NCBI GenBank assembly: GCA_036984305.1 | Contig: BQWY01000001.1 | Span: 4,113,501-4,177,500 of the forward strand | Direction: 5' to 3' | From: Nitrospira sp. | GTDB lineage: Bacteria; Nitrospirota; Nitrospiria; Nitrospirales; Nitrospiraceae | DNA length: 64,000 nt | Shown: one piece after another, positions 1-64,000 of the stretch | Position numbering within the stretch: position 1 is the first letter of the stretch | Layout: every line of letters begins with the position of its first letter | Notes under the pieces: model-generated | What the model saw: the letters and a program-made list of their open reading frames with translations, nothing else | What the model was told of the DNA's origin: nothing | The model's database searches: none | Translations under genes and position numbers: made by a program

Positions 1-2898
1 ATTGTCGATATATACTCGACAGCCTATCTGTCCCCGTTGCGAATTGAATTCCTCGGTGACACGGTGGATGCCATCCGCACATTCGATCCAGCCACGCAAA
101 CATCGTCGCAGCGCCGGCAGGATGCGTGGGTGCTTCCCGCGCGGGAGGCCATTCGCCCAGTTGGGCTCCCGGACGAACTATCCGCGCTGCCGGTCGACGC
201 CGAATGGCAAGCTCCGTCCTGGTACGCGTCAATGGACTCGCTTCTCGACTACTTCGCCTCTCCACCAGTCTTTGTCCTTGATCAGCCTGCCATGCTGGCG
301 GCCGAGGCAACAGCGTTCTGGACACGGGTGGAGGACGAATACCTGCGTCACCTCGACCATTCAGGAGATCATGTCTATCCAACGCCTGACCAGCACTTCG
401 CATTATGGGAAGCCGTGTTGGCTCATGCGCACGCAAATGCTTGGCTTGCCCTGGAATCGGTCACTTCGCCCGAGGCAACGTGGACCCCCGTCATAGCATT
501 TTCGGCCCAGACGCCTGAAGCGCTGGGTCTGAACTTACGAGGGACACCATTTACCGAAACCCTGTCCCTATTGGATCGATTGCGGTACGCGGGACCCGTC
601 CTGATCGTAGCGCGGGCTCGCGCTCAGGTGGATCGACTCTTAGCACTTTTTGCCGAGCACGACCTCCCTGCCGCTCCATGGACGCCGGCGGCATGGTCCT
701 TAGAGACTTCGGATCGGCACCCCTTTTACGTGATTCATGGGGACATGTCCTCTGGGTTCATTTGCCGGGACATGCCCTTTTGCGTCGTGACCGAGGAGGA
801 AGTGTTTGCCAAAGGTACGCGCCACAAGCCGACGACCAAAAGCAAGGCGGCCTCGTTTCTCGCATCATTGGATGAGCTCGATCTCAACGATTACGTCGTG
901 CACGTGCAATACGGGATTGGGAGATATCGCGGACTCAAGCGGCTCTCCGTCCAGGACAATGAAAACGATTATCTGATCCTCGAATATGCTCGCGGGGACA
1001 TGCTCTACGTCCCCTTGGATCGACTCAATCAAGTGCAGCGCTACGTCGGAGCCGAGGGCAGTCCCCCGCGTCTGGACAGACTGGGTGGAACCGGGTGGGA
1101 GAAAACGAAGGCCCGGGTCAAAAAGGATATCGAGGAGATGGCACACGAGTTGGTGGAGCTGTATGCCAGCCGGGAAGTCATTCAACGAGGAGCCTATAGC
1201 GGCGATCGCACGCTCCTCCATGAATTCGAGGCGGCGTTCGACTATGAGGAAACGCTGGACCAGCTGCGCGCGGTTGAAGATATTCAGGGGGATATGGCTT
1301 CCACGAAACCGATGGATCGACTCGTCTGCGGGGACGTAGGCTACGGGAAGACCGAGGTCGCTATGCGTGCGGCCTTTCTCGCCATCGAGCATAATCGGCA
1401 AGTGGCCGTGCTCGTTCCCACGACGCTATTGGCCCACCAGCATTACGACAATTTTTCTCAACGGTTCGCGCCATTCCCCACTCGGGTCGGACTCTTGTCA
1501 CGCTTTCAAAGCCCGAAGGAAACCAAGGCCGTCATACAAGACCTGGCGGCTGGAACCCTGGACATTGTAATCGGCACCCACCGGCTCCTCCAAAAGGACG
1601 TCACATTTAAGAATCTCGGGCTCGTGATCGTTGACGAGGAACAATGGTTCGGCGTGCGCCACAAAGAACGCCTCAAGCAGCTTCGGACTCAAGTCGACGT
1701 GCTGACGCTCACCGCCACGCCAATCCCACGCACGCTGCAACTCGCCATGGCCGGAGTTCGCGATCTCTCAGTCATTGAAACACCGCCGCCGGGCCGGCTG
1801 GCCATTCGCACGCAGGTCCTGCGAAGCAATGACACGGTTGTCCGCGACGCCATCGTCCGGGAACTCGACCGAGGCGGCCAAGTCTATTTTGTCCACAACC
1901 GGGTGGAGACGCTCCAGCGGATGGGGTCTTGGCTCCAGCAACTGATCCCTCAGGCCCGTGTCGTCATGGCTCACGGGCAGATGGACGGACGCCTGCTGGA
2001 ATCGGTGATGCTCAAGTTCTATGAGCGAAAAGCGGATGTCCTGGTTGCGACGGCCATCATTCAGTCGGGCCTGGATATTCCGAACGCGAATACGATCATC
2101 GTCAATCGTGCGGACATGTTCGGCCTCTCACAGCTCTATCAACTGCGCGGGCGCGTCGGGCGTTCAGGACAACAGGCCTACGCCTACTTCCTCGTTCCTG
2201 ACGAAGGAACGCTGACCACCGAGGCGCAAAAACGCCTCATTGCGATCCAACAATTCACAGAACTTGGTGCCGGTTTTCGAATCGCGGCCGCCGACCTTGA
2301 AATTCGCGGCGCAGGGAATCTCCTTGGCCGTCAACAGTCCGGACATATCGCGGCCATCGGGCTGGACCTGTACATGCGAATGGTTGAACAGGCCGTCCAG
2401 CAGCTTAGGGGTCAGATCGTCGAAGATGAGCCTGACCCCACCTTGCACCTTAACGTCTCAGCCTATATTCCCGAAGAGTACGTACAGGACGCGCATCAAC
2501 GCCTGAACCTGTATAAACGCTTGGCGGCCTGCACGCAACTGGGAGATCTCGCGCTCATACATAGCGAGGTCCAAGACCGCTTCGGCGGTCTGCCCGAACC
2601 GGTGGAACGGCTTTTTGAGGTCATGCAAATCCGCGCACTGGCCAAAGCCTCGCGGCTGCATTCCATTGAGACAAAATCCGACACCGTCGTCCTTGCGTTC
2701 CATCCCAAAGCGTCGCCGCCTGAGCGTGGAGTACAGCAGCTCATGGATCGCTATCAACACAGGCTTCGCTTTTCCACTCCCGCCTCGATAGAACTCCAGA
2801 TTCCCACCGGCGAGTGGCCGACAGTGTTTCAAGAAGTGAGTGTTGCCTTGCAAACCATGCAACTGTGTGATACCAAACCAGTTAGGCCGCACGACTGA
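1..2898 (+). CDS. mfd: Transcription-repair coupling factor Mfd (5' end cut by window)
   Basis: DNA translocase that removes RNA polymerase stalled at lesions and recruits UvrA to the template strand. The frame is open from base 1, so the gene starts upstream; 965 codons are visible and, against a usual length near 1,150 residues, about the first 190 are missing. Visible are the end of the UvrB-like module, the RNA-polymerase-interacting region, and the RecG-like translocase with Walker A (GDVGYGKTE, around base 1335), a DEEQ box (around 1635) and the TATPIPRTL motif (around 1710). A C-terminal TRCF domain follows. It is followed closely by a SurA-like gene on the same strand. The TTG at base 37 is an internal codon and not the start. 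Confidence 0.96.
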   Translation: MVDIYSTAYLSPLRIEFLGDTVDAIRTFDPATQTSSQRRQDAWVLPAREAIRPVGLPDELSALPVDAEWQAPSWYASMDSLLDYFASPPVFVLDQPAMLAAEATAFWTRVEDEYLRHLDHSGDHVYPTPDQHFALWEAVLAHAHANAWLALESVTSPEATWTPVIAFSAQTPEALGLNLRGTPFTETLSLLDRLRYAGPVLIVARARAQVDRLLALFAEHDLPAAPWTPAAWSLETSDRHPFYVIHGDMSSGFICRDMPFCVVTEEEVFAKGTRHKPTTKSKAASFLASLDELDLNDYVVHVQYGIGRYRGLKRLSVQDNENDYLILEYARGDMLYVPLDRLNQVQRYVGAEGSPPRLDRLGGTGWEKTKARVKKDIEEMAHELVELYASREVIQRGAYSGDRTLLHEFEAAFDYEETLDQLRAVEDIQGDMASTKPMDRLVCGDVGYGKTEVAMRAAFLAIEHNRQVAVLVPTTLLAHQHYDNFSQRFAPFPTRVGLLSRFQSPKETKAVIQDLAAGTLDIVIGTHRLLQKDVTFKNLGLVIVDEEQWFGVRHKERLKQLRTQVDVLTLTATPIPRTLQLAMAGVRDLSVIETPPPGRLAIRTQVLRSNDTVVRDAIVRELDRGGQVYFVHNRVETLQRMGSWLQQLIPQARVVMAHGQMDGRLLESVMLKFYERKADVLVATAIIQSGLDIPNANTIIVNRADMFGLSQLYQLRGRVGRSGQQAYAYFLVPDEGTLTTEAQKRLIAIQQFTELGAGFRIAAADLEIRGAGNLLGRQQSGHIAAIGLDLYMRMVEQAVQQLRGQIVEDEPDPTLHLNVSAYIPEEYVQDAHQRLNLYKRLAACTQLGDLALIHSEVQDRFGGLPEPVERLFEVMQIRALAKASRLHSIETKSDTVVLAFHPKASPPERGVQQLMDRYQHRLRFSTPASIELQIPTGEWPTVFQEVSVALQTMQLCDTKPVRPHD

Positions 2899-2938
2899 CC
2901 TTCCCTCCCGTGTCGGCAATCTTGGACTCCGGACCCAT

Positions 2939-3874
2939 ATGACGACGCTCAGAGCCTGGTGGTGCTTGATGATGAAATTGCCGATGGTGCCCGCGGCGCT
3001 TTCCGTAGGATGGCTGCCCATCACCGCCCTACTCGTAAGTCTGAGCAGCGGGTGTCAGCAAGTCACGAACGATCCCGAGGTGGTCGCCATCATCAATGGC
3101 CGCGTCATTACGATGGATGAGTTTAACTATCGATGGAATGAACTCTCCGACCCGACCAGGGAACGATACGAACGGACCGGCGGCAAGCGGCAGTTCCTGG
3201 ACGAGTTGATCACGCGGGAACTGTTCATGCAGGAGGCCAAGAAGCAGGGCTTGGATCAGAGCCAAAGTATCAGAGAGCGCACGCTTCGCTACAAGGAGCA
3301 ACTGATCCTCGACGAACTGCTACGCCAGCGCATTAAAACCTCCGTCGAGGTGACCAAAGAGGAATTAGCCGCCTACCTGGCGAAGCATGCGCACGAACTG
3401 TTGCTTCCCGCGAAGATGCGCGCCTCCATTATCGTCTCCCCTAATATCTATGCGTCCAAGGACATCCGACGTATGATTGGAGAAGGGATCGACTTCGGAA
3501 AGCTAGCGGCTCGCTTCTCGGTCGACGCGGCAACAAAAGGTAAGGGGGGCGATGTCGGCCCACTACGCAAGGGCACGGTTCGCCCTGAATTGGAAGCCCT
3601 GATTCTGTCGATGCGCCCAGGGACAATCAGTGATCCGACCAAAATCGACGACCTGTACTACGTCGTGAAGACGGAAGCGCTCGACAAGGAGACCATTCAG
3701 GCCGATCTAGCGACGCGGGAGCGCCTTCGCCAGGAGCTGCTCAATGAGAAGCGCCGACAACGCCTTGAGGAGGTGGTTGCCGATCTTCGTAAGACATCGA
3801 CCATTCGACTGAATACCACGGCACGTCATCTCGCACCGGCCCCACCGGCATCGCCGCTGGCGGCTCAACCCTGA
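2939..3874 (+). CDS. SurA-like parvulin-type peptidyl-prolyl isomerase, lipoprotein
   Basis: Predicted periplasm-facing foldase. A hydrophobic signal ends in a lipobox (LSSGC), so it is probably a lipoprotein. A SurA N-like helical region follows (VVAIINGRVITMDEF opens it), then a parvulin/rotamase domain (FGKLAARFSVDAATKGKGGDVG) and a short Pro/Ala-rich tail. ATG 2939 is listed; ATG 2969, giving MMKLPMV, would yield a more typical signal peptide of about 29 residues, and neither has a strong ribosome binding site. It begins 40 bases after mfd and is followed by a second SurA-type gene, so the three may be cotranscribed. Clients are unknown; outer-membrane proteins are likely by family. Confidence 0.88.
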   Translation: MTTLRAWWCLMMKLPMVPAALSVGWLPITALLVSLSSGCQQVTNDPEVVAIINGRVITMDEFNYRWNELSDPTRERYERTGGKRQFLDELITRELFMQEAKKQGLDQSQSIRERTLRYKEQLILDELLRQRIKTSVEVTKEELAAYLAKHAHELLLPAKMRASIIVSPNIYASKDIRRMIGEGIDFGKLAARFSVDAATKGKGGDVGPLRKGTVRPELEALILSMRPGTISDPTKIDDLYYVVKTEALDKETIQADLATRERLRQELLNEKRRQRLEEVVADLRKTSTIRLNTTARHLAPAPPASPLAAQP

Positions 3875-4022
3875 GCCCCTCGCCAGGACCCTCGCCCATC
3901 CACGCCGGCGACGGGCGCCCTCCCGGAAGCTTCGTCTTTCCAGGTCGTCAACATCTTCGCCCGATACAGCCCCGGGCTGCGGAACCCCCGTCCAACTTGC
4001 TACAATAGGGGCCACTGTACCT

Positions 4023-4991
4023 ATGAATACGCTCCGACCGCCATTTCGGCTCAGAGAAACCACTTGGTCAATGACACTCACTGCAATGGGCCTGTGGCTT
4101 GGTGTGGCCTCGACATCCACCGCTTGGGGCGCACACATCCACGATCGGATTGTTGCAATTGTGAACAATGAAGTCCTGACGGAGAGCGAAGTCTCCGCGG
4201 AAATTCGAGAGGACGTAGAACGAATCAAAAAGGACTATGCCGGCGAGGAGCAGGACCGGCGGATTGACTATGCGCACCATGCGGCGGTGACCAAGCTCGT
4301 GGAACGGAAACTGCAACTTCAGCAAGCGCGAGCCAAAGGCGTGACCGTCAGCGCAGATGACCTGTCACGAACGTTGGACGAGATGAAGAAGCAGGGCGAC
4401 ATGATCGACCCCGACGACAAGAAAGCTGTCCAAGGGATTCGCGAGCAGATTCTGCTGATGCGAGTCGTCGAGCGCGAGGTGCGCGGAGGTATCACGGTGG
4501 GAGATTCGGAGATGCGTCGATATTTCAAGGAACACGAGAACCGATTTGCACTCCCCGAGGAATATACACTCAGTCAGATTCTCGTCATCCCTCGAGCCAG
4601 CGAGACTCCAGCCGATACCCGCGCGCGCGCACAAAAGGTCGTCGACGGTCTCAAGGCCGGCGAAGCGTTCGAAGAATTGGCGCTCAAGTACTCGGATGGG
4701 GTGAATGCTGCGCGAGGCGGTCGCCTCGGCCTCGTCCGGCAGGGGGAACTGCACGCGCCCATCGAGCAGGCGTTGGCTAACTTACAGGCAGGAGAGACGA
4801 CAGCGGCCATCGAGACCCCCGAAGGATTCCATATTATCCGGGTCGACGACCGTCGACCTCGACAATTCAGGCCGTTTGAAGAAGTGCGGGCGGAAATCCA
4901 ATCTCTCGTGTTCGCCCAAAAGAGCGAGGATTTCTTTCAAAGCTGGTTGGCAGATTTGAAGGATCGCGCGTATATTGAAATCAAGTTTTAA
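4023..4991 (+). CDS. Periplasmic chaperone/PPIase SurA family
   Basis: 322 residues: a signal peptide ending near STAWGA, a SurA N-terminal domain (HDRIVAIVNNEVLTESEV) and one parvulin domain (ILVIPRASETPADTRARAQ, then ALKYSDGVNAARGGRLG and GFHIIRVDDRR). E. coli SurA has two parvulin domains, so this is a one-parvulin version. Expected role: escort and proline isomerisation of outer-membrane proteins in the periplasm. It lies 150 bases after another parvulin gene. Its last 11 bases overlap the 3' end of engB on the opposite strand (4981-4991), a compact convergent junction. Confidence 0.88.
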   Translation: MNTLRPPFRLRETTWSMTLTAMGLWLGVASTSTAWGAHIHDRIVAIVNNEVLTESEVSAEIREDVERIKKDYAGEEQDRRIDYAHHAAVTKLVERKLQLQQARAKGVTVSADDLSRTLDEMKKQGDMIDPDDKKAVQGIREQILLMRVVEREVRGGITVGDSEMRRYFKEHENRFALPEEYTLSQILVIPRASETPADTRARAQKVVDGLKAGEAFEELALKYSDGVNAARGGRLGLVRQGELHAPIEQALANLQAGETTAAIETPEGFHIIRVDDRRPRQFRPFEEVRAEIQSLVFAQKSEDFFQSWLADLKDRAYIEIKF

Positions 4992-5583
4992 GCCTCGATG
5001 CAATCGCCTTCCATAGTTCGTCACGCCCTTCCTTCGTGACCGAGGACGCGGTGAACGGCCGCACACCGGCCTCTATTCCCAAGGCGTCGCAGACGCCGGC
5101 TTCGGCTGAACGACGCTCCCCGCGCTTCAGTTTGTCCACTTTGGTCATGACGACCAAGGGATCCTGTCCACAGTGCCGCAACCACGCATAGGTGTTTTCA
5201 TCCGACGCTTCCACACCACGGGCATCGACCAACAGGAGGACGCAGCGGAGCCAGGTGCGGCGGGTCAAGTAGGCTTCGATCAGTGGTCCCCACTCCCGCT
5301 GCAACGATTTGGATACGCGCGCATACCCATAGCCGGGCAGGTCGACCAACCGGACCACGGATAGCCGAGGATCGCCCGTGCGTACATCGAAGAAGTTTAC
5401 CGCCTGGGTTTTCCCGGGTGTCCGGCTGACCCGGGCGAGGTGCTTTCGCTGCAAAAGCGCGTTGATCAGGGAGGACTTGCCGACGTTAGACCGACCGACC
5501 ACCGCAAACTCAGGATAGGCGTCCGCAGGAAACTGTTCGGGTGAGACACAGCTTCTGGTAAACTCCGCGCTTACTATTCGCAT
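4981..5583 (-). CDS. engB: Ribosome biogenesis GTPase EngB (YihA/YsxC)
   Basis: A 200-residue GTPase of the TrmE-Era-EngA-YihA-Septin class that aids large-subunit ribosome assembly. The G1 P-loop GRSNVGKSS is at residues 30-38, G3 is DLPGYGYA, and G4 is TKVDKL. The N-terminus (IVSAEFTRSCVSPEQFP) is typical of the family. The ATG is on the minus strand at 5583-5581, so the start codon shares the palindrome CATATG with the plus-strand ATG at 5584. Its promoter must therefore lie within or beyond the start of mtgA. Confidence 0.95.
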   Translation of the reverse strand: MRIVSAEFTRSCVSPEQFPADAYPEFAVVGRSNVGKSSLINALLQRKHLARVSRTPGKTQAVNFFDVRTGDPRLSVVRLVDLPGYGYARVSKSLQREWGPLIEAYLTRRTWLRCVLLLVDARGVEASDENTYAWLRHCGQDPLVVMTKVDKLKRGERRSAEAGVCDALGIEAGVRPFTASSVTKEGRDELWKAIASRLKT

Positions 5584-6375
5584 ATGGATGGTCCGCTTCC
5601 TGTTTCCCGTATCATCGTGACACTGGCGACGTCAATGCTCCAATCGACGCGTGATCAACATGGCCGCATCCGCCCGGTGCTGGCGATAAGCGTGACTCTG
5701 TTGATAGCCGTGAGCCTAGTGGGATTCTATTGGCTCGTTACCTTCCCGGACATTACCGCCTTGAAAGCCGCCAACCCGTCTACTACGGCACTCATGGAAA
5801 CACGGCAGCGCCAGGCGAAGGAAGCCGACAAGCGATATCGTCGTCAGTGGGTATGGGTGCCTATGTCGAGAATAGCGCCCACCCTCCAGCGAGCCGTGGT
5901 GGCCGCAGAGGACGCGCAATTCTTCTTGCACGAGGGATTCGATTGGGAGGGCGTCAAGGAAGCGGCCGTGAAGAACCTTGAGGCCGGAAGAGTCACGCAT
6001 GGCGGCAGCACGATAACCCAGCAACTGGCCAAGAACCTGTACCTGTCCTCCAAGCGATCATTACTGCGAAAGGCGCAAGAGGCCCTCATCACCCGCGCAC
6101 TGGAACACCATCTGACCAAACGCCGTATCCTGGAGCTGTATCTCAACGTCGCCGAGTGGGGACACGGCGTATACGGGGTGGAGGCGGCAGCTCGGCATCA
6201 TTTTCAGAAATCGGCCTCGGAGTTGACCCTCGAGGAAGCCGCAATCCTGGCAGCCATCCTGCCATCACCCCGTCGCTACGACCCCATTCGCCTCACGCCG
6301 CACGTGCTCGCCCGAAAGCGCACGATCCTCCGGAACATGAGCAAGGTCGTCACACGTACGACGCATTCTCATTAG
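5584..6375 (+). CDS. mtgA: Monofunctional peptidoglycan glycosyltransferase MtgA
   Basis: Family GT51 enzyme that polymerises lipid II into glycan strands at the periplasmic face of the inner membrane. One membrane anchor (about residues 32-54) precedes the GT51 domain. The catalytic AED motif (E109 from this start) and GGSTITQQLAKNLYL with KAQE are intact. No transpeptidase domain follows, so it is the monofunctional type. The start is uncertain: ATG 5584 abuts the engB start, while ATG 5635 leaves about 50 bases for divergent promoters and still keeps the anchor. Neither has a clear ribosome binding site. Confidence 0.93.
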   Translation: MDGPLPVSRIIVTLATSMLQSTRDQHGRIRPVLAISVTLLIAVSLVGFYWLVTFPDITALKAANPSTTALMETRQRQAKEADKRYRRQWVWVPMSRIAPTLQRAVVAAEDAQFFLHEGFDWEGVKEAAVKNLEAGRVTHGGSTITQQLAKNLYLSSKRSLLRKAQEALITRALEHHLTKRRILELYLNVAEWGHGVYGVEAAARHHFQKSASELTLEEAAILAAILPSPRRYDPIRLTPHVLARKRTILRNMSKVVTRTTHSH

Positions 6376-6443
6376 GAAGCCCAGGGCGGTGGGAGGCGAC
6401 AAAACAGAAGCGAACATCGGTGAGACTCAAGCACGAATCCCAG

Positions 6444-6875
6444 CTACTCGAGATCGCCGATCTGCGGCAAGTCGCGCTCGCCGAAGATCGCGCTCTCATG
6501 CGTGTAGTGCTTGAACTCAAGTAAATTGTGGAACGGGTCTTCCAAAAAGAAGGTGGCGTGCTCGATGCGGCTGCCTGCAAACCGTCGTCTGGGGCGTTGA
6601 AAGAATCGGAGCCCTCGCTCGAGGGCTCGATCAAGCACAGCTTGCCACGCGTCATGCTCCGTAAAAACCAGTCCGAAGTGCCGCGGGTACACTCCCTTTT
6701 GAGGGGCAGGCATGGCCTCGACCACATGTGCCACAAGTTGATGCCCCGCAAGGCCTAGCGTGACGGCCGTAGCCGTCTCGCGTCCTAACGCACACCCGAG
6801 CCCATCGACATAAAACCGCTTGGCCTCGGACACATCGCAGATCGGAAACGCGAGATGAAACAGCACGCCGTTCAC
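6444..6875 (-). CDS. VOC (glyoxalase/dioxygenase fold) family protein
   Basis: 143 residues with one vicinal-oxygen-chelate module: an N-terminal FHLAFPICDVSEAKRFYVDGLG repeat half and a C-terminal half ending HATFFLEDPFHNLLEFKHY, giving the usual metal-type His and Glu positions (H7 near the start, E in LLEF). The GTG start at 6875 is supported by GGAG six bases upstream. Members include dioxygenases, glyoxalases and resistance proteins; the substrate cannot be read from sequence. It is convergent with mtgA and stands alone. Confidence 0.82.
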   Translation of the reverse strand: MNGVLFHLAFPICDVSEAKRFYVDGLGCALGRETATAVTLGLAGHQLVAHVVEAMPAPQKGVYPRHFGLVFTEHDAWQAVLDRALERGLRFFQRPRRRFAGSRIEHATFFLEDPFHNLLEFKHYTHESAIFGERDLPQIGDLE

Positions 6876-6961
6876 GTGGGGCTCCGTTTGAGTGGAAGGT
6901 GAGTCCTGGGTTCACCATACCGAACCAACGCGTGACACACAACCCGGAATTGATTCTCGAC

Positions 6962-7894
6962 CTAACGAAATCGATCGCGTACCACCGGGGCTCCACGTCC
7001 GCTCCAGTAGCCAGCGGACATATGAGGGGTGGTGTGCCGAATCGCCATATGCCCATTTGGCGTGACGATCAATGCGCCAGCTGCCCCGCACACGCGACGT
7101 TCAACCGCCCCAAGGATTACACGCGCGGCCATGTTCGGACTGCGCCCATCCGCCAGGGCAGCCACGATACCTTTGGCCGCGGCTATCCGAACGATGCTCT
7201 CCCCCCAGCCGGTCATCGAAACGGCACCGGCGCGATTGTCCGCATAGACCCCACAGCCAATGAGCGGCGTGTCCCCGACACGACCGGGCAACATGATATC
7301 AATGCCGCCGGTCGACGCGCCGGCTGCGACCGTCCCTGCTCGATCAAGGGCCACAGCGCCCACCGTCTCGCGACCGTGACGTTCCCGAAGCCGTACTCGC
7401 TCGCGCGTCATGGCGCGAAACAATGTGGCGTTCTTGAGCCCGAGGGCCGAAATCAACTCGGCCTTCCTTCGTGATAAACGACCTGTCTGAGGCAGCCGCT
7501 TGAGCTTGAAATGCCGGGCAAAGCGCGTGGCATACGGGCCAACCAAGAGCACATGGCCCGTCTCCAGGGCGACGAGTCGCGCGGCGGTGATCGGGTGCAG
7601 GATGCCTTCGAGAGAGGCAACAGCACCGGCCGTGAGGGCACCGCCTTCCATAATGGACGCGTCCAAGCGCGCGACACCGTCCAACTGCCGTCTGGCTCCC
7701 GCCCCGGCATTGAATAACCCAGATTGCTCCATCAGCCGGATGGCAGCTTCGACACCCTCCATGGCGTGGGCACCACGCGCGAGAAGGTCGTGGCCGGCAA
7801 CCAGCGCCTCGTGCAGGCACTCGCGTTGAGGCCGGCGCATTGCGCGCAGACCGGCACCCCCATGAACGAGAATGAGCGGACGAGAGGGTCTCAA
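6962..7894 (-). CDS. Isoaspartyl peptidase / L-asparaginase type 2 (Ntn hydrolase)
   Basis: 310-residue member of the plant-type asparaginase family, which self-cleaves to expose a catalytic Thr and removes isoaspartyl residues or hydrolyses asparagine. Visible are the N-terminal HGGAG loop (residues 11-15), FNAGAG (61-66), the autocleavage site ETVGAVALD with Thr177, and STGG (194-197). The C-terminal beta-subunit is somewhat short. TTG is the likely start, six bases after the stop of the upstream minus-strand gene, suggesting a two-gene operon. Confidence 0.87.
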   Translation of the reverse strand: MRPSRPLILVHGGAGLRAMRRPQRECLHEALVAGHDLLARGAHAMEGVEAAIRLMEQSGLFNAGAGARRQLDGVARLDASIMEGGALTAGAVASLEGILHPITAARLVALETGHVLLVGPYATRFARHFKLKRLPQTGRLSRRKAELISALGLKNATLFRAMTRERVRLRERHGRETVGAVALDRAGTVAAGASTGGIDIMLPGRVGDTPLIGCGVYADNRAGAVSMTGWGESIVRIAAAKGIVAALADGRSPNMAARVILGAVERRVCGAAGALIVTPNGHMAIRHTTPHMSAGYWSGRGAPVVRDRFR

Positions 7895-7900
7895 AATGAG

Positions 7901-8467
7901 CTAATTCAGCAAGATGTCCTTAGCCCGGCGATAGGATGGATCCTGCATGCGTTCGAGGTCGGTGCGAACAAAACCCAGGCCGGTGACACACAACTCGAAA
8001 TTGTCCGACAGTGCGCGGAACACGGGTGTTTGCGCGGTGGGCTCCCCAGAGAGGGACTCGGCTACAATACGATAGGACCGCTTCCCCGTCTTCACATAAT
8101 CGACGAGAAAGTCCTGGTGATAGATCAAGCCCGCGCTTTTTAGGCGCCGCAAATATTCAGGAAACAACCCTGCCATAAACAGCGTGAAATCGCCGATATG
8201 CCGATGCACTTCGCGTTCGCGATCGAACGACTGGGCTTCCAGCAGCACCTCGGATTCGTACAGCAAACCCGCGACGGTGTCCACACGTTTATGTGCGGCA
8301 TCCTGGATCTTGTAGAGGTCGTCGACGTGGGCGAAGTCGACCAAGAGGTTGGTCACGTACTCGGCGACCGGGACGTTCGGCCAACCCAGCTTCTCGGTAA
8401 AGCTGCGTTCGGTCAGCGCGCCGAAAAGCTCGCGGAGGGGATGCTGCTGAGGAATTGTCGTTCCCAT
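7901..8467 (-). CDS. Conserved protein of unknown function
   Basis: 188 residues from the ATG at 8467, which has GGAG eight bases upstream; an in-frame extension to 8524 lacks such a site. I do not recognise a family. The product is soluble, acidic and mostly helical in composition, with motifs LLVDFAHVDDLYKIQD, HRHIGDFTLFMAGLFPEYL and VDYVKTGKRSYRIV. There is no signal peptide or membrane span. It is six bases upstream of the isoaspartyl peptidase gene and probably cotranscribed with it. Confidence 0.75.
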   Translation of the reverse strand: MGTTIPQQHPLRELFGALTERSFTEKLGWPNVPVAEYVTNLLVDFAHVDDLYKIQDAAHKRVDTVAGLLYESEVLLEAQSFDREREVHRHIGDFTLFMAGLFPEYLRRLKSAGLIYHQDFLVDYVKTGKRSYRIVAESLSGEPTAQTPVFRALSDNFELCVTGLGFVRTDLERMQDPSYRRAKDILLN

Positions 8468-8596
8468 CACCACGTCTCCGGAACAGGAACTGCCCTCGTC
8501 CCAAGTATAGCAAATCAGCGGCAATGCGGAAGAGCGGTCACACTTTTTGTATCGGCATCTGCGGTCGCCACTTGAGCGTTTCCCAAAACATCCGCG

Positions 8597-9049
8597 TCAC
8601 TGACCTCCCGAACGACTGTCCAGCAGGAAGGTCACCGGGCCCTCGTTCAGCAATTCGACCTCCATGTGCGCGCCGAACAGCCCCTGCTCGACGCAAAGTT
8701 CCCTGGCACGCAAGAGGGAGGCTAGTCGCTCGTAGAGAGCCCGCGCTTCGCCGGGAGGGGCCGCCTGGTCGAACCCTGGACGTCTCCCTTTCGTCGTATC
8801 TCCGAGCAGCGTAAACTGGGACACCAAGAGCACGGCCCCGCCCGCATCCGTGACCGACCGATTCATCTTGCCCTGGGCGTCGGAAAAGATGCGGAGCGTC
8901 AGGATCTTTTCGGCCAGGTACTGCGCATCCGGCTCCCCATCCCCACGAGCCACTCCCAACAACACGAGGAGGCCAGAACCGATCTGGCCGACCAGCCGTC
9001 CGTCGACGGTCACGGAGGCTCGGGACACGCGCTGTAGAACGGCCTTCAT
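8597..9049 (-). CDS. dtd: D-aminoacyl-tRNA deacylase
   Basis: 150-residue DTD that hydrolyses D-amino acids mischarged on tRNA. It begins [17 protein letters not shown] and keeps the family motifs [17 protein letters not shown] and NEGPVTF (the Gly-cis-Pro motif). The ATG at 9049 overlaps the ogt stop in an ATGA arrangement (9046-9049), indicating translational coupling. It is the last gene of a murJ-ogt-dtd run. Confidence 0.95.
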
Positions 9050-9573
9050 CGGAATCGGAGAAGGGCAAGCGACCCCTCCAGTTGCAGCAGGAGGCGTTTG
9101 TAGTTCAGGCCACACGAGAATCCTCCGAGTGAACCGTCCTGCGCGACAATACGGTGACAGGGAATGAGGAGCGGTACTGGATTCGCTCCGAGAGCCATCC
9201 CCACCGCTCGGGCGTAGTGCTTCCCGCCCACTCGAGCTGCCACCCATTGATAGGACCGGACGCGGCTATAGGGAATGCGCTCGATGCTTCGCCAGACGCG
9301 CCGTTGAAATCCGGTGCCCGACGACAGGTCCACAGGCACCGTGAAGTCCTTCCGTTTCCCTCGGAAATAATCCCGAATCTGCGCGGTGGCCTCACGGAGG
9401 ATCGGTTTTCCACGTGCCGATGTCGAGGTGCACGTCCCATTCGAGTGAAGCTCTAAGGCCTGCGTAACCTGGTCTCGATCCTTCCCCCCAAGGAGGACCT
9501 GCACCACACCTTTCTCCGACGCGACGAGACCGATCCAGCCGATCGTGGTCTCGAAGTAGGTTCCATCTGTCAT
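9046..9573 (-). CDS. ogt: Methylated-DNA--protein-cysteine methyltransferase
   Basis: 175 residues, with an N-terminal ribonuclease-like domain and a C-terminal DNA-binding/active-site domain. The suicide cysteine is C139 in IPCHRIV, and [21 protein letters not shown] is the helix-turn-helix region. It directly reverses O6-alkylguanine. It starts 12 bases after the murJ stop and its stop overlaps the dtd start by four bases. Confidence 0.95.
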
Positions 9574-9585
9574 CGCTCGCCTCGC

Positions 9586-11205
9586 TTATGGTTTCCCTGT
9601 TGGCTGTCCCAGTTTTCTCCTCAGCATGCCCCAGACGACGTCCAACTCTTCCGACCCCAGGAGGGCATGCGTCCCGATATAACCCGTGACGCTCAGGCCG
9701 ATCCCGACAAAGAGCATGACAGACTTGCCTGCCCAATCCATGGGGCGGGTCCACACCTGAGCACTCGCCACCCACCAGCAGGCAACCAGCATCGGGAGAC
9801 AGGCCACCAGCACACGCATGGACGAGCGACCCACGGCTCTCCAATCCACGCCTCCAAGCCGATGATTCAAGACCGTCACGAGGATCGTCCCGTTGAGCAT
9901 GGCGGCCAAAGCCGTGGCCAGAGCCAGTCCACCGGGACCCAGCGGATCCATCAACACGAGGGAAAACAGCACGTTGGCCGCGACGGCAATGGCCGCGGTG
10001 ATCGCCGGCGTGGTCGTGTCCTGGAGGGAATAAAACGCGGACACGACGATGCGGACCCCCGCAAAGGCCCAGAGGCCTAGGGCATAGTAGAGGACCGCTG
10101 AGGCGGTGGCCACCGTATCGGCCGCAGTGAACGACCCATGCTCGAAAAAAAGATGCACGATCGGCTGACGCAGAAGAATGAGACCGAGCATCGCCGGCAG
10201 GATGATGAAAAAGATCATGCGCAGGCCGAACCCCAGCGTTCCGCGCAACTCATCCAATGCTCCCCGGGATGCTTGGGCCGACAGGGTCGGCAGGATCGCG
10301 GTGGCCAGCGCCACCCCAAAAATACCGAGCGGGAACTGAATCAGCCGCATGCCGTAAAAAAGATACGTGGGCCCCCCGGCGAAGAACGACGCCAGGATCG
10401 TACTGACCGTAATATTCACCTGCGTCACGGACAATCCCAATAGCGAAGGCAGCATCAATCGGCCGATGCGACGCACCCCGGCATGACCCGGCTCCGCGCG
10501 CACGCCGAACAGCATGCCTCGCGCGCGAAGCCCCGGCAGTTGCATCGCAAATTGCGCGGCTCCGCCTGCCACCACACCGATCGCCACGCCGATGATCGGT
10601 TCCGGCAGCATCGGTGCGACAAACAGCGCGCACCCAATGATGAAGACATTGAAAAAGACCGGCGAGAAGGCGGGAGCCGCAAAGGCGCGCATCGAATTCA
10701 AAATGCCCATCGCCAGCGCCGCCAGGCTGACGAACAGCAGGTAGGGAAACATGACCCGTGTGAGCACCGTCGTGAGTTCGAGCTTCTCGGGAGACTCGTG
10801 GAAGCCTGGTGCAATCAGCCACACGATGCCCGGAGCCGCGAGAATGCCAAGTAGGGTAATTCCTGTCACAATGGTCAGGAGCGTGGTAAAGACCGCGCTC
10901 GCGAGCTCCCACGCGTCCTGTTTCGTTTTGAGCGTATGATATTCCGTGAACACGGGGATAAAGGCCGACGACATCGAGCCTTCGGCGAACAATTCTCGCA
11001 GCAGATTCGGAATGCGGTAGGCGATGAAAAAAGCGTCGGCGGCCGGGGTGGCCCCGAACAGCCCCGCCAACACCATGTCGCGGATGAACCCGAGGATGCG
11101 GCTGCAAAACGTCGCGACGCCAATGAGTCCGGCGGCTTTCACGACCGAATGATTGTCTTGGTTTGCGAGAACGGCCCGTGGGGTTGGCGAAGGAGGCTCG
11201 GACAT
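9586..11205 (-). CDS. murJ: Lipid II flippase MurJ (MviN)
   Basis: 539 residues with about 14 hydrophobic spans, of the MOP superfamily. The N-terminal pattern is diagnostic: TFCSRILGFIRDMVLAGLFG, then ADAFFIAYRIPNLLRELFAEGSMSSAFIPVF (split here by me only for length). It moves lipid-linked peptidoglycan precursor to the outer leaflet of the inner membrane. The ATG at 11205 opens a polar, proline-rich N-terminus of about 20 residues before the first helix. First gene of the murJ-ogt-dtd run. Confidence 0.95.
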   Translation of the reverse strand: MSEPPSPTPRAVLANQDNHSVVKAAGLIGVATFCSRILGFIRDMVLAGLFGATPAADAFFIAYRIPNLLRELFAEGSMSSAFIPVFTEYHTLKTKQDAWELASAVFTTLLTIVTGITLLGILAAPGIVWLIAPGFHESPEKLELTTVLTRVMFPYLLFVSLAALAMGILNSMRAFAAPAFSPVFFNVFIIGCALFVAPMLPEPIIGVAIGVVAGGAAQFAMQLPGLRARGMLFGVRAEPGHAGVRRIGRLMLPSLLGLSVTQVNITVSTILASFFAGGPTYLFYGMRLIQFPLGIFGVALATAILPTLSAQASRGALDELRGTLGFGLRMIFFIILPAMLGLILLRQPIVHLFFEHGSFTAADTVATASAVLYYALGLWAFAGVRIVVSAFYSLQDTTTPAITAAIAVAANVLFSLVLMDPLGPGGLALATALAAMLNGTILVTVLNHRLGGVDWRAVGRSSMRVLVACLPMLVACWWVASAQVWTRPMDWAGKSVMLFVGIGLSVTGYIGTHALLGSEELDVVWGMLRRKLGQPTGKP

Positions 11206-11284
11206 GGATCGCGATTCTAGCGAAATGGTCGGTGGGCGTCCACGGGCTTACGCCCGGCAACCGGATTCACTACAATAGGGCGTC

Positions 11285-11590
11285 ATGCCTCAGGATCGCG
11301 CGAATCGTCCCCCGGGCGGCTTTCAACTTCGTCACCGCACCCTTGGCGTGTTCCAGGGGACAGCCCTGGAGATGGCCTTTTGGCATCCATCATCGCAGAT
11401 GCCGGAGTACGGCTTGTGCCGATTTTCGAGCCCAGAGGACGCCCGACGGTATCTCACCTATTTGACTTCCCCTCACTGTGTCGATCCCATGACACCGGAA
11501 GACCTGTCCGTGGAGCCGTTCGACCACTCGCTTCACGAGACCTTGATCCATGAGAATCCGCTTGAATCCGAGTGGGAGTCGGGTCGCTGA
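11285..11590 (+). CDS. Small conserved-looking protein, unknown function
   Basis: 101 residues, divergent from murJ with about 80 bases between starts. It contains HRTLGVFQGTALEMAFWHP, CRFSSPEDARRYLTYL and an acidic C-terminus (HENPLESEWESGR). No signal, membrane span or family is recognised. The ribosome binding site is weak (AGGG close to the ATG). The composition is protein-like, and it fits the gap between murJ and a convergent PilZ gene without overlap. Confidence 0.6.
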   Translation: MPQDRANRPPGGFQLRHRTLGVFQGTALEMAFWHPSSQMPEYGLCRFSSPEDARRYLTYLTSPHCVDPMTPEDLSVEPFDHSLHETLIHENPLESEWESGR

Positions 11591-11597
11591 GCGATCG

Positions 11598-12140
11598 CTA
11601 CACGACGCTGGAGGCCGTCCTGACCGCGGGTGGGGGTTCTGCCTTCTCTACTGAGGCATCGTCCTTACGAGCGTGATCCTGAATAAACGCCTGCAGGCGC
11701 TTGTTGTCCTGTGATTTTCGCAGGAATTGAAAGGCGATCCCTCGGCTGCTGACCGATCGTACGATGGCGGCCACTTCAACCGGGGTACGCTGATCGGGCA
11801 GCGCGATCTCCAGGTAGAAGATATCGTCGACCTTGACGTGAGCCGGACTTTGAATCATGCAGCCTCCCATGGACAAATCCACCACATACCCCTCCCCGCG
11901 GATGCGCCCGCCCGAGAACGACAGATAGAGTCGTACGGGGATGCGGAAGTGCTTGCGCCGGTCCATCGCGGCGCCGGCCTGACTATTTCGGAGCGTAAGC
12001 TTTAAGAAGCGAAACTGACAGTCCTGACAGCGAAACGGCACGACGCGAAGGAGGGACAGAATCGTTTCAGACAATGTGCGAGGTGGCGTCCGAAGAACGG
12101 CGTTTTTTCGGCAGCTGGGACAGGATCCACCGGTATTCAT
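11598..12140 (-). CDS. PilZ-domain protein with N-terminal zinc ribbon
   Basis: 180 residues. An N-terminal CPSC (near residue 7) and FRCQDC (near 37) form a CxxC...CxxC zinc-ribbon-like pair. A PilZ domain follows with both c-di-GMP binding elements: RRKHFR near residue 61 and DLSMGG near residue 88. The C-terminus is a charged, low-complexity tail. The predicted role is a c-di-GMP receptor; the ribbon may provide a partner-binding site. It is convergent with the small gene at 11285-11590. Confidence 0.85.
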   Translation of the reverse strand: MNTGGSCPSCRKNAVLRTPPRTLSETILSLLRVVPFRCQDCQFRFLKLTLRNSQAGAAMDRRKHFRIPVRLYLSFSGGRIRGEGYVVDLSMGGCMIQSPAHVKVDDIFYLEIALPDQRTPVEVAAIVRSVSSRGIAFQFLRKSQDNKRLQAFIQDHARKDDASVEKAEPPPAVRTASSVV

Positions 12141-12438
12141 ACGTGAGAGCGACCCGCCAGTATGTACCGGAACATCGTCTTTCTATCAGACCAGCTCCGA
12201 ACTATGCCCTGCGACGTCATCGGTTCCGGTCCTTTCGCAGCGACCATGCTTGGGTGTAGCCTTGCCAGTCTAAATGATAGCAGACGTGCGGCTTAGGTAA
12301 AGCTGCTGGGGCATGCACACGGCGCACGCAATTGTTCAAACAGCGGCGAAATTCTGTCACGTCTGCATGCATGTCTGATTGTCGCTCACTCACGTCCTGG
12401 TCCGTCCCGATGCGCTAAGAAGGAGCCTCGTTGGCAAG

Positions 12439-12846
12439 GTGAACGCTAGCGCTACGCGAGTCAGCGATAGCGGACGGTTCTGGATTCGTGTGCTGCTCTG
12501 CACAGTACTGGGAGTGGCCTGCGATGCATCGACCCAATCGGTGTTTCTTACGGCGGAAGATTACCGGTTCAGCCCGACGCTGGTTCGTCGATCCTCCGGT
12601 CGGCCGATCACCCTCACCGTGTCAAACGCAGGACGAGAAGTGCACGAGTTCGCAAGCCCACTCCTCGCCCATGCACGGGACCTCTCAGCCGACGGTCGTA
12701 GCCCAGGAAAGGCCGCACCGGCCGTCGTGACGCTCGAACCCGGCCGCTTCGTGCGCTTCATGGTCGAGGCTCCCGTCGGCACCTATCTCTATTGGTGTCG
12801 GCGCAAAGGCCACCACAACATGAGCGGCACGTTGATCATCGAGTAG
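12439..12846 (+). CDS. Exported cupredoxin-like copper protein
   Basis: A single plastocyanin-like domain. The candidate type 1 copper ligands are the His in REVHEF and the C-terminal cluster YWCRRKGHHNM (Cys, His, Met). The N-terminus is hydrophobic (WIRVLLCTVLGVACDAS) and exports the protein, possibly as a lipoprotein although the lipobox is not classical. No ATG exists in frame; GTG 12439 is chosen, with AAGGAG about 14 bases upstream, and TTG 12379 is the longer option. An electron-transfer or copper-handling role is inferred. It ends 11 bases inside the end of a convergent flavoprotein gene. Confidence 0.8.
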   Translation: MNASATRVSDSGRFWIRVLLCTVLGVACDASTQSVFLTAEDYRFSPTLVRRSSGRPITLTVSNAGREVHEFASPLLAHARDLSADGRSPGKAAPAVVTLEPGRFVRFMVEAPVGTYLYWCRRKGHHNMSGTLIIE

Positions 12847-14110
12847 TCGGGTTCGTGTGGGCGAGAGCTGCGCGCCCGGCCAGATAGCCCGTCGCCCACG
12901 CCCACTGGAAATTGAACCCGCCGATCCGCCCGTCGCAGTCCAGGATCTCTCCGATCAGGTAGAGGCCTGGTACTCGGCGAGACTCCATCGTGCGATAGTC
13001 GATCTCATTCAGCGGGACGCCTCCCGCCGTCACTTCGGCATAGTTCCACCCCCGGTCCCGCTCAATGGGAAACGGAAATCCTACCAGGGCGTTGCACAGG
13101 CGTTCACGATCGGTCCGCGTCACCTGCGCCGCGGCCTTGGTGACGTCGAGTGTCAGGTAGCCGCACAGCGCCGCGCCAAACGCCTCCGGAACACGCTGGG
13201 CCAAGGTCGTGCCGAGCGACCGACGGGGATGCGCAGCGGCCTCACCAAGAAACCACGTGCGAGCCTCGTCAGGCGACGTACCCGGGAGAAAGTTCCCGTA
13301 TAATTCCGCCGACTCCCCCTTCAGCCGAGCCAATGTCCAAAAGCGGCTGGCATCCATCACCACCGGGCCGCTGATACCGAAATGTGTCCAGAGCAGGCTC
13401 CCGATTCGGCGATCAACCCGTTTCCCACCCACGACAGTCGTCAACTCTACGTTTTGCGACAACCCGGACAGCGTCGCGTGAAACATCGATGGAGCCAAGA
13501 CTAGCGGCACGAGCGCAGGCGCGGTCGACGTGACCGTGTGGCCCAACGTTCGAGCCAACTCGTACCCGAACCCGTCGCTTCCGGTCTTCGGAAGAGAGCG
13601 GCCTCCAGTCGCGAGGATGATCCGGCGTGCTCGAATCTCACCGCGGGCATGATGAATCCAAAACAAACCACTTTCTCCGCGCTCGACCCCCATCACTCGA
13701 TGATGAGACAGCACGTGCACGCCCAACGCACGGCATCGATCCAACAATGCAGCAAGCACCGTTCGGGCCTGATTGCTCACGGGAAAGAGTTTGCCGGTCT
13801 CCTCCCGTTTGAGTTCGACCCCGAGAGAATCGAACCAGGCGACAGTCCGATCAACAGAAAACGAGGCCAACACGTTTTTGATGATGTGGCGATTGCCGAA
13901 GAAATCCGTGGGATACACTGAGTCGTGGGTGACGTTGCAGCGTCCGCCGCCCGAGACGAGGATCTTCGCACCGATGCTTTTGGCACCATCCAAAATGACG
14001 ATGGATCGTTGCCGGCCATGGGCCGACTCCCCGGCGAAGATGCCGGCGGCAAGGCCAGCCGCACCGGCGCCGACGATCGCGATGTCGATGTCGTTTGAGG
14101 ATTCAGACAC
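12836..14110 (-). CDS. NAD(P)/FAD-dependent oxidoreductase, HI0933/BaiN family
   Basis: About 424 residues. The N-terminal dinucleotide-binding motif DIAIVGAGAAGLAAGIFAG is clear, followed by GAKILVSGGGRCNVTH, ATGGRSLPKTGSDGFGY, and a C-terminal GEILDCDGRIGGFNFQWAWATG, all typical of the HI0933-like flavoprotein family. The biochemical role of most members is undefined; some act as flavin reductases. The GTG at 14110 places the Rossmann motif near the N-terminus; a further in-frame GTG lies at 14179. It is downstream of the RTX gene on the same strand, with a small inverted repeat in between. Confidence 0.88.
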   Translation of the reverse strand: MSESSNDIDIAIVGAGAAGLAAGIFAGESAHGRQRSIVILDGAKSIGAKILVSGGGRCNVTHDSVYPTDFFGNRHIIKNVLASFSVDRTVAWFDSLGVELKREETGKLFPVSNQARTVLAALLDRCRALGVHVLSHHRVMGVERGESGLFWIHHARGEIRARRIILATGGRSLPKTGSDGFGYELARTLGHTVTSTAPALVPLVLAPSMFHATLSGLSQNVELTTVVGGKRVDRRIGSLLWTHFGISGPVVMDASRFWTLARLKGESAELYGNFLPGTSPDEARTWFLGEAAAHPRRSLGTTLAQRVPEAFGAALCGYLTLDVTKAAAQVTRTDRERLCNALVGFPFPIERDRGWNYAEVTAGGVPLNEIDYRTMESRRVPGLYLIGEILDCDGRIGGFNFQWAWATGYLAGRAALAHTNPTTR

Positions 14111-14166
14111 GCGCGGAGGATACGGAGACGGCCGATACTTGGCAATGGTCCTAAGCGGGAATTGGC

Positions 14167-14190
14167 GATCGACGATCACAGCAGTCGATC
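14167..14190. repeat. Short inverted repeat between RTX gene and flavoprotein
   Basis: GATCGAC at 14167-14173 pairs perfectly with GTCGATC at 14184-14190, leaving a 10-base loop. There is no U-run on either strand, so it is not a classic intrinsic terminator. It might still attenuate transcription after the 9.6 kb RTX gene. Confidence 0.4.
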
Positions 14191-14221
14191 ATTGTCCGGC
14201 TCCCACAGAAGCTATCACTTG

Positions 14222-17200
14222 TTATTGCCAGCTCGCCGCGAGTACTGCCTGCACGTCCTGCGGCCGCTGCGCAATGGCGTCTTCCCAGGAGAGCCCCGTC
14301 TGCTGGGTGAACGAGGCCATCGCCTGAATCAATTGATCGACTTGGCTATTGATCAATTGCTGGCCGCTACCGGTTGTGAGAGTCTCAATCTGATTGCCGG
14401 CTCCCCCATACCAGTTGCCGATCGTCACCTGGTCGGCAGTCCCGTACAGACTTAACCGCAAATCGTTGGCCTGTCTTGAAATCATGAGATCCAATGGATT
14501 GATACCTGATTCGAAGTTAAGCACGTCGGTGCCGCTGCTGTCCGTAATAAGGTCGCGACCATCTCCACGAGAAAAGAAATACCGATCAGTCCCAGACCCT
14601 CCATTGAGAAGGTCATTCCCGCCGCCGCCAATCAAGTCATCCGATCCACTGCCTCCGACGAGGATATCGTCCCCTGCGCCGCCAGCTAAGCGATCATCTC
14701 CGGAGCCACCATCGAGTTGATCATCCCCGTCACCGCCATCCAAATCGTCAACGCCACTGCCACCGGACAACACGTCGTCTCCGGCATCCCCCATGAGAAC
14801 ATCGTTCCCGCTTCCGCCAATCAACGAATCATTGCCGTCCATGCCACGAATCGTGTCATGACCCGACCCGCCGTCCAACGTGTTCGCGACACTATTGCCG
14901 ACCAGCACATTATTAAGACCGTTGCCAAATCCATTGATGCTGTCCGACCCGGTCAAAGTCAGGTTTTCGACATAACTGCTTAAGATCCAGCTCACTTCGC
15001 TCTGAACCGTGTCCGTCCCTTGGTCAGCCGTTTCAATCACCGTATCGCCAGCGCCGACGACGTAGGTATCGTTCCCTGCTCTACCTCTCAGGACATTGAT
15101 TCCACTGTTCCCGATCAACGTATTGTCGAGACCGTTCCCCGTGCCATTGAGAGCGGCTCCCCCGGTTAACGTCAGGTTTTCAACGTGGTTCCCAAGCGTG
15201 TAGCTAATAGTGGCCCGGACGGTATCCGTCCCCCCATTGACGCCTTCCGCCACTACATCCTCCACACTGTCGACAAGGTAAGTATCGTCACCAGCTCCCC
15301 CGACCATGCTATCCGCACCGGGTCCACCGTCGAGCCAATCTGCACTATCTCCACCGGATAAGAGGTCATCTCCACCGAATCCGAGAAGCGCGTCGTCACC
15401 ACGGCCACCAATCAGCACATCGTCGCCTTCAGTTCCAGCAAGGGTCTGAGGCAACGGCCCCGACACGTTCAGAAGAAATGCAGTGCTCACGCTCACTCCC
15501 TGCGTGTCGCTGGCCGTGACAGCGAGCTGAAACGTTCCCGCATCCCCAGGGCCGGGTGTACCGGTAAGCGAGTGGGTGACTTGATCAAAATCCAGCCAAT
15601 TCGGGAGCGGGTTCCCGTCAGCCAAGCTGGCGCCATACGTCAGGACATCCCCATGAATCAGGTCCTCGTCAGCAAAGCTGTCGCTGGGAATCACCAGCAT
15701 GAACGGTGAATCCTCCTCCGCGGATTGGTCGACAATCGGATGGGTCAGTGTCGGAGCATCGTTCACATTCCGCACTGTGAAATTCAGGCCAGTCGCTGTG
15801 GTTAATCCAGCAGTGTCGGTTGCCGACAGCGTGAGGGCGAGCGTGCCGACATCGGCGTTGTCTGGTGTCCCGCTGAATGTTCGAGTCACTGGATCAAAGG
15901 TGAGCCACGATGGCACCGCCGTCCCATCCGCCAAGGCGGCGGAGTAGGCCAACGTATCACCGTGGACCAGATCCTCATCCGCAAATGTCGACATCGGAAC
16001 TGAGAAGGTGAATGGCGCGTCTTCGGTCGCCATCTGATCGGCGAGCAGCGCGTCGACCGTTGGAGCCTCATTCACATTAGTTACGGTCAATAGGAAAGAG
16101 TCCGTCACGCTCAGGCATCCTGGGTCGGTCGCGGTCACCCGAAGGTCCCAGGTTCCCACTTGTGCATCGTTGGGCGTCCCGCTGAAGGTATGCGTGGCCG
16201 CATCGAAGCTGAGCCACGTCGGCAGCCCCTCACCGTTTGCCAGACCAGTGCTCAGGGTCAATTCTCCACCATCTGCATCAGCGAAGGTATCGGAGGGGAT
16301 GCTGATGGAGATTGACGTGTCCTCCGGGATCGTGAGGTTATCCAGCAGACGAAAGACCGTTGGTTCATGGTTGACGGGACCGCCGATCAGTTCGGCAAGC
16401 TCCACCGTGCTCCCGTCAGCGAACGCCAGGGTCTTGATGACGGGCGTACCGTTCACTCCGGTGGGATCGAAGTTCGTGAGTTGAATTGTATCGCCATTCC
16501 AGCCGACCCTGATGGAGAGGGTATGGGCCTCGGAATCCTGTGTCACCGTGAGATCGCGACGCGAAATGCCTAGGCCAAAGCGAATGTCGTTGCTGCCGTC
16601 CCCTTCCACATCATCCTGGATGGTATCGACGCCGTCGCCCACGTTGAAATGATACGTGTCGTTTCCGGCCCCGCCAACCAGCAGGTCGTCTCCCGCTCCG
16701 CCCGTCAATTCGTCGTTGCCCTCGCCGCCGCGCAGTTCGTCGTTTCCTTCAAGCCCCGACATCCGATCGGTAGCACTGGTACCGACGAGTACCTCGCCGG
16801 CGACGGTGCCCGACAAATCAAATCCCAGATCGATCAACTCGCTATAACTGAGGATGCGGTCGGAGAACGCAAAGGTGTCGATTCCGGAATTCTGGTATGC
16901 ATTCGAGGGGTCAAAACCTTCAATATGTAGCTCCCCTCCCTCCGTCCCATATCGGATCATGAGCGAACCGAGCCCAAGCGAGGGATTGAACTGGCCATAG
17001 CTGCCGCCGAACTCTATTCGGTTATCCCCAGGCACGGGCGGCGTGGGAAAGCGGATAGTATTCAATGCTCCAGACGGGTCAATGAGGAACGTGTTTGGTC
17101 CGGATCCGGCAAGCAAGAGGTTGCTCCCGCTCCCCCCGTGCATCACATTCGACCCCGTTCCCCCTTGGAGCACATCGTCCCCATTGCCGCCGTACATGTG

Positions 17201-20200
17201 ATTGGGACCACTTCCACCGATCAAGCTGTCATTGCCGTCCCCCCCTAGGATCAGATTTCGACCGCTTCCACCCATTAATTCATCCGCACCCTGTCCACCA
17301 ACAAGCAGATTGTCATCAGTCTCGCCTGTAGAAATTATGCCACCAGAGTTGACGACTGCATCGATAAGCGTTTCCGTGTGCAGCGCCGTGCCATCAGCGA
17401 ATTCCAATGTGCTGATGCCGAACGGGACTGCATCGACGTATGGGCCGAGATTGACTCCTCCTCCGTCGCTGCCCACGGCAATGAACAGGCCCCCGTTTCG
17501 ATCCGACCAATTAATATCCGCCGGCGTGATACCGGGTCCGAACACGACGCGATTGTGATCGACGGGAACATGAAATCGGTCCACGTCATCCTCGATCTCA
17601 TCAACGCCGTCGCCCAGGTTGTAGACATAGGTATCCGACCCATTTCCACCCGTTAGATAGTCGTTGCCCAGCCCGCCAATCAGGACATCGTCGCCTTGAT
17701 CTCCATAGAGACTGTCCGAGCCTCCGAATCCCCTGAGCAGGTCGTTCGCGAACGTGCCGAACAACTCTCCATCATCTGCATTCGTGCCGCGCATCTCTGC
17801 TCCACGAGCCACCAGCGCATCAAACGTTTTTGTCGTCCCGTCCGCGAATTCAAAGATATCGACGGCACGCGGAGACGCTGAATCATAGGGCTGAAAGCCC
17901 AGGAACTGAATCGCATCGCCGTGCGGTCCGACGTGGATCGTGAGCAGTGCATCGCTGCTCACGCCGCTCGTTTCGAGGCGCAGTGAGTCCGGTGTAATCC
18001 CAGCCCCGAACACCACACGATTCTGTTCACTGGTCGACGCCAGGTCATCGATTAGGTCGACACCGTCACCCAGGTTGAAGACGTAGGTGTCGCTACCTTC
18101 ACCACCGCTCAGGATGTCGTTGCCCTCGCTCCCGATCAACTCATCATCCCCTGCGTTCCCTCGTAACACGTCGACTCCAGCCGTGCCTATCAATACATCG
18201 CCACCCGCTGTCCCGTAGGTCACATCCTGCAATTTGCTGAGCTCGATCTCGAAGCCCACATTCTCCGACCCGATCTGGCGACCGAACTCCACCCGCTCAA
18301 CAACGCCATTGCCGTTCACATCCGATGAATCATATCCGGCCAGCACCACCGCGCCGCCGACTGACCCGACGTCAATTCTCAGGTTCCCCGCGACTTCTGT
18401 CAGCGTGAGATCCTGAGGCCGGATTTGTCCTCCGAAGGCCAGCCGATTTCCTTCCCCGGGAATGACCGTGTCATGAATGGTATCGACCCCCTCGTTGACG
18501 CTCGTATAGAAATACGTATCGTCACCCGCGCCGCCGAAGAGCTTGTCATCCCCGGGTCCGGTTCCTGCATCGCTGAACCCTCCCCAGAGGCGATCATTCC
18601 CGCCCCCACCCTGCAGAATATTGTTCCGATAGTTGCCGCGGAGGTCGTTGTCGCTATTGTTACCGCTGCCGTTTAGAGGGGTAGGCCCAAAGAAGTCGAT
18701 CGCGTTCAGCTCAAGATTCTCGACGTTCTCGGGGAGAGTGAAATCGACGAAACTCTGGACCGTATCGCGCCCTTGTCCCGCCGCCTCGATGACTGACTCC
18801 CCCGGCTGATCCACGACGTAGGTATCATTCCCGTTCCCACCAATCATGGTGTCCGTGTCGCCGCGACCATCCAAGTAATCATTGCCTTCTGAGCCGATGA
18901 GCGTATCGCGATACGTCGTGCCGAACAGTGCCGACCCTGTCGGAGATGCCGTGAGGGTGAGACCTTCGGTCCTGGACTCGATCATGGCGGCATCCCATAC
19001 GGTTCCATCCGCAAAAGTCATGCGCTCCGCGAAACGATTACGCAAGATTAGGCGATCGCCTGAAGAGATCAGTTCGACGGCGAGGTCGAGCATGCCCGTC
19101 TGTTGGTTGTCTTCGAGGCGCAGCCGCACATCGGTTGGAGAGACCCCCGCTTTGAATTGGACCGTGTCGATATCGGAGCCCGGTGCACTTTGGTCAATGG
19201 CCACGTCCTGGCCGTCGCCGACACCAAACCAATACGTGTCGCTGCCGACGCCGCCGTTGAGGACGTCATCACCCGTGCCCCCGTCTAGTACATCGTTCCC
19301 CTCAAATCCGAACAGTTGGTCGTTCCCGCCCAGACCTTCCAAGACGTTGTCGGTCGCCACACCGCTGAGTGCCTGTATGACATTTCCCAGCTGATTGCCC
19401 GTTAATCGCACCGGACCTCCGCTTTCCCCTTCGCTGATCGAGGCAGACAAATTTTCGACTTGGTCCGGCAGCGTGAAGTCCACTGATGTCCGTACCGTAT
19501 CGGTACCCCCGCCTGGATATTCGATGATGCGATCTGTTTCATGGGTCACCACGTAGGTATCATCGCCGGCGCCGCCCGCCAGTATGTTCAGCCCGCTCGT
19601 GCCTCCCACGAGCACGTCATTGCCAGTCGTTCCCACATAGGTGAAACCCCGCGATATAAGTGCGGCGTGCGTCAGGACAGTGCCGTCGGCAAATTCATAA
19701 CGGTCGATGGCGAATGGGGCAGACAGGTTCCCCGCAGCGAAGCCCTGGATCGTCAGCCGATCGCCGGCCGAGCCGACTCGAATTTGCAGGGCACCCGCGA
19801 CAGGAGTGAGAACCAGATCGCTCGAAGTGATCCCCGGCCCGAAGCGCACGAGATTGCCTTCGCCGGCGGCATCGACGATTACGTCACTTCCATCGCCAAG
19901 GTTGAAATGATAGGTATCGTCCCCGCTGCCTCCATCAAGGTGATCGTCGCCGGTCCCGCCTTCCAGCAGATCGGCCCCGGCTCCACCCTCCAACGTGTCG
20001 GCCCCCTCCTCGCCGTAGAGTTGATCGTCACCGTCATCACCGAACAGACGATCGAGGCCTGCCCCACCGAACAGCACATCGTTGTCGCCCTCGCCCCGAA
20101 GCAAATCATTCCCTTCGTCACCAAAGAGTTGATCATTCCCGTCCTGTCCGAAGAGTCGATCGTTACCGAGCCCTCCTGAGAGCAGGTCGGCTCCTGCTCC

Positions 20201-23200
20201 ACCCTGCAGTTCATCCGCGCCATTGCCGCCGAAGAGCGTATCGTCACCATCCCCGGCGATTAAAAAATCATCGCCAGTCCCGCCGTCAAGCAGGTCCTGC
20301 CCGGCTCCACCAAACAAAATGTCATTGCCCTCATCACCGAAGAGCAAATCGTCCCCGGCTTCACCATCGAGTTGGTCATTGCCATCTTCACCGGACAGAA
20401 CATCATCGCCCGCCCCGCCCAGACCGATATCATCGCCCGCCCCACCGTACAGTGTGTCCTCTCCATCCTGTCCGAACAAGCGATCGTTTCCCGTCCCGCC
20501 CTTAAGGAGGTCCGCCCCGCCCCCACCCTGCAGTTCATCGTTGCCGGCGCCGCCATCCAAGGTGTCATCGAAGCCAAGCGTGGAATTATTCGCATAGTCA
20601 CCGACGAGGACGTCGTCATCGTCCCCTCCGAACAACGCGTCTTCACCGCCCCCGCCGACCAGGAGATCGTTTCCGGCGCCGCCCTCCAGCCAGTCTTGCC
20701 CTTCCTGCACGGCGGCAATTTGGTCGTCGTCCCCTAAAAGTTGATCGGCTCCCGTCCCGCCCAACAAGACGTCGTCCCCACCGTCGCCCTGCAGATAGTC
20801 GTCACCATCGCCCCCATCGAGATAGTCAGAGCCACCTTCGCGCGAGAAGAACGCCTGTCGGTCCCCAGTCGCAATCCCCATCGTAAAGCCATCGAAAAGT
20901 GGAATGTCTGGGTTGCCCTGCCACACCTGTAGATCGCCAGCTGGACTATTATCTCCGTACAAAAAGTCATTGCCCGAACGGCCATAGAGGACATCGTCCC
21001 CGAGCCCGGCGGCCATAAAATCATGCCCCGCCCCACCGTCGAGGTAGTCGTCTCCCTGACGCCGTGGTGTCGGATTCTCAAAGGGCTGACCGGCGATACT
21101 GACAGGTGAATCATCACCGTACAGCTCATCGTCCCCATCACCCCCAAGGAGCGTATCCCCGGCATCTTGCCCCTGAAGGGTATCGTTCCCTGCACCACCA
21201 TCGAGATAATCGGCATCGGGGGTACTCAACGTTCCGGAGATCCAATCTCCAATAAGCACGTCCTGACCTTCGCCGCCGTACAACACATCCTGCCCGGCAC
21301 CGCCGATCAATCCGTCATTCCCTTCATCGCCATGCAGTTGGTCATTATCCATCCCGCCTGCCAGCACATCCGAGCCAGTGCCTCCGAACATTTGGTCAGT
21401 GCCGTACGGGCTGATGCTGATCAAATAGTCGTTTCCACCCAATCCATAGAGTTGGCCGACATAGCGTCCACCTCCGCCGGACAAATCGAGTTGATCATTG
21501 CCCTCCGTTCCCACCGAGGTCCTCGTGAGTGCCGGATCGGGGGAACCGTAGTCGATCGGTGGAAGACTTCCGTCGGGAAGGTTGCCGGTATCCGCAAGCT
21601 TGATGCCAAGCGATCCACTCGTAAAATCGAAATTCTCGATGGTAAGTTCGCCGTTTATGACGAGGTCCGCGCCCTTTTTGACATATGTGAACTGTCCATC
21701 CAAGCTACGGTACGTATCTATTTGATCGTCCTCCTTCCTGATCCCACCGACAAGGACGTAACGATCAAATATGATACTGCCGATCTCGTCGCTATCCTTG
21801 ATGCGGTCTAGGCCTTGGCCTGTAAAGTAGACGTATCTGTCCGCACCAGTTCCACCCTCAAGCCGATCGTCCCCTAGTCCGCCGTCAAGCGTGTCGAGGC
21901 CCTCCCCGCCAACCAGGAAATCATTGCCTTCCTGCCCGAAAATAATGTCGTTCCCCGATCCGCCGCTGAGCAGCGGATCGTTCCCATTCCCACCCTCGAT
22001 ATAATCACTGCCCCCATTGCCCTCGATCGAATCGGCCCCCCCACGGCCGTAGAGATGATCACCACCAGAATGGCCGATGATGACATCGCCCACACGATCG
22101 TCCCCAAAAATCACCTCATTCGCTGAGTCGATGCCGCCGACTTCGAATCCGCTTTGTACATCTACATAGTGTGTGTCGGTCGGGACTGTATCTCCATCGT
22201 TAGTATTGAACTGCAACCGCTTGGCCAAGAGGTCTGCACGATCGCTGAGAGCAAGGGCAGTCCACGTCCCCTGCCCCGTCTTCGCATCGTACAGATCAAG
22301 TGACTGGTCTTGGTTATGAAGCACTCCATAGTCGACACCCAGCACGACGAAGGGATTGAGCTCCTTCAGAGCGTACCGGTAGGCCATTCCGTCTGTAGTA
22401 GCGGAACGAGCCAAGCTTCCCGCCAGATGTTCGTTTCCTACTAGGCTTTGGATTTGAAAGAGGCCGGGAGCGATTCGCCCACGGATCTCTTCCATGTGCG
22501 CATAGAATTGATTTCGAAAGAAGAGCGAGCCGAAGTCGCCTGTCTGCCGTCCGAACGACGTGGGCGATGCCGCAGGGTCTATAATTTTGTGGAGCGCATC
22601 GAGGGCATTCTCCAGAGAATTTCCCTCAGCAATTCCGGAGGTACCAATAAATCCTGAGGCTCGCTGACTGGAGGCCGCTGCAAAGATCCTTTCAATCGTC
22701 GCCTGGTCCAGAGTGTCATCCACCTCCTGAAACAGTTCCATCAAAGCCAGCGAATCCACAAGAAGCGTGATGCTATGGCTGGTTCCAAAACTTCCCGGGC
22801 CACCCCAGATCCCGCCGACCCCATCGAAATCCGGTTGGTCCTCGATGAAAAGCTCGGTCGGAGACCCGTGAACACCGGAGTTGGCCACAAACGGCTGGTC
22901 CCCGTGAAATGCGCTTCCGACAAGTTGCGTGATCTTTTCGAATCCAGGAGATGTTCCTACTTCACCAGGCGGCACAAATGAATTTGTGGGAGTGTATTCC
23001 ACAACGGCTTGACCTCGGATCCCTTTATACCAAGACTGATCATAGATGTTCCCAGCGGTGCCGCTTGTGAACACCTCGCCGCTTGGATCCCACTTGAGAA
23101 TCTCCACTTCGACATATTGCAGTAATTCACGAATTTGCTCCTCTTCCGGCAAGCCGGGTGAGCCACCCAAGAGGTGCCCGCGCCCCGCCCCATTAAACGT

Positions 23201-23782
23201 CACGGTTTGATTGACGTCCTGTAAGTGCAATTCGGTGAACACCGTTGCGAGGTGCCCACCAAGTGAATAGCCTGTGACATTCAGGACGGCATTGGGCGGA
23301 AGCTTGTCTGGGTTTGCTTTCAACTCCCTGTAGTAACGCTCCATGCTCACGAGCTGCGCGAGGGCAAAGCCTGTCCCTGCAATTTCTCCTGCCGCGCCAG
23401 AGGCCCCATCCCTTTCCCAGTCTCCACCATCCCCTTGGTTCTGAAATTCGACGCTGCGAAAGGAAAGGGTGTACATCGTGCCGGCCGGATCGCTCAAATC
23501 TTTAATCAGTGTCGCACTAAACCCGGTTGCATCGTTGGCGTGGTGATCGAGGATTTGATAGCTCGCCATGGAGCCCGGAGTAGGAACGAAATATGAGGTT
23601 AGCTGGTCCGTGAAACGGGTTTTTCCTAAGAACTCTTCAGGCCGGATCATGCGGATATCGTTATTGCCATCCGTCAAGATGTCCTTCAACTGGCGACCAG
23701 ACACCAGCTGATCAAGGTATGACTCCGCAGCCATCTGCTGAAGTGCAAACTGTAGCCACGTTGAAATGTTACTTTGATTCAT
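14222..23782 (-). CDS. Giant RTX protein with N-terminal lipase-like domain
   Basis: 3,186 residues. Residues 1 to about 555 are a lipase-class-3-like alpha/beta hydrolase region: nucleophile elbow GYSLGGH (171-177, Ser173), a candidate His in TSHS near 336, and a second conserved block around 460-545. From about 560 come dozens of GGxGxDxLx nonapeptides broken by haemolysin-type calcium-binding-related segments (pattern YxFNxGDGxDxIxD ... FADGT). Three Ig-like (He_PIG type) domains lie at about 2472-2775, then more RTX repeats and a C-terminal tail ending AVLAASW, where type I secretion signals usually sit. It has no N-terminal signal peptide and no transporter nearby. Extracellular, calcium-folded, possibly lipolytic. 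The ATG overlaps the upstream gene by 14 bases, with AGGA about 8 bases before it. Confidence 0.9.
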   Translation of the reverse strand: MNQSNISTWLQFALQQMAAESYLDQLVSGRQLKDILTDGNNDIRMIRPEEFLGKTRFTDQLTSYFVPTPGSMASYQILDHHANDATGFSATLIKDLSDPAGTMYTLSFRSVEFQNQGDGGDWERDGASGAAGEIAGTGFALAQLVSMERYYRELKANPDKLPPNAVLNVTGYSLGGHLATVFTELHLQDVNQTVTFNGAGRGHLLGGSPGLPEEEQIRELLQYVEVEILKWDPSGEVFTSGTAGNIYDQSWYKGIRGQAVVEYTPTNSFVPPGEVGTSPGFEKITQLVGSAFHGDQPFVANSGVHGSPTELFIEDQPDFDGVGGIWGGPGSFGTSHSITLLVDSLALMELFQEVDDTLDQATIERIFAAASSQRASGFIGTSGIAEGNSLENALDALHKIIDPAASPTSFGRQTGDFGSLFFRNQFYAHMEEIRGRIAPGLFQIQSLVGNEHLAGSLARSATTDGMAYRYALKELNPFVVLGVDYGVLHNQDQSLDLYDAKTGQGTWTALALSDRADLLAKRLQFNTNDGDTVPTDTHYVDVQSGFEVGGIDSANEVIFGDDRVGDVIIGHSGGDHLYGRGGADSIEGNGGSDYIEGGNGNDPLLSGGSGNDIIFGQEGNDFLVGGEGLDTLDGGLGDDRLEGGTGADRYVYFTGQGLDRIKDSDEIGSIIFDRYVLVGGIRKEDDQIDTYRSLDGQFTYVKKGADLVINGELTIENFDFTSGSLGIKLADTGNLPDGSLPPIDYGSPDPALTRTSVGTEGNDQLDLSGGGGRYVGQLYGLGGNDYLISISPYGTDQMFGGTGSDVLAGGMDNDQLHGDEGNDGLIGGAGQDVLYGGEGQDVLIGDWISGTLSTPDADYLDGGAGNDTLQGQDAGDTLLGGDGDDELYGDDSPVSIAGQPFENPTPRRQGDDYLDGGAGHDFMAAGLGDDVLYGRSGNDFLYGDNSPAGDLQVWQGNPDIPLFDGFTMGIATGDRQAFFSREGGSDYLDGGDGDDYLQGDGGDDVLLGGTGADQLLGDDDQIAAVQEGQDWLEGGAGNDLLVGGGGEDALFGGDDDDVLVGDYANNSTLGFDDTLDGGAGNDELQGGGGADLLKGGTGNDRLFGQDGEDTLYGGAGDDIGLGGAGDDVLSGEDGNDQLDGEAGDDLLFGDEGNDILFGGAGQDLLDGGTGDDFLIAGDGDDTLFGGNGADELQGGAGADLLSGGLGNDRLFGQDGNDQLFGDEGNDLLRGEGDNDVLFGGAGLDRLFGDDGDDQLYGEEGADTLEGGAGADLLEGGTGDDHLDGGSGDDTYHFNLGDGSDVIVDAAGEGNLVRFGPGITSSDLVLTPVAGALQIRVGSAGDRLTIQGFAAGNLSAPFAIDRYEFADGTVLTHAALISRGFTYVGTTGNDVLVGGTSGLNILAGGAGDDTYVVTHETDRIIEYPGGGTDTVRTSVDFTLPDQVENLSASISEGESGGPVRLTGNQLGNVIQALSGVATDNVLEGLGGNDQLFGFEGNDVLDGGTGDDVLNGGVGSDTYWFGVGDGQDVAIDQSAPGSDIDTVQFKAGVSPTDVRLRLEDNQQTGMLDLAVELISSGDRLILRNRFAERMTFADGTVWDAAMIESRTEGLTLTASPTGSALFGTTYRDTLIGSEGNDYLDGRGDTDTMIGGNGNDTYVVDQPGESVIEAAGQGRDTVQSFVDFTLPENVENLELNAIDFFGPTPLNGSGNNSDNDLRGNYRNNILQGGGGNDRLWGGFSDAGTGPGDDKLFGGAGDDTYFYTSVNEGVDTIHDTVIPGEGNRLAFGGQIRPQDLTLTEVAGNLRIDVGSVGGAVVLAGYDSSDVNGNGVVERVEFGRQIGSENVGFEIELSKLQDVTYGTAGGDVLIGTAGVDVLRGNAGDDELIGSEGNDILSGGEGSDTYVFNLGDGVDLIDDLASTSEQNRVVFGAGITPDSLRLETSGVSSDALLTIHVGPHGDAIQFLGFQPYDSASPRAVDIFEFADGTTKTFDALVARGAEMRGTNADDGELFGTFANDLLRGFGGSDSLYGDQGDDVLIGGLGNDYLTGGNGSDTYVYNLGDGVDEIEDDVDRFHVPVDHNRVVFGPGITPADINWSDRNGGLFIAVGSDGGGVNLGPYVDAVPFGISTLEFADGTALHTETLIDAVVNSGGIISTGETDDNLLVGGQGADELMGGSGRNLILGGDGNDSLIGGSGPNHMYGGNGDDVLQGGTGSNVMHGGSGSNLLLAGSGPNTFLIDPSGALNTIRFPTPPVPGDNRIEFGGSYGQFNPSLGLGSLMIRYGTEGGELHIEGFDPSNAYQNSGIDTFAFSDRILSYSELIDLGFDLSGTVAGEVLVGTSATDRMSGLEGNDELRGGEGNDELTGGAGDDLLVGGAGNDTYHFNVGDGVDTIQDDVEGDGSNDIRFGLGISRRDLTVTQDSEAHTLSIRVGWNGDTIQLTNFDPTGVNGTPVIKTLAFADGSTVELAELIGGPVNHEPTVFRLLDNLTIPEDTSISISIPSDTFADADGGELTLSTGLANGEGLPTWLSFDAATHTFSGTPNDAQVGTWDLRVTATDPGCLSVTDSFLLTVTNVNEAPTVDALLADQMATEDAPFTFSVPMSTFADEDLVHGDTLAYSAALADGTAVPSWLTFDPVTRTFSGTPDNADVGTLALTLSATDTAGLTTATGLNFTVRNVNDAPTLTHPIVDQSAEEDSPFMLVIPSDSFADEDLIHGDVLTYGASLADGNPLPNWLDFDQVTHSLTGTPGPGDAGTFQLAVTASDTQGVSVSTAFLLNVSGPLPQTLAGTEGDDVLIGGRGDDALLGFGGDDLLSGGDSADWLDGGPGADSMVGGAGDDTYLVDSVEDVVAEGVNGGTDTVRATISYTLGNHVENLTLTGGAALNGTGNGLDNTLIGNSGINVLRGRAGNDTYVVGAGDTVIETADQGTDTVQSEVSWILSSYVENLTLTGSDSINGFGNGLNNVLVGNSVANTLDGGSGHDTIRGMDGNDSLIGGSGNDVLMGDAGDDVLSGGSGVDDLDGGDGDDQLDGGSGDDRLAGGAGDDILVGGSGSDDLIGGGGNDLLNGGSGTDRYFFSRGDGRDLITDSSGTDVLNFESGINPLDLMISRQANDLRLSLYGTADQVTIGNWYGGAGNQIETLTTGSGQQLINSQVDQLIQAMASFTQQTGLSWEDAIAQRPQDVQAVLAASWQ
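15461..16367 (-). repeat. Three tandem Ig-like (He_PIG) repeats inside the RTX gene
   Basis: Three consecutive repeats of about 97-100 residues, each with a core like FADEDL-HGD, a PxWLxFDxxTxxFSGTP segment and a T/SATDxxG end, followed by the linker NVNEAPT or NVNDAPT. The first copy is the most diverged. They separate the long N-proximal RTX block from the C-terminal one and probably act as a rigid spacer or adhesin-like module. Confidence 0.85.
16600..22105 (-). repeat. Main RTX nonapeptide repeat block
   Basis: Residues about 560-2395 of the giant protein are dominated by GGxGxD repeats that fold into calcium-binding beta-rolls. Several non-RTX segments of about 80-100 residues (YxFNLGDGxDxI ... 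FADGTxxxxxxLxxxG) interrupt them at fairly regular intervals. Because of the repetitive codons, the opposite strand shows many long open frames here that are not genes. Confidence 0.85.
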
Positions 23783-24737
23783 GGAGTTTGTCCTGCGAAG
23801 GTACCGGCTTCAGTACTTCATTAATGAACTGCGTGTCTGTTTTCAGTGATTCTTTGGAGCATTTCTCTGCTGTAAGCCACCAAACCCCGGTCAAGTTATT
23901 CCGAATAGAGCCGCTTCTAACAAAGCTGCGTCTCGCAGCGAGCACCTCATTATTTTGCAGGTCGAGCACGATAAGTTCTCCGCCCGCAATTCCAAGCTCT
24001 CGATCATGCGGACGTGTAATCCCCCTCCATGTATATCCGTACCGACTTCGGGTCTTAAAATCCTCCTCCACAGCTACGACATATGGCACCTGAACAAATT
24101 GGCCGTTGATAGCAGTTGGAAATTGACTTCCTGGGTGTGCCTTTTCATCACGATAATACCGCCGATATCTGGGACCCTCCCGTTTCTTGGTAGCCAGTGG
24201 CAATGGGATTTCGAGATACTGGTACTTGCCAATAGCGGGCTGAACAAAATAGTCTTGGGGAGAATCCCGCACCCCTACCGCCAATCCATACGGATCCTCC
24301 ATTGCATAGAGATGTTGCAACAGGTCGTCATCCTTAGCAGACTCCCTAAGCCGCATCATGTAGAGCCCATCCACGTTCTGCACGGTGTTGTAGATGAACT
24401 CGCCCGCTTCCGTTTTGCAGAGATGATCGAAGTACTCTAGTGAAGTCATCCCAGGCTTGTAGCCGCTGTCGGCGGGGACGGGGTTGGGTATCTTGAGGGA
24501 ATGGGCGAACCGTCCTTCTTCCGTTGCCAATGGATCTGCAGGTTTCAGTTTGGCGACTGCCCCGCACACCTCGTTCGGTTCCAACCTTCGCTTGCCACAG
24601 GCAGCTTCAATCTCCTTGAGTGCCTTTCGAAACCGCTCGCCCACCGTTTCCTGGTCAAAGAGTCCAGCACCAGCTAGACTTGTTCCGACCAGGCTCGTAG
24701 TCGTCAAAACCAGAAATGATTTCGTCATCCAGCTCAT
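23769..24737 (-). CDS. Secreted protein of unknown function, coupled to the RTX gene
   Basis: 322 residues from the ATG at 24737, chosen because AAAGGAG lies six bases upstream; the more upstream in-frame ATGs would bury that site. There is a signal peptide (MTKSFLVLTTTSLVGTSLAGA). The mature part has no family I can name; recognisable segments are YNTVQNVDGLYMMRLRES, QHLYAMEDPYG, RYRRYYRDEKAH, RYGYTWRGITRPHDRELG and GVWWLTAEKC. Its 3' end overlaps the RTX start by 14 bases, so expression is likely coupled. It might be a chaperone, inhibitor or co-secreted partner of the lipase-like RTX protein; that is inference from position only. Confidence 0.82.
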   Translation of the reverse strand: MSWMTKSFLVLTTTSLVGTSLAGAGLFDQETVGERFRKALKEIEAACGKRRLEPNEVCGAVAKLKPADPLATEEGRFAHSLKIPNPVPADSGYKPGMTSLEYFDHLCKTEAGEFIYNTVQNVDGLYMMRLRESAKDDDLLQHLYAMEDPYGLAVGVRDSPQDYFVQPAIGKYQYLEIPLPLATKKREGPRYRRYYRDEKAHPGSQFPTAINGQFVQVPYVVAVEEDFKTRSRYGYTWRGITRPHDRELGIAGGELIVLDLQNNEVLAARRSFVRSGSIRNNLTGVWWLTAEKCSKESLKTDTQFINEVLKPVPSQDKLHESK

Positions 24738-25226
24738 GAGATGCTCCTTTGACATCGCCGTCCGCACTGTGGACGCCAATGCAAACTTCGCCATCCTAGC
24801 GAATGTGTTTTACGGAATCGAGAGAACAGAGGTAGGTCTCCCACCCCTCTGTGGAGGAATGTCCTGTGGGTCCCAAACCTATCACGATGCCGGCCACGGC
24901 GTCACTTCGACAAGGTTTTTGAGCCATATGCATATGGTCTCTCCACCATAGCTATTGCCATATATGAGGAGATGCAACAATGGCAGAAGGCGAGAAGTCA
25001 GTTCCATTATCATGTAGGTCTTGGTCGGTAAACCCCTCGTCGCTTCTCCTCGCCGAACATCACACCGAAATGACCCGCTATGGTTTCTAGCTGAACGCTT
25101 GGGGGCAGTTCCCCAGCAGCCACTCAGATGTCGACGCCTCACGGGCTCGTCAGTTGCTAACTTAAGAGCAGAGGAGTAGCGTATTGCCATCCTCGCCCTT
25201 ATACCCGATACCCAGGAGGCTCTCTC
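24738..25226. other. Divergent intergenic region, about 490 bases
   Basis: No gene is supported. It must hold the promoters of the secreted-protein/RTX pair (leftward) and of the beta-propeller gene (rightward). It contains a perfect 14-base palindrome at 24924-24937 and a good ribosome binding site (AGGAGG, just before 25227). Confidence 0.7.
24924..24937. promoter_or_regulatory. 14-base perfect palindrome, possible operator
   Basis: CCATATGCATATGG is its own reverse complement and sits in the divergent spacer, about 190 bases before the minus-strand start and 290 before the plus-strand start. Its AT-rich core differs from the local GC-rich sequence. Operator function is a guess. Confidence 0.35.
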
Positions 25227-26396
25227 ATGAAACCGGTTCGGCTCCTCGCGTTGGCCCTTGCTATGCTGCTGTCGTCCGCGTCGCTCGCCTCGTCGGAAAT
25301 TCTCGCGCTCTTGAACTATGAAAGTAAGAAGGATCAACCGGTGCGGCGGGAAGGGATCGCGATCATGGACATCGATCCCAACTCGTCGAGCTACGGCAAG
25401 ATCCTCATGGAGCTTCCGCTCCCGCCCGATCTCGTCGCCCATCACATTTTCTTCAATCGCGATAAGACCAAGGCCTACGTCACGGCCTTGGGGAAAAGCC
25501 TGCTGCACGTCGTGGACCTGACCCGGTTCCCCTACCGGATGCGTGCCATCGCGGTGCCCGACTGTCAGGTCGGCGAAGATCTGGTCGTCTCAGAGGACAA
25601 TCGAACCTGGTACCTCACCTGCATGGGCTCGAGCACGGTCATCGTCGGGGACGCGATCAAGGATGAGCCCATTAAGACGGTGAGCGCGCCTGCGCCCGGA
25701 GAGACCTATATCCAATATCCGCACGGCATTGCGATCCATAACGGGATTGATCGCATTCTCGTCACCAGTACGGTCAAACCGGACATGTCGGACGTCGGCG
25801 AGTCGGTCACGGTGCTCGAAGCCAGTTCCGGGAAGGTGCTCTCGACACACAAACTCTCCATGAAGCCTTCGCCTGCCAAATCAGCTCCCGTCGAAATCAT
25901 GTTCAGCCCCAAGTCCGATCCCCCTGTGGTCCATATCACCAACATGATGGAAGGGACATTGTGGGCCGGAACGTGGGATGCCGCGAGCCAGTCGTTCACC
26001 TTCGAGCAAGTCGACGATTTCAGCACACGCCAGCAGGGCATGCCTTTGGAGATGCTCTACAACGCAAAGGGCGACCGGTTATTCGTCACCACGGCCAAGC
26101 CGGGTTTCGTCAACCTCTATGACAATACCGACCCGCGCCACCCGAAGTTTCTGAAGACGATCCCCGCGGCGGCCGGCGCCCATCATAGCGTGCTCTCACC
26201 CGACGAACGGTATCTGTTTGTCCAAAACAGTCTCCTCAATATGGACGGCCTGAGCGATGGGTCCATCACGGTGATCGACCTGGAGAAGGACAAGGTCTTG
26301 GGGAGTATCGATACGCTGAAGGAGCAGGGATTCAATCCCAATTGCATCATGCTGCTGCCGAACCATTTCAAGCAAACCGCCTCGCGCACCCGATGA
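25227..26396 (+). CDS. Exported beta-propeller (YncE/YVTN-like) protein
   Basis: 389 residues: a signal peptide (LLALALAMLLSSASLASS) then propeller-type blades such as AYVTALGKSLLHVVDLTRFP, YPHGIAIHNGIDRILVTST, HHSVLSPDERYLFVQN and GSITVIDLEKDKVLGSID. The start is supported by AGGAGG seven bases upstream. Such proteins are usually periplasmic or secreted and bind ligands or partners; the specific role is not visible. It stands alone on the plus strand and is divergent from the RTX pair. Confidence 0.85.
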   Translation: MKPVRLLALALAMLLSSASLASSEILALLNYESKKDQPVRREGIAIMDIDPNSSSYGKILMELPLPPDLVAHHIFFNRDKTKAYVTALGKSLLHVVDLTRFPYRMRAIAVPDCQVGEDLVVSEDNRTWYLTCMGSSTVIVGDAIKDEPIKTVSAPAPGETYIQYPHGIAIHNGIDRILVTSTVKPDMSDVGESVTVLEASSGKVLSTHKLSMKPSPAKSAPVEIMFSPKSDPPVVHITNMMEGTLWAGTWDAASQSFTFEQVDDFSTRQQGMPLEMLYNAKGDRLFVTTAKPGFVNLYDNTDPRHPKFLKTIPAAAGAHHSVLSPDERYLFVQNSLLNMDGLSDGSITVIDLEKDKVLGSIDTLKEQGFNPNCIMLLPNHFKQTASRTR

Positions 26397-26412
26397 TGCC
26401 GTCATGAATAAA

Positions 26413-26435
26413 TCGTGCATGTTTTTCTCGCACGA
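26413..26435. terminator. Possible weak terminator hairpin
   Basis: TCGTGC (26413-26418) and GCACGA (26430-26435) can pair around an 11-base loop, about 15 bases after the beta-propeller stop. There is a T-run in the loop but none after the stem, so termination is uncertain. Confidence 0.3.
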
Positions 26436-26686
26436 GGTGCATGGGCGGCGGTGCACAGTGCCCAGCGGCTCAGTGCGACCCCGGATCTAGCGCTTCGTTC
26501 GAATCACGAGCAGCCGTCGTCGCTCGGAGGCCGGGCCATCGACTGCCTTTCGCGGACTGAATTCTTCCTCGGTGACCGCATATCCTGTATAAGTGTCCCC
26601 CAAGACTTTCCTCAGATTTTGGTCATGGGAATCATAGCGCGACGACCGTGTAGCGACACGGGCCATCTCGGAGGGCATGATCACCG

Positions 26687-28471
26687 GTGACGACTCGCCC
26701 AAGTGGATCCTCAAACATTCGTTACACGGTGGAGGAATCGCCACCTCATCTGCTCGCGGCAGGCCTTGGGGTGCAGATTGTAGTGCTCATCATTGCGGGG
26801 ATTGTCCTGACGCCTATCGTGGTGTTGCGAGCAGCGGAAGCCGACCTGCAGCACGCATCCTGGGTCGTCTTTGCAGCGCTCTTGATCAGTGGCCTGACTA
26901 CAATGGTCCAGGCCAACCCTCTGGGCCGCATTGGGGCTGGCTACGTGCTGTTCATGGGGACCTCCGGCGCCTTTATTGCCGTCGGCACGACGGCGGTGAC
27001 AGACGGTGGGTTGCCGTTGCTGATGTCCCTGGTCGTCGTCTCGTCGCTGGTCCAGTTTTATTTTGCAGGACGATTGGGAACGATTCGCCGTATCGTCACG
27101 CCCACTGTCGGAGGAACTGTCATCATGCTCATCGCGGTGACGGTCTTTCCTATCGCGTTTGGCCTGTTAGGAAAGGTCCCGGATCTTGCCGAAGCCAATC
27201 CAAATTCGGCGCCAATCTGCGCTGCAGCCACGCTCGGCGTCATTGTCGGCATCTCGCTTTTCGGCGGGCGTGCCGTACGATTGTGGGCGCCTATTATTGG
27301 AGTCCTTGTCGGGTGCATCGTTGCCGGCATGTTCGGGCTGATGGATTTTTCCCGCGTGGCCTCACAGGCATGGATCGGCTTGCCGAATGCCTCGTGGCCA
27401 GGATTTGACCTCTCGTTCGACACCCGCTTCTGGGCCCTTCTCCCCGCCTTTGTCATTGTGACCCTCGTCGGAGCCATTGAAACGTACGGGGATGGCATCG
27501 CCATTCAGCGCGTGTCGCATCGCACTGAGCGGGCCGTTGATTTCCGTGCCGTCCAGGGCGCCGTTTATGCCGACGGGCTCGGCAACCTCTTGTCGGGGAT
27601 GGCCGGGACATTACCCAATACGACCTACTCGACGAGTATCTCAGTCGTCGATATCACCGGCGTGGCGGCACGTCGAGTGGCCCTGTATGCCGGTGCCTTC
27701 ATGGCACTCATGGCGTTCTCACCCAAACTCGCCAACCTCCTCCTTGCGGTCCCTGATCCAGTGGCTGGGGCCTATATTATCGTGTTGCTCATTCTGCTGT
27801 TCGGCCACGGCATCCGGCTCGTCGCCGAGAACGGTCTCTCCTATGAAAATGGCCTGGTAGTGGGTCTCGCTTTTTGGCTCGGTACCGGGTTTCACAATCA
27901 ACAGATCTTTCAGGAACTCCTGCCTCACTGGGGCCGTACCTTGCTGAACAACGGCATGACTTCCGGCGGCCTCCTCGCCGTGGGATTGATGCTGCTGGTC
28001 GCCGCACGTGATCGTGCACACGACCGATTGTCGGTGCAACTCGACGTGAAGGCAATCCCGATCGTCCACCAATTCATCGGTCGGTTCGCTACGGGGCTCG
28101 GGTGGGATCGAGCGGCGGTGGGACGCCTCGAACTGGTGACAGAGGAAGCGTTGCTCCACCTCATTGAGCGGCAGGGCACGGAGACCACGACGCAAAGAAA
28201 GATCCACCTCTCCGTGCGCTACGAGGCAGAAGTGGTGGAGCTGGAAATCATCGCGGGTCCGCAGCAGGCAAATATGGAAGATCTGATGAGGCTCTTGAAG
28301 AGCGGAGGAGCGCTTGTCGAGGACGATTTATCGCTTCGGCTACTGCGTGAACTTGCGCTAGAGATCAAGCACCAGCAATTCCATGGTATCGAATTTCTTC
28401 TCATCAAAGTCGACAGTCGTCCATTACACCAGACCGAGGACCAGTCGGACACGGCGCCAGCAGCACCATGA
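26687..28471 (+). CDS. NCS2-family permease fused to a degenerate RsbW-like ATPase domain
   Basis: 594 residues. Residues about 20-440 carry 12 or more membrane spans and NCS2 (nucleobase/ascorbate transporter) signatures: AIETYGDGIAIQRVSHR (near 263-279) and GTLPNTTYSTSISVVDITGVAARRV (near 307-331). At the second site the acidic or Gln residue common in UraA/XanQ is replaced (TTYSTS), so the substrate is open. Residues about 450-578 are cytoplasmic and resemble an anti-sigma HATPase (RsbW/COG2172): LELVTEEALLHLIERQG aligns with the N-box but His replaces the key Asn, and the DxGxG box is missing. ATP binding is therefore doubtful. It converges on STAS and PP2C genes, suggesting control by partner switching. 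The ORF starts at 26687; the ATG shows no strong ribosome binding site. Confidence 0.87.
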   Translation: MTTRPSGSSNIRYTVEESPPHLLAAGLGVQIVVLIIAGIVLTPIVVLRAAEADLQHASWVVFAALLISGLTTMVQANPLGRIGAGYVLFMGTSGAFIAVGTTAVTDGGLPLLMSLVVVSSLVQFYFAGRLGTIRRIVTPTVGGTVIMLIAVTVFPIAFGLLGKVPDLAEANPNSAPICAAATLGVIVGISLFGGRAVRLWAPIIGVLVGCIVAGMFGLMDFSRVASQAWIGLPNASWPGFDLSFDTRFWALLPAFVIVTLVGAIETYGDGIAIQRVSHRTERAVDFRAVQGAVYADGLGNLLSGMAGTLPNTTYSTSISVVDITGVAARRVALYAGAFMALMAFSPKLANLLLAVPDPVAGAYIIVLLILLFGHGIRLVAENGLSYENGLVVGLAFWLGTGFHNQQIFQELLPHWGRTLLNNGMTSGGLLAVGLMLLVAARDRAHDRLSVQLDVKAIPIVHQFIGRFATGLGWDRAAVGRLELVTEEALLHLIERQGTETTTQRKIHLSVRYEAEVVELEIIAGPQQANMEDLMRLLKSGGALVEDDLSLRLLRELALEIKHQQFHGIEFLLIKVDSRPLHQTEDQSDTAPAAP

Positions 28472-28503
28472 TGCCGTTGGAGACCCCGACTGAGGCCTTT
28501 GCC

Positions 28504-28842
28504 CTAGCCCGGCCTATGGCGTGTTGCTTCACCCACATTCCCGTAGATTGAGAAGAGAGATCTAAAGCCCGCGATTTCGAATACCTCCAGAATATGCGGC
28601 TGAAGGGTCGACAGCACAATGGTCCCCTGCGCACCCTTGAGCCGCTTGGCCGCCACAAGAAGCACACGAAGGCCTGTGCTGCTGATGTACTCCAATGCCT
28701 CTCCATCGACGACGAGGTGCCGTTCACCGGAATCAATTAATCGGCCCAAATGGGTGCCCAGGCTTTCTGCCGATTGTGAATCCAGCCGTCCCTGCACACG
28801 CACGACACTGACGTCCCCTATCTTGCGATCAATAATCTCCAT
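28504..28842 (-). CDS. STAS-domain anti-sigma factor antagonist
   Basis: 112 residues from the ATG at 28842; a GTG at 28857 is the alternative. It is a single SpoIIAA/RsbV-like STAS domain: VSVVRVQGRLDSQSAESL, then LEYISSTGLRVLLVAAKRL with the phosphorylatable Ser in the ISSTGL turn. In the family, the unphosphorylated form binds a HATPase anti-sigma partner. It lies downstream of the PP2C phosphatase gene with less than 30 bases between, so the two form an operon: the phosphatase would dephosphorylate this protein. It is convergent with the permease gene, 32 bases apart. Confidence 0.92.
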   Translation of the reverse strand: MEIIDRKIGDVSVVRVQGRLDSQSAESLGTHLGRLIDSGERHLVVDGEALEYISSTGLRVLLVAAKRLKGAQGTIVLSTLQPHILEVFEIAGFRSLFSIYGNVGEATRHRPG

Positions 28843-28869
28843 AGCCTCGTGCCTCACTGTGCCCGCCTT

Positions 28870-31032
28870 TCACCGGACACGTTTCATGAGCGTGACATAG
28901 TTCTTGCCGGCCTGACGGCGATAGGCCACCTCATCCATCATGGACCGGACCAGGTGAATGCCGAGGCCCCCAACGGGACGTTCTTCAATCGGGCTCGTCA
29001 GATCTGGGCTCGCCACCTCCAATGGATTGAACGGTTTCCCATCGTCCTCAATTTCGGCGTGAACGTGGTCGTTGACCACACTGAGGCGCACCACGATGTG
29101 ATGCTCCGCGTCATCGTCATAGCCATAGGCGATGGCGTTTGTAATCAGCTCTTCCAGCGCAAGATTGAGCGCGCGAAGGTGTGGAACGGCCATGTCGTGC
29201 TCGTCGGCGAATTGGTCCACTGCCTGTGCCAGACGACCCAGCTCCGGCAGCCGATTTTGCAAGGTGACGGTGAGAGAGGCAGAGGTCATCATCAGTGCCG
29301 GGCGTCGCCCATAGCGTAATACCAACATCGTGATGTCGTCAGCCTGCACGACATTTCCCGCGTATTGATTCACTTCGGTGATCACCGTCCGAACCAGGTC
29401 TCGGGCAGAAAGGCCGGCGTGTTGATGTAGAATGTCTTCCAAGCGCGGTGATGAAAACATGTGCCCACGTGCATCCATCGCTTCCGTGACACCGTCCGTA
29501 TAGAGAAACAATGTGTCTCCAGGTAGCATGGCAATGCCACTGGTAATATATGGCGCATCCTCCACGATACCGAGGGCCACCCCTTTTGAAGAATCCAGAG
29601 ACACGAGTTGGTGGTCGTGGAGTAGATACGGCACGTTATGGCCCGCACTGCTGTACTCAAACCAGCCCGTTCGAGTGTTCAGTATCCCATAGAATACCGT
29701 CACAAACATTGCCGACTCGTTATCCGGACACAGCAGATGATTGACGTGCTCCAGGCACGCAGAGACGCCTACATCCTTCAACGCCGTGGCCTTGATCAGC
29801 GAGCGGCTCACGGCCATAAAAATGGCGGCCGGCACTCCTTTGCCGGAAACGTCTGCAATAACGATCCCAAGTCTCTCCCGGTCGATCAGGAAGAAATCGT
29901 ACAAATCGCCGCCCATTTCCAGGGCCGGAATCGTTTCCGCATAGATTTCGAAGTCGTTCCGATCAGGAAATGGTGGAAACGTCCTGGGTAGGATCGACTT
30001 TTGAATATCACTGGCGATACGCAATTCGCTGCCCAGCCGTTCCTTCTCGGCCATGGTGCGGCGGAGCTCCTCCGTACGTTGCTCCACGCGTTGCTCCAAG
30101 AGGGCATTCGCATCCTGAAGCGCGGTCTGCTGACTCACGATCACCGATGCCATTTCAGAAAACGACTGGCGTAAATTCGCGACCTCATCGCCTGAGGATT
30201 GCACGCGCCGGGGTTGAGCGGGGACGTTCCCGAGCTGCCGTTCCGTGCCAAACGTGATCATTCGCTGGGACAACTCGACAAGGGGCCGGGAGACGATCCA
30301 ACGCGTGCTCACCGACACGATCCCGAACACGAGCAGGCAGAGCCCTAATCCGCCGCCTACCGTGAGCACCAAGTCACGTTGGCTTTCGGCGACATACCGA
30401 TCCATGGGGATGACGACTTCCAGACCACCCATGAGACCGTTGAGGTGAAAGTCACGCTTCGGACTGGCAGGGTGTGCATTGTGGCACGCCACGCACGACT
30501 GAGCGGAAGCCAGGTCGGCTAACAGGACCCGCATGACTGCCTGCCCTTGTACGGTGTCGGTACGGACAAACGGCGTGCCTGGGTCGCGCATCAGAGAGGC
30601 AAATCCGTCCCGTTCGAACTCATCCCGTGGTCCCTGTTCCTTGTTGATCGGCCAGGGACTAATGAGACGGGTCGTGTAACTATTCCCGCTCTGAGCGATC
30701 TCGTCTGATACCTCACGAACAAAGGTGGCCGGCAGTGGGAATCGGCCATGGACATCCCGGTAATCGGGCCCCATCGAAGCTCCCATGTCGGTAATCCGAG
30801 GGACCACGACAGAGGCATAGTATTTACGGTCCGCCATGATCTGATGTGCAATGCTCGTGGCTCGATGACTAAGCTTTTCCTGAAGTTTCTCGGCATTTCG
30901 AACGTGAACTTCCCACGCCGCGACGAGAGTCGTCCCGGCAATCAAGGGCACGGTCAGCATCACGAGCTTGAACCCAATCCGCCAATCTGAGGCCTTAGCT
31001 GTTACCGGGGAATGCATGACCCCAATACCCAT
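28870..31032 (-). CDS. Haem-type DUF3365 sensor / HAMP / PP2C phosphatase / HATPase protein
   Basis: 720 residues, inner membrane. Order: TM1 (about 20-40); periplasmic DUF3365 (Tll0287-like) domain with the c-type haem motif CVACH at 180-184 in the family context SCVACHNAHPASPKRDF; TM2 (about 220-242); HAMP; coiled coil (about 295-340); SpoIIE/RsbU PP2C domain with metal-binding acids in GGDLYDF (D376), DVSGKG (D394), TDG (D513) and DDITML (D566); C-terminal RsbW-like HATPase with intact N-box (LEELITNA, N632), EDDGKPFNP and GGLGIHL. It can in principle both phosphorylate and dephosphorylate the STAS protein next door. ATG 31032 is listed; ATG 31017 is possible. Confidence 0.92.
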   Translation of the reverse strand: MGIGVMHSPVTAKASDWRIGFKLVMLTVPLIAGTTLVAAWEVHVRNAEKLQEKLSHRATSIAHQIMADRKYYASVVVPRITDMGASMGPDYRDVHGRFPLPATFVREVSDEIAQSGNSYTTRLISPWPINKEQGPRDEFERDGFASLMRDPGTPFVRTDTVQGQAVMRVLLADLASAQSCVACHNAHPASPKRDFHLNGLMGGLEVVIPMDRYVAESQRDLVLTVGGGLGLCLLVFGIVSVSTRWIVSRPLVELSQRMITFGTERQLGNVPAQPRRVQSSGDEVANLRQSFSEMASVIVSQQTALQDANALLEQRVEQRTEELRRTMAEKERLGSELRIASDIQKSILPRTFPPFPDRNDFEIYAETIPALEMGGDLYDFFLIDRERLGIVIADVSGKGVPAAIFMAVSRSLIKATALKDVGVSACLEHVNHLLCPDNESAMFVTVFYGILNTRTGWFEYSSAGHNVPYLLHDHQLVSLDSSKGVALGIVEDAPYITSGIAMLPGDTLFLYTDGVTEAMDARGHMFSSPRLEDILHQHAGLSARDLVRTVITEVNQYAGNVVQADDITMLVLRYGRRPALMMTSASLTVTLQNRLPELGRLAQAVDQFADEHDMAVPHLRALNLALEELITNAIAYGYDDDAEHHIVVRLSVVNDHVHAEIEDDGKPFNPLEVASPDLTSPIEERPVGGLGIHLVRSMMDEVAYRRQAGKNYVTLMKRVR

Positions 31033-31156
31033 GGATGTTGCACGAGCGCTCCCTTAACGCTCGGTCGGGCTCCATTTGAATGTACCGCGCATAACTGCGG
31101 GGCGCAGGAAGCACAAGACACGCAGTTGTGTCATCGCCGACTCGCGCGCGTGAGGG

Positions 31157-31645
31157 TTAGAGGAAATGGTTGTCATGACGACGACAGAAGTCTTCCCACT
31201 CTGTATCGTCGAATCGACGGCCGGCAAATTTTTCAGCGAGTGCTTCGAAGTACGCCTCCCGCGGCGCGCCCGGTGCATAGAGAATTAGCATCGAGGCAGG
31301 CAAATCGGACTCGTTGCTAAATGCATGCACCCCTCCCTCGGGAACGAATAGAAAATCCCCATCCGTTGCGTCAATCCAACGCGCTCCGTTGAAGAGCCGC
31401 ACAGCCCCGGCCAGAACGAAAAACGATTCCGACATGGTCCTATGAAAATGCGCCTTTGGCCCCGGAGTGTGCGGTTCCGCATCCCATCTATGTAAGCCGA
31501 ACTGCCCGTGCGTAGATGCTCCCGTGGCCAGGTAGCGGACCACGGACCTGGGTCCGAGAGCCAGGTCCGGAGCCTGGTCGGCCGGACGGTATTTCGCGCT
31601 CACCTCACCACTGTCACCGAAGTAGTGTGGATCTGGATATGACAT
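31157..31645 (-). CDS. Cupin-domain protein
   Basis: 162 residues from the ATG at 31645, which has AAAAGGAG six bases upstream. Cupin motif 1 is seen as PKAHFHRTMSESFFVLAG (metal-type His and Glu) and motif 2 as DGDFLFVPEGGVHAFSNE. The family spans enzymes, binding proteins and regulators, so the role is unassigned. It is upstream of nothing in its direction for about 125 bases, then the PP2C gene starts on the same strand, so cotranscription is possible but not evident. Confidence 0.85.
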   Translation of the reverse strand: MSYPDPHYFGDSGEVSAKYRPADQAPDLALGPRSVVRYLATGASTHGQFGLHRWDAEPHTPGPKAHFHRTMSESFFVLAGAVRLFNGARWIDATDGDFLFVPEGGVHAFSNESDLPASMLILYAPGAPREAYFEALAEKFAGRRFDDTEWEDFCRRHDNHFL

Positions 31646-32064
31646 TTGTGACTCCTTTTCCAGTTCCGACCGTGACCGTGTTCCCTTCACGCAGCAGTCG
31701 TTCAGGAGGAGCACCTCACAAAAAAGGCGATTCTAGGAAGGGCCACTGCGTATATGCAAGCGAGCAACTCCCTCCTCATATGCATCACTCAATATCAAGG
31801 AGCCTAGAAAAGAGTACCCAGTCAACCGCTGTCCTAGACAAAGATAGAAATGAGTAGCGGCCACAAAGCTCTAGCTCCCCCCACACGATCCCCGTATGTC
31901 GAACCGAGCCATCCGCTCTGCAGGCTCCTGTCCGCACGGGAGCTGCCGTGCATCGGTCGAGCCAGGGTCCAGTCTGAGCTTCCGCTAGGGATTCCCCTTG
32001 TGACAGTTTGTACGACGTGTAGTATGAATTACGTCGTTCTGTCATGGGATCGAGAGGTCTTTCG
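31646..32064. other. Divergent intergenic region, about 420 bases
   Basis: Lies between the divergent cupin and cadherin-like genes. I find no supported gene: the open frames on either strand lack ribosome binding sites and family-like sequence. It presumably holds both promoters. Confidence 0.6.
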
Positions 32065-33945
32065 ATGGTCCGGCGCCAGTACACGCTCAACGTCTTCCTA
32101 TTCCTTTTGTCAGCCGCTGCCTTGTCGGCTTGCATACCCAATTCCGATGATGGATCAGGACCGAATCATGCGGCCGATTTGGCCAGTTTGAAGGTGTCTG
32201 AGGGAGCCCTCTCTCCTTCTTTTAATCCCGACACGACCACTTATGTCGTCACAGTTGGCAGTAGTGTGACCACCATACTGGTCACTGCGGCCGTGGCAGA
32301 CGCGAGGGCCTCGCTCAGAATCAATAACCAGCCCGCCGTCTCCGGGCAGCCCTTTGGCCCCATCATGGTGCAAGCGGGACTCAATCCTCCGATCACGATA
32401 TTGGTCGATGCTCCTGGGATTTCCAAGACGTATTCGCTCGTTGTGACACAGGGGGTGAACGCAAACTTGCAAAGTCTGGTCGTGTCTGCCGGCGGCCTCG
32501 CGCCCGCCTTTGACCCGCAGATCACCAACTATACCGTTGCGACGGGGCCGACAACGGATTCCACGACCGTCACGGCCGCTACCGCCGATACTGCTTCCAC
32601 GCTGACGATCAATGGGCAGGTGACAGGATCCGGGCAACCGTCGCAGTCCATTCCACTCGGACCGGGGTCCACCACGATACCGGTGGTCGTGACGTCCCTC
32701 CAGGGTCAACAGAAAGCCTACATCATTGTCATTACCCGGGCGGCAACGACGGCGCTCGCAGACCTGCAGGTTTCTGCAGGCGACCTTGCACCGGTGTTTG
32801 ATCCCAGACAGACCAGCTATTCGGTATCAACCGTGGCATCAAATGGGACGACAACCATCACAGCGACCGCGGCGGATCGTACCGCGACGATACAGATCAA
32901 CGGTCAGACCGCCGTGTCCGGACAACCGTTCGGCCCGGTTCCCCTCACCGAAGGCGCAAACACCTTTACGGTCAGCGTGAATGTCCCCTCAGTACCCGCC
33001 ACAACCTATACGGTGACGGTGACCCGGCAGCCATTGCCTTCGAATGCCGACTTGACCAGCTTGAGTGTATCGAGCGGTTCCCTCACACCGGCCTTCAGCC
33101 CTGGCACTACCAGTTACGTGGTGACTGTGGCCACCGCAGTTGACAGCATCACGGTGACCGCGACCGCACAGCAGGGATCCGCCATGGTCTTCGTCAATAA
33201 TCAGTCCCTCGGATCCGGCGGTACGTCATCCCCGATTCCGCTTGTTGTCGGCAGCAACATAGTCACTGTTGTGGTCACCGCCCCAAGCGGAGCGATGACG
33301 TCCTACACCATCACTGTCAACCGAGCGGCGCAAGCCTCCAGTAGCGTCGATCTGCAAAGCTTGACGATCTCTCCGGGGACCCTCTCCCCGCCGTTCCAAC
33401 CGAACACGGAAAGCTACAGCGCCACGGTGGAGACCAACGTGGCCTCGGTGAACGTCACCCCCACTCACCAATCTCAGAACACCCAAATGACCTTGAACGG
33501 CCAGGTAATTGCTTCGGGACAGACCGTCACCGTGCCCGTCGCAGTCGGAGCCAATACGATTACGATTGTGCTGACCGCTCCTGCAGGGAACACCCGCCAA
33601 TACACGGTCACGGTGACCCGTGCCTCGCCGGTCTCGAACAATGTCTCGCTCAGAAATTTGCAAATGGCGCCGGGAACGCTATCGCCGGCCTTCAGTCCAT
33701 CCATCACATTTTATTCCATGACCCTTCAGCAGCAGGTTTCGAACCTTCTCGTGATGCCGACGGCGCAAACGGGGAGCGCCACAATCACGGTGAACGGGCA
33801 GCCTGTGCAGTCGGGAGGATCTGTCACCGTTGGTCTCCTGAACGGCACCAACAGCATTGTCATCCACGTGAGTGCGCCGTCGGGTAACTCTCAAGACTAC
33901 AATATCATCGCGACTCGCGTCGGTCCTTCGACACTGCAAACGTAA
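32065..33945 (+). CDS. Lipoprotein of six cadherin-like beta-sandwich repeats
   Basis: 626 residues from the ATG at 32065 (GAGAGG seven bases upstream). A signal peptide ends in the lipobox LSAC. Then come six repeats of about 95-100 residues, each opening with a variant of L-x-S-L-x-V-S-x-G-x-L-x-P-x-F-x-P-x-T-x-x-Y, closing with TYTVTVTR-like strands. This is the pattern of the cadherin-like beta sandwich (Cadherin-like_b4) family. It has no enzyme domain. It probably sits on the outer membrane surface or in the periplasm as a binding or structural protein. Confidence 0.87.
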   Translation: MVRRQYTLNVFLFLLSAAALSACIPNSDDGSGPNHAADLASLKVSEGALSPSFNPDTTTYVVTVGSSVTTILVTAAVADARASLRINNQPAVSGQPFGPIMVQAGLNPPITILVDAPGISKTYSLVVTQGVNANLQSLVVSAGGLAPAFDPQITNYTVATGPTTDSTTVTAATADTASTLTINGQVTGSGQPSQSIPLGPGSTTIPVVVTSLQGQQKAYIIVITRAATTALADLQVSAGDLAPVFDPRQTSYSVSTVASNGTTTITATAADRTATIQINGQTAVSGQPFGPVPLTEGANTFTVSVNVPSVPATTYTVTVTRQPLPSNADLTSLSVSSGSLTPAFSPGTTSYVVTVATAVDSITVTATAQQGSAMVFVNNQSLGSGGTSSPIPLVVGSNIVTVVVTAPSGAMTSYTITVNRAAQASSSVDLQSLTISPGTLSPPFQPNTESYSATVETNVASVNVTPTHQSQNTQMTLNGQVIASGQTVTVPVAVGANTITIVLTAPAGNTRQYTVTVTRASPVSNNVSLRNLQMAPGTLSPAFSPSITFYSMTLQQQVSNLLVMPTAQTGSATITVNGQPVQSGGSVTVGLLNGTNSIVIHVSAPSGNSQDYNIIATRVGPSTLQT

Positions 33946-34172
33946 CCGCTCGGTGTATCTGACTCGCCTAGTATAGGAGGCGCGCACTCAGCCCTGTCTG
34001 ATTAGCGGAACCGAGCCACACAATGTTTCGTTCGCTTATCTCGGGCCAGGCACGCCGGGAGAATCAATTGTGGACGATCTCCGTGTCATGGGCTGCGGGC
34101 GGCAGTCGACGTATTGTGTGTTGCTCACAGCCGAAGGTCAGGGGGAAGAACGCGTCGGCAGACAGCCTTCAT

Positions 34173-34331
34173 TTAGTCCGCCGCGTCATCTCCTTTGTCA
34201 GGGAACGCGATGTTGAGTTGAAAGATGACGTCCCTGACCGCCTGCTCCTCTTCCTCGGACAGATTCTTCAGTTTAAGCAACTTTTCAGCCGCACGAATAT
34301 ATTCCTGAACACTCTTCCGAATGGTCGTCAT
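34173..34331 (-). CDS. 52-residue acidic small protein
   Basis: Starts at the ATG at 34331 with a strong GGAGG five bases upstream. The sequence is helical and highly charged (EYIRAAEKLLKLKNLSEEEEQ then a DKGDDAAD end). No family is recognised. It is on the same strand as the next small gene (34430-34675), about 100 bases apart. Confidence 0.65.
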   Translation of the reverse strand: MTTIRKSVQEYIRAAEKLLKLKNLSEEEEQAVRDVIFQLNIAFPDKGDDAAD

Positions 34332-34429
34332 CTGTCCCTCCTGAGAGAAAGCTTCAGGCACGAAGCGGCGGCACATTGGTGCGCATCCGTGTCGTACTCG
34401 TTGTTCATCTTCATCATGGCTGGCCGATA

Positions 34430-34675
34430 TTAGATCCGTGTACCGCAGAACTTCGCACGACCGAGGGAACTCGCGAGTATGAACCGTACTATCGGATGCG
34501 TTGAACCGCGGATTTGACTTTGCTCCAGTTTGACGTGAATGGCCTTGTTGTCCGCTTCGATTGCCTCAGTCAACAATGCGAGACCGGTGCTGAGATTCCA
34601 CAAGGCTGGATTCTCCTGAGGGTTCAAACTGTTGGCATTTTCAATGAAGCGGAGTTTGGCTTTGGCGTAGGACAT
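34430..34675 (-). CDS. 81-residue small protein, unknown function
   Basis: The ATG at 34675 is preceded by AAGGAGG at five bases. The product is mainly helical (FIENANSLNP, GLALLTEAIEADNKAIHVKLEQ) with no Cys and no membrane span. The strong ribosome binding site and orderly composition argue for a real gene. Same strand as the 52-residue gene downstream. Confidence 0.65.
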   Translation of the reverse strand: MSYAKAKLRFIENANSLNPQENPALWNLSTGLALLTEAIEADNKAIHVKLEQSQIRGSTHPIVRFILASSLGRAKFCGTRI

Positions 34676-35164
34676 GCGACCCTCCTTGGACGAGCCAGAT
34701 CCTGCATCATATCAGGACACCGGCCACCTCGAGCGCATGCTCGAGTGTATGACAGGGGCGAGACCCAGACCGACTGATACGAAGGCCTCAGCGCTTGGGA
34801 GGAAGATATTCACGCCCTCCCGGACGTGTGTGCGCCTGGTTCTCTATATCGCGAAGGCGGCCTGGGATTAGTCCGCTATAGATGCCCGAGAGCGGGGTAC
34901 GGTGGGAAAGAGTCGGCGAGTCAGGCTTTTGACATGACACTTCAAATCTCCCGGCGGAAGGCGCTCTTTCAAACCGAATATTCATAAGCTATCGAATTTA
35001 CTATAGTTTATAAGGTGTAGTTTTCTGAATCGTCCACTTCCTCACACTGACGCTCAATTAAGAAGTTCTAACTTGGACTTAATGGGGGCCTAATCTCTCG
35101 ACATTATGGTCTGAACTGTCATCGGGATTCATTGCTCCGATTATCTTCGTTGAAGGAGGACCTC
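34676..35164. other. Intergenic region, about 490 bases
   Basis: Separates two divergent small genes. It holds a hairpin at 34728-34745 and an AT-rich stretch near 34975-35030, unlike the GC-rich surroundings, that could carry promoters. The 65-codon open frame on the minus strand here has no ribosome binding site and is not called. Confidence 0.55.
34728..34745. repeat. Hairpin upstream of the 81-residue gene
   Basis: CTCGAGC (34728-34734) and GCTCGAG (34739-34745) form a perfect seven-pair stem with a four-base loop. It lies about 55 bases upstream of the small gene's start. It could be an operator or a 5' leader structure. Confidence 0.4.
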
Positions 35165-35335
35165 ATGACCTGTCGGAAGTGCAAGGGCTTAATGATCGAG
35201 GAATATCGGGCGGATTTTACGCCGGAAACGAACGTGTGGCGTTGTATTAATTGCGGAATGATCACCGATCCGCTGATCGCACAAAATCGTCGGTTGCAGG
35301 AACAACATCGCGATTTGGTCGGCAAGGCGGCTTGA
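35165..35335 (+). CDS. 56-residue zinc-ribbon protein
   Basis: The ATG at 35165 has GGAGG five bases upstream. Two knuckles, CRKCKG near the start and CINCG near residue 32, form a four-cysteine zinc ribbon, followed by a charged helix (RRLQEQHRDLV). Similar tiny ribbons are often nucleic-acid or protein-binding accessory factors; no specific function is visible. Confidence 0.75.
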   Translation: MTCRKCKGLMIEEYRADFTPETNVWRCINCGMITDPLIAQNRRLQEQHRDLVGKAA

Positions 35336-35422
35336 TCGGAAATCGATGGAGCCCCGTGCGCCGCTCCGTCCCAGTCGGCGCAGCGCACGAAGCCCATCGG
35401 TATGTGGATGTCGCGCGCGAGG

Positions 35423-36196
35423 TTAGATCGAGAACTCTGCCCAGAGAAACGTATGATCTGACGGGTCCTTCGCTCGCCTCGGCCCGACGTCCACTTCAAC
35501 TTCCACGCACTTTTCCAGCAGCGGTTTCGTCGCCAAAATGTGATCGATCCGCCAACCCTTATTCGCCTCCAACGAACTCGGCGCTCGGTAATCCCAAAAC
35601 GTGTACTGCTGCCTGTTAGGATAACGGGCGCAGAACACGTCCTCGAACCCCCATGCGAGCGTCTCCGCATAGGCCTTTCTCGCCGCCTCGTGGTAACAGA
35701 CGTGCTGTACATGCTTCTCCGGGCTATGCACGTCGATTGGGCGAGGGGCTACGTTCATGTCCCCGCACCAAAGGGCCGGCCTCGTGGGCGACAAATGCTT
35801 GTCGAAGTACTCCCGCAGGCGTTTGAACCAATTCAACTTGTATTGATATTTGGGTGAATCGATCTCAAAGCCTTGCGGGATATAGGTGTTGACAATCGGG
35901 AGACCGTCGATCACGACCCGCAGCAATCGAAAATCGTCTGATTCCGGCCCCTCGTGGAATCCATAACATACCGACTCAGGCTTCTGTCGACTCAGGACTG
36001 CCACGCCGTTATAGCCTTTCATGCCGCGGAACGTCACGTGATACCCGGTCGATTCGAACGGCATCAGCGGAAAATCCACGTCTTGGACCTTCGTCTCCTG
36101 TAAGCACAGCACATCCGGACTGTTCGCCATCAACCAATCCAAGACGATCGGCAAGCGTTTTCGGAGCGAGTTGACGTTGAAGGTCGCGATCTTCAC
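35423..36196 (-). CDS. xth: Exodeoxyribonuclease III (AP endonuclease)
   Basis: 257 residues from the GTG at 36196, which reads KIATFNVNSLRKRLP at the N-terminus as in the family. Catalytic motifs are present: LCLQETKVQD, GDMNVAP, and the C-terminal SDHTFLWAEF with the catalytic Asp-His pair. It repairs abasic sites and 3' blocks. The GTG overlaps the stop of the MscS-like gene by four bases (36193-36196), indicating coupling. The open frame extends upstream to 36433 but that part lies within the MscS gene and is not used. Confidence 0.94.
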   Translation of the reverse strand: MKIATFNVNSLRKRLPIVLDWLMANSPDVLCLQETKVQDVDFPLMPFESTGYHVTFRGMKGYNGVAVLSRQKPESVCYGFHEGPESDDFRLLRVVIDGLPIVNTYIPQGFEIDSPKYQYKLNWFKRLREYFDKHLSPTRPALWCGDMNVAPRPIDVHSPEKHVQHVCYHEAARKAYAETLAWGFEDVFCARYPNRQQYTFWDYRAPSSLEANKGWRIDHILATKPLLEKCVEVEVDVGPRRAKDPSDHTFLWAEFSI

Positions 36197-37044
36197 GCAA
36201 GTCCTTCTGCAGCGGCCGACTCCGCTTTCATGCCTGTTAAGAAACGCCGCAGAATGGCCTGTTCCGTGCGCGCGCGCCCCCGCACGGGTACCGGAAACCG
36301 AAGGACCAGGTTGATTCTCCCCGGCTGATCGATCTGGAGGGTCACTTTTGGCTCTGGATTCGGCGCTTCCATGAGATTCCTTTCCTCCAGATCGTGAAGA
36401 TAGGCTGCCGCATTCTGGATATACTCGGCACACTCGGCTCGCGCCGCCTCGGTCAAGACCCGCTCCCCTCTCTGCCAGTCGTCTTCATTGCGCATCGGGA
36501 CGATCGTGACATGAAAGACGTAGTCCTTCGAGAAGGTCTCGTTCACGATCGGTGCGGAGAAGAGCAGACTGTTGGGGAAGATGACCACTCGGCCCGTCGT
36601 CAGGTGCGATGCCTGTCCGGGGCCGATCTCCAGCAGAGTTGTGGCAAACAGGTCGTGATCCAGGACAATGCCGCGCTGTGTGCCAACCTGAATCCGGTCA
36701 CCGATGGAGTAGAATTTCGATCCCGCCCGAAGCGCGGCACCACTGACGCATAGAATGAGTTCCTTTGTTGCCAACACCAGGGCTGCGGCGATCGCGACCA
36801 GCGACACCGCAAAGGCCTGCAGCTCGTTGGCCCAGATCGCGACCATCCCCACGGCAAACAGCAGTAGCATGCCGTTGCGGATGTACACGACCCAGCGGCG
36901 CCGATCCTCGACGGTCAGCCCTTTTTGACTCGCCGCCCAGCGGACAAAGAGCGTTCGGAGCGCAAGAACCGTGAGGATTAACGCCAGGGTTTTGAGCCCG
37001 TCGATCAGCCAGCTTTCGTCGATGGCGGTTAGGCTCTCCGTCAT
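36193..37044 (-). CDS. MscS-family mechanosensitive channel-like protein
   Basis: 283 residues. Three hydrophobic segments lie in the first 105 residues, the last running into the pore-like helix (VSLVAIAAALVLATKELILCVSG) and the beta domain (YSIGDRIQVGTQRGIVLDHDLFATTLLEIG, then VVIFPNSLLFSAPIVNET), the standard MscS layout. The C-terminal part is alpha/beta. It likely relieves osmotic downshock or conducts ions at the inner membrane. Translationally coupled to xth downstream. Confidence 0.87.
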   Translation of the reverse strand: MTESLTAIDESWLIDGLKTLALILTVLALRTLFVRWAASQKGLTVEDRRRWVVYIRNGMLLLFAVGMVAIWANELQAFAVSLVAIAAALVLATKELILCVSGAALRAGSKFYSIGDRIQVGTQRGIVLDHDLFATTLLEIGPGQASHLTTGRVVIFPNSLLFSAPIVNETFSKDYVFHVTIVPMRNEDDWQRGERVLTEAARAECAEYIQNAAAYLHDLEERNLMEAPNPEPKVTLQIDQPGRINLVLRFPVPVRGRARTEQAILRRFLTGMKAESAAAEGLA

Positions 37045-37159
37045 ACGTGCGCACGACTCCCCGCACCCGACGAGTCGGCCGGTCGAGGCCCACGCATGGC
37101 GGCCTCACGTGGCCGGGCGCAAGACCGCTGCCATCGATCATTCCTACGGCTCAGAGCAG

Positions 37160-37609
37160 TCATGGATTACTTGCTTGCTCGGGCAAGCCACAGCGGTCAC
37201 GTTTCCATTCCTTGAGTAACTTCTCTTCATCGAACTTGAGCGTGTATTTCATGCAGTACAGCGTCGGGTGGATCGTCACCTCCTTGCTCTTGCCGACCAG
37301 GGCCCTGGCGCTGTCTCTTGCACGCTCCGCCGCCTTGCCGAATCGACCCCACGGATCCGTTTCTTCTTCGCTCATCGCATAGCGATAGGTCCAGACCGTT
37401 TCCTCGCCCAGCAGTGTGCTTTTCCTCGTGTGAGGCGGCCCCAGTTCCTCCTGTACTTCAGCCTGGGTGAGCTTATGCATGCCTTTGTCGAAATACGTAT
37501 CACGCCATGGCCGATTGCAACCGGCCAGGGCGACGAGGGCGACACTGAGGCACACACACGCGGCCGTCCATTGGGGCAGGCGTGGGTTAGGCCCAGAGGG
37601 TGTGATCAT
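37160..37609 (-). CDS. BamE/SmpA-like outer-membrane lipoprotein
   Basis: 149 residues with a lipobox-ended signal (ALVALAGC). The segment KLTQAEVQEELGPPHTRKS followed by ETVWTYRY matches the small SmpA/OmlA (BamE) fold. BamE proteins take part in outer-membrane protein assembly; whether this is the true BamE or a paralogue is not decidable here. The ATG at 37609 overlaps the stop of the upstream small membrane-protein gene as ATGA (37606-37609). Confidence 0.75.
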   Translation of the reverse strand: MITPSGPNPRLPQWTAACVCLSVALVALAGCNRPWRDTYFDKGMHKLTQAEVQEELGPPHTRKSTLLGEETVWTYRYAMSEEETDPWGRFGKAAERARDSARALVGKSKEVTIHPTLYCMKYTLKFDEEKLLKEWKRDRCGLPEQASNP

Positions 37610-37839
37610 AGTTGTGGCCGATCGGATCGTCCTCGTTGCGAAAACCGACGGGCCGTGCAGACCAGGGCATACGCTTGCGCGAGTAGGCCCGTCACAATGA
37701 GTCCGAGCGAAGTCCGCAACCAACTCGACTCTGGATGTTCGAGTCCGTACATGCCCGCGATGAATCCCAGAGCGATGGCGACAATCCCAACCGCTCGTGC
37801 AATGATCGCGGCATGTTTCAGATAGTCCGTCGAGGGCAT
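37606..37839 (-). CDS. Small two-helix membrane protein
   Basis: 77 residues from ATG 37839, with two hydrophobic segments (IIARAVGIVAIALGFIAGMYG and LGLIVTGLLAQAYALV) and a basic C-terminus. A GTG at 37878 would extend it. Its stop overlaps the start of the BamE-like gene by four bases, so the two are coupled. No family assigned. Confidence 0.65.
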   Translation of the reverse strand: MPSTDYLKHAAIIARAVGIVAIALGFIAGMYGLEHPESSWLRTSLGLIVTGLLAQAYALVCTARRFSQRGRSDRPQL

Positions 37840-37960
37840 TCCCGTTTCCGTTCCCGAGTGGATACACCCGCTAGGCACGCTACACCGATCTCACGGGTCG
37901 TGTCTACCGCCCCCCAGACCTCGGAACGTGGGATTTCGCACAACGTGGCCGCTCACGTCG

Positions 37961-38674
37961 TTACCGCGTCACAGCGGATGAAACGTCCGGCGGCGCAATC
38001 CGGATGCCCTGGGCTCGCGATTCCAAGGGAAGCGCTTCACTCTCCCGTCCAAGCGTCCGCAAAAGCGCAGCATACTCTTCCAGGCTTTTCGCGACGTCCG
38101 GATGATCCGGCCCCAGGGACTTCTCTCGCACGGCCAACGCGAGCTTGAAGTACGGCTCGGCTTCGCTGTACTTGCCTTGCGCCGCATAGAGCTGGCCTAA
38201 ATTCGCCATTGTCAGCGCGACTTCGTGGTGATCGTGACCAAAGATGACTTCTTTAATGGACAACGCTCGCTGCAGGAGCGGCTCAGCCTCGGCGTATTGC
38301 CCATGCATGCGATGGAGCACCCCGAGATTGTTCAACACGGCAGCCACGTCTCGATGATGCTCCCCATGTACCTTTTGATAAATACGGAGCGCCCGCTGAT
38401 ATAGCGGTTCTGCGTCCACATATTTGCGCTGAGCAGCATACACCTGAGCTAGGTGTGTCAGGGCTCGTGCGACGCGCAGGTCCTCCGGTCCAAAGGCCTC
38501 GGCCTTTTCCACGGCCGCGGCAAGCTGCCGTTCGGCCTCGGCATAGCGCCGCTGCCGTGCCGCCTGCTCCCCTTCCGCGAGCGCTTGCTCCCACGTCTGC
38601 TCGCTACAGGCCAGGAGAAGTAGCCCGCCCACGAGCGGGATCCAGCGACCTATCCACGGGCCGCGCAGGATCAT
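37961..38674 (-). CDS. TPR-repeat lipoprotein
   Basis: 237 residues. The signal ends at LLLLAC (lipobox). About four to five tetratricopeptide repeats of the kinesin-light-chain type follow, e.g. LTHLAQVYAAQRKYVDAEPLYQRAL, LNNLGVLHRMHGQYAEAEPLLQRAL and MANLGQLYAAQGKYSEAEPYF. It acts as a protein-binding scaffold, probably in the periplasm. The ATG has GAGG six bases upstream and lies eight bases after the disulfide-reductase gene, so the two are likely one transcript. Confidence 0.85.
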   Translation of the reverse strand: MILRGPWIGRWIPLVGGLLLLACSEQTWEQALAEGEQAARQRRYAEAERQLAAAVEKAEAFGPEDLRVARALTHLAQVYAAQRKYVDAEPLYQRALRIYQKVHGEHHRDVAAVLNNLGVLHRMHGQYAEAEPLLQRALSIKEVIFGHDHHEVALTMANLGQLYAAQGKYSEAEPYFKLALAVREKSLGPDHPDVAKSLEEYAALLRTLGRESEALPLESRAQGIRIAPPDVSSAVTR

Positions 38675-38682
38675 GCATCACC

Positions 38683-40080
38683 TCAGGAGGCGTCCTGCAC
38701 GCGCCCGACCAATTCCTCAGCCGGATAGGTGATAATCTCGGCCAAGGTCGGGTGGTAGTGTGGAATTCGTGTCAGATCGTATACCGTCCCATGATAGTAC
38801 ATGACCGCGGCCAATTCATGAATCAGCTCCCCCGCCTCCGCCCCGATCACCTGAGCGCCCAGAAGGACCCCTGACTTCGGTTGGCAGAGTAACTTCACAA
38901 ACCCGTGCGTACGACCGAGACACATCGCTTTACCATGATCGGCGAAGCGATAGGAAGCGGCCAGGTACGGCACCTTCTCGGCGCGGCATGCGGTCTCGCT
39001 CATTCCGAGTACCGCGACTTGCGGGTCGGTAAAGATCACTTCGAGATCCAGTCGGTGATCGAGGCGTTTCGGGGTTCGATCCGGGTGCAGGGCATTATAC
39101 GCGGCGATCTCCGCCTGCTGGATGGCCACGTGGACGCTCGCAGTGAGGCCATTCGCGTCGCCGACCGCGAAAATATGCGGCTGTGTGGTCCTCATGTCCG
39201 ATCCTACCGTTGGACGTCTTCCGTTCACCGTCACTCCGGCCGCCGGCAAGTTGAGCCCTGCCAGGTTGGGCTGTCGGCCCATCGCATGCAGAATCAGGTC
39301 TGCGGTCACGGAACGGTTCCGTCCATGGTGCGTAATGTGGACTGTCTTCTGCGCGCCCTCTGCGCTTACCCGTAGGAAGTCCGCTCGCGTCACCACGTCG
39401 ATGCCTTCCGTACGAAATACCTCTTCCAGCGCGTATCCGAGGTCGTGATCGAAATACGAGAGGAGGGCGTCCCCCCGCTGCAGAATGATCACGCGGGTAC
39501 CGAGGCGTGCAAAAAACTGTCCCAGCTCGGTGGCCACCGACCCACCGCCAAGGACAATCAATGAGGCTGGCTGAGCCCGTAGATCCATGATCGTGTCGCT
39601 CGTCATGTAGCCGGATTCCGCAAGACCGGGAATAGGAATCTCCGCGGGAATGGACCCGGTGGCTAGAATGAAGGCGGCCCCTCTCAAGACCGTTCCGTCC
39701 ACGCGGATCTCGTGGGGAGTCCGGAAGAGTGCCTCCCCTTCGATAAGTGTGAACCGCCCGTCTCGCAAGGATCGGATGCGATCATCGGCAAACTCGCGCA
39801 CCAACCGGTCTTTGCGATCGACGATGCTGGCGAGGTCGGCATGGACCTCCACCGGAGACAGCCCAAACTCCTTCGCCCGTCGCATGTCGGCAGCCAATTC
39901 CGACGATCGGAGCAAGGTCTTGCTCGGCATGCAGCCCCGCAGAATGCACAATCCTCCCAAGGGACCGTGATCGACGAGCGCCACTCGCGCTCCGGCGTCC
40001 ACCGCCGTACGCGCGGCAGCATAGCCGGCGGAGCCTCCGCCGATGATGATCAGGTCGAATTGCTGCAAGGTTGCTGACAT
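38683..40080 (-). CDS. Class I flavin disulfide reductase (dihydrolipoamide dehydrogenase/MerA-like)
   Basis: 465 residues. FAD site DLIIIGGGSAGYAAA at the N-terminus, redox pair CILRGC (C45, C50), NAD site LIVLGGGSVATELGQFFARLG, second FAD motif PHIFAVGDANG and the C-terminal HYHPTLAEI His-Glu pair are all intact. Members reduce dihydrolipoamide, mercury, glutathione or unknown disulfides. No 2-oxo-acid dehydrogenase or mer genes are nearby, so the substrate is open. Cotranscribed with the TPR lipoprotein. Confidence 0.9.
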   Translation of the reverse strand: MSATLQQFDLIIIGGGSAGYAAARTAVDAGARVALVDHGPLGGLCILRGCMPSKTLLRSSELAADMRRAKEFGLSPVEVHADLASIVDRKDRLVREFADDRIRSLRDGRFTLIEGEALFRTPHEIRVDGTVLRGAAFILATGSIPAEIPIPGLAESGYMTSDTIMDLRAQPASLIVLGGGSVATELGQFFARLGTRVIILQRGDALLSYFDHDLGYALEEVFRTEGIDVVTRADFLRVSAEGAQKTVHITHHGRNRSVTADLILHAMGRQPNLAGLNLPAAGVTVNGRRPTVGSDMRTTQPHIFAVGDANGLTASVHVAIQQAEIAAYNALHPDRTPKRLDHRLDLEVIFTDPQVAVLGMSETACRAEKVPYLAASYRFADHGKAMCLGRTHGFVKLLCQPKSGVLLGAQVIGAEAGELIHELAAVMYYHGTVYDLTRIPHYHPTLAEIITYPAEELVGRVQDAS

Positions 40081-40162
40081 GACCCCACCGATGCTCGTAG
40101 TCCGGACTCGCCGTGTATTCTACTCAAGTGACTGGATTTCGGCAGCGGTTTCTTTTAAGAGA

Positions 40163-40777
40163 ATGCCGGTGATCTCACGTGTCGGTTGGTTCACCCTCCT
40201 GACCTGCTTCCTGCTCTCGGTGATCCCCAGCCGCCCGCAGGCCGACTCCACGTTTCCAGGGATCCGACTTGGCACACAGGAAGTCGGCCTTTCGCTTGGA
40301 CCCATGCTGCCCTGGCGGGTCAAGCCGTCACAATCCACCAAGTTGTTCGGGGTCGAAGTGCTTCCCTCCTGGAGCATCACTCTCACCGACTCTGTGGGCA
40401 CCGGCTGGTACGAGGGTCAATTCCGTCTCGGAGCGGAACTGGTCCTGCTCTACACATACGAACCGGTCACGAGTGGCAGTGTCGGTCTCACGCCGAAGTT
40501 GGCCTACACGTTCACCGCTCTGGGACGCTGGCGTCCCTTCCTCGAAGGTGGCGGCGGACCTGTGTGGACCGAGCTAGGGGGACAGGTGCCCGAACAGCCT
40601 GCTGCGTTCAACTTTATCGTCATGGGTGGCGGAGGCCTTTCATATCTTGTCTCCCCGCAGCTGGCTCTGACGATCGGCGGCCGGTTCTATCACATCTCGA
40701 ACGGCGGCACTCGTTCGACCAATCGAGGTCTCAATTTTGGGTTTCCCTATCTTGGATTCTCCTGGTACCTCTTCTAG
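40163..40777 (+). CDS. PagL-like acyloxyacyl hydrolase / lipid A deacylase family
   Basis: 204 residues from ATG 40163: a signal peptide followed by alternating beta-barrel strands ending in an aromatic Phe (GFSWYLF), as expected for an outer-membrane barrel. The family motif FYHISNGGTRS shows the catalytic His and Ser. The Glu found 14 residues after that His in Pseudomonas PagL is Asn here (NRGLN). Likely trims lipid A at position 3 or is a related barrel of altered activity. Divergent from the disulfide reductase; the longer frame to 40043 overlaps that gene and is not used. Confidence 0.78.
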   Translation: MPVISRVGWFTLLTCFLLSVIPSRPQADSTFPGIRLGTQEVGLSLGPMLPWRVKPSQSTKLFGVEVLPSWSITLTDSVGTGWYEGQFRLGAELVLLYTYEPVTSGSVGLTPKLAYTFTALGRWRPFLEGGGGPVWTELGGQVPEQPAAFNFIVMGGGGLSYLVSPQLALTIGGRFYHISNGGTRSTNRGLNFGFPYLGFSWYLF

Positions 40778-41100
40778 CCGTGCGTCATCGTGTCCCTCAA
40801 AGGCAGGATGGCCCCCTCTTCTGAAATCTCTGGGAACGCCTCTGGGCCGTGCTCATCTGCCTTTTCCCGCTTGAGGATCCCAAGGGGTCTTGCTACAGTG
40901 CGGCTACGTATGACGCACATCCGTCGCCGCACCATCGACGCTCGACGCCGTTCCCCAATCACCTCGACGCCGACGTGCTCTCTGTCGTTCAGGCGCGTGC
41001 TCCACATGCTGCCGTTCGCAACGGTCTCTGTGATGTTATTACCGTGGAACTTGCCATGACCCAACGAGATCGTCAGCCGTCGCGGAAGGACGAGGGCACT
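40778..41100. other. Intergenic stretch, about 320 bases
   Basis: No supported gene. Open frames on both strands run through it, but none has a ribosome binding site or recognisable protein pattern. It probably carries the leader of the DUF1653 gene. Confidence 0.5.
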
Positions 41101-41322
41101 ATGACTACAACCATTAAGCAAGGCCGTTACCGCCACTACAAGGGGAAAGAGTATCGCGTGGTGGGGTGCGCTCGGCACAGTGAAACAGAAGAAGAATTCG
41201 TGATCTATCGCGCCCTCTACGGGAATCGTGAGCTGTGGGCGCGTCCGAAGACGATGTTTACGGAGATGGTCCAGGTCAACGGCAAGTCAGTACCCCGTTT
41301 CGAGCTTCTCGAATCCGCGTAG
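41101..41322 (+). CDS. DUF1653 small protein
   Basis: 73 residues from the ATG at 41101 (GAGG five bases upstream). RYRHYKGKEYRVVGCARHSETEEE, then YRALYGNRELWARPKTMF and VPRFELLE follow the DUF1653 pattern along the whole length. The family is widespread, short and uncharacterised. An ATG at 41056 would add 15 residues without family similarity. Confidence 0.88.
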   Translation: MTTTIKQGRYRHYKGKEYRVVGCARHSETEEEFVIYRALYGNRELWARPKTMFTEMVQVNGKSVPRFELLESA

Positions 41323-41374
41323 CACTTCCCCATCCCATGCTCTGCGTCCCGCGACGTCTCTTCACTGGTGCGCC

Positions 41375-41860
41375 CTAGCGTGTCAGATCGGTCCAGGTGG
41401 CGAAGCTCGCGGCCTGCCCCCGTTTGACGCCTTCGCCATCCACGACATTCCACACGACCGCCCCTTCGACGAGGAAGCGCCGGCCCGTCCGCGAGATCCG
41501 AACGCCCCGGTAATGGTCGATATATCCATCGCGCGCGGCGCGGTCGAGCATCTGCTCTCGTTCCGCCTGCTCCATCGGTTCCGCCGTGAGGCGCGATGGC
41601 GTGCGTGTGAGCTCTTCCCAATCCATTTCCCACAACTCCAGTGCCCGTCGATTGCCGTAATTCAGGATGGGATCGCCCTGCACGCCGTGCGAGACGATGA
41701 CCAGCTGGGCCTCGAAGACCGCCATCGCTTGGTCACGCGGTGTGCCGCCCCTTTCGATCAGATCCAGCCCCACCCAGTGTCTATAGCTGTCGAGTAACAT
41801 TTGGCACCATGAGACAACGCCGGGCTCAAGCCAGGGGGCATCTGGGGGATTCAGGGGCAT
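41375..41860 (-). CDS. MEKHLA-domain (PAS-like) protein
   Basis: 161 residues. The pattern LLDSYRHWVG, ILNYGNRRALELWEMDWEELTRTPSRLTAEP and YRGVRISRTGRRFLVEGAVVWNVVD is that of the MEKHLA domain, a PAS-related module also found in plant HD-ZIP III proteins. As a stand-alone bacterial protein it may sense a small ligand or redox state. ATG 41860 is used; a GTG at 41911 is possible. Confidence 0.83.
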   Translation of the reverse strand: MPLNPPDAPWLEPGVVSWCQMLLDSYRHWVGLDLIERGGTPRDQAMAVFEAQLVIVSHGVQGDPILNYGNRRALELWEMDWEELTRTPSRLTAEPMEQAEREQMLDRAARDGYIDHYRGVRISRTGRRFLVEGAVVWNVVDGEGVKRGQAASFATWTDLTR

Positions 41861-41946
41861 GATCGTACTGGGATTGAGATGACAACGGCCGCCGTGTATG
41901 CGTCCGTCCACTGTCCTAGCACGAGACCGGAGGAGGCTGCAACGGA

Positions 41947-42534
41947 TCAGTATTTGCGGAGGTGACGGGTGAAGAGTGGGGCACCAGACTTTCCAACCAG
42001 TGTGAGCACCACATCCCCGCGTCGGAGCAACATTCGACGAGCAAGATCAATCTGGTCGACCGTGAGGGTGCGACAGTACCAGGTCTCTGCGGGCTCCTCC
42101 GCTCCACGAGGCGTGACGGTGAGCAGGCCTTGGCTGTTTGCGGCCATTTCGTACCGCAAGTCTGTCGGCACTCTGGCAAGAATTTGTGCGGGCGTCTCCA
42201 GAAAGGCGGTGCGGGAATGGGCAGATTGCATCGTGCCTTCGTGGCCGAAGCGAAAGACCTGATACGGATACGCGTAGGGAGCATCGGTACGGGTAAGATC
42301 GCGACGGGACCCATAGCCCACCAGCTGCCATGTGCCGACCATGTCGGACGGCCTGCACAAGCGCGAGCCCGAACTCTCGACGTGGGGCAGCGCCGCGCCC
42401 CTGTACAATGTGGACTGGCGGACCACCGGCTCGGCTAACGTGTAGCCTGACCAGACACTCACCAGCGCCAAGCCCACCGCGCTCCGCAGCAGAAACCGCC
42501 ATCGATGCTGTGAAGAGACAGGTTGGATCAGCAT
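41947..42534 (-). CDS. Exported protein of unknown function
   Basis: 195 residues from ATG 42534, with an N-terminal hydrophobic signal (FLLRSAVGLALVSVWSGYTLA). The mature part contains LCRPSDMVGTWQLVGYGSR, a lipocalin-like or stress-protein-like opening, and YQVFRFGHEGTMQSAHSRT. No family is claimed. Upstream in-frame starts exist (TTG 42600, GTG 42549). Confidence 0.7.
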   Translation of the reverse strand: MLIQPVSSQHRWRFLLRSAVGLALVSVWSGYTLAEPVVRQSTLYRGAALPHVESSGSRLCRPSDMVGTWQLVGYGSRRDLTRTDAPYAYPYQVFRFGHEGTMQSAHSRTAFLETPAQILARVPTDLRYEMAANSQGLLTVTPRGAEEPAETWYCRTLTVDQIDLARRMLLRRGDVVLTLVGKSGAPLFTRHLRKY

Positions 42535-42657
42535 GGAGAGCACCGGCACGCGCTCATTCAACCCTAGCAAAAGACAAACGTTTCGCAAACGATGGCGCAA
42601 ATCGCGCGCTCGTGATCCGTCAGAGATTTGACAGGGTCCGATAAAGGCCAGGTCCTC

Positions 42658-42855
42658 TCACGCCGCCTTCCGACGGTTGGGACGTGCACGCCGGGCTTCG
42701 ATCATTCGGCACTCACAGAACGCCATGCACCGGCGGTCGATCTGGACCCACACAATAAGCGATCCACAATCCGGGCAGCCCAGAGGCTCCGACTCGCGCC
42801 AGATGGTCCATCGGGGAATGCGGATGGCATCGCCGTTGACATCTCGTGCTTTCAT
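42658..42855 (-). CDS. 65-residue zinc-binding small protein
   Basis: ATG 42855 with GAGG five bases upstream. It holds CPDCGS and a second pair CMAFCEC, so a zinc ribbon is likely, with a strongly basic C-terminus (RARPNRRKAA). No family recognised. It is divergent from leuC, and the longer open frame through leuC is not coding. Confidence 0.68.
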   Translation of the reverse strand: MKARDVNGDAIRIPRWTIWRESEPLGCPDCGSLIVWVQIDRRCMAFCECRMIEARRARPNRRKAA

Positions 42856-43011
42856 ATCTTCCTCATCGGCTGGGCGCGCGTTTGACTCAAGTCGACTGAT
42901 TGGGCCGGCGGGAGCGGGCTCTTGCATCGACGACCGACCCACCATGTATAATGCGCCTGCACATAAGTGTAGCACTTCGCAGAGATTTTGCCCGAAGGTG
43001 GAGGAGAGGGT

Positions 43012-44415
43012 ATGGCCGGACAGACCATGTTCGCGAAAATTTGGGACGCCCATGTCGTTCGGGAAGAACCGGATGGGACAACCCTTCTCTACATCGATCG
43101 GCATCTTGTGCACGAGGTGACCTCCCCTCAGGCCTTTGAAGGTCTGAGGCTCGCTGAGCGTCGCCCGCGACGGACCGCCGCCGCCCTTGCGGTTCCAGAC
43201 CACAACGTGCCGACAACAGACCGGCGCCTCGGCATCGCCGATCCAGTCAGTGCAAAGCAAATTCAGACACTCGAAGAAAATTGCAGGGATTTCGGCATCA
43301 CCATCTTCTCGATGCAGGACCCTCGGCAAGGAATCGTGCACGTGATCGGCCCTGAACAAGGCTTCACCTTGCCCGGCATGACCATCGTCTGCGGCGACTC
43401 CCACACATCCACCCACGGTGCGTTCGGGGCTCTGGCCTTTGGAATTGGGACCAGCGAGGTGGAGCATGTGCTGGCCACCCAGTGCCTGATCCAAAAAAGA
43501 CCGAAGACCATGGAAGTGCGAGTGGACGGGGTACTCTCCCGACATTGCTCCGCCAAGGACATCATTCTCGCGATCATCGGTCAAATCGGCACGGCTGGGG
43601 GGACCGGTCACGTGATCGAATATACCGGTGCGGCGATCCGCGCACTAACCATGGAAGGCCGGATGACGCTCTGCAACATGTCGATCGAGGGCGGCGCTCG
43701 AGCGGGATTGGTGGCTCCCGATCACCAGACGTTTCTCTACCTCAAGGATCGGCCCATGGCGCCGAAGGGCGATCTCTTCGACCGCGCCGTACGCGCCTGG
43801 AAGGGGCTGACTTCGGATGAGGATGCCGCCTTCGACCGACGCGTCGATTTGCGTGCCGAACGGATTGCGCCACAGGTGACCTGGGGCACAAGCCCGGGGA
43901 TGGTGGCGGGTGTGGATACCACGGTGCCCGACCCACAAGTGGTCGCGGACGAGGCAACCCGGCAGGCGACCGCCCGTGCGTTGGATTACATGGGACTCAA
44001 GGGAGGCACCCCGATCGAAGACATCCGCATCGATCGAGTGTTCATCGGATCGTGTACGAATTCTCGGATCGAGGATCTCCGTCTGGCCGCACAGTACGCC
44101 AAAGGCAAGAAGGTTTCATCCTCCGTCCGGGCCATGGTAGTGCCCGGCTCAGGGCTGGTCAAGCAACAGGCCGAGCACGAAGGGCTTGATCGCGTGTTTC
44201 GCGAGGCGGGTTTTGAGTGGCGCGAGCCGGGGTGCAGCATGTGTCTCGCCATGAACGCGGACGTGTTGCAGCCGGGCGAACGCTGCGCCTCCACCAGCAA
44301 CCGAAACTTCGAGGGTCGGCAGGGTGCCGGGGGGCGAACTCATCTGGTCTCTCCGGCGATGGCAGTAGCTGCGGCAGTAGAAGGACATTTTGTCGACATT
44401 CGTCAGTGGCGCTGA
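43012..44415 (+). CDS. leuC: 3-isopropylmalate dehydratase large subunit
   Basis: 467 residues. It isomerises 2- to 3-isopropylmalate in leucine synthesis using a [4Fe-4S] cluster. The cluster cysteines are visible in GSCTNSR and [29 protein letters not shown] and NRNFEGRQG are aconitase-family signatures. ATG 43012 follows GGAGG. leuD begins 56 bases later; leuA and leuB are not in the window. Confidence 0.96.
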
Positions 44416-44471
44416 ATCCATCCGGTCGGCTCGCGCATCTCAGTATCTGACGAGAAAAACCAGGAAGGCAT

Positions 44472-45095
44472 ATGCAAGGCTTTACAACACTGACAGGATT
44501 GGTCGCCCCGCTCGATCGGGTCAACGTCGATACCGACCAAATCATTCCCAAACAGTTTCTGAAGACCATCAAGCGAACCGGACTTCGCGAGGGCTTGTTT
44601 TACGACTGGCGTCGCAAGGTCGACGGCACTCCGGACCCGATGTTTGTGCTCAACCAGCCTCGCTACGAGGGTGCAACGATCCTTCTTGCCCGTGACAATT
44701 TCGGTTGCGGTTCTTCGCGCGAGCACGCCCCCTGGGCGCTGCTGGATCAGGGCTTTCGAAGCATCGTCGCCCCGAGCTTTGCCGATATTTTCTACAATAA
44801 TTGTTTCCAAAACGGGATCCTACCAGTGGTCCTGCGGGGAGAGGAGGTCGAGGTCCTCTTCACGGAGGTCAGCGCGCGCGAGGGATACCAGCTGACTGTC
44901 GACCTCGCCAACCAGTCCGTGACCACTCCGGACGGACAGACATTCCGGTTTCAGGTTGACGCATTCCGGAAACATTGCCTCTTGAACGGGTTGGACGCCA
45001 TTGGACTCAGTCTGCAGCACACCCAAGCCATCACGGACTACGAAACCCGCCGACGAGCCGAAGCTCCGTGGTTGTTTGCCGACCTTGCTCCTTGA
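44472..45095 (+). CDS. leuD: 3-isopropylmalate dehydratase small subunit
   Basis: 207 residues, the swivel-domain partner of LeuC. Motifs [28 protein letters not shown] and [17 protein letters not shown] are intact. A GGAAGG site precedes ATG 44472. Same transcript as leuC by spacing. Confidence 0.96.
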
Positions 45096-45203
45096 TGGAG
45101 CAGGATTCGCTCGCGGGAACCCGAGCTGGCCGCATGCTCCTCAGCTTCGATTCTGTGATCACGTATAATATCCTCCGTACTGTTCTGACCGAGGACGCAC
45201 CCC

Positions 45204-45719
45204 GTGACCAATGACCTCCTACCGGCTCCTTCGAGCGGTCCACAGGACATTCCTCATGACGCTCCTCCACCAAGTCCACCTCGGAAGTCGTCGTGGCGCG
45301 GGAAGTTTATTCTCGTTCTGTTCCTCCTCCTTCTCATCCCGCTCTTGTCCGTGGCGCTGTATTTGGCTGTCGTCTTGAACGTCAGCTACTCGCAAGGCGA
45401 ACGTACCGGCTATCTTCAGAAATTCTCCCGTAAGGGGTGGATCTGTCGCACGTACGAGGGGGAACTGGCCATGACGACGGTACCGGGTGTGGCCCCCATA
45501 TTGTGGGTGTTTAGCGTCTGGGACGAGAACGTTGCCAAGCGGATCAGCGAATTGAACGTCATGGGGAAGCGAGTCGTCCTCCACTATCAGGAATACATTG
45601 GGATCCCGACCACCTGCTTCGGTGAGACGCGATATTTCGTCGATGGCGTCAAGGTCATAGAAGAGCCCGGGGAAGAACCGGTACGGGGAACGAGACCCGA
45701 GCCCACGCCGGAGCCCTAG
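45204..45719 (+). CDS. Single-span membrane-anchored protein, unknown function
   Basis: 171 residues. A Pro/Ser-rich cytoplasmic N-terminus precedes one long hydrophobic span (FILVLFLLLLIPLLSVALYLAVVL, about residues 35-60). The external part has GYLQKFSRKGWICRTYEGELAM and VVLHYQEYIGIPTTCFGETRYFVDGV, with two cysteines. It looks like a conserved uncharacterised envelope protein. GTG 45204 starts it, with GAGG about nine bases upstream. Confidence 0.75.
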   Translation: MTNDLLPAPSSGPQDIPHDAPPPSPPRKSSWRGKFILVLFLLLLIPLLSVALYLAVVLNVSYSQGERTGYLQKFSRKGWICRTYEGELAMTTVPGVAPILWVFSVWDENVAKRISELNVMGKRVVLHYQEYIGIPTTCFGETRYFVDGVKVIEEPGEEPVRGTRPEPTPEP

Positions 45720-45823
45720 ATCGCGCGATTGTTGTCTCCGTCGGTCCACCACTTTGTTAAGCTGGACCGGGAGATGCTCGGGCAGCCACAGTATCCTTTT
45801 TACGACGGTACGCGAACATCCTC

Positions 45824-46606
45824 ATGGAACGGGAACGCACCATTCTCTGTCGTGCCGTTGTCGAAGCGGGACAACGCGCGCTTGCGATTGCCGAAACCGG
45901 TTTTGACACGCGGACGAAGGCTGACCGCTCGCCGGTTACCTCCGCCGACGTGGAAGTGAATCGGATCCTTGAGGAGGCTTTACTGCAGGCCTTCCCAGAC
46001 GATGGATGGTTGTCAGAAGAGTCTCCGGATTCTCCGGCCAGACTGGCGAAGTCGCGCGTCTGGGTAATCGATCCCATCGATGGGACCAAAGCGTTCATCA
46101 AACGGCGCCCATACTTCGTCGTATCCGCAGCATTGGTGCACGATGGTGACCCCGTCCTCGGCGCCGTCTACAATCCCTCCACGGGTGAACTGTTTACCGC
46201 CGTCAAAGGTTTGGGGGCCACCCTCAATGGCAGCGCGATTGAAGCCAATGCGCCCGCCGGTCCACGGCTTGGTCTGCTGGTAAACCAGACGGAATTAGAA
46301 AGTGGACGCTTTCGTGAGTTGGGTGAGGCCGTCGATTGCCGGACGATTGGGTCCATCGCCTATAGCCTGGCGCTGGTGGCAGCAGGCCAAGTACCGGCCA
46401 TGATGACGTTCGAGCGGGAGAACGAATGGGATGTTGCCGCAGGAACGCTGCTCATTCGGGAAGCCGGGGGGTCGATCACCGACGCCGCCGGCCGGCCGTT
46501 TCGTTTCAACCAACCCCAACCGATCTACGAAGGAGCCGTCGCGGCATCCGCTCAGGCTAGCCAGATCGTGAAGGGATTTTTGCAACGCCTCCGCTCTACC
46601 GCCTAG
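45824..46606 (+). CDS. Inositol monophosphatase / 3'(2'),5'-bisphosphate nucleotidase (CysQ-like)
   Basis: 260 residues of the lithium-sensitive phosphatase superfamily. Metal-binding motifs: SEES, VIDPIDGTKAFI and NEWDVAAGTLLIREAGG. CysQ-type members remove phosphate from PAP/PAPS during sulfate assimilation; others act on inositol or histidinol phosphates, so the substrate is a family-level guess. Followed after 10 bases by the AsmA-like gene. Confidence 0.88.
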   Translation: MERERTILCRAVVEAGQRALAIAETGFDTRTKADRSPVTSADVEVNRILEEALLQAFPDDGWLSEESPDSPARLAKSRVWVIDPIDGTKAFIKRRPYFVVSAALVHDGDPVLGAVYNPSTGELFTAVKGLGATLNGSAIEANAPAGPRLGLLVNQTELESGRFRELGEAVDCRTIGSIAYSLALVAAGQVPAMMTFERENEWDVAAGTLLIREAGGSITDAAGRPFRFNQPQPIYEGAVAASAQASQIVKGFLQRLRSTA

Positions 46607-46616
46607 GACATCCGTC

Positions 46617-47369
46617 GTGAGTCGATGGTCCACGATTGGTACGGCCGGTGTGCTCCTCGTAGGTGGGGCCCTCGCACTCACGGTGGTGGTCCTACTCTCC
46701 CTCGAACGTCTCGTCCGTACGGGCATTGAGCGCATCGGCTCCGAGCAGGCCAAGGTTGCCGTGACCGTTCGGGACGTCAGGATTTCCCTTCTGCAGGGTC
46801 GCGCGCGGATCGAGGGCCTGACGGTGGCGAATCCATCCGGGTATCAGCGGCCGGTTGCCTTGAGCGTGCGATCGATTGCCGCGGGATGGGATTGGAGATC
46901 GCTGTCCTCCAACCGCATCGTGCTGACGGAAATGATCATTGACGGCCCGGAGCTGAACTTTGAGGGATCCTGGTCGGACAATAATCTTGAGACCATTCGA
47001 AAGAATCTGAACGGATCAGCCAGAGTTGAAACCCGGCATGACCCAGACTCCGGGGCGGGAACCAACCGATACGTGGTCCGGCGACTGAGTATCATCGATA
47101 CGCGAGTGAATCTCCGACTTCGGACGGGATCGTTTCAATCGTCAGCGGAAGGGATCCGGCTTCGACCGATTACGCTGGAGCACCTGGGCGACCCTTCCCA
47201 TCCGCTTTCCACCGCCGATCTCGCGGCCAAGGTGTTCGATGCTCTGACGCAGGAAGCGGTGGGTTCCATCGGAAAAACGGCAGGGGGAGTCGTGGAAAAG
47301 AGTGCAGAAGATGCCGGGAAAGCCGTCGGGCGTGCCGTCGATGGGTTCAAGCGGCTGTTCTCTAAGTAG
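46617..47369 (+). CDS. AsmA/DUF748-like envelope protein
   Basis: 250 residues: one N-terminal membrane anchor (GVLLVGGALALTVVVLLSL), then beta-rich sequence of the AsmA kind (ISLLQGRARIEGLTVANPSGY, IIDGPELNFEGSW, LSIIDTRVNLRL) and a C-terminal amphipathic helix with repeats of KxAGGVVEKSAEDAGKAVG. Full AsmA proteins are larger and span the periplasm; this is a short version. GTG 46617 start; same strand as the phosphatase gene. Confidence 0.75.
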   Translation: MSRWSTIGTAGVLLVGGALALTVVVLLSLERLVRTGIERIGSEQAKVAVTVRDVRISLLQGRARIEGLTVANPSGYQRPVALSVRSIAAGWDWRSLSSNRIVLTEMIIDGPELNFEGSWSDNNLETIRKNLNGSARVETRHDPDSGAGTNRYVVRRLSIIDTRVNLRLRTGSFQSSAEGIRLRPITLEHLGDPSHPLSTADLAAKVFDALTQEAVGSIGKTAGGVVEKSAEDAGKAVGRAVDGFKRLFSK

Positions 47370-47418
47370 GCGGTAGGGCCTCACAAATCGACGCGAGGAT
47401 GTCGAAAGCATGACAACT

Positions 47419-47910
47419 TCAGGAGCCGGACGATGGCTTGACGATAAGGTCGAGGTCTTTCAAACCCAGGCGAGCCCGCTCCACGAACGGCGCATACTGG
47501 CTCCCTTTCCCCTGATAGGTCTCCACAACGCGCTGATACGCGCCGCGCGCTCGATCATACCGTTTGGTTTGTGCCAAATAGCGTCCTAGGTTGAGCCAGT
47601 TCTCGATGGCCGTCTGATTCGTGATCTTGATCAGAGACCACTCACGCGCTTTTTGATTCGCGTCCATCCCGCTGACCTGTTTGAGCAGTCCGCGCTCCAT
47701 TTCCAACGCCATACCCTCGATCCGCTCGTTCTCCGCCACCGCTGCAGCAATTCGGTCGTCCCGAAGCTCGCGATAAAACGAAGCCGTATGGTCCTTCACC
47801 TTGTCAGCCCGCTGCTGATAGAGATCCGTAGCGCAGCCATTCAGGAGGGTCAGAGCAACGAGGCTTCCGAGCGGACATGCCGCTATGCGTCGGTACGCCG
47901 GCTTCAGCAT
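47419..47910 (-). CDS. Lipoprotein with TPR-like helices
   Basis: 163 residues. The signal ends at LTLLNGC (lipobox). The rest is helical and charged; the C-terminal NWLNLGRYLAQTKRYDRARGAYQRVVETY resembles a TPR motif. Function unknown; probably anchored to a membrane in the periplasm. Convergent with the AsmA-like gene. Confidence 0.75.
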   Translation of the reverse strand: MLKPAYRRIAACPLGSLVALTLLNGCATDLYQQRADKVKDHTASFYRELRDDRIAAAVAENERIEGMALEMERGLLKQVSGMDANQKAREWSLIKITNQTAIENWLNLGRYLAQTKRYDRARGAYQRVVETYQGKGSQYAPFVERARLGLKDLDLIVKPSSGS

Positions 47911-48027
47911 GGGGGGAGTATATCACTTGCATCGGTTCCCAGGACAGGTTGGACGGCAGTCATTCGCTGTCATGCCTGAGCCTCTAGAGGCGCAGCCGGA
48001 GATCTACTCCCCTTCATCGGCCTTCTC

Positions 48028-48348
48028 GTGTACGATGCATCCGTGGACCCGCTCGAACAAACACCACGTCAACGTCTCATGGACCTGCTCACTGGTACGC
48101 GTCTTACGTCGCGACAACTGGCCGAGCGGCTGGGTATGCCGGAGAGGCAGATCGAGGACCATCTCACTCACGTCGTGAGAAGCCTGCATCGCGACCGCTC
48201 GCGTCGGTTTTTATTGGAGGCTTCTCTGTGTAGTGCATGCGGCTATGTGTTTCGCGACCGCAATAAATTGACGCGGCCGAGCCGATGTCCGCGATGTAGA
48301 AGCGAGTCCATCACGCAGCCCCGCTATGGAATTGAACCGATCACATGA
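48028..48348 (+). CDS. HTH plus zinc-ribbon transcriptional regulator
   Basis: 106 residues. A winged-helix-type HTH (RLMDLLTGTRLTSRQLAERLGMPERQIEDHLTHV) is joined to a C-terminal zinc ribbon (CSACGYVF ... CPRCRSE). This matches the COG3357-type predicted regulators that are common in archaea. GTG 48028 is the start, or GTG 48043. Targets are unknown; divergent from the lipoprotein gene. Confidence 0.8.
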   Translation: MYDASVDPLEQTPRQRLMDLLTGTRLTSRQLAERLGMPERQIEDHLTHVVRSLHRDRSRRFLLEASLCSACGYVFRDRNKLTRPSRCPRCRSESITQPRYGIEPIT

Positions 48349-48590
48349 TCGGTCCGTGGTCAATGGCCCTTTCGCATGAGCCCCTAGACGACAATGCCTT
48401 CCGATTCGGAGCGACCGCCTGGCCCACTCCGCTCACGGCATGATAGCTGAGGTATGAACACGCGTCGCTTGGCGCCGATCACGGCAAATTGCCTCATGCC
48501 CCTAGTGGGAGGGGTCCGAACCGCCCCATTCGGGGAATGACACCGCAACCCCGCGCGATATGCTTAACCCATGAGGTCAGGAGCGAGACT

Positions 48591-48938
48591 GTGAGCAATC
48601 ACGACGAGATGGGGCAGCGACGGGCTCGCCGCGTGATCCTGAACTGTCAGGTGTTCTTCTTCGGGGAAGACGACTTCGAAGGAGAAGCTCACATGATCGA
48701 GTGCTCCACGGCCGGATGCCGACTAATAGCTGACGCCACGATGGAGGTCGGACGCGAACTGCAGCTCAGCATGTTTCTTGAAGACCTCCCGTGGACGTTA
48801 CGTATCGACCGAGCCGTCGTTCGCTGGGTCAGCGGTCCCGAGTTCGGGGTGGAATTCCTGAGTATCCGATCCAGCATCAGGGCACGGCTTCGGTTGGTCC
48901 TGATGAAGCTCAAAGAGCAGATCACAGCATTTTCGTGA
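48591..48938 (+). CDS. PilZ-domain protein with altered DxSxxG motif
   Basis: 115 residues from GTG 48591 (GGAG seven bases upstream). RRARR matches the first c-di-GMP motif, but the second reads ECSTAG, with Glu in place of Asp. Strands such as VVRWVSGPEFGVEFLSI complete the PilZ barrel. c-di-GMP binding may be weakened. The frame extends upstream to 48489 without a better start. Confidence 0.8.
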   Translation: MSNHDEMGQRRARRVILNCQVFFFGEDDFEGEAHMIECSTAGCRLIADATMEVGRELQLSMFLEDLPWTLRIDRAVVRWVSGPEFGVEFLSIRSSIRARLRLVLMKLKEQITAFS

Positions 48939-48988
48939 AATTCCGTTCGCCTGCTATGTTGTCTCCTCGAGCATGGCACGAGTCCTGT

Positions 48989-50338
48989 TCACCTAGCAGT
49001 CTCGACGTCTCGCTTCGACACCTCTGGCTTGGGCACATCCGTCACTAAGCCTTCGAGAGTCAGCTCAGCCAGGGCCTGTTCTACGGCCTCGTCTCGTCGT
49101 TGGAGCACGGTCTCCACCATATCTGGTGCGAGAACAGGCCCCATCTCACCGGCTGGTTGGCCGGTACGAATGACGTTGAAGATTCCGTGAATCGTGATCC
49201 GGGCAGGAGGCAGCGCGAACCCGATCCCATTAGGCTTGGATAGACACGAAAGATAGCCCGCATCGACAAATATATCGGTGAGCTCTTCCACCATGGGCAA
49301 CGGCACCCCGGATTCATGGGCGATATCCTCGAGTTGCATCGGGCGGCCCCCCTTCAAAAAGCGCCGTGCAAGAGAGGCCAAGATGAGCAGTGCCGCACGC
49401 TCTCGCCACGCAAAGCTGCCCTGGAGCCAACGGTAGCGTGGCTCGTAGGCGCTGGGATGCTGATAGAAGTATGCGACCTGCGCTCCCACCAGGATGATCA
49501 GCCAACCGACGTACAGCCAGAGCAAAAACAGAATCAGAATCGCAAACCCTGAATAAATCGCGCTATACTTCGTCGAACCCGCCACGAACACGGCAAAGCC
49601 TTTGCCGGCTGCGCCCCACAGCAGGGCAGCGGCCGTCCCCCCGACCAGCGCCGCTGATGTCCGTACGTCCGTGTGTGGAAGAAACTTGTAGAAGAATGTA
49701 AATACGCCGCAGAGAAGCATGAATGGCAGGTATTGCGCTGCCCAGACAACCAGGTATCCGAAGGGCTGAATCTCGAGCACACGCTGCACCAGTGTGTGAC
49801 TTTGGATGGAGGCCAGCAATCCGAACGCGCTCCCGATCAAGACCGGCCCCACCAGGACGACGCTCAAATAATCTGTAAACTTTCTCGTCCACGGCCGCCC
49901 ACGGCGGACCCGCCAGATTGCATTCAGGGCTTCTTCGACCTTCCCAATAAGCGAATAGGTTGTATAGAGGAGCCCGGCTATTCCGACCATGCCCAGTACG
50001 CCCACATCGAGATTATTCACGAACTGGATGATACGAACCGAAATCTGCTGTCCATTCGGACCCAACGGCTCAACGATCTGCTCCAAAATAGGTTCGACAT
50101 AGTGGTGGACACCGAAGGCTTTGAGCACGGAGACTGCCACGGCGAGAAACGGCACCAGCGATAACAAGGTGGTGTAGACCAGGCCAGCGGCACGGGCGTC
50201 CAGCAGTCGATGCTGAAACTCCGAAATGACCGCCAGCAGCAATCGTAGCGTGCCAAAAGCCCAGCGTTTCCAGGTCGGCAACCCATTCAGGTCATACAAC
50301 CAGAGATCCCTATTCAGGAATTGTTCAATCTGGTGCAC
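48989..50338 (-). CDS. YihY/BrkB family inner-membrane protein
   Basis: 449 residues with about six membrane spans (for example LVYTTLLSLVPFLAVAVSVL and LILFLLWLYVGWLIILVGAQVAYFYQ) in the YihY/virulence-factor-BrkB pattern, formerly mislabelled RNase BN. A C-terminal cytoplasmic region of about 130 residues resembles a winged helix (LEDIAHESGVPLPMVEELTDIFVDAGYL). Function uncertain; a transporter or envelope role is suggested for the family. Confidence 0.9.
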   Translation of the reverse strand: MHQIEQFLNRDLWLYDLNGLPTWKRWAFGTLRLLLAVISEFQHRLLDARAAGLVYTTLLSLVPFLAVAVSVLKAFGVHHYVEPILEQIVEPLGPNGQQISVRIIQFVNNLDVGVLGMVGIAGLLYTTYSLIGKVEEALNAIWRVRRGRPWTRKFTDYLSVVLVGPVLIGSAFGLLASIQSHTLVQRVLEIQPFGYLVVWAAQYLPFMLLCGVFTFFYKFLPHTDVRTSAALVGGTAAALLWGAAGKGFAVFVAGSTKYSAIYSGFAILILFLLWLYVGWLIILVGAQVAYFYQHPSAYEPRYRWLQGSFAWRERAALLILASLARRFLKGGRPMQLEDIAHESGVPLPMVEELTDIFVDAGYLSCLSKPNGIGFALPPARITIHGIFNVIRTGQPAGEMGPVLAPDMVETVLQRRDEAVEQALAELTLEGLVTDVPKPEVSKRDVETAR

Positions 50339-50583
50339 CCATGCTCTCCAGTTCGACGTGTATGTGGTTGCAATAACTCGACGTCAGGCTCAAATCTGGA
50401 CGCTTCACGGTCTGTCGAGGCAGGTCCCCTGCGAAGGTAGGATAGCCTCTCTCCATGCGCGGCGGATAAGGTGGGCCGAACAAACTTAGCCTGCTCATTT
50501 TCACGCGAACTTAGCATGGTCCTCACGTCATCACCAATGCTTCAATGCTGCTGACTGATACTTTGATTGATTGGAGGTGTGGT

Positions 50584-51147
50584 ATGCGAGCCCTTTCTTA
50601 CTCTCTCCTAGCGCTAGCATTGGTCGGTCCGCTGGTCTCACCCACACTCGCCGAGGAAGCGACCGCCCCTGATCCTCTAGGAATGTGGGAATGTCCGCAA
50701 GACGGTGCCGTTCCCCTCTACACGAACAGAGAACAAGCAGGGTGTCGTAAGATGGAACTTAAACCGCTGTCTGTCGTGCCACCGCTGCCTGATTTTCCGA
50801 CGCGGCTGCAACGGACACACCCGTCCGCCATGGAGCAGACTCCGATTCCACAGATCGAGCCAGTGCCCCCCGCGCAAGGTCGCCACGTGCCTGATTGGGG
50901 AAAGCGATGGTACGCGGCAAATTCATCTGACGCCTCCGTGCAAAGCGAGGTCTGCTCGCTGTACTCCGAATGGTTGCAACTCAATCAACGGACCCGAGGT
51001 GGCTTCTTCTTTGGGAACGATCCAACTTACGGACCGGATCCTTCACGTAGGAACTTTTGGACCAGCACACCGTTCGAAGACAATGCCCGTTACCATACGC
51101 TGGCCAATATGTTCGGTAGCGGATTCGTCCCGATCGGGTGCCTGTAG
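50584..51147 (+). CDS. Exported proline-rich protein of unknown function
   Basis: 187 residues from ATG 50584 (GGAGG six bases upstream). Signal peptide (SYSLLALALVGPLVSPTLAE), then a Cys- and Pro-rich part (WECPQDGAVPLYTNREQAGC, PPLPDFPTRLQ) and a C-terminal SEVCSLYSEWLQLNQRTRGGFFFG. Four cysteines may form disulfides. No family known to me. Ends in front of a strong hairpin terminator. Confidence 0.72.
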   Translation: MRALSYSLLALALVGPLVSPTLAEEATAPDPLGMWECPQDGAVPLYTNREQAGCRKMELKPLSVVPPLPDFPTRLQRTHPSAMEQTPIPQIEPVPPAQGRHVPDWGKRWYAANSSDASVQSEVCSLYSEWLQLNQRTRGGFFFGNDPTYGPDPSRRNFWTSTPFEDNARYHTLANMFGSGFVPIGCL

Positions 51148-51168
51148 ATCCCCGAGACGTTGATCTCG

Positions 51169-51200
51169 GCCCCCGCGGCATTCGAATTGTCCGCGGGGGC
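51169..51200. terminator. Bidirectional hairpin terminator
   Basis: GCCCCCGCGG (51169-51178) pairs perfectly with CCGCGGGGGC (51191-51200) around a 12-base loop, between the stops of two convergent genes. A second short stem (GAGA...TCTC) lies just to its left. There is no long U-run, but position and stability fit termination in both directions. Confidence 0.6.
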
Positions 51201-51232
51201 GAGTCCGGTCTGTCATCCATCCCTTCAGTCCA

Positions 51233-52246
51233 TTACCATCCAACGACAACCAGTTTACCTATCATCGTGCCGGATTCTATTTTCGCGTGCGCCTGGCGAA
51301 GCGTGGCCGCACTGATGGGCGATAGCTGTTCCCGCATGATTTGCTTCAACTTCCCCTCGTCTATCCACCCGGCGACACGCGTCAGTAGCCGGTGTTGCTC
51401 AACCATGTCCGTCGTTCGATACTTCGGCCTCGTAAACATGAACTCCCACGCATGGGTCACGCTCTTCATCTTCAGGGCTGCATGGTTCAGCGGTCTTTTG
51501 TGATCGACAATCGTGCACAGTGTGCCTTGGGGAGCCACTAAATCCACCATGGCGTCCCAGTACCCGTCGGTGTCCACGAAATCGGCGATAAAGTCCACAT
51601 GCGTCAACCCCATCGCCTCGATTTGTGGTCGAAGCGGCCGGCGATGATCGACCACATGATGGGCACCGAGCTGTCTGATCCATGCTTCGGATTCCGGCCG
51701 TGAGGCCGTGACAATCACCGTGAGATCGACCAGCAGGGCCATTTGAATGGCCATCGACCCCACACCTCCAGCCCCTCCGATAATCAACAAGGTCTTGCCG
51801 GAATCCTTCCCCTCGAGGCTGATGCGCATGCGTTCGAATAGCGCCTCATACGCAGTGATGGAGACGAGTGGAAAAGCCGCAGCCTGCGCAAAGTCCGTGG
51901 TCCTCGGCTTCAACGCCACGATGCGTTCATCCACCAATTGATACTGGCTGTTGCTTCCCTGTCGGGTGATGTCCCCAGCATAATAGACTGAGTCCCCCGG
52001 AGAGAAGAACGTAACCCGTGGGCCGACTGCCTGCACGACACCGGCGGCGTCCCAGCCAAGCACCCGCGCTTCGGACTCGGCCAGGTCCTTTGGTGCACGC
52101 ACCTTTGCATCCACAGGGTTGACGGAAACCGCCTCGACTCGGACCAGCAGGTCATGCGCATCCGGGGTAGGAACCCGCATATCCAGGTCCAACAGACTGT
52201 CCGGATGGCTGATGGGGAGATAGCGGTAGAGTCCTACTGCCTTCAT
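51233..52246 (-). CDS. Zinc-type alcohol dehydrogenase-like / quinone oxidoreductase family protein
   Basis: 337 residues of the medium-chain dehydrogenase superfamily, zinc-lacking quinone-reductase branch: VSVNPVDAKVR, LGWDAAGVVQAVG and the NADPH motif LLIIGGAGGVGSMAIQMALL. The start ATG 52246 has AGAGG seven bases upstream. It matches the ZADH-like 1 proteins; the in vivo substrate is unknown. Confidence 0.88.
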   Translation of the reverse strand: MKAVGLYRYLPISHPDSLLDLDMRVPTPDAHDLLVRVEAVSVNPVDAKVRAPKDLAESEARVLGWDAAGVVQAVGPRVTFFSPGDSVYYAGDITRQGSNSQYQLVDERIVALKPRTTDFAQAAAFPLVSITAYEALFERMRISLEGKDSGKTLLIIGGAGGVGSMAIQMALLVDLTVIVTASRPESEAWIRQLGAHHVVDHRRPLRPQIEAMGLTHVDFIADFVDTDGYWDAMVDLVAPQGTLCTIVDHKRPLNHAALKMKSVTHAWEFMFTRPKYRTTDMVEQHRLLTRVAGWIDEGKLKQIMREQLSPISAATLRQAHAKIESGTMIGKLVVVGW

Positions 52247-52501
52247 GGGCTCGCCTCTGAGCGGATCATTGGCGCAAGGTCGCAGCATGAGGGTTGCCGC
52301 GGACGCTGTCAATGGAGGGGACACCAGCGAGCCTTGTCATACGATCCAGGGCAATGAGACTGCAGCCGAATGGGATTGGGCGTCTCCAATCGCTTCGGTG
52401 TGACGTACACGAAGCTCTCAATGAGGACGTGCCGTGTCTCCTCATTGGTGATGCGAGCGAAAGTCTACCCTTCTTCCGGCGATGCGTGCGCGCACAGGAG
52501 A

Positions 52502-53203
52502 TCACTCGTTCCCGTGTCGTCGAGGAGTCGGCTCAAGGCGGCTGGTGCTCGCAGCATGGATGTGACGGTGCCCGGATGGGCCCCGCACATACGTTGGCTT
52601 TAGCTTGGAGTGTTTGTGCCGCAGATGACGATAATGCCGTAGCACCTTCCGAACGTAATTTCGAGTTTCCCGAATCTTCGGCACGCGGCGGCCTTTGATG
52701 CGATGCACGCCGGCATTATACGCTGCAAGGGTCAGCGCGACGTTTCCGCGGTAGAGCACGAGCAGGTGGCGCAATCGACGCGAACCGGCCTCTATGTTTT
52801 GAAGTGGGTCGAATGGGTCGCCCACGTGATACTGCTCAACCGTGCTCGGCATGAGTTGCATCAGACCCAGGGCACCCTTGTGGGAACGGGCGTCATGACG
52901 AAAGTCAGATTCGGCTTTGACCACCGCTCTGAGCAAGAGTGGATCCAGTTGATGCTGCTTGGCATACCAGTCGATGATGCGAATGATGTCCTGCCTCGTA
53001 TACGCATCTCCGATGGCATCGGAATCTTGTCGTACTTCGGTGGCCAATATACAGATCGGCAACACCAGTATGAGACCGAACACGACACGGACCGCTCCAC
53101 GCCGTGAATATGACGGACCCTCGTGGTTAAGAGAACGCGGCGTCGTACCCAGCGCCGCATGGCTTGCTTCTAGTGCTTCTCCAGCGCACATAGCCTTATG
53201 CAT
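52502..53203 (-). CDS. Lytic transglycosylase (SLT family)
   Basis: 233 residues. N-terminal hydrophobic segment (VVFGLILVLPICILA) for export; SLT domain with catalytic Glu98 in AESDFRHDA, SHKGALGLMQLMPSTV and AYNAGVHRIKG. It cleaves the glycan chain of peptidoglycan to 1,6-anhydro ends. The basic C-terminal tail is histidine-rich. The exact start is uncertain. Confidence 0.9.
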   Translation of the reverse strand: MHKAMCAGEALEASHAALGTTPRSLNHEGPSYSRRGAVRVVFGLILVLPICILATEVRQDSDAIGDAYTRQDIIRIIDWYAKQHQLDPLLLRAVVKAESDFRHDARSHKGALGLMQLMPSTVEQYHVGDPFDPLQNIEAGSRRLRHLLVLYRGNVALTLAAYNAGVHRIKGRRVPKIRETRNYVRKVLRHYRHLRHKHSKLKPTYVRGPSGHRHIHAASTSRLEPTPRRHGNE

Positions 53204-53432
53204 GTCAAGAAGCGTGCCACGGCCAAGAATTCTAAGTGATTGTTCGACTGAAGCATTTTCCTTGAGCCGGCGAACTGAACAACTTCATGGCACATCCGCG
53301 TCCACGGAAAGGCGGATTATTCGCAATGTTTTACCTTGATTGCAGACGGGTTGCGCGGAATAGCCTGACTCGAAGATAAGCGGGGAGCACGTTGGCAGGG
53401 ACCCGAAACAAACATGGCGAGCTTCAGATGGC

Positions 53433-53951
53433 TTACAACAGATCCATGATCAGTTTGACCGCCTCCTCCGGGGAGGAAGCGGAATGCACAAGCCCGGGCG
53501 CAAGATTCTGAAACAAGCCGACCCCCGCTTTGCCGGCATCGAGCAGGATCACGCCCTTCTTCGCTTTCAGCGCCAGCGCCACCTCCGATACGGTGCCGGC
53601 GCCACCGAGTCCACACGCCACAATGACATCGCTCGACATCACATTGACATTATTGCGCGCATTGCCTAAATCTGTGACGATCGCGACATCGACAAATCGG
53701 GAAATCTTGGCCTTCTCATCCGGGAGAATCCCTATCGTGAGACTGTTCGGGACGCTCTTGGCGCCTTGACTCGCGGCATCCATAACCCCGCTGGCTTTGC
53801 CGCCGGTTAGTAGTACCCACCCTTGCCGCGCAATGAGTTCGCCGAGCGCCCGTGCGTCCGCAAGTTCGCGCAAGCCAGCCTTGGCCGGGCCCATCACACC
53901 GATGACCGGCTTTCGAGTCGTACGTCTTACCCTCGGACCGGTCTTGGCCAT
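53433..53951 (-). CDS. LOG-like / TIGR00725 family nucleotide-binding protein
   Basis: 172 residues with the SLOG fold: VIGVMGPAKAG, LLTGGKASGVMDAASQGAK and CGLGGAGTVSEVALAL. These resemble the LOG (cytokinin riboside phosphate phosphoribohydrolase) signatures, although the usual PGGxGTxxE reads GLGGAGTVSE, as in TIGR00725-like members. The role is probably nucleotide hydrolysis or binding. Confidence 0.83.
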   Translation of the reverse strand: MAKTGPRVRRTTRKPVIGVMGPAKAGLRELADARALGELIARQGWVLLTGGKASGVMDAASQGAKSVPNSLTIGILPDEKAKISRFVDVAIVTDLGNARNNVNVMSSDVIVACGLGGAGTVSEVALALKAKKGVILLDAGKAGVGLFQNLAPGLVHSASSPEEAVKLIMDLL

Positions 53952-54292
53952 CCGTGAATACCTTCTGTGGATCGTACGTTCAAGGGTTTATTCTTTCCAA
54001 TGTCGGACGCTCCGCGTCACAGCGGACTTTCCGGCGCATTGGGCGGCTACGTCGAGATTAGTACAGTCCCGGACTAGCTGCAATCGATTGGTCGATCAGG
54101 GGTCGCTCCGCACAGGCTGGGGAGACCTTGAAGGCGACATCACTATCGCTCTGGGGACGGCTCAGATGCCAAGGCCACTGCCAACAGGAAAGAATGGACC
54201 GCCTTGACCGGGCATACGAGCTTTCTAAAGACCAGGTGGCTCCCGAGTCCTCGAAATGGGAGCCGGCTCGTGCGGGCTCCCGCACTCATTCG
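53952..54292. other. Intergenic region, about 340 bases
   Basis: No gene is supported; a long plus-strand open frame here runs into the antisense of the PilZ gene and lacks a start signal. It contains the hairpin at 54258-54281. Confidence 0.55.
54258..54281 (-). terminator. Hairpin after the PilZ gene
   Basis: GGGAGCC (54258-54264) and GGCTCCC (54275-54281) form a perfect seven-pair stem with a 10-base loop, 12 bases after the minus-strand PilZ stop. The following transcript has only a short AU stretch, so it is a modest terminator candidate. Confidence 0.45.
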
Positions 54293-54736
54293 CTAGCTTG
54301 CCAAGGCCTCCAATGGAAGCGAGAAATCCAGTCCACTGGTGGTCTTGCGCTTGGCTCTCCCCTGGTATTTGTTGACATACCTCGCCAAGCGCTTGCGCTC
54401 GTCGTGGCCGATCGCCACCGACTGCACACCGAAGCGATTACCACGAACCCAGGCCACGCGGACCTCCTCGACGACCAGCGGTTCATGCCCATCCGGAAGG
54501 CAAAAGCACAGAGTGAGCAAGGCACCTGGAATGACCGTCCTGCTACCTTCAACACCAAACCCTTCTGGAGACAAATCTACGGACGATCCTTCTCCCACGA
54601 TGACCCGACCTTCCGAGATACCGGAGTAGGTGAGGTAGCAGGCCTCCGTCATGCGACTGGCCCGCCTATTTTCTTCGGCAAGCATTAGGCCCCCCGCGAC
54701 CGGCTCTGTCTTGGCTTCGCGTTCATTCTGGCTCAT
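54293..54736 (-). CDS. PilZ-domain protein
   Basis: 147 residues from ATG 54736 (GGAGG five bases upstream). c-di-GMP motifs RRASRM (near residue 24) and VDLSPEGFGVEG (DxSxxG) are intact; strands RVAWVRGNRFGVQSV close the barrel. Predicted c-di-GMP receptor. A second PilZ gene follows on the same strand upstream at 55032-55403. Confidence 0.88.
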   Translation of the reverse strand: MSQNEREAKTEPVAGGLMLAEENRRASRMTEACYLTYSGISEGRVIVGEGSSVDLSPEGFGVEGSRTVIPGALLTLCFCLPDGHEPLVVEEVRVAWVRGNRFGVQSVAIGHDERKRLARYVNKYQGRAKRKTTSGLDFSLPLEALAS

Positions 54737-55031
54737 AGCGTCCTCCCTCAGTGAGTCGTGCTCAAGTATCTTCAAGAAAGCTTATGGCACGAGGGAGGAA
54801 TCGCTATGACTCTTTGGGGGGAACCAGCAGTACCCCATTGGCCGGGGCCATTAGAAACACCTGCCTGCCCGCACCAGGACCGGATTCGCATCGCCCGTAC
54901 TGAGAGCGGGGCCCGGCTCGCGATGTGTTCGGACGGCTATTCGTGACAATGGCCGGTCGGCATTTACAGGAGTGCACTGCCTTCGATTCGAGTACCGATC
55001 AGGCCGTACGAGGATGGTCCAGGCGGGTTGG

Positions 55032-55403
55032 CTATGCTGTGAGGCCCGGTGGAAGAAGCTCGAGCTGAGACACAATTTTGGCACATTCTTCGGATGTCAC
55101 ACCGAATCGAGAACCACTGGCCCACATGACCCGCACACCCTCGAGGCGTAGAGCCATCTTGGTCTTTGGGACTTGGATTTCCACCACCAGTGCAGCTCCT
55201 TGCTTAACCGGGCAGCTTCCTTGGATTCCGCACCCCGAGATCGAAACGTCGACGAGCATCCCTTCGCCTCGAATTGTTTTTCCACTCACCTTGGTGCTAT
55301 AGCGCAGACGGTATTGAACCGCAATGCGAGGATGTCGGCGCTGGTCGACGGGATCTTTAGCCTGTTGAGGTGGTTCGGCGCGTGCAGCTGCATGTTGGGT
55401 CAT
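55032..55403 (-). CDS. PilZ-domain protein
   Basis: 123 residues. RRHPRIAVQYRLRYS carries the RxxxR motif; VDVSISGCGIQG gives DxSxxG. It ends in GSRFGVTSEECAKIVSQL, typical of the family. Predicted c-di-GMP receptor, close relative in layout to the neighbouring PilZ protein, which suggests local duplication. Confidence 0.88.
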   Translation of the reverse strand: MTQHAAARAEPPQQAKDPVDQRRHPRIAVQYRLRYSTKVSGKTIRGEGMLVDVSISGCGIQGSCPVKQGAALVVEIQVPKTKMALRLEGVRVMWASGSRFGVTSEECAKIVSQLELLPPGLTA

Positions 55404-55920
55404 GAATGTTTCCCCCAGGACGGTGGTAGAAACAGAGAATGGCGATCGGAAACCGTCCGCGGCATTACAGAGCGCGTGAATCGATTATGCGGATAACGAC
55501 AGCTCCTGGCATGAGCGGCACCCTGTACCAAGCATAGCAAAGAGCCCAAAAATCGCCACTACGCGTGAGATGAGTTTTAGGACCAAGTCGACCACGGCCA
55601 GAAGTTTCCAGCCCCCGCACTCCGACAGGGGTGCAAACTCGTCGTCTCATTGACCAAGGATTGTACGTTATATTTTATGGACTTACCTGAACATGGGATC
55701 AAGTCCGCAGCGATGTCCGACACGGTCGCGGCCAGGGTTCAAGATACCGGACGCGACATCGAGATTCTCGTATCGATAACAGTCGAGAGTTCAACCTCGT
55801 GACCGCCACAGCCTTAAGCACGTGTTCTCCGAGGGTGTGAGTCCAACCCCCCTGGACCGCTCAGGGTTTGAAGGGCTGAGCGTGAGGGGCTCGCCGGTTC
55901 CCGTCATGGGGTTTACGCGC
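55404..55920. other. Intergenic region, about 520 bases
   Basis: Longest gene-poor stretch of the window. Lies upstream of one minus-strand gene (PilZ) and downstream of another (PmbA). A 41-codon plus-strand open frame (55677-55802) is preceded by an AT-rich, promoter-like stretch but has no ribosome binding site, so I do not call it. Confidence 0.55.
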
Positions 55921-57231
55921 TCAGAAGGTCGTCACACTGGAGAAGTTGAACTCTCGCAGTCGCAGACCGGGAACAAGCATTTTCCCGGTTTCCGAGGTGA
56001 CTGCCTGCAGCGGCTTCGTGTAGGCATCGAGTCGGCTGAATGCGCGCAGCGGACTTTCGTGAAAGCGAAAATTCTTCACTGCGCCTTGTACCCGCCCATC
56101 CTCGATCAAAAAGGTCCCATCACGCGTCATGCCCGTGAGCGTGAGATCCGTGGGATTGACCAATCGCAGATACCAGAAGTTCGTGACCAAAATGGCGCGT
56201 TCCGCGGTGGCGATCAGATCGTCGACCGGGGCGTCGCCACAGAGGTAGGGCGCATCCAAAATCGGCATCGGTTCTACACCATGTTCTTGAGCGGTAAAGC
56301 GGTCGAACGCCAACTGCGTCAACACACCTTCGACGATCCAGGAGGTTTCGCGCTGCGGAAGACCATCCATGCCGTAGCGATGGCCAAGCAGGTCCGGATG
56401 CGAGGGAAGGTTGCGAAGGTGCAGGCGACGATCGATGATGGCGCTGCCTAGCTTGCCGGCGAAGGGGCTCGTCCCCTTGTAATACGACTTAGCATCCAAT
56501 AACCACTGCATCCAGCTAACCAATCCCGCGACTGCTGCCGGTTCCAGCACGACGGTGTAACGACCGGGCGGCAGTTCCCGACCTTCACCTCCCTGTCGCG
56601 CTTTCTCGATCGCCGTCAGGGTGCGTTCGGCTACGGAGAGACGATCGATTGACCGATGTGCATTGGCTACCCACCCAGTGGCGTCACCATGCGCGGCGGT
56701 GACGCTGAAGCGCGCCTCCGTCCGCGTCTCATACCCACGAAGTCCGGTACTGGCCGCAATCCCAGCCGCCGACTCGGATGAACTGACGATCCCCGCCGCA
56801 TTTGCCCCATTCTTTCGACACTCCTCAATCACGGTTCCGGCATCATGCAACCGGCGGGCCGGTCCTGCAGTGCTGGTCTCCGGACACCAAGTCGGCGGAT
56901 TCGCATACACCTGTGGCCCAAGCGGCGGCAGGTATTCCGGATCTTCCGGAGACACACGCGCGATACCCGCCGCGCGGCGAATCGCATCTTGTATCGCGCC
57001 GGCGCTCAGGTCCGTCGTGCTCGCCGTGCCATGCCGTCGCCCATAGGCGACCGTGACCCGGAGCGTCACCCGTCGCGTATCGACGTTTTGGATGATTTGA
57101 TTGTTAGCAAATCGCGTGGTGCCGCCATGGACGTCGCTTACGGACAAGGCAGTGTGGTCGCCGTCGGAGTGACGCATCACCAGATCGGCCAAGAACTCGA
57201 ATTCTTCTCGACTCGTCACGCCGTGAGTCAT
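55921..57231 (-). CDS. TldD/PmbA family protein (PmbA/TldE-like subunit)
   Basis: 436 residues. It lacks the HExxxH metal site of TldD and has the PmbA-type layout with a glycine-rich middle (PPGRYTVVLEPAAVAGLV, near residue 225) and C-terminal VNPTDLTLTGMTRDGTFLIEDG. In E. coli TldD and TldE/PmbA form a heterodimeric peptidase that processes modified peptides. It begins nine bases after the tldD-type gene, so the pair is one transcription unit. Confidence 0.9.
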   Translation of the reverse strand: MTHGVTSREEFEFLADLVMRHSDGDHTALSVSDVHGGTTRFANNQIIQNVDTRRVTLRVTVAYGRRHGTASTTDLSAGAIQDAIRRAAGIARVSPEDPEYLPPLGPQVYANPPTWCPETSTAGPARRLHDAGTVIEECRKNGANAAGIVSSSESAAGIAASTGLRGYETRTEARFSVTAAHGDATGWVANAHRSIDRLSVAERTLTAIEKARQGGEGRELPPGRYTVVLEPAAVAGLVSWMQWLLDAKSYYKGTSPFAGKLGSAIIDRRLHLRNLPSHPDLLGHRYGMDGLPQRETSWIVEGVLTQLAFDRFTAQEHGVEPMPILDAPYLCGDAPVDDLIATAERAILVTNFWYLRLVNPTDLTLTGMTRDGTFLIEDGRVQGAVKNFRFHESPLRAFSRLDAYTKPLQAVTSETGKMLVPGLRLREFNFSSVTTF

Positions 57232-57240
57232 CGCCTCAGA

Positions 57241-58689
57241 TTATCCACGAATGACCTGGATGCGACGAAACCGAGCCGGGCTTGCCGGGTGGGACATCCA
57301 CCCTGATTGACCGGGCTGTCCCTTGCCGCACGTAATGAATCCGTGTCTCACTCGAAAGCCGGGGCCTGCGACCCCGTCGCAACTGCCCCAGAATTGCGGC
57401 GTGATTCCATGATAGACCACATCACGGAGCATGTGCGCACGTCGCCCATTTTCGATCAGCCAAAAGGCGTCACCGCCAAACTGAAAATTGTAGCGGCGCT
57501 GGTCAATACTGTACGACCCGTGGCCTTCGATGTAGATGCCGCGATCGATTCCTGCAATGAGGTCCTCCGGCGAACCGGTGCCGGGAATCAGTCCGATATT
57601 GGCGATCCGGACCATGGGGACGGCGCCCCACCCGTCGGCCCGGTTGGACCCACGCGAGCGGCCCTCCCCTATAGCGCCCGCCACTTCGCGATTGGTGCAG
57701 TACCCAACGAACGTTCCGCCACGCACAATATCCCATCGCTGGCAAGCCACACCGTCATCGTCATATCCCGTCGCTGCAAGCGTTCCAATCTCGGTATTGT
57801 CGGCAACGAGATTGACCTGCTCAGATCCGTACTTGAAATTGCCTAGGCGGTCGGGGGTCAAAAAACTTGTCCCCGCATAATTGGCTTCATAGCCGAGTGC
57901 GCGGTCGAGTTCGCTGGGATGTCCGCACGATTCGTGGATGGTCAAGGCCAGGTGTTCTCCGTCTAAGACCAAATCGTACACCCCAGGATCGATGGCAGGT
58001 GCGCGCACCTTTTCAACGGCTTCCACGGCGATTCGCGGCGCATGATCGAGAAAGCGCGCATCCTCGATGAGTTCGTACCCGAGCCGCAGATGCGGCGTAT
58101 TGAATGAGCGTGTCCCGAACCGCCCATCGTGAGCGGCCGTAGCCCCGAATTCACCCTGGACTGCCAGCAGGTCGAAGGTGAGGTGAGCCCCCTCGGTCGA
58201 CGCGAACAATTTTTCGTCTCGGCGCGCCCACAGAGCGGCGTGGCTTCGCACGATACCAGGCTCCCTGTGGAGAGCCGCCATCGTGTCGAGGAGCAACTCT
58301 GCCTTACGGTCGAGTGAAATGGCGAACGGATCGACACGACGCGGTGTGACAATCCGGTCGCGGTGCACGGGTTCGGCTGCCAGCACGATGCGGTCACGCG
58401 CAAGACTCGCCGATCCCTTCGCGATCTCCACTGCGAGGTCGACCACCTGTGGCACTTCTTCGGCCGAGACAATGGCACTGGCGGCGAACCCCCACGCCCC
58501 ACCATACAGCACACGCACGCCGAACCCCCTATCCCGGTTGTCCTGCACCCGTGCGATCCGGCCATCCTCTCCGCTCATCGATTCGATCCGACTGTCGAGA
58601 AATCGGATATCACCGTACTCGGCACCGGCCGCACGAACGCGATCCAGAGCCATCGCGCTCAGGTCCTCCCATTTGTTTGGTGTCGTCAT
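57241..58689 (-). CDS. TldD-type metalloprotease subunit
   Basis: 482 residues from the ATG at 58689; the frame extends upstream but without family similarity. The zinc motif HESCGHPSE (HExxxH) is intact, with GDIRFLDSRIESM near the N-terminus and NIGLIPGTGSPEDLIAGIDRGIYI near the C-terminus, all TldD signatures. It forms the catalytic half of the TldD/PmbA peptidase with the next gene. Confidence 0.93.
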   Translation of the reverse strand: MTTPNKWEDLSAMALDRVRAAGAEYGDIRFLDSRIESMSGEDGRIARVQDNRDRGFGVRVLYGGAWGFAASAIVSAEEVPQVVDLAVEIAKGSASLARDRIVLAAEPVHRDRIVTPRRVDPFAISLDRKAELLLDTMAALHREPGIVRSHAALWARRDEKLFASTEGAHLTFDLLAVQGEFGATAAHDGRFGTRSFNTPHLRLGYELIEDARFLDHAPRIAVEAVEKVRAPAIDPGVYDLVLDGEHLALTIHESCGHPSELDRALGYEANYAGTSFLTPDRLGNFKYGSEQVNLVADNTEIGTLAATGYDDDGVACQRWDIVRGGTFVGYCTNREVAGAIGEGRSRGSNRADGWGAVPMVRIANIGLIPGTGSPEDLIAGIDRGIYIEGHGSYSIDQRRYNFQFGGDAFWLIENGRRAHMLRDVVYHGITPQFWGSCDGVAGPGFRVRHGFITCGKGQPGQSGWMSHPASPARFRRIQVIRG

Positions 58690-58771
58690 CTGGCTGCGTA
58701 TGTCACATTCCGGTATGATCCGCGTCGAGTGTCCCGTGCCGGAATATCTTATATGCTGCCTGATCCGCCCG

Positions 58772-59563
58772 TCATGAGCGTATCCGCGGGAACCAGGGAA
58801 TGAACGCGCTCGTGATCTGTTGGTAGCGACGGTACTCCTCGCCACGACGCAATATCGCCTGTTCTTCCGCCAGGGGAATGCCCGTGAGCTTCACCAAGGC
58901 CCATCCCATGACCAGGGGGCTCAGCCATGTCAGCCACGCGTTCGGGAGTCCAACAGCCATGAGCACATAGGCCCACCAATGGACCCATTCGAAAAAATAG
59001 TTCGGATGCCGCGAGTAATACCACAAACCGTCCCGACACACACGTTCATGGTTCCAGGGCTTGCGCTTGAAATTGGCGAGCTGCAGATCGGCGGCGGTTT
59101 CACCGGCGACGGCCACCAACCACACGAGCATGCCTGCGTACTCCCACAGCGACCACGTTGGCCGAGGCGACTGCATGACGACCAGAAAGGGGATGGAAAA
59201 AAACACCACCGCCCCTGCCTGGAGTACGAAGTACCCAAACAGGTTGCGGCCTTCGTCGCGACCCCAACGTCGCCGCAGGCTTCGATAGCGTGGATCTTCC
59301 GTCCGCCCAACCACGCGCGTCACAAGGATATGGAGGCCAAGACGCAGCCCATAGACGGCGGCCATACCGGCAACCGTGGCGCGCCTCATTGGCTCGCCGG
59401 AACCGGCCACGGCATACCAGACCACGACGCCGACGAGCAGCCAACACCAGCCTACGTCGGCGATCGAGGCATTGTGCAGCCGGCGCTCGATCCACCAGAG
59501 CCCCAACATCCCCAGCACGGAGGCGACGATCCCCCACATCAACAACCCCAGCGGGTCAATCAT
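58772..59563 (-). CDS. DUF1295 / steroid 5-alpha-reductase-like membrane protein
   Basis: 263 residues with six or seven hydrophobic spans. The C-terminal signature CRDGLWYYSRHPNYFFEWVHWW and EEQAILRRGEEYRRYQQITSAFIPW is that of the DUF1295 (steroid reductase/isoprenylcysteine methyltransferase-like) family. Likely an integral-membrane reductase or methyltransferase of lipid substrates. Lies 25 bases after the RmlD-like gene on the same strand. Confidence 0.88.
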   Translation of the reverse strand: MIDPLGLLMWGIVASVLGMLGLWWIERRLHNASIADVGWCWLLVGVVVWYAVAGSGEPMRRATVAGMAAVYGLRLGLHILVTRVVGRTEDPRYRSLRRRWGRDEGRNLFGYFVLQAGAVVFFSIPFLVVMQSPRPTWSLWEYAGMLVWLVAVAGETAADLQLANFKRKPWNHERVCRDGLWYYSRHPNYFFEWVHWWAYVLMAVGLPNAWLTWLSPLVMGWALVKLTGIPLAEEQAILRRGEEYRRYQQITSAFIPWFPRIRS

Positions 59564-59588
59564 GCCGGTTCTCCCAACAGAGGCCGTG

Positions 59589-60473
59589 TCACGCCAAGGG
59601 GTCCCAGATATTATCTACTTCCGGGGGTGGATGGCTGCCAAGCCACGAACGAAATCCTGGGAGAGGAAATGACAGGAGCGCTCCCACTTTGCTGCAATCG
59701 AGCGACAGATCCGGCGCGCGCGCGGGGCCGGCGTAATCGCGCAGCGAGCCGGCCGTGCATCGCGGCGTGAGTTCGGGATACAGAGCGGCCAAGAGCTGCC
59801 CAATTTCCCAGCGCGACAATCGTTCCGCCCCGGCCACATGATACAGTCCGGACGCGGACTTTCCGACAAGGTCCCATATCGCACGGGCTGTGACGGAGGC
59901 GGGAATCGGACATCGGAGCTCGTCGGTGAACAACCGCAGGGGTGTCCCACTTTTCCAGGCCGTGACCGTTTCTTCCAGAAAGCTCCGATCGCCGCTCGGA
60001 GAGAGGCCGGCATTCAGCGATGTTCGCAGCACGGTGTGGAGCGGATTTGCCAGTACAGCCTTCTCAGCCTCGACCTTGGTCCGCCCATACATCGTCAACG
60101 GGCTGACCGGGTCCGTTTCCCGGTACCAGCCCTTGCGTCCGTCAAACACGTTATCAGTGGAGAGAAAGATCAATGGAATGTTCGCGGCGAGGTGAGCCAA
60201 GTGAGCGGTGGCCTCCACGTTGACTGCACGAGCCCGGTTCGGATCAGCTTCGCACTGGGCCGCCTTGCTCACGGCTGCACAGTGGATGACCAGATCCGGG
60301 GGTCCAGCTTGCCACAGTCGTTCGACTTCGGAACGGTCGGTTAAGTCCAGTTCGGCGCGGGTCAATCCCACGATCCGCCACCCCGGGGCGTGACGCGGCG
60401 CGGCCGCCACCACGTAATGACCGAGAAGTCCGCCCGCACCTGTTACCCAGGCGACCGGCTCTCGATCAGGCAC
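59589..60473 (-). CDS. RmlD-like NAD(P)-dependent sugar/short-chain reductase
   Basis: 294 residues from GTG 60473, which has GGAGG seven bases upstream; the longer frame to 60572 is not used. Rossmann motif WVTGAGGLLGHYV, FLSTDNVFDG and the catalytic YxxxK (MYGRTKVEAEKA) mark an extended SDR of the dTDP-4-dehydrorhamnose reductase type. Its start overlaps the stop of the upstream gene by eight bases. Confidence 0.88.
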   Translation of the reverse strand: MPDREPVAWVTGAGGLLGHYVVAAAPRHAPGWRIVGLTRAELDLTDRSEVERLWQAGPPDLVIHCAAVSKAAQCEADPNRARAVNVEATAHLAHLAANIPLIFLSTDNVFDGRKGWYRETDPVSPLTMYGRTKVEAEKAVLANPLHTVLRTSLNAGLSPSGDRSFLEETVTAWKSGTPLRLFTDELRCPIPASVTARAIWDLVGKSASGLYHVAGAERLSRWEIGQLLAALYPELTPRCTAGSLRDYAGPARAPDLSLDCSKVGALLSFPLPGFRSWLGSHPPPEVDNIWDPLA

Positions 60474-61134
60474 TCGCGCCCTCCAGATCCATCCATCCAC
60501 GACGAATGACCGGCACATCCATGACTCGCCATTCGCGGGTCGGGTGACCGACCGCCCACGTGAGCGCCGCAACCATCTGTTCGATCGTCACAAGCCCGAG
60601 GCGCTCGGCGAAGCTCCGTGTTACGGGAACTCGCTCCAGTGCCCGATAGGCAGGGATCAATACCACCGGCCATCGGCGGCCGGGGCCGAGGACGTACCAT
60701 GGGCGCAGAACGGTCGTGGGGATTTTCCCGATCTTCAAACGCGTCTCCGCTTCCTGACGGACGGCAATGTACGCCCTCATGATCGGAGCCGGATGGGCGA
60801 CGCTCACATACACGAAGTGCTGGATGCCCGCCCGTTGGGCAGCATACAGACACGCTTTGATGGATCCCAGATCGACGTCCCGAAAGGCCTTTGCTTTCCA
60901 AGGAGCGGGGCGTCCCACGCCGACCAGATGAATGAACGTGTCATGACCGCGTACACTATCGGAAAACGTCTCGATCTGCAGTGGATCTCCGATCACCGCA
61001 CGACATCCTGGCGCGAGTTTTTCAACAGATTTGGCGCGCACTAACCCAGACACTTCGTGCCCATGCGCCAGCAGCCGGGGAATCAACTGTCTCCCCATGT
61101 AGCCACTCGCTCCTGCCATGAATACGCGCGCCAT
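60466..61134 (-). CDS. NAD(P)H-binding SDR-like protein (NmrA/YwnB type)
   Basis: 222 residues. N-terminal VFMAGASGYMGRQLIPRLLAHGH gives the nucleotide-binding site; VYVSVAHPAP and TTVLRPWYVLGPG follow the atypical-SDR pattern, without a canonical YxxxK. First gene of a minus-strand run with the RmlD-like, DUF1295, tldD and pmbA genes. Its substrate is unknown. Confidence 0.85.
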   Translation of the reverse strand: MARVFMAGASGYMGRQLIPRLLAHGHEVSGLVRAKSVEKLAPGCRAVIGDPLQIETFSDSVRGHDTFIHLVGVGRPAPWKAKAFRDVDLGSIKACLYAAQRAGIQHFVYVSVAHPAPIMRAYIAVRQEAETRLKIGKIPTTVLRPWYVLGPGRRWPVVLIPAYRALERVPVTRSFAERLGLVTIEQMVAALTWAVGHPTREWRVMDVPVIRRGWMDLEGASA

Positions 61135-61390
61135 ATCGCGACCTGTTTCCCTTTCCCCTCCGTCTCTCTCCCGCTGAACGGAACCGAACTGGTAGAGGAC
61201 ACGTCGATCTTACCGAAAGGCCGGCAATCGTGAAAGTGCCTCGTTTGACGAACGGTCACTCGTGGAGAGCGACGGACTGTCGCCATCGGTCTCCGCCCGT
61301 CGAGGTGGGGTGTTGATCTACGGAGATTGTTCGCGACGGCAGCGCAGAGAGAAATGAAAGGTGACGCGTAAACGCCAGGGGGAGTTCAGC

Positions 61391-61867
61391 TCATGGAAGC
61401 GACGCGGAGGTGGTCGAGGCCGACTCCGGTTCGGCGACGACGCGGATCAAATGAAACAAGCCCCCTTTGTCCGGAGGATTGACGACAGGACCGATACGGG
61501 TATACCACCAGCGACCTTCGCCTTCAGCCAGATCAGGCGTCAGATGAACGACAAACTCGCCTTCGCGGTCATTCGCACTTTGTATCCATCGCCCATGCCA
61601 TTCATTTCCATCGAGGCTCGTTGTTTCGAAGCGACCACCTTTGTAGGCATACGTTCCCCGACCTCGCTCATCGAGCAGCAATTCGACCACCGCGGAGCCT
61701 TCTTCATATTCCCACTCGCCCGCCAGTACGGCGAATTCGGTCTCACCCTTGACAACGGGCGGCTGGCTCATCGACTCCACGGCGATGAGCCGTGAGGACA
61801 CACATCCCACGAGGAAGAGCGAGGCAAACACCACTACGAGCCGTATCGTGTAGGTCATCGTCTGCAT
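61391..61867 (-). CDS. Lipoprotein of unknown function
   Basis: 158 residues from ATG 61867 (or ATG 61858). The signal ends in LFLVGC (lipobox). The mature part is rich in beta strands: LAGEWEYEEGSAVVELLLDERG, HGRWIQS and GRWWYTRIGPVVNPPDKGG, reminiscent of small lipocalin-like or beta-sandwich periplasmic proteins. No family claimed. Confidence 0.75.
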   Translation of the reverse strand: MQTMTYTIRLVVVFASLFLVGCVSSRLIAVESMSQPPVVKGETEFAVLAGEWEYEEGSAVVELLLDERGRGTYAYKGGRFETTSLDGNEWHGRWIQSANDREGEFVVHLTPDLAEGEGRWWYTRIGPVVNPPDKGGLFHLIRVVAEPESASTTSASLP

Positions 61868-62130
61868 AGGATCGTCAAATGAGCGCGCCCGGCCCTCTGG
61901 CCGAGACTCGAAACAAGGAGCCGGTGGGGCGAGGCAGGACGAGCAGTTTGATACCTCCACAATTACCCTGATTTTGGACGAGATTCAAGAAATCCGCCGA
62001 AATTTTTCGCGATGCTGGAAAGACCGGCACTTACGTCGTCAGCGAGTCGACAGACGAGCATTCGATGATAGACAGAATCCTCCGGCCCTGTGCGCTCGCA
62101 GCGCGGGCTCCGCGGTGATACACTCAGGGC

Positions 62131-62514
62131 ATGTTGCTGCGCCGATTGTTTGTTGTCGTGGTATGCCTGACGGTCCACACCCCTCTCGTCGGGGGGCAGG
62201 GATTGCCGCCTGCGGACCTGCCGCCGGACATACGCATTCCCATTCAAGAGATGGCGTTCGAAGAACCGACGACTATCGAGGGGCGAGTGTTGTATCTCGA
62301 TACGTACGACGAGGCGCTGTGGGTCGAGTGGACTCGTGTCCAGGATTCCAGTGGCTGGCGGGCTGTCCCCGGCCAACGGCAATTCGTGCTGTATCCGAAA
62401 GACCCAGCTATCATGGACATACTCAAGCGGTTACCCAAGGAGTCAGTCATACGCCTACGGATCCAGCGAGAGCAAGGGGGCAAGCGGATGATACTGGCGC
62501 TGGACGAACTCTGA
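62131..62514 (+). CDS. Exported protein of unknown function
   Basis: 127 residues: signal peptide (LLRRLFVVVVCLTVHTPLVGG), then a beta-rich region (EPTTIEGRVLYLDTYDEALWVEWTRV, IRLRIQREQGGKRMILAL). The mature part is OB- or SH3-like in composition. Weak ribosome binding site. Divergent from the lipoprotein gene and convergent with the methyltransferase gene. Confidence 0.7.
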   Translation: MLLRRLFVVVVCLTVHTPLVGGQGLPPADLPPDIRIPIQEMAFEEPTTIEGRVLYLDTYDEALWVEWTRVQDSSGWRAVPGQRQFVLYPKDPAIMDILKRLPKESVIRLRIQREQGGKRMILALDEL

Positions 62515-62538
62515 CCGACCACACAGCGGCACGAATGA

Positions 62539-63402
62539 CTAGGCATGACTTCGCATCGGAAGCTGTCGGACCGTCCGTTCGAGCACGCACTCGCTGATCG
62601 CCTCCAGATCGTGCGCAAGATACATGCAGTCCAGATAAGGGTGCTCGGGAAATGGGCGGCCCATTTTGATACCCCGCCACCGGTCGATTTTGATCCCCGT
62701 GTCTTTCTGGTTGAACTCCTCAATCGCCAACAGCTCGCCGGCAAACCGATGGCTCACCAGCGGTTCCATGACATCGTCGAAATACAGGGGCACTTTGGTG
62801 AGCGTCCATTTCCTGGGACGGGTGAAAATCTCGAGCGCGTGAGTGGTCGATGAATACAGATCGAGGTCGAACGAGACAAAACCGATCGGAGCTTCTTGGA
62901 GGCGCTCCACATACTCGGGAACCGTATCTCGCACGTCTCCCAAGATCAAACGGGTCGACGGCAAAAGGTTCTCTCGCAAGGCGGGTTCGTCCAGCGGAAA
63001 ATCTCCCTCTTTCCAGTAGTCGGGGTGATCGCGATGATCACCCGTCTGCCCGATCAAGCCTTGCCCGCTATCGAACCCGACGACGTGTATCTGCACCCCC
63101 AGTTCCCGCTCAACCGCGAGGGCCTCATCCTGCAAGGCCAGCAAGCCGTTGCCGCCGGCCACGCCGAATTCGACGGCGGTAAATGTCGAATACCCCTCAT
63201 GACGGGCCACACCGGCCGCATGCACCAATCCCGTCAGGTATGCGGGTCGACGCGAGATCGCCCACTGTTCCCGCGTGCGAACGGAAACGGCGCACCGTTT
63301 CAACCACATTCTGGTTGCAAGGCGAAACGGAGATTCCCGCGCGAGCAGGACAAGCCATTCGGGAATGCCTGTCGCTCCAGTCGATCCATTCAAAGGCCAC
63401 AT
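62539..63402 (-). CDS. TylF-like SAM-dependent methyltransferase
   Basis: 287 residues. The SAM-binding region VEFGVAGGNGLLAL and GFDSGQGLIG, then RLILGDVRDTVPEYVER and GFVSFDLDLYSSTTHAL, fit the macrocin-O-methyltransferase (TylF) family. The substrate in this organism is unknown. No glycosyltransferase or antibiotic gene lies next to it. Confidence 0.8.
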   Translation of the reverse strand: MWPLNGSTGATGIPEWLVLLARESPFRLATRMWLKRCAVSVRTREQWAISRRPAYLTGLVHAAGVARHEGYSTFTAVEFGVAGGNGLLALQDEALAVERELGVQIHVVGFDSGQGLIGQTGDHRDHPDYWKEGDFPLDEPALRENLLPSTRLILGDVRDTVPEYVERLQEAPIGFVSFDLDLYSSTTHALEIFTRPRKWTLTKVPLYFDDVMEPLVSHRFAGELLAIEEFNQKDTGIKIDRWRGIKMGRPFPEHPYLDCMYLAHDLEAISECVLERTVRQLPMRSHA

Positions 63403-63583
63403 CGGTGGAATCTCGTCGTCACGTCTGTTGTTTGCGGAATAATGCAGGCGCTAGCTGTGGGCCGATCCTAACGCTCTGGCTGGAGAAGAGAAATCCCGCT
63501 GAGGAATGAAGGTGAAATCCGCGCATGTTTGCCCATGCACGAGTTTCAACAATAAAACGACGATTCTAATCGAACGGTGGAGG

Positions 63584-64000
63584 CTAGTTCCGACTCAGCT
63601 TCCGGTACCGAATCCTGTGGGGTTGCTCGGCTTCCTTGCCGAGCCGCTTCTTGCGATCCGCTTCGTACTCGGTGTAATTGCCTTCGAACCACACGACCTT
63701 ACTGTCCCCCTCGAACGCCAGAATGTGGGTCGCGATCCGATCCAAGAACCAACGATCGTGGCTGCTGATCACGGCGCAACCCGCGAAGCTTTCGAGCCCT
63801 TCTTCCAATGCGCGCAACGTGTTCACATCGAGATCGTTGGTCGGCTCGTCGAGAATGATGAGATTGGCCCCTTCCTTGAGCATGCGGGCCAGATGCACGC
63901 GATTGCGCTCGCCACCGGAAAGGTCTTTTACTTTCTTCTGTTGATCCGTGCCGGCAAAATTGAACCGCGCGCAGTACCCGCGAGCGTTCACTTCCCCCTT
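63584..64000 (-). CDS. ettA: ABC-F protein EttA-like, C-terminal part (cut by window end)
   Basis: The frame is open to base 64000, so the N-terminal part and start lie beyond it. Visible are the signature LSGGERNR, Walker [33 protein letters not shown] and the family tail [18 protein letters not shown]. EttA is a translation factor that binds the ribosomal E site. About 138 codons are visible of about 555 in the full protein. Confidence 0.92.

Follow-up and report, generated by a model that had tools for sequence, protein, structure and literature searches.

How could a domain resembling an anti-sigma kinase serve a membrane transporter, particularly one in which the residues that such kinases use for ATP are missing? 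The question is posed by an open reading frame of the forward strand (positions 26687-28471, the last of which closes the stop codon; 594 aa) in a 64,000-nucleotide stretch of a Nitrospira sp. genome (GenBank assembly GCA_036984305.1, contig BQWY01000001.1, positions 4,113,501 to 4,177,500), referred to below as the window.

A transporter with an added domain

Residues 1-440 of the encoded protein (26687-28006, forward strand) constitute an NCS2/SLC23 (Xan_ur_permease) membrane domain with the 14-helix UraA/UapA fold; reading frame, permease and C-terminal tail were all as a sequence-only reading of this DNA had described them (open reading frame list; PF00860 over residues 27-402, E 2e-46, 158.9 bits against a Pfam cut-off of 27). 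The score for NF037981 was 44 (cut-off 40), and that for the PbuX xanthine permease model TIGR03173 was 233 bits, far under the curated cut-off of 414. In a Foldseek search of the PDB, the full-length model (pLDDT 82, pTM 0.77) matched UapA, UraA and the vitamin-C transporter SVCT1 best, with SLC26 transporters ranking lower, and the 7+7 fold of UraA and UapA is present (E 8e-17 to UapA). The last membrane helix, TM14, spans residues 423-443 and is followed directly by a domain of about 150 residues; the tail start proposed earlier, position 28020, was accurate to within a few bases (the domain runs from about residue 445), and its proposed end, 28471, takes in the stop codon.

Fold, Pfam family, TM8 Glu/Asp and TM9 Asp are common to the tailed permease and to the NCS2/NAT permeases UraA, UapA and PbuX, and the alignment retains Glu265 and Asp269 of TM8 and Asp296 of TM9 in most family members, which suggests that transport persists. 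The tailed family departs from these permeases in its added domain of 150 residues, in TM1, where the QH pair of UraA and UapA has become QI or QL, and in TM10, where [Q/E]-N-x-G is replaced by T/S-S-x-S/A (T-S-x-S for short) in an alignment of 105 homologues against UapA and UraA; the TM10 motif is typical of characterised NCS2 members and is not required by the fold. A tailed relative of 31% identity from another Nitrospirota genome (L110:1480-3219), with His at the N-box position, has a near-canonical TM1 QH and the TM10 sequence C-E-N-x-S. Clustering of gene neighbourhoods revealed no conserved metabolic neighbour that would point to the permease substrate, the radical SAM, SDR, KAS and ATPase-like neighbours of family members (named by eye) being clade-local. 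Upstream of the permease, the window contains two sizeable open reading frames (25227-26396, forward strand; 23769-24794, reverse strand) with zero Pfam matches at E 0.01.

An RsbW-like tail without the ATP motifs

Profiles and predicted structure identify residues 441-594 (28007-28468, forward strand) as a degenerate RsbW/SpoIIAB-like domain of the GHKL type (HATPase_c_2), with the order strand-helix-helix-strand-strand-helix-helix-strand-strand in the predicted structures. Taken alone, the window tail is sub-threshold for HATPase_c_2 (19.4 bits against a Pfam cut-off of 27.4, E 0.001); among 49 homologous tails, 27 are matched by the family model, at best with E 9e-9, and profile-profile comparison (hhalign) of the tails with intact neighbouring HATPases gave E 4e-8. 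For a tail-only AlphaFold (AF2) model (pLDDT 85, pTM 0.79), the first 19 Foldseek matches in the PDB are all chains of RsbW, UsfX or SpoIIAB, many of them in complex with a STAS partner. The model superposes on Bacillus subtilis RsbW from the RsbV/RsbW complex over 115 residues (Z 16.5, rmsd 2.1 Å), and RsbW, UsfX and SpoIIAB as a group match at Z 14-16.5, ahead of SiaB (Z 12.1), LvrC (Z 11.6) and histidine kinases (Z 8 or less); the RsbW-like fold suggested by the sequence-only reading is thereby recovered. As the tails gave a weak result in a sequence-profile search of the PDB (RsbW 6m36 at E 0.09, alongside chance histone matches), the fold claim rests on the structural and profile-profile comparisons. 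Both the predicted structure and Foldseek place the tail in the GHKL group, not among STAS domains. Chance similarity to RsbW was considered as an explanation and is ruled out by the Pfam matches of homologous tails, the Foldseek results, the Z scores and hhalign.

The tail therefore shares its fold and element order with the kinases of the RsbV-RsbW, SpoIIAA-SpoIIAB and RsfB-UsfX switches, but differs from them in being fused to a transporter and in lacking the N-box Asn, the DxG motif and GGLG altogether. The hhalign row sets the intact window neighbour LALEELITNAIAYG against the tail LVTEEALLHLIERQ, with Asn opposite His491 (codon 28157-28159, forward strand), the first Asp of DxG (DDG) opposite Ala523 and GGLG opposite DDLS (546-549); the earlier observations of His at 491 and of a missing DxGxG box were correct. 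Nor is the degeneracy peculiar to this protein: the N-box position is occupied by T75, Y9, S8, F5, L3, I3, H1 and V1 in the 105 homologues, with Asn in none, and is never Asn in 26 further members aligned pairwise (from L109 to L144, some being the same genes as earlier loci). All nine aligned neighbouring HATPases, stand-alone or fused, keep N, D and GGLG.

Other positions of the tail are held with great constancy. Glu486-Glu487, in the former N-box helix, Leu553 and His562 are invariant in the 105 homologues, and Asn529, Arg551 and Gln564 nearly so; H562-Q-Q-F565 (28370-28381, forward strand), on the strand after the former G-box helix in the alignment and model, represents a family motif HQQY/F (H in 105/105, Q564 in 102/105). 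Over 377 pairs, dN/dS has a median of 0.17 in the tail, against 0.14 in the permease part. Recent decay or a frameshift is ruled out by these ratios together with full-length conservation, and the pattern of substitution marks the tail as an old, maintained pseudo-kinase under purifying selection. From the aligned residues it can be inferred with confidence that ATP binding has been lost across the whole family. Since the motifs are missing family-wide and the tail is under purifying selection, it appears to be kept for something other than ATP binding, most probably as a catalytically dead relative of the RsbW/SpoIIAB anti-sigma kinases, as judged from alignment and models. The earlier proposal of a domain that might engage a partner without ATP hydrolysis stands as regards fold and motif loss, and its partner-binding half is a plausible extension; the conserved HQQ and E-E residues alone do not say which partner that would be.

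Occurrence of tailed permeases

When one genome per species was scanned with the window protein as sole query, zero relatives were returned, and a search of plasmids with the tail alone gave zero matches; with an alignment as query, the genome scan returned at least 556 candidate stretches. The 80 matches listed include Nitrospirota, Acidobacteriota, Pseudomonadota, Actinomycetota, Planctomycetota, Latescibacterota, Chloroflexota, Spirochaetota, Binatota, Rhodothermota and other phyla, and the tail is present at every one of the 105 loci examined together. The family is thus widespread and ancient, and the earlier view of the fusion as uncommon does not hold overall; it is apt within the window's own family, of which this genome is the only carrier among those sampled. 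Among Nitrospirota, 15 of 396 genomes have the gene; such a patchy distribution, with a sole carrier in the sampled family, suggests horizontal gain. The fusion of an NCS2 permease with an RsbW-like tail is not described in the literature consulted, which was poor in subscription journals.

For part of the carriers, record names (Spongia_Bin9 and lac_sponge, for example) suggest sponge symbionts, a label that presumably applies to the bulk of the carrier bin names. Up to four paralogues per genome occur among loci L028-L107 and L129-L143, many of which come from sponge-symbiont genomes. At L068:8683-9528 and L079:8011-8475, the full gene is followed within about 1 kb by a partial second copy, which matches permease residues 17-76 only.

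Partner-switch genes beside the permease

The sequence-only reading left out the genes that adjoin the permease, which supply the most informative evidence. Convergent with it and 32 bp away lies a gene for a STAS-only protein resembling anti-sigma antagonists (28504-28857, reverse strand; Pfam STAS E 3e-19; TIGR00377 above cut-off), whose candidate phospho-site, Ser60 in YISSTGLR, occupies the position of SpoIIAA Ser58 in an alignment made by eye. The next gene (28870-31032, reverse strand) encodes a 720-aa sensor phosphatase/kinase comprising a c-heme Cache domain, HAMP, PP2C (SpoIIE) and an intact HATPase_c_2. Its Tll0287-like (heme Cache) periplasmic sensor domain (residues 48-209; 30406-30891, reverse strand; Pfam E 4e-19) contains CVACH, a CxxCH motif, at residue 180; its PP2C/SpoIIE domain covers residues 385-574 (29311-29880, reverse strand; Pfam E 3e-50); and its RsbW-type HATPase_c_2 domain (residues 594-717; 28882-29253, reverse strand) has the N-box Asn, DDG and GGLG. 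PP2C, intact HATPase and a STAS protein with a phosphorylatable Ser are accordingly encoded together at 28504-31032 on the reverse strand. The 720-aa protein is the genome's only strong match to HATPase_c_2 (PF13581, E 1e-26; others at most 35 bits) and to PP2C (PF07228, E 2e-51; one other at 30 bits), and the adjacent STAS gene scores best of four in the genome, so that, by these domain searches, the window holds the genome's only complete phosphatase-kinase-STAS switch, beside the permease. The locus resembles the RsbW, SpoIIAB and UsfX partner switches in having STAS and PP2C genes nearby but, unlike those systems, belongs to a genome in which the search for the sigma B/F/G family gave zero matches above cut-off and six sub-threshold matches, all far from the locus.

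Comparable arrangements recur elsewhere in orders of their own. The window reads permease> <STAS <PP2C-HATPase, convergent and not one operon; an alphaproteobacterium (L029) has PP2C-HATPase>STAS>permease at 63 bp, a member of the Chromatiaceae (L031) STAS>permease> <HATPase, a planctomycete (L039) permease>STAS>HATPase, a gammaproteobacterium (L113) STAS>HATPase>permease, and Halieaceae (L075/L122) RR-PP2C>STAS near the permease. A second set of Nitrospirales paralogues lies beside switch-type genes at ten loci; near this paralogue, an MreB-like gene is found upstream on the opposite strand (L014-L024, ten loci). At L121:6462-6930 (reverse strand), the HATPase between STAS and the tailed permease seems frameshifted in the assembly, being present as two overlapping pieces. 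In a remote branch of 25% identity (L117/L120), the apparent operon is STAS>permease-tail>PP2C, and in L120 (4120-7650) these three stand without a separate kinase gene between them, so that the tail sits in RsbW's place; the tails of this branch are even more degenerate than those of the main family, too much so for recognition by Pfam, their homology being based on blastp alignment and position in the protein. An Azospirillum permease of the remote branch (L108:4983-6701) has no switch genes beside it.

Switch genes adjoin the permease in at least 6 of 43 clusters at 80% identity, many flanks being short, and STAS, HATPase and PP2C genes are absent from the examined flanks of most members, the majority of sponge-symbiont copies among them, from which it follows that adjacency is not required. 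Given that the genomes checked contain merely 3-7 STAS matches per 2.9-6.0 Mb, chance adjacency can be roughly estimated at about 1% per locus, and coincidence hardly explains a linkage that recurs in several phyla with the genes differently arranged.

Possible functions of the tail

The preferred reading, to which a probability of about 0.5 is assigned, is that the transporter is gated by a phosphorylation-switched STAS protein through docking on its dead tail, the tailed permease forming the output end of a partner switch. In the window, the periplasmic c-type-heme sensor of the 720-aa protein, responding to NO or redox state, would set the balance between its PP2C and HATPase activities and thereby the phosphorylation of STAS Ser60; STAS would then dock on the RsbW-like tail in one of its phospho-states, most likely when unphosphorylated. 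Because the tail would be unable to bind ATP, and hence to phosphorylate STAS and release it, docking would last until the neighbouring kinase acts, and would either raise or lower transport. Within this scheme we infer the identity of the signal, docking itself, the phospho-state that docks, the direction of the effect and the substrate. By analogy, a partner switch of the Hsb/Sia type with a transporter as its output would be the most economical reading of the locus. The odds are somewhat against the broader proposition in its entirety, namely that these proteins may form a widespread, undescribed SLC23/NCS2 class with a dead-RsbW tail, gated by Ser-phosphorylated STAS and here subject to a c-heme NO/redox sensor.

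It is the direction of information flow, from STAS to transporter or the reverse, that holds the preferred reading to this value and leaves some weight on its converse. In the latter, the permease would be a transceptor: occupancy by substrate would determine whether the tail holds or frees STAS, or titrates it from the neighbouring kinase, with the transporter as input and gene expression or another target as output. The anatomy and linkage are the same for both directions, and the replacement of canonical Q/E-N-x-G by T-S-x-S in TM10 fits altered transport; yet the retention of Glu265, Asp269 and Asp296 in most members suggests that transport persists, and the neighbouring PP2C-HATPase already has a sensor of its own, which together make a transceptor rather unlikely. 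Comparably doubtful is a tail that acts as a structural or dimerisation domain, or as a new ligand pocket derived from the old ATP site, with the switch genes controlling something else. Such a tail would accord with the absence of switch genes near most members, with the location of the most constant residues (Glu486-Glu487 in the former N-box helix and H562/Q564) and with the SLC26 transporters, whose C-terminal STAS domains are reportedly needed for stability and function (PMC8256260), but it sits poorly with repeated switch-gene linkage in varied gene orders and several phyla. There is very little to recommend an anti-sigma role, in which the tail would capture a sigma factor at the membrane in the manner of RsbW: although the tail's fold neighbours are anti-sigma factors, some of them solved with a sigma factor (8jzt, 1l0o), and RpoS-like sigma factors can be held by HsbR/CrsR-type systems (PMC6482189), the absence of above-cut-off SigB/F/G matches from the genome speaks against it.

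Relation to known systems

Partner switches are known mainly from the control of sigma factors and lately from that of cyclic-di-GMP enzymes; a transporter that contains an ATP-dead RsbW of its own would add a new output to these. In Pseudomonas aeruginosa, the HsbR-HsbA-HsbD and SiaA-SiaB-SiaC-SiaD systems are partner switches with a non-sigma output, in which PP2C and HATPase control a STAS or STAS-like protein whose phospho-state selects the output protein (PMC6482189; PMC7647112). HsbR combines PP2C and kinase in one chain, as does the 720-aa neighbour in the window, but Hsb and Sia act on a diguanylate cyclase or on FlgM/RpoS, whereas the candidate output here is a transporter with a dead RsbW-like domain; neither a diguanylate cyclase nor FlgM is among the annotated genes adjacent to the window switch. 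On the input side, Tll0287 domains are c-heme Cache domains, and a tested HAMP-linked member behaves as an NO sensor, binding NO but failing to form a stable complex with oxygen (preprint PMC12889525). The 720-aa protein shares with the described heme-Cache (Tll0287/DUF3365) sensors the CxxCH-bearing domain and HAMP but differs in coupling them to PP2C-HATPase; PP2C is absent from the text of that preprint, where phosphatases appear only as general HAMP context (PMC12889525).

The window thus presents a compact set of three neighbouring genes, for the sensor-PP2C-kinase, STAS and the tailed permease. The family is common among uncultured bacteria associated with hosts, in which its genes are likely annotated merely as xanthine/uracil permeases. 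A final parallel is offered by the SLC26/SulP transporters, which have a related 7+7 fold and, like the tailed permease, carry one half of a partner switch at the cytoplasmic C-terminus; the half carried by SLC26 is STAS (RsbV), while that of the tailed SLC23/NCS2 proteins is the kinase (RsbW). Should the preferred reading of STAS docking prove true, the tail would offer a counterpart, in mechanistic terms, to the debated role of STAS on SLC26 transporters.
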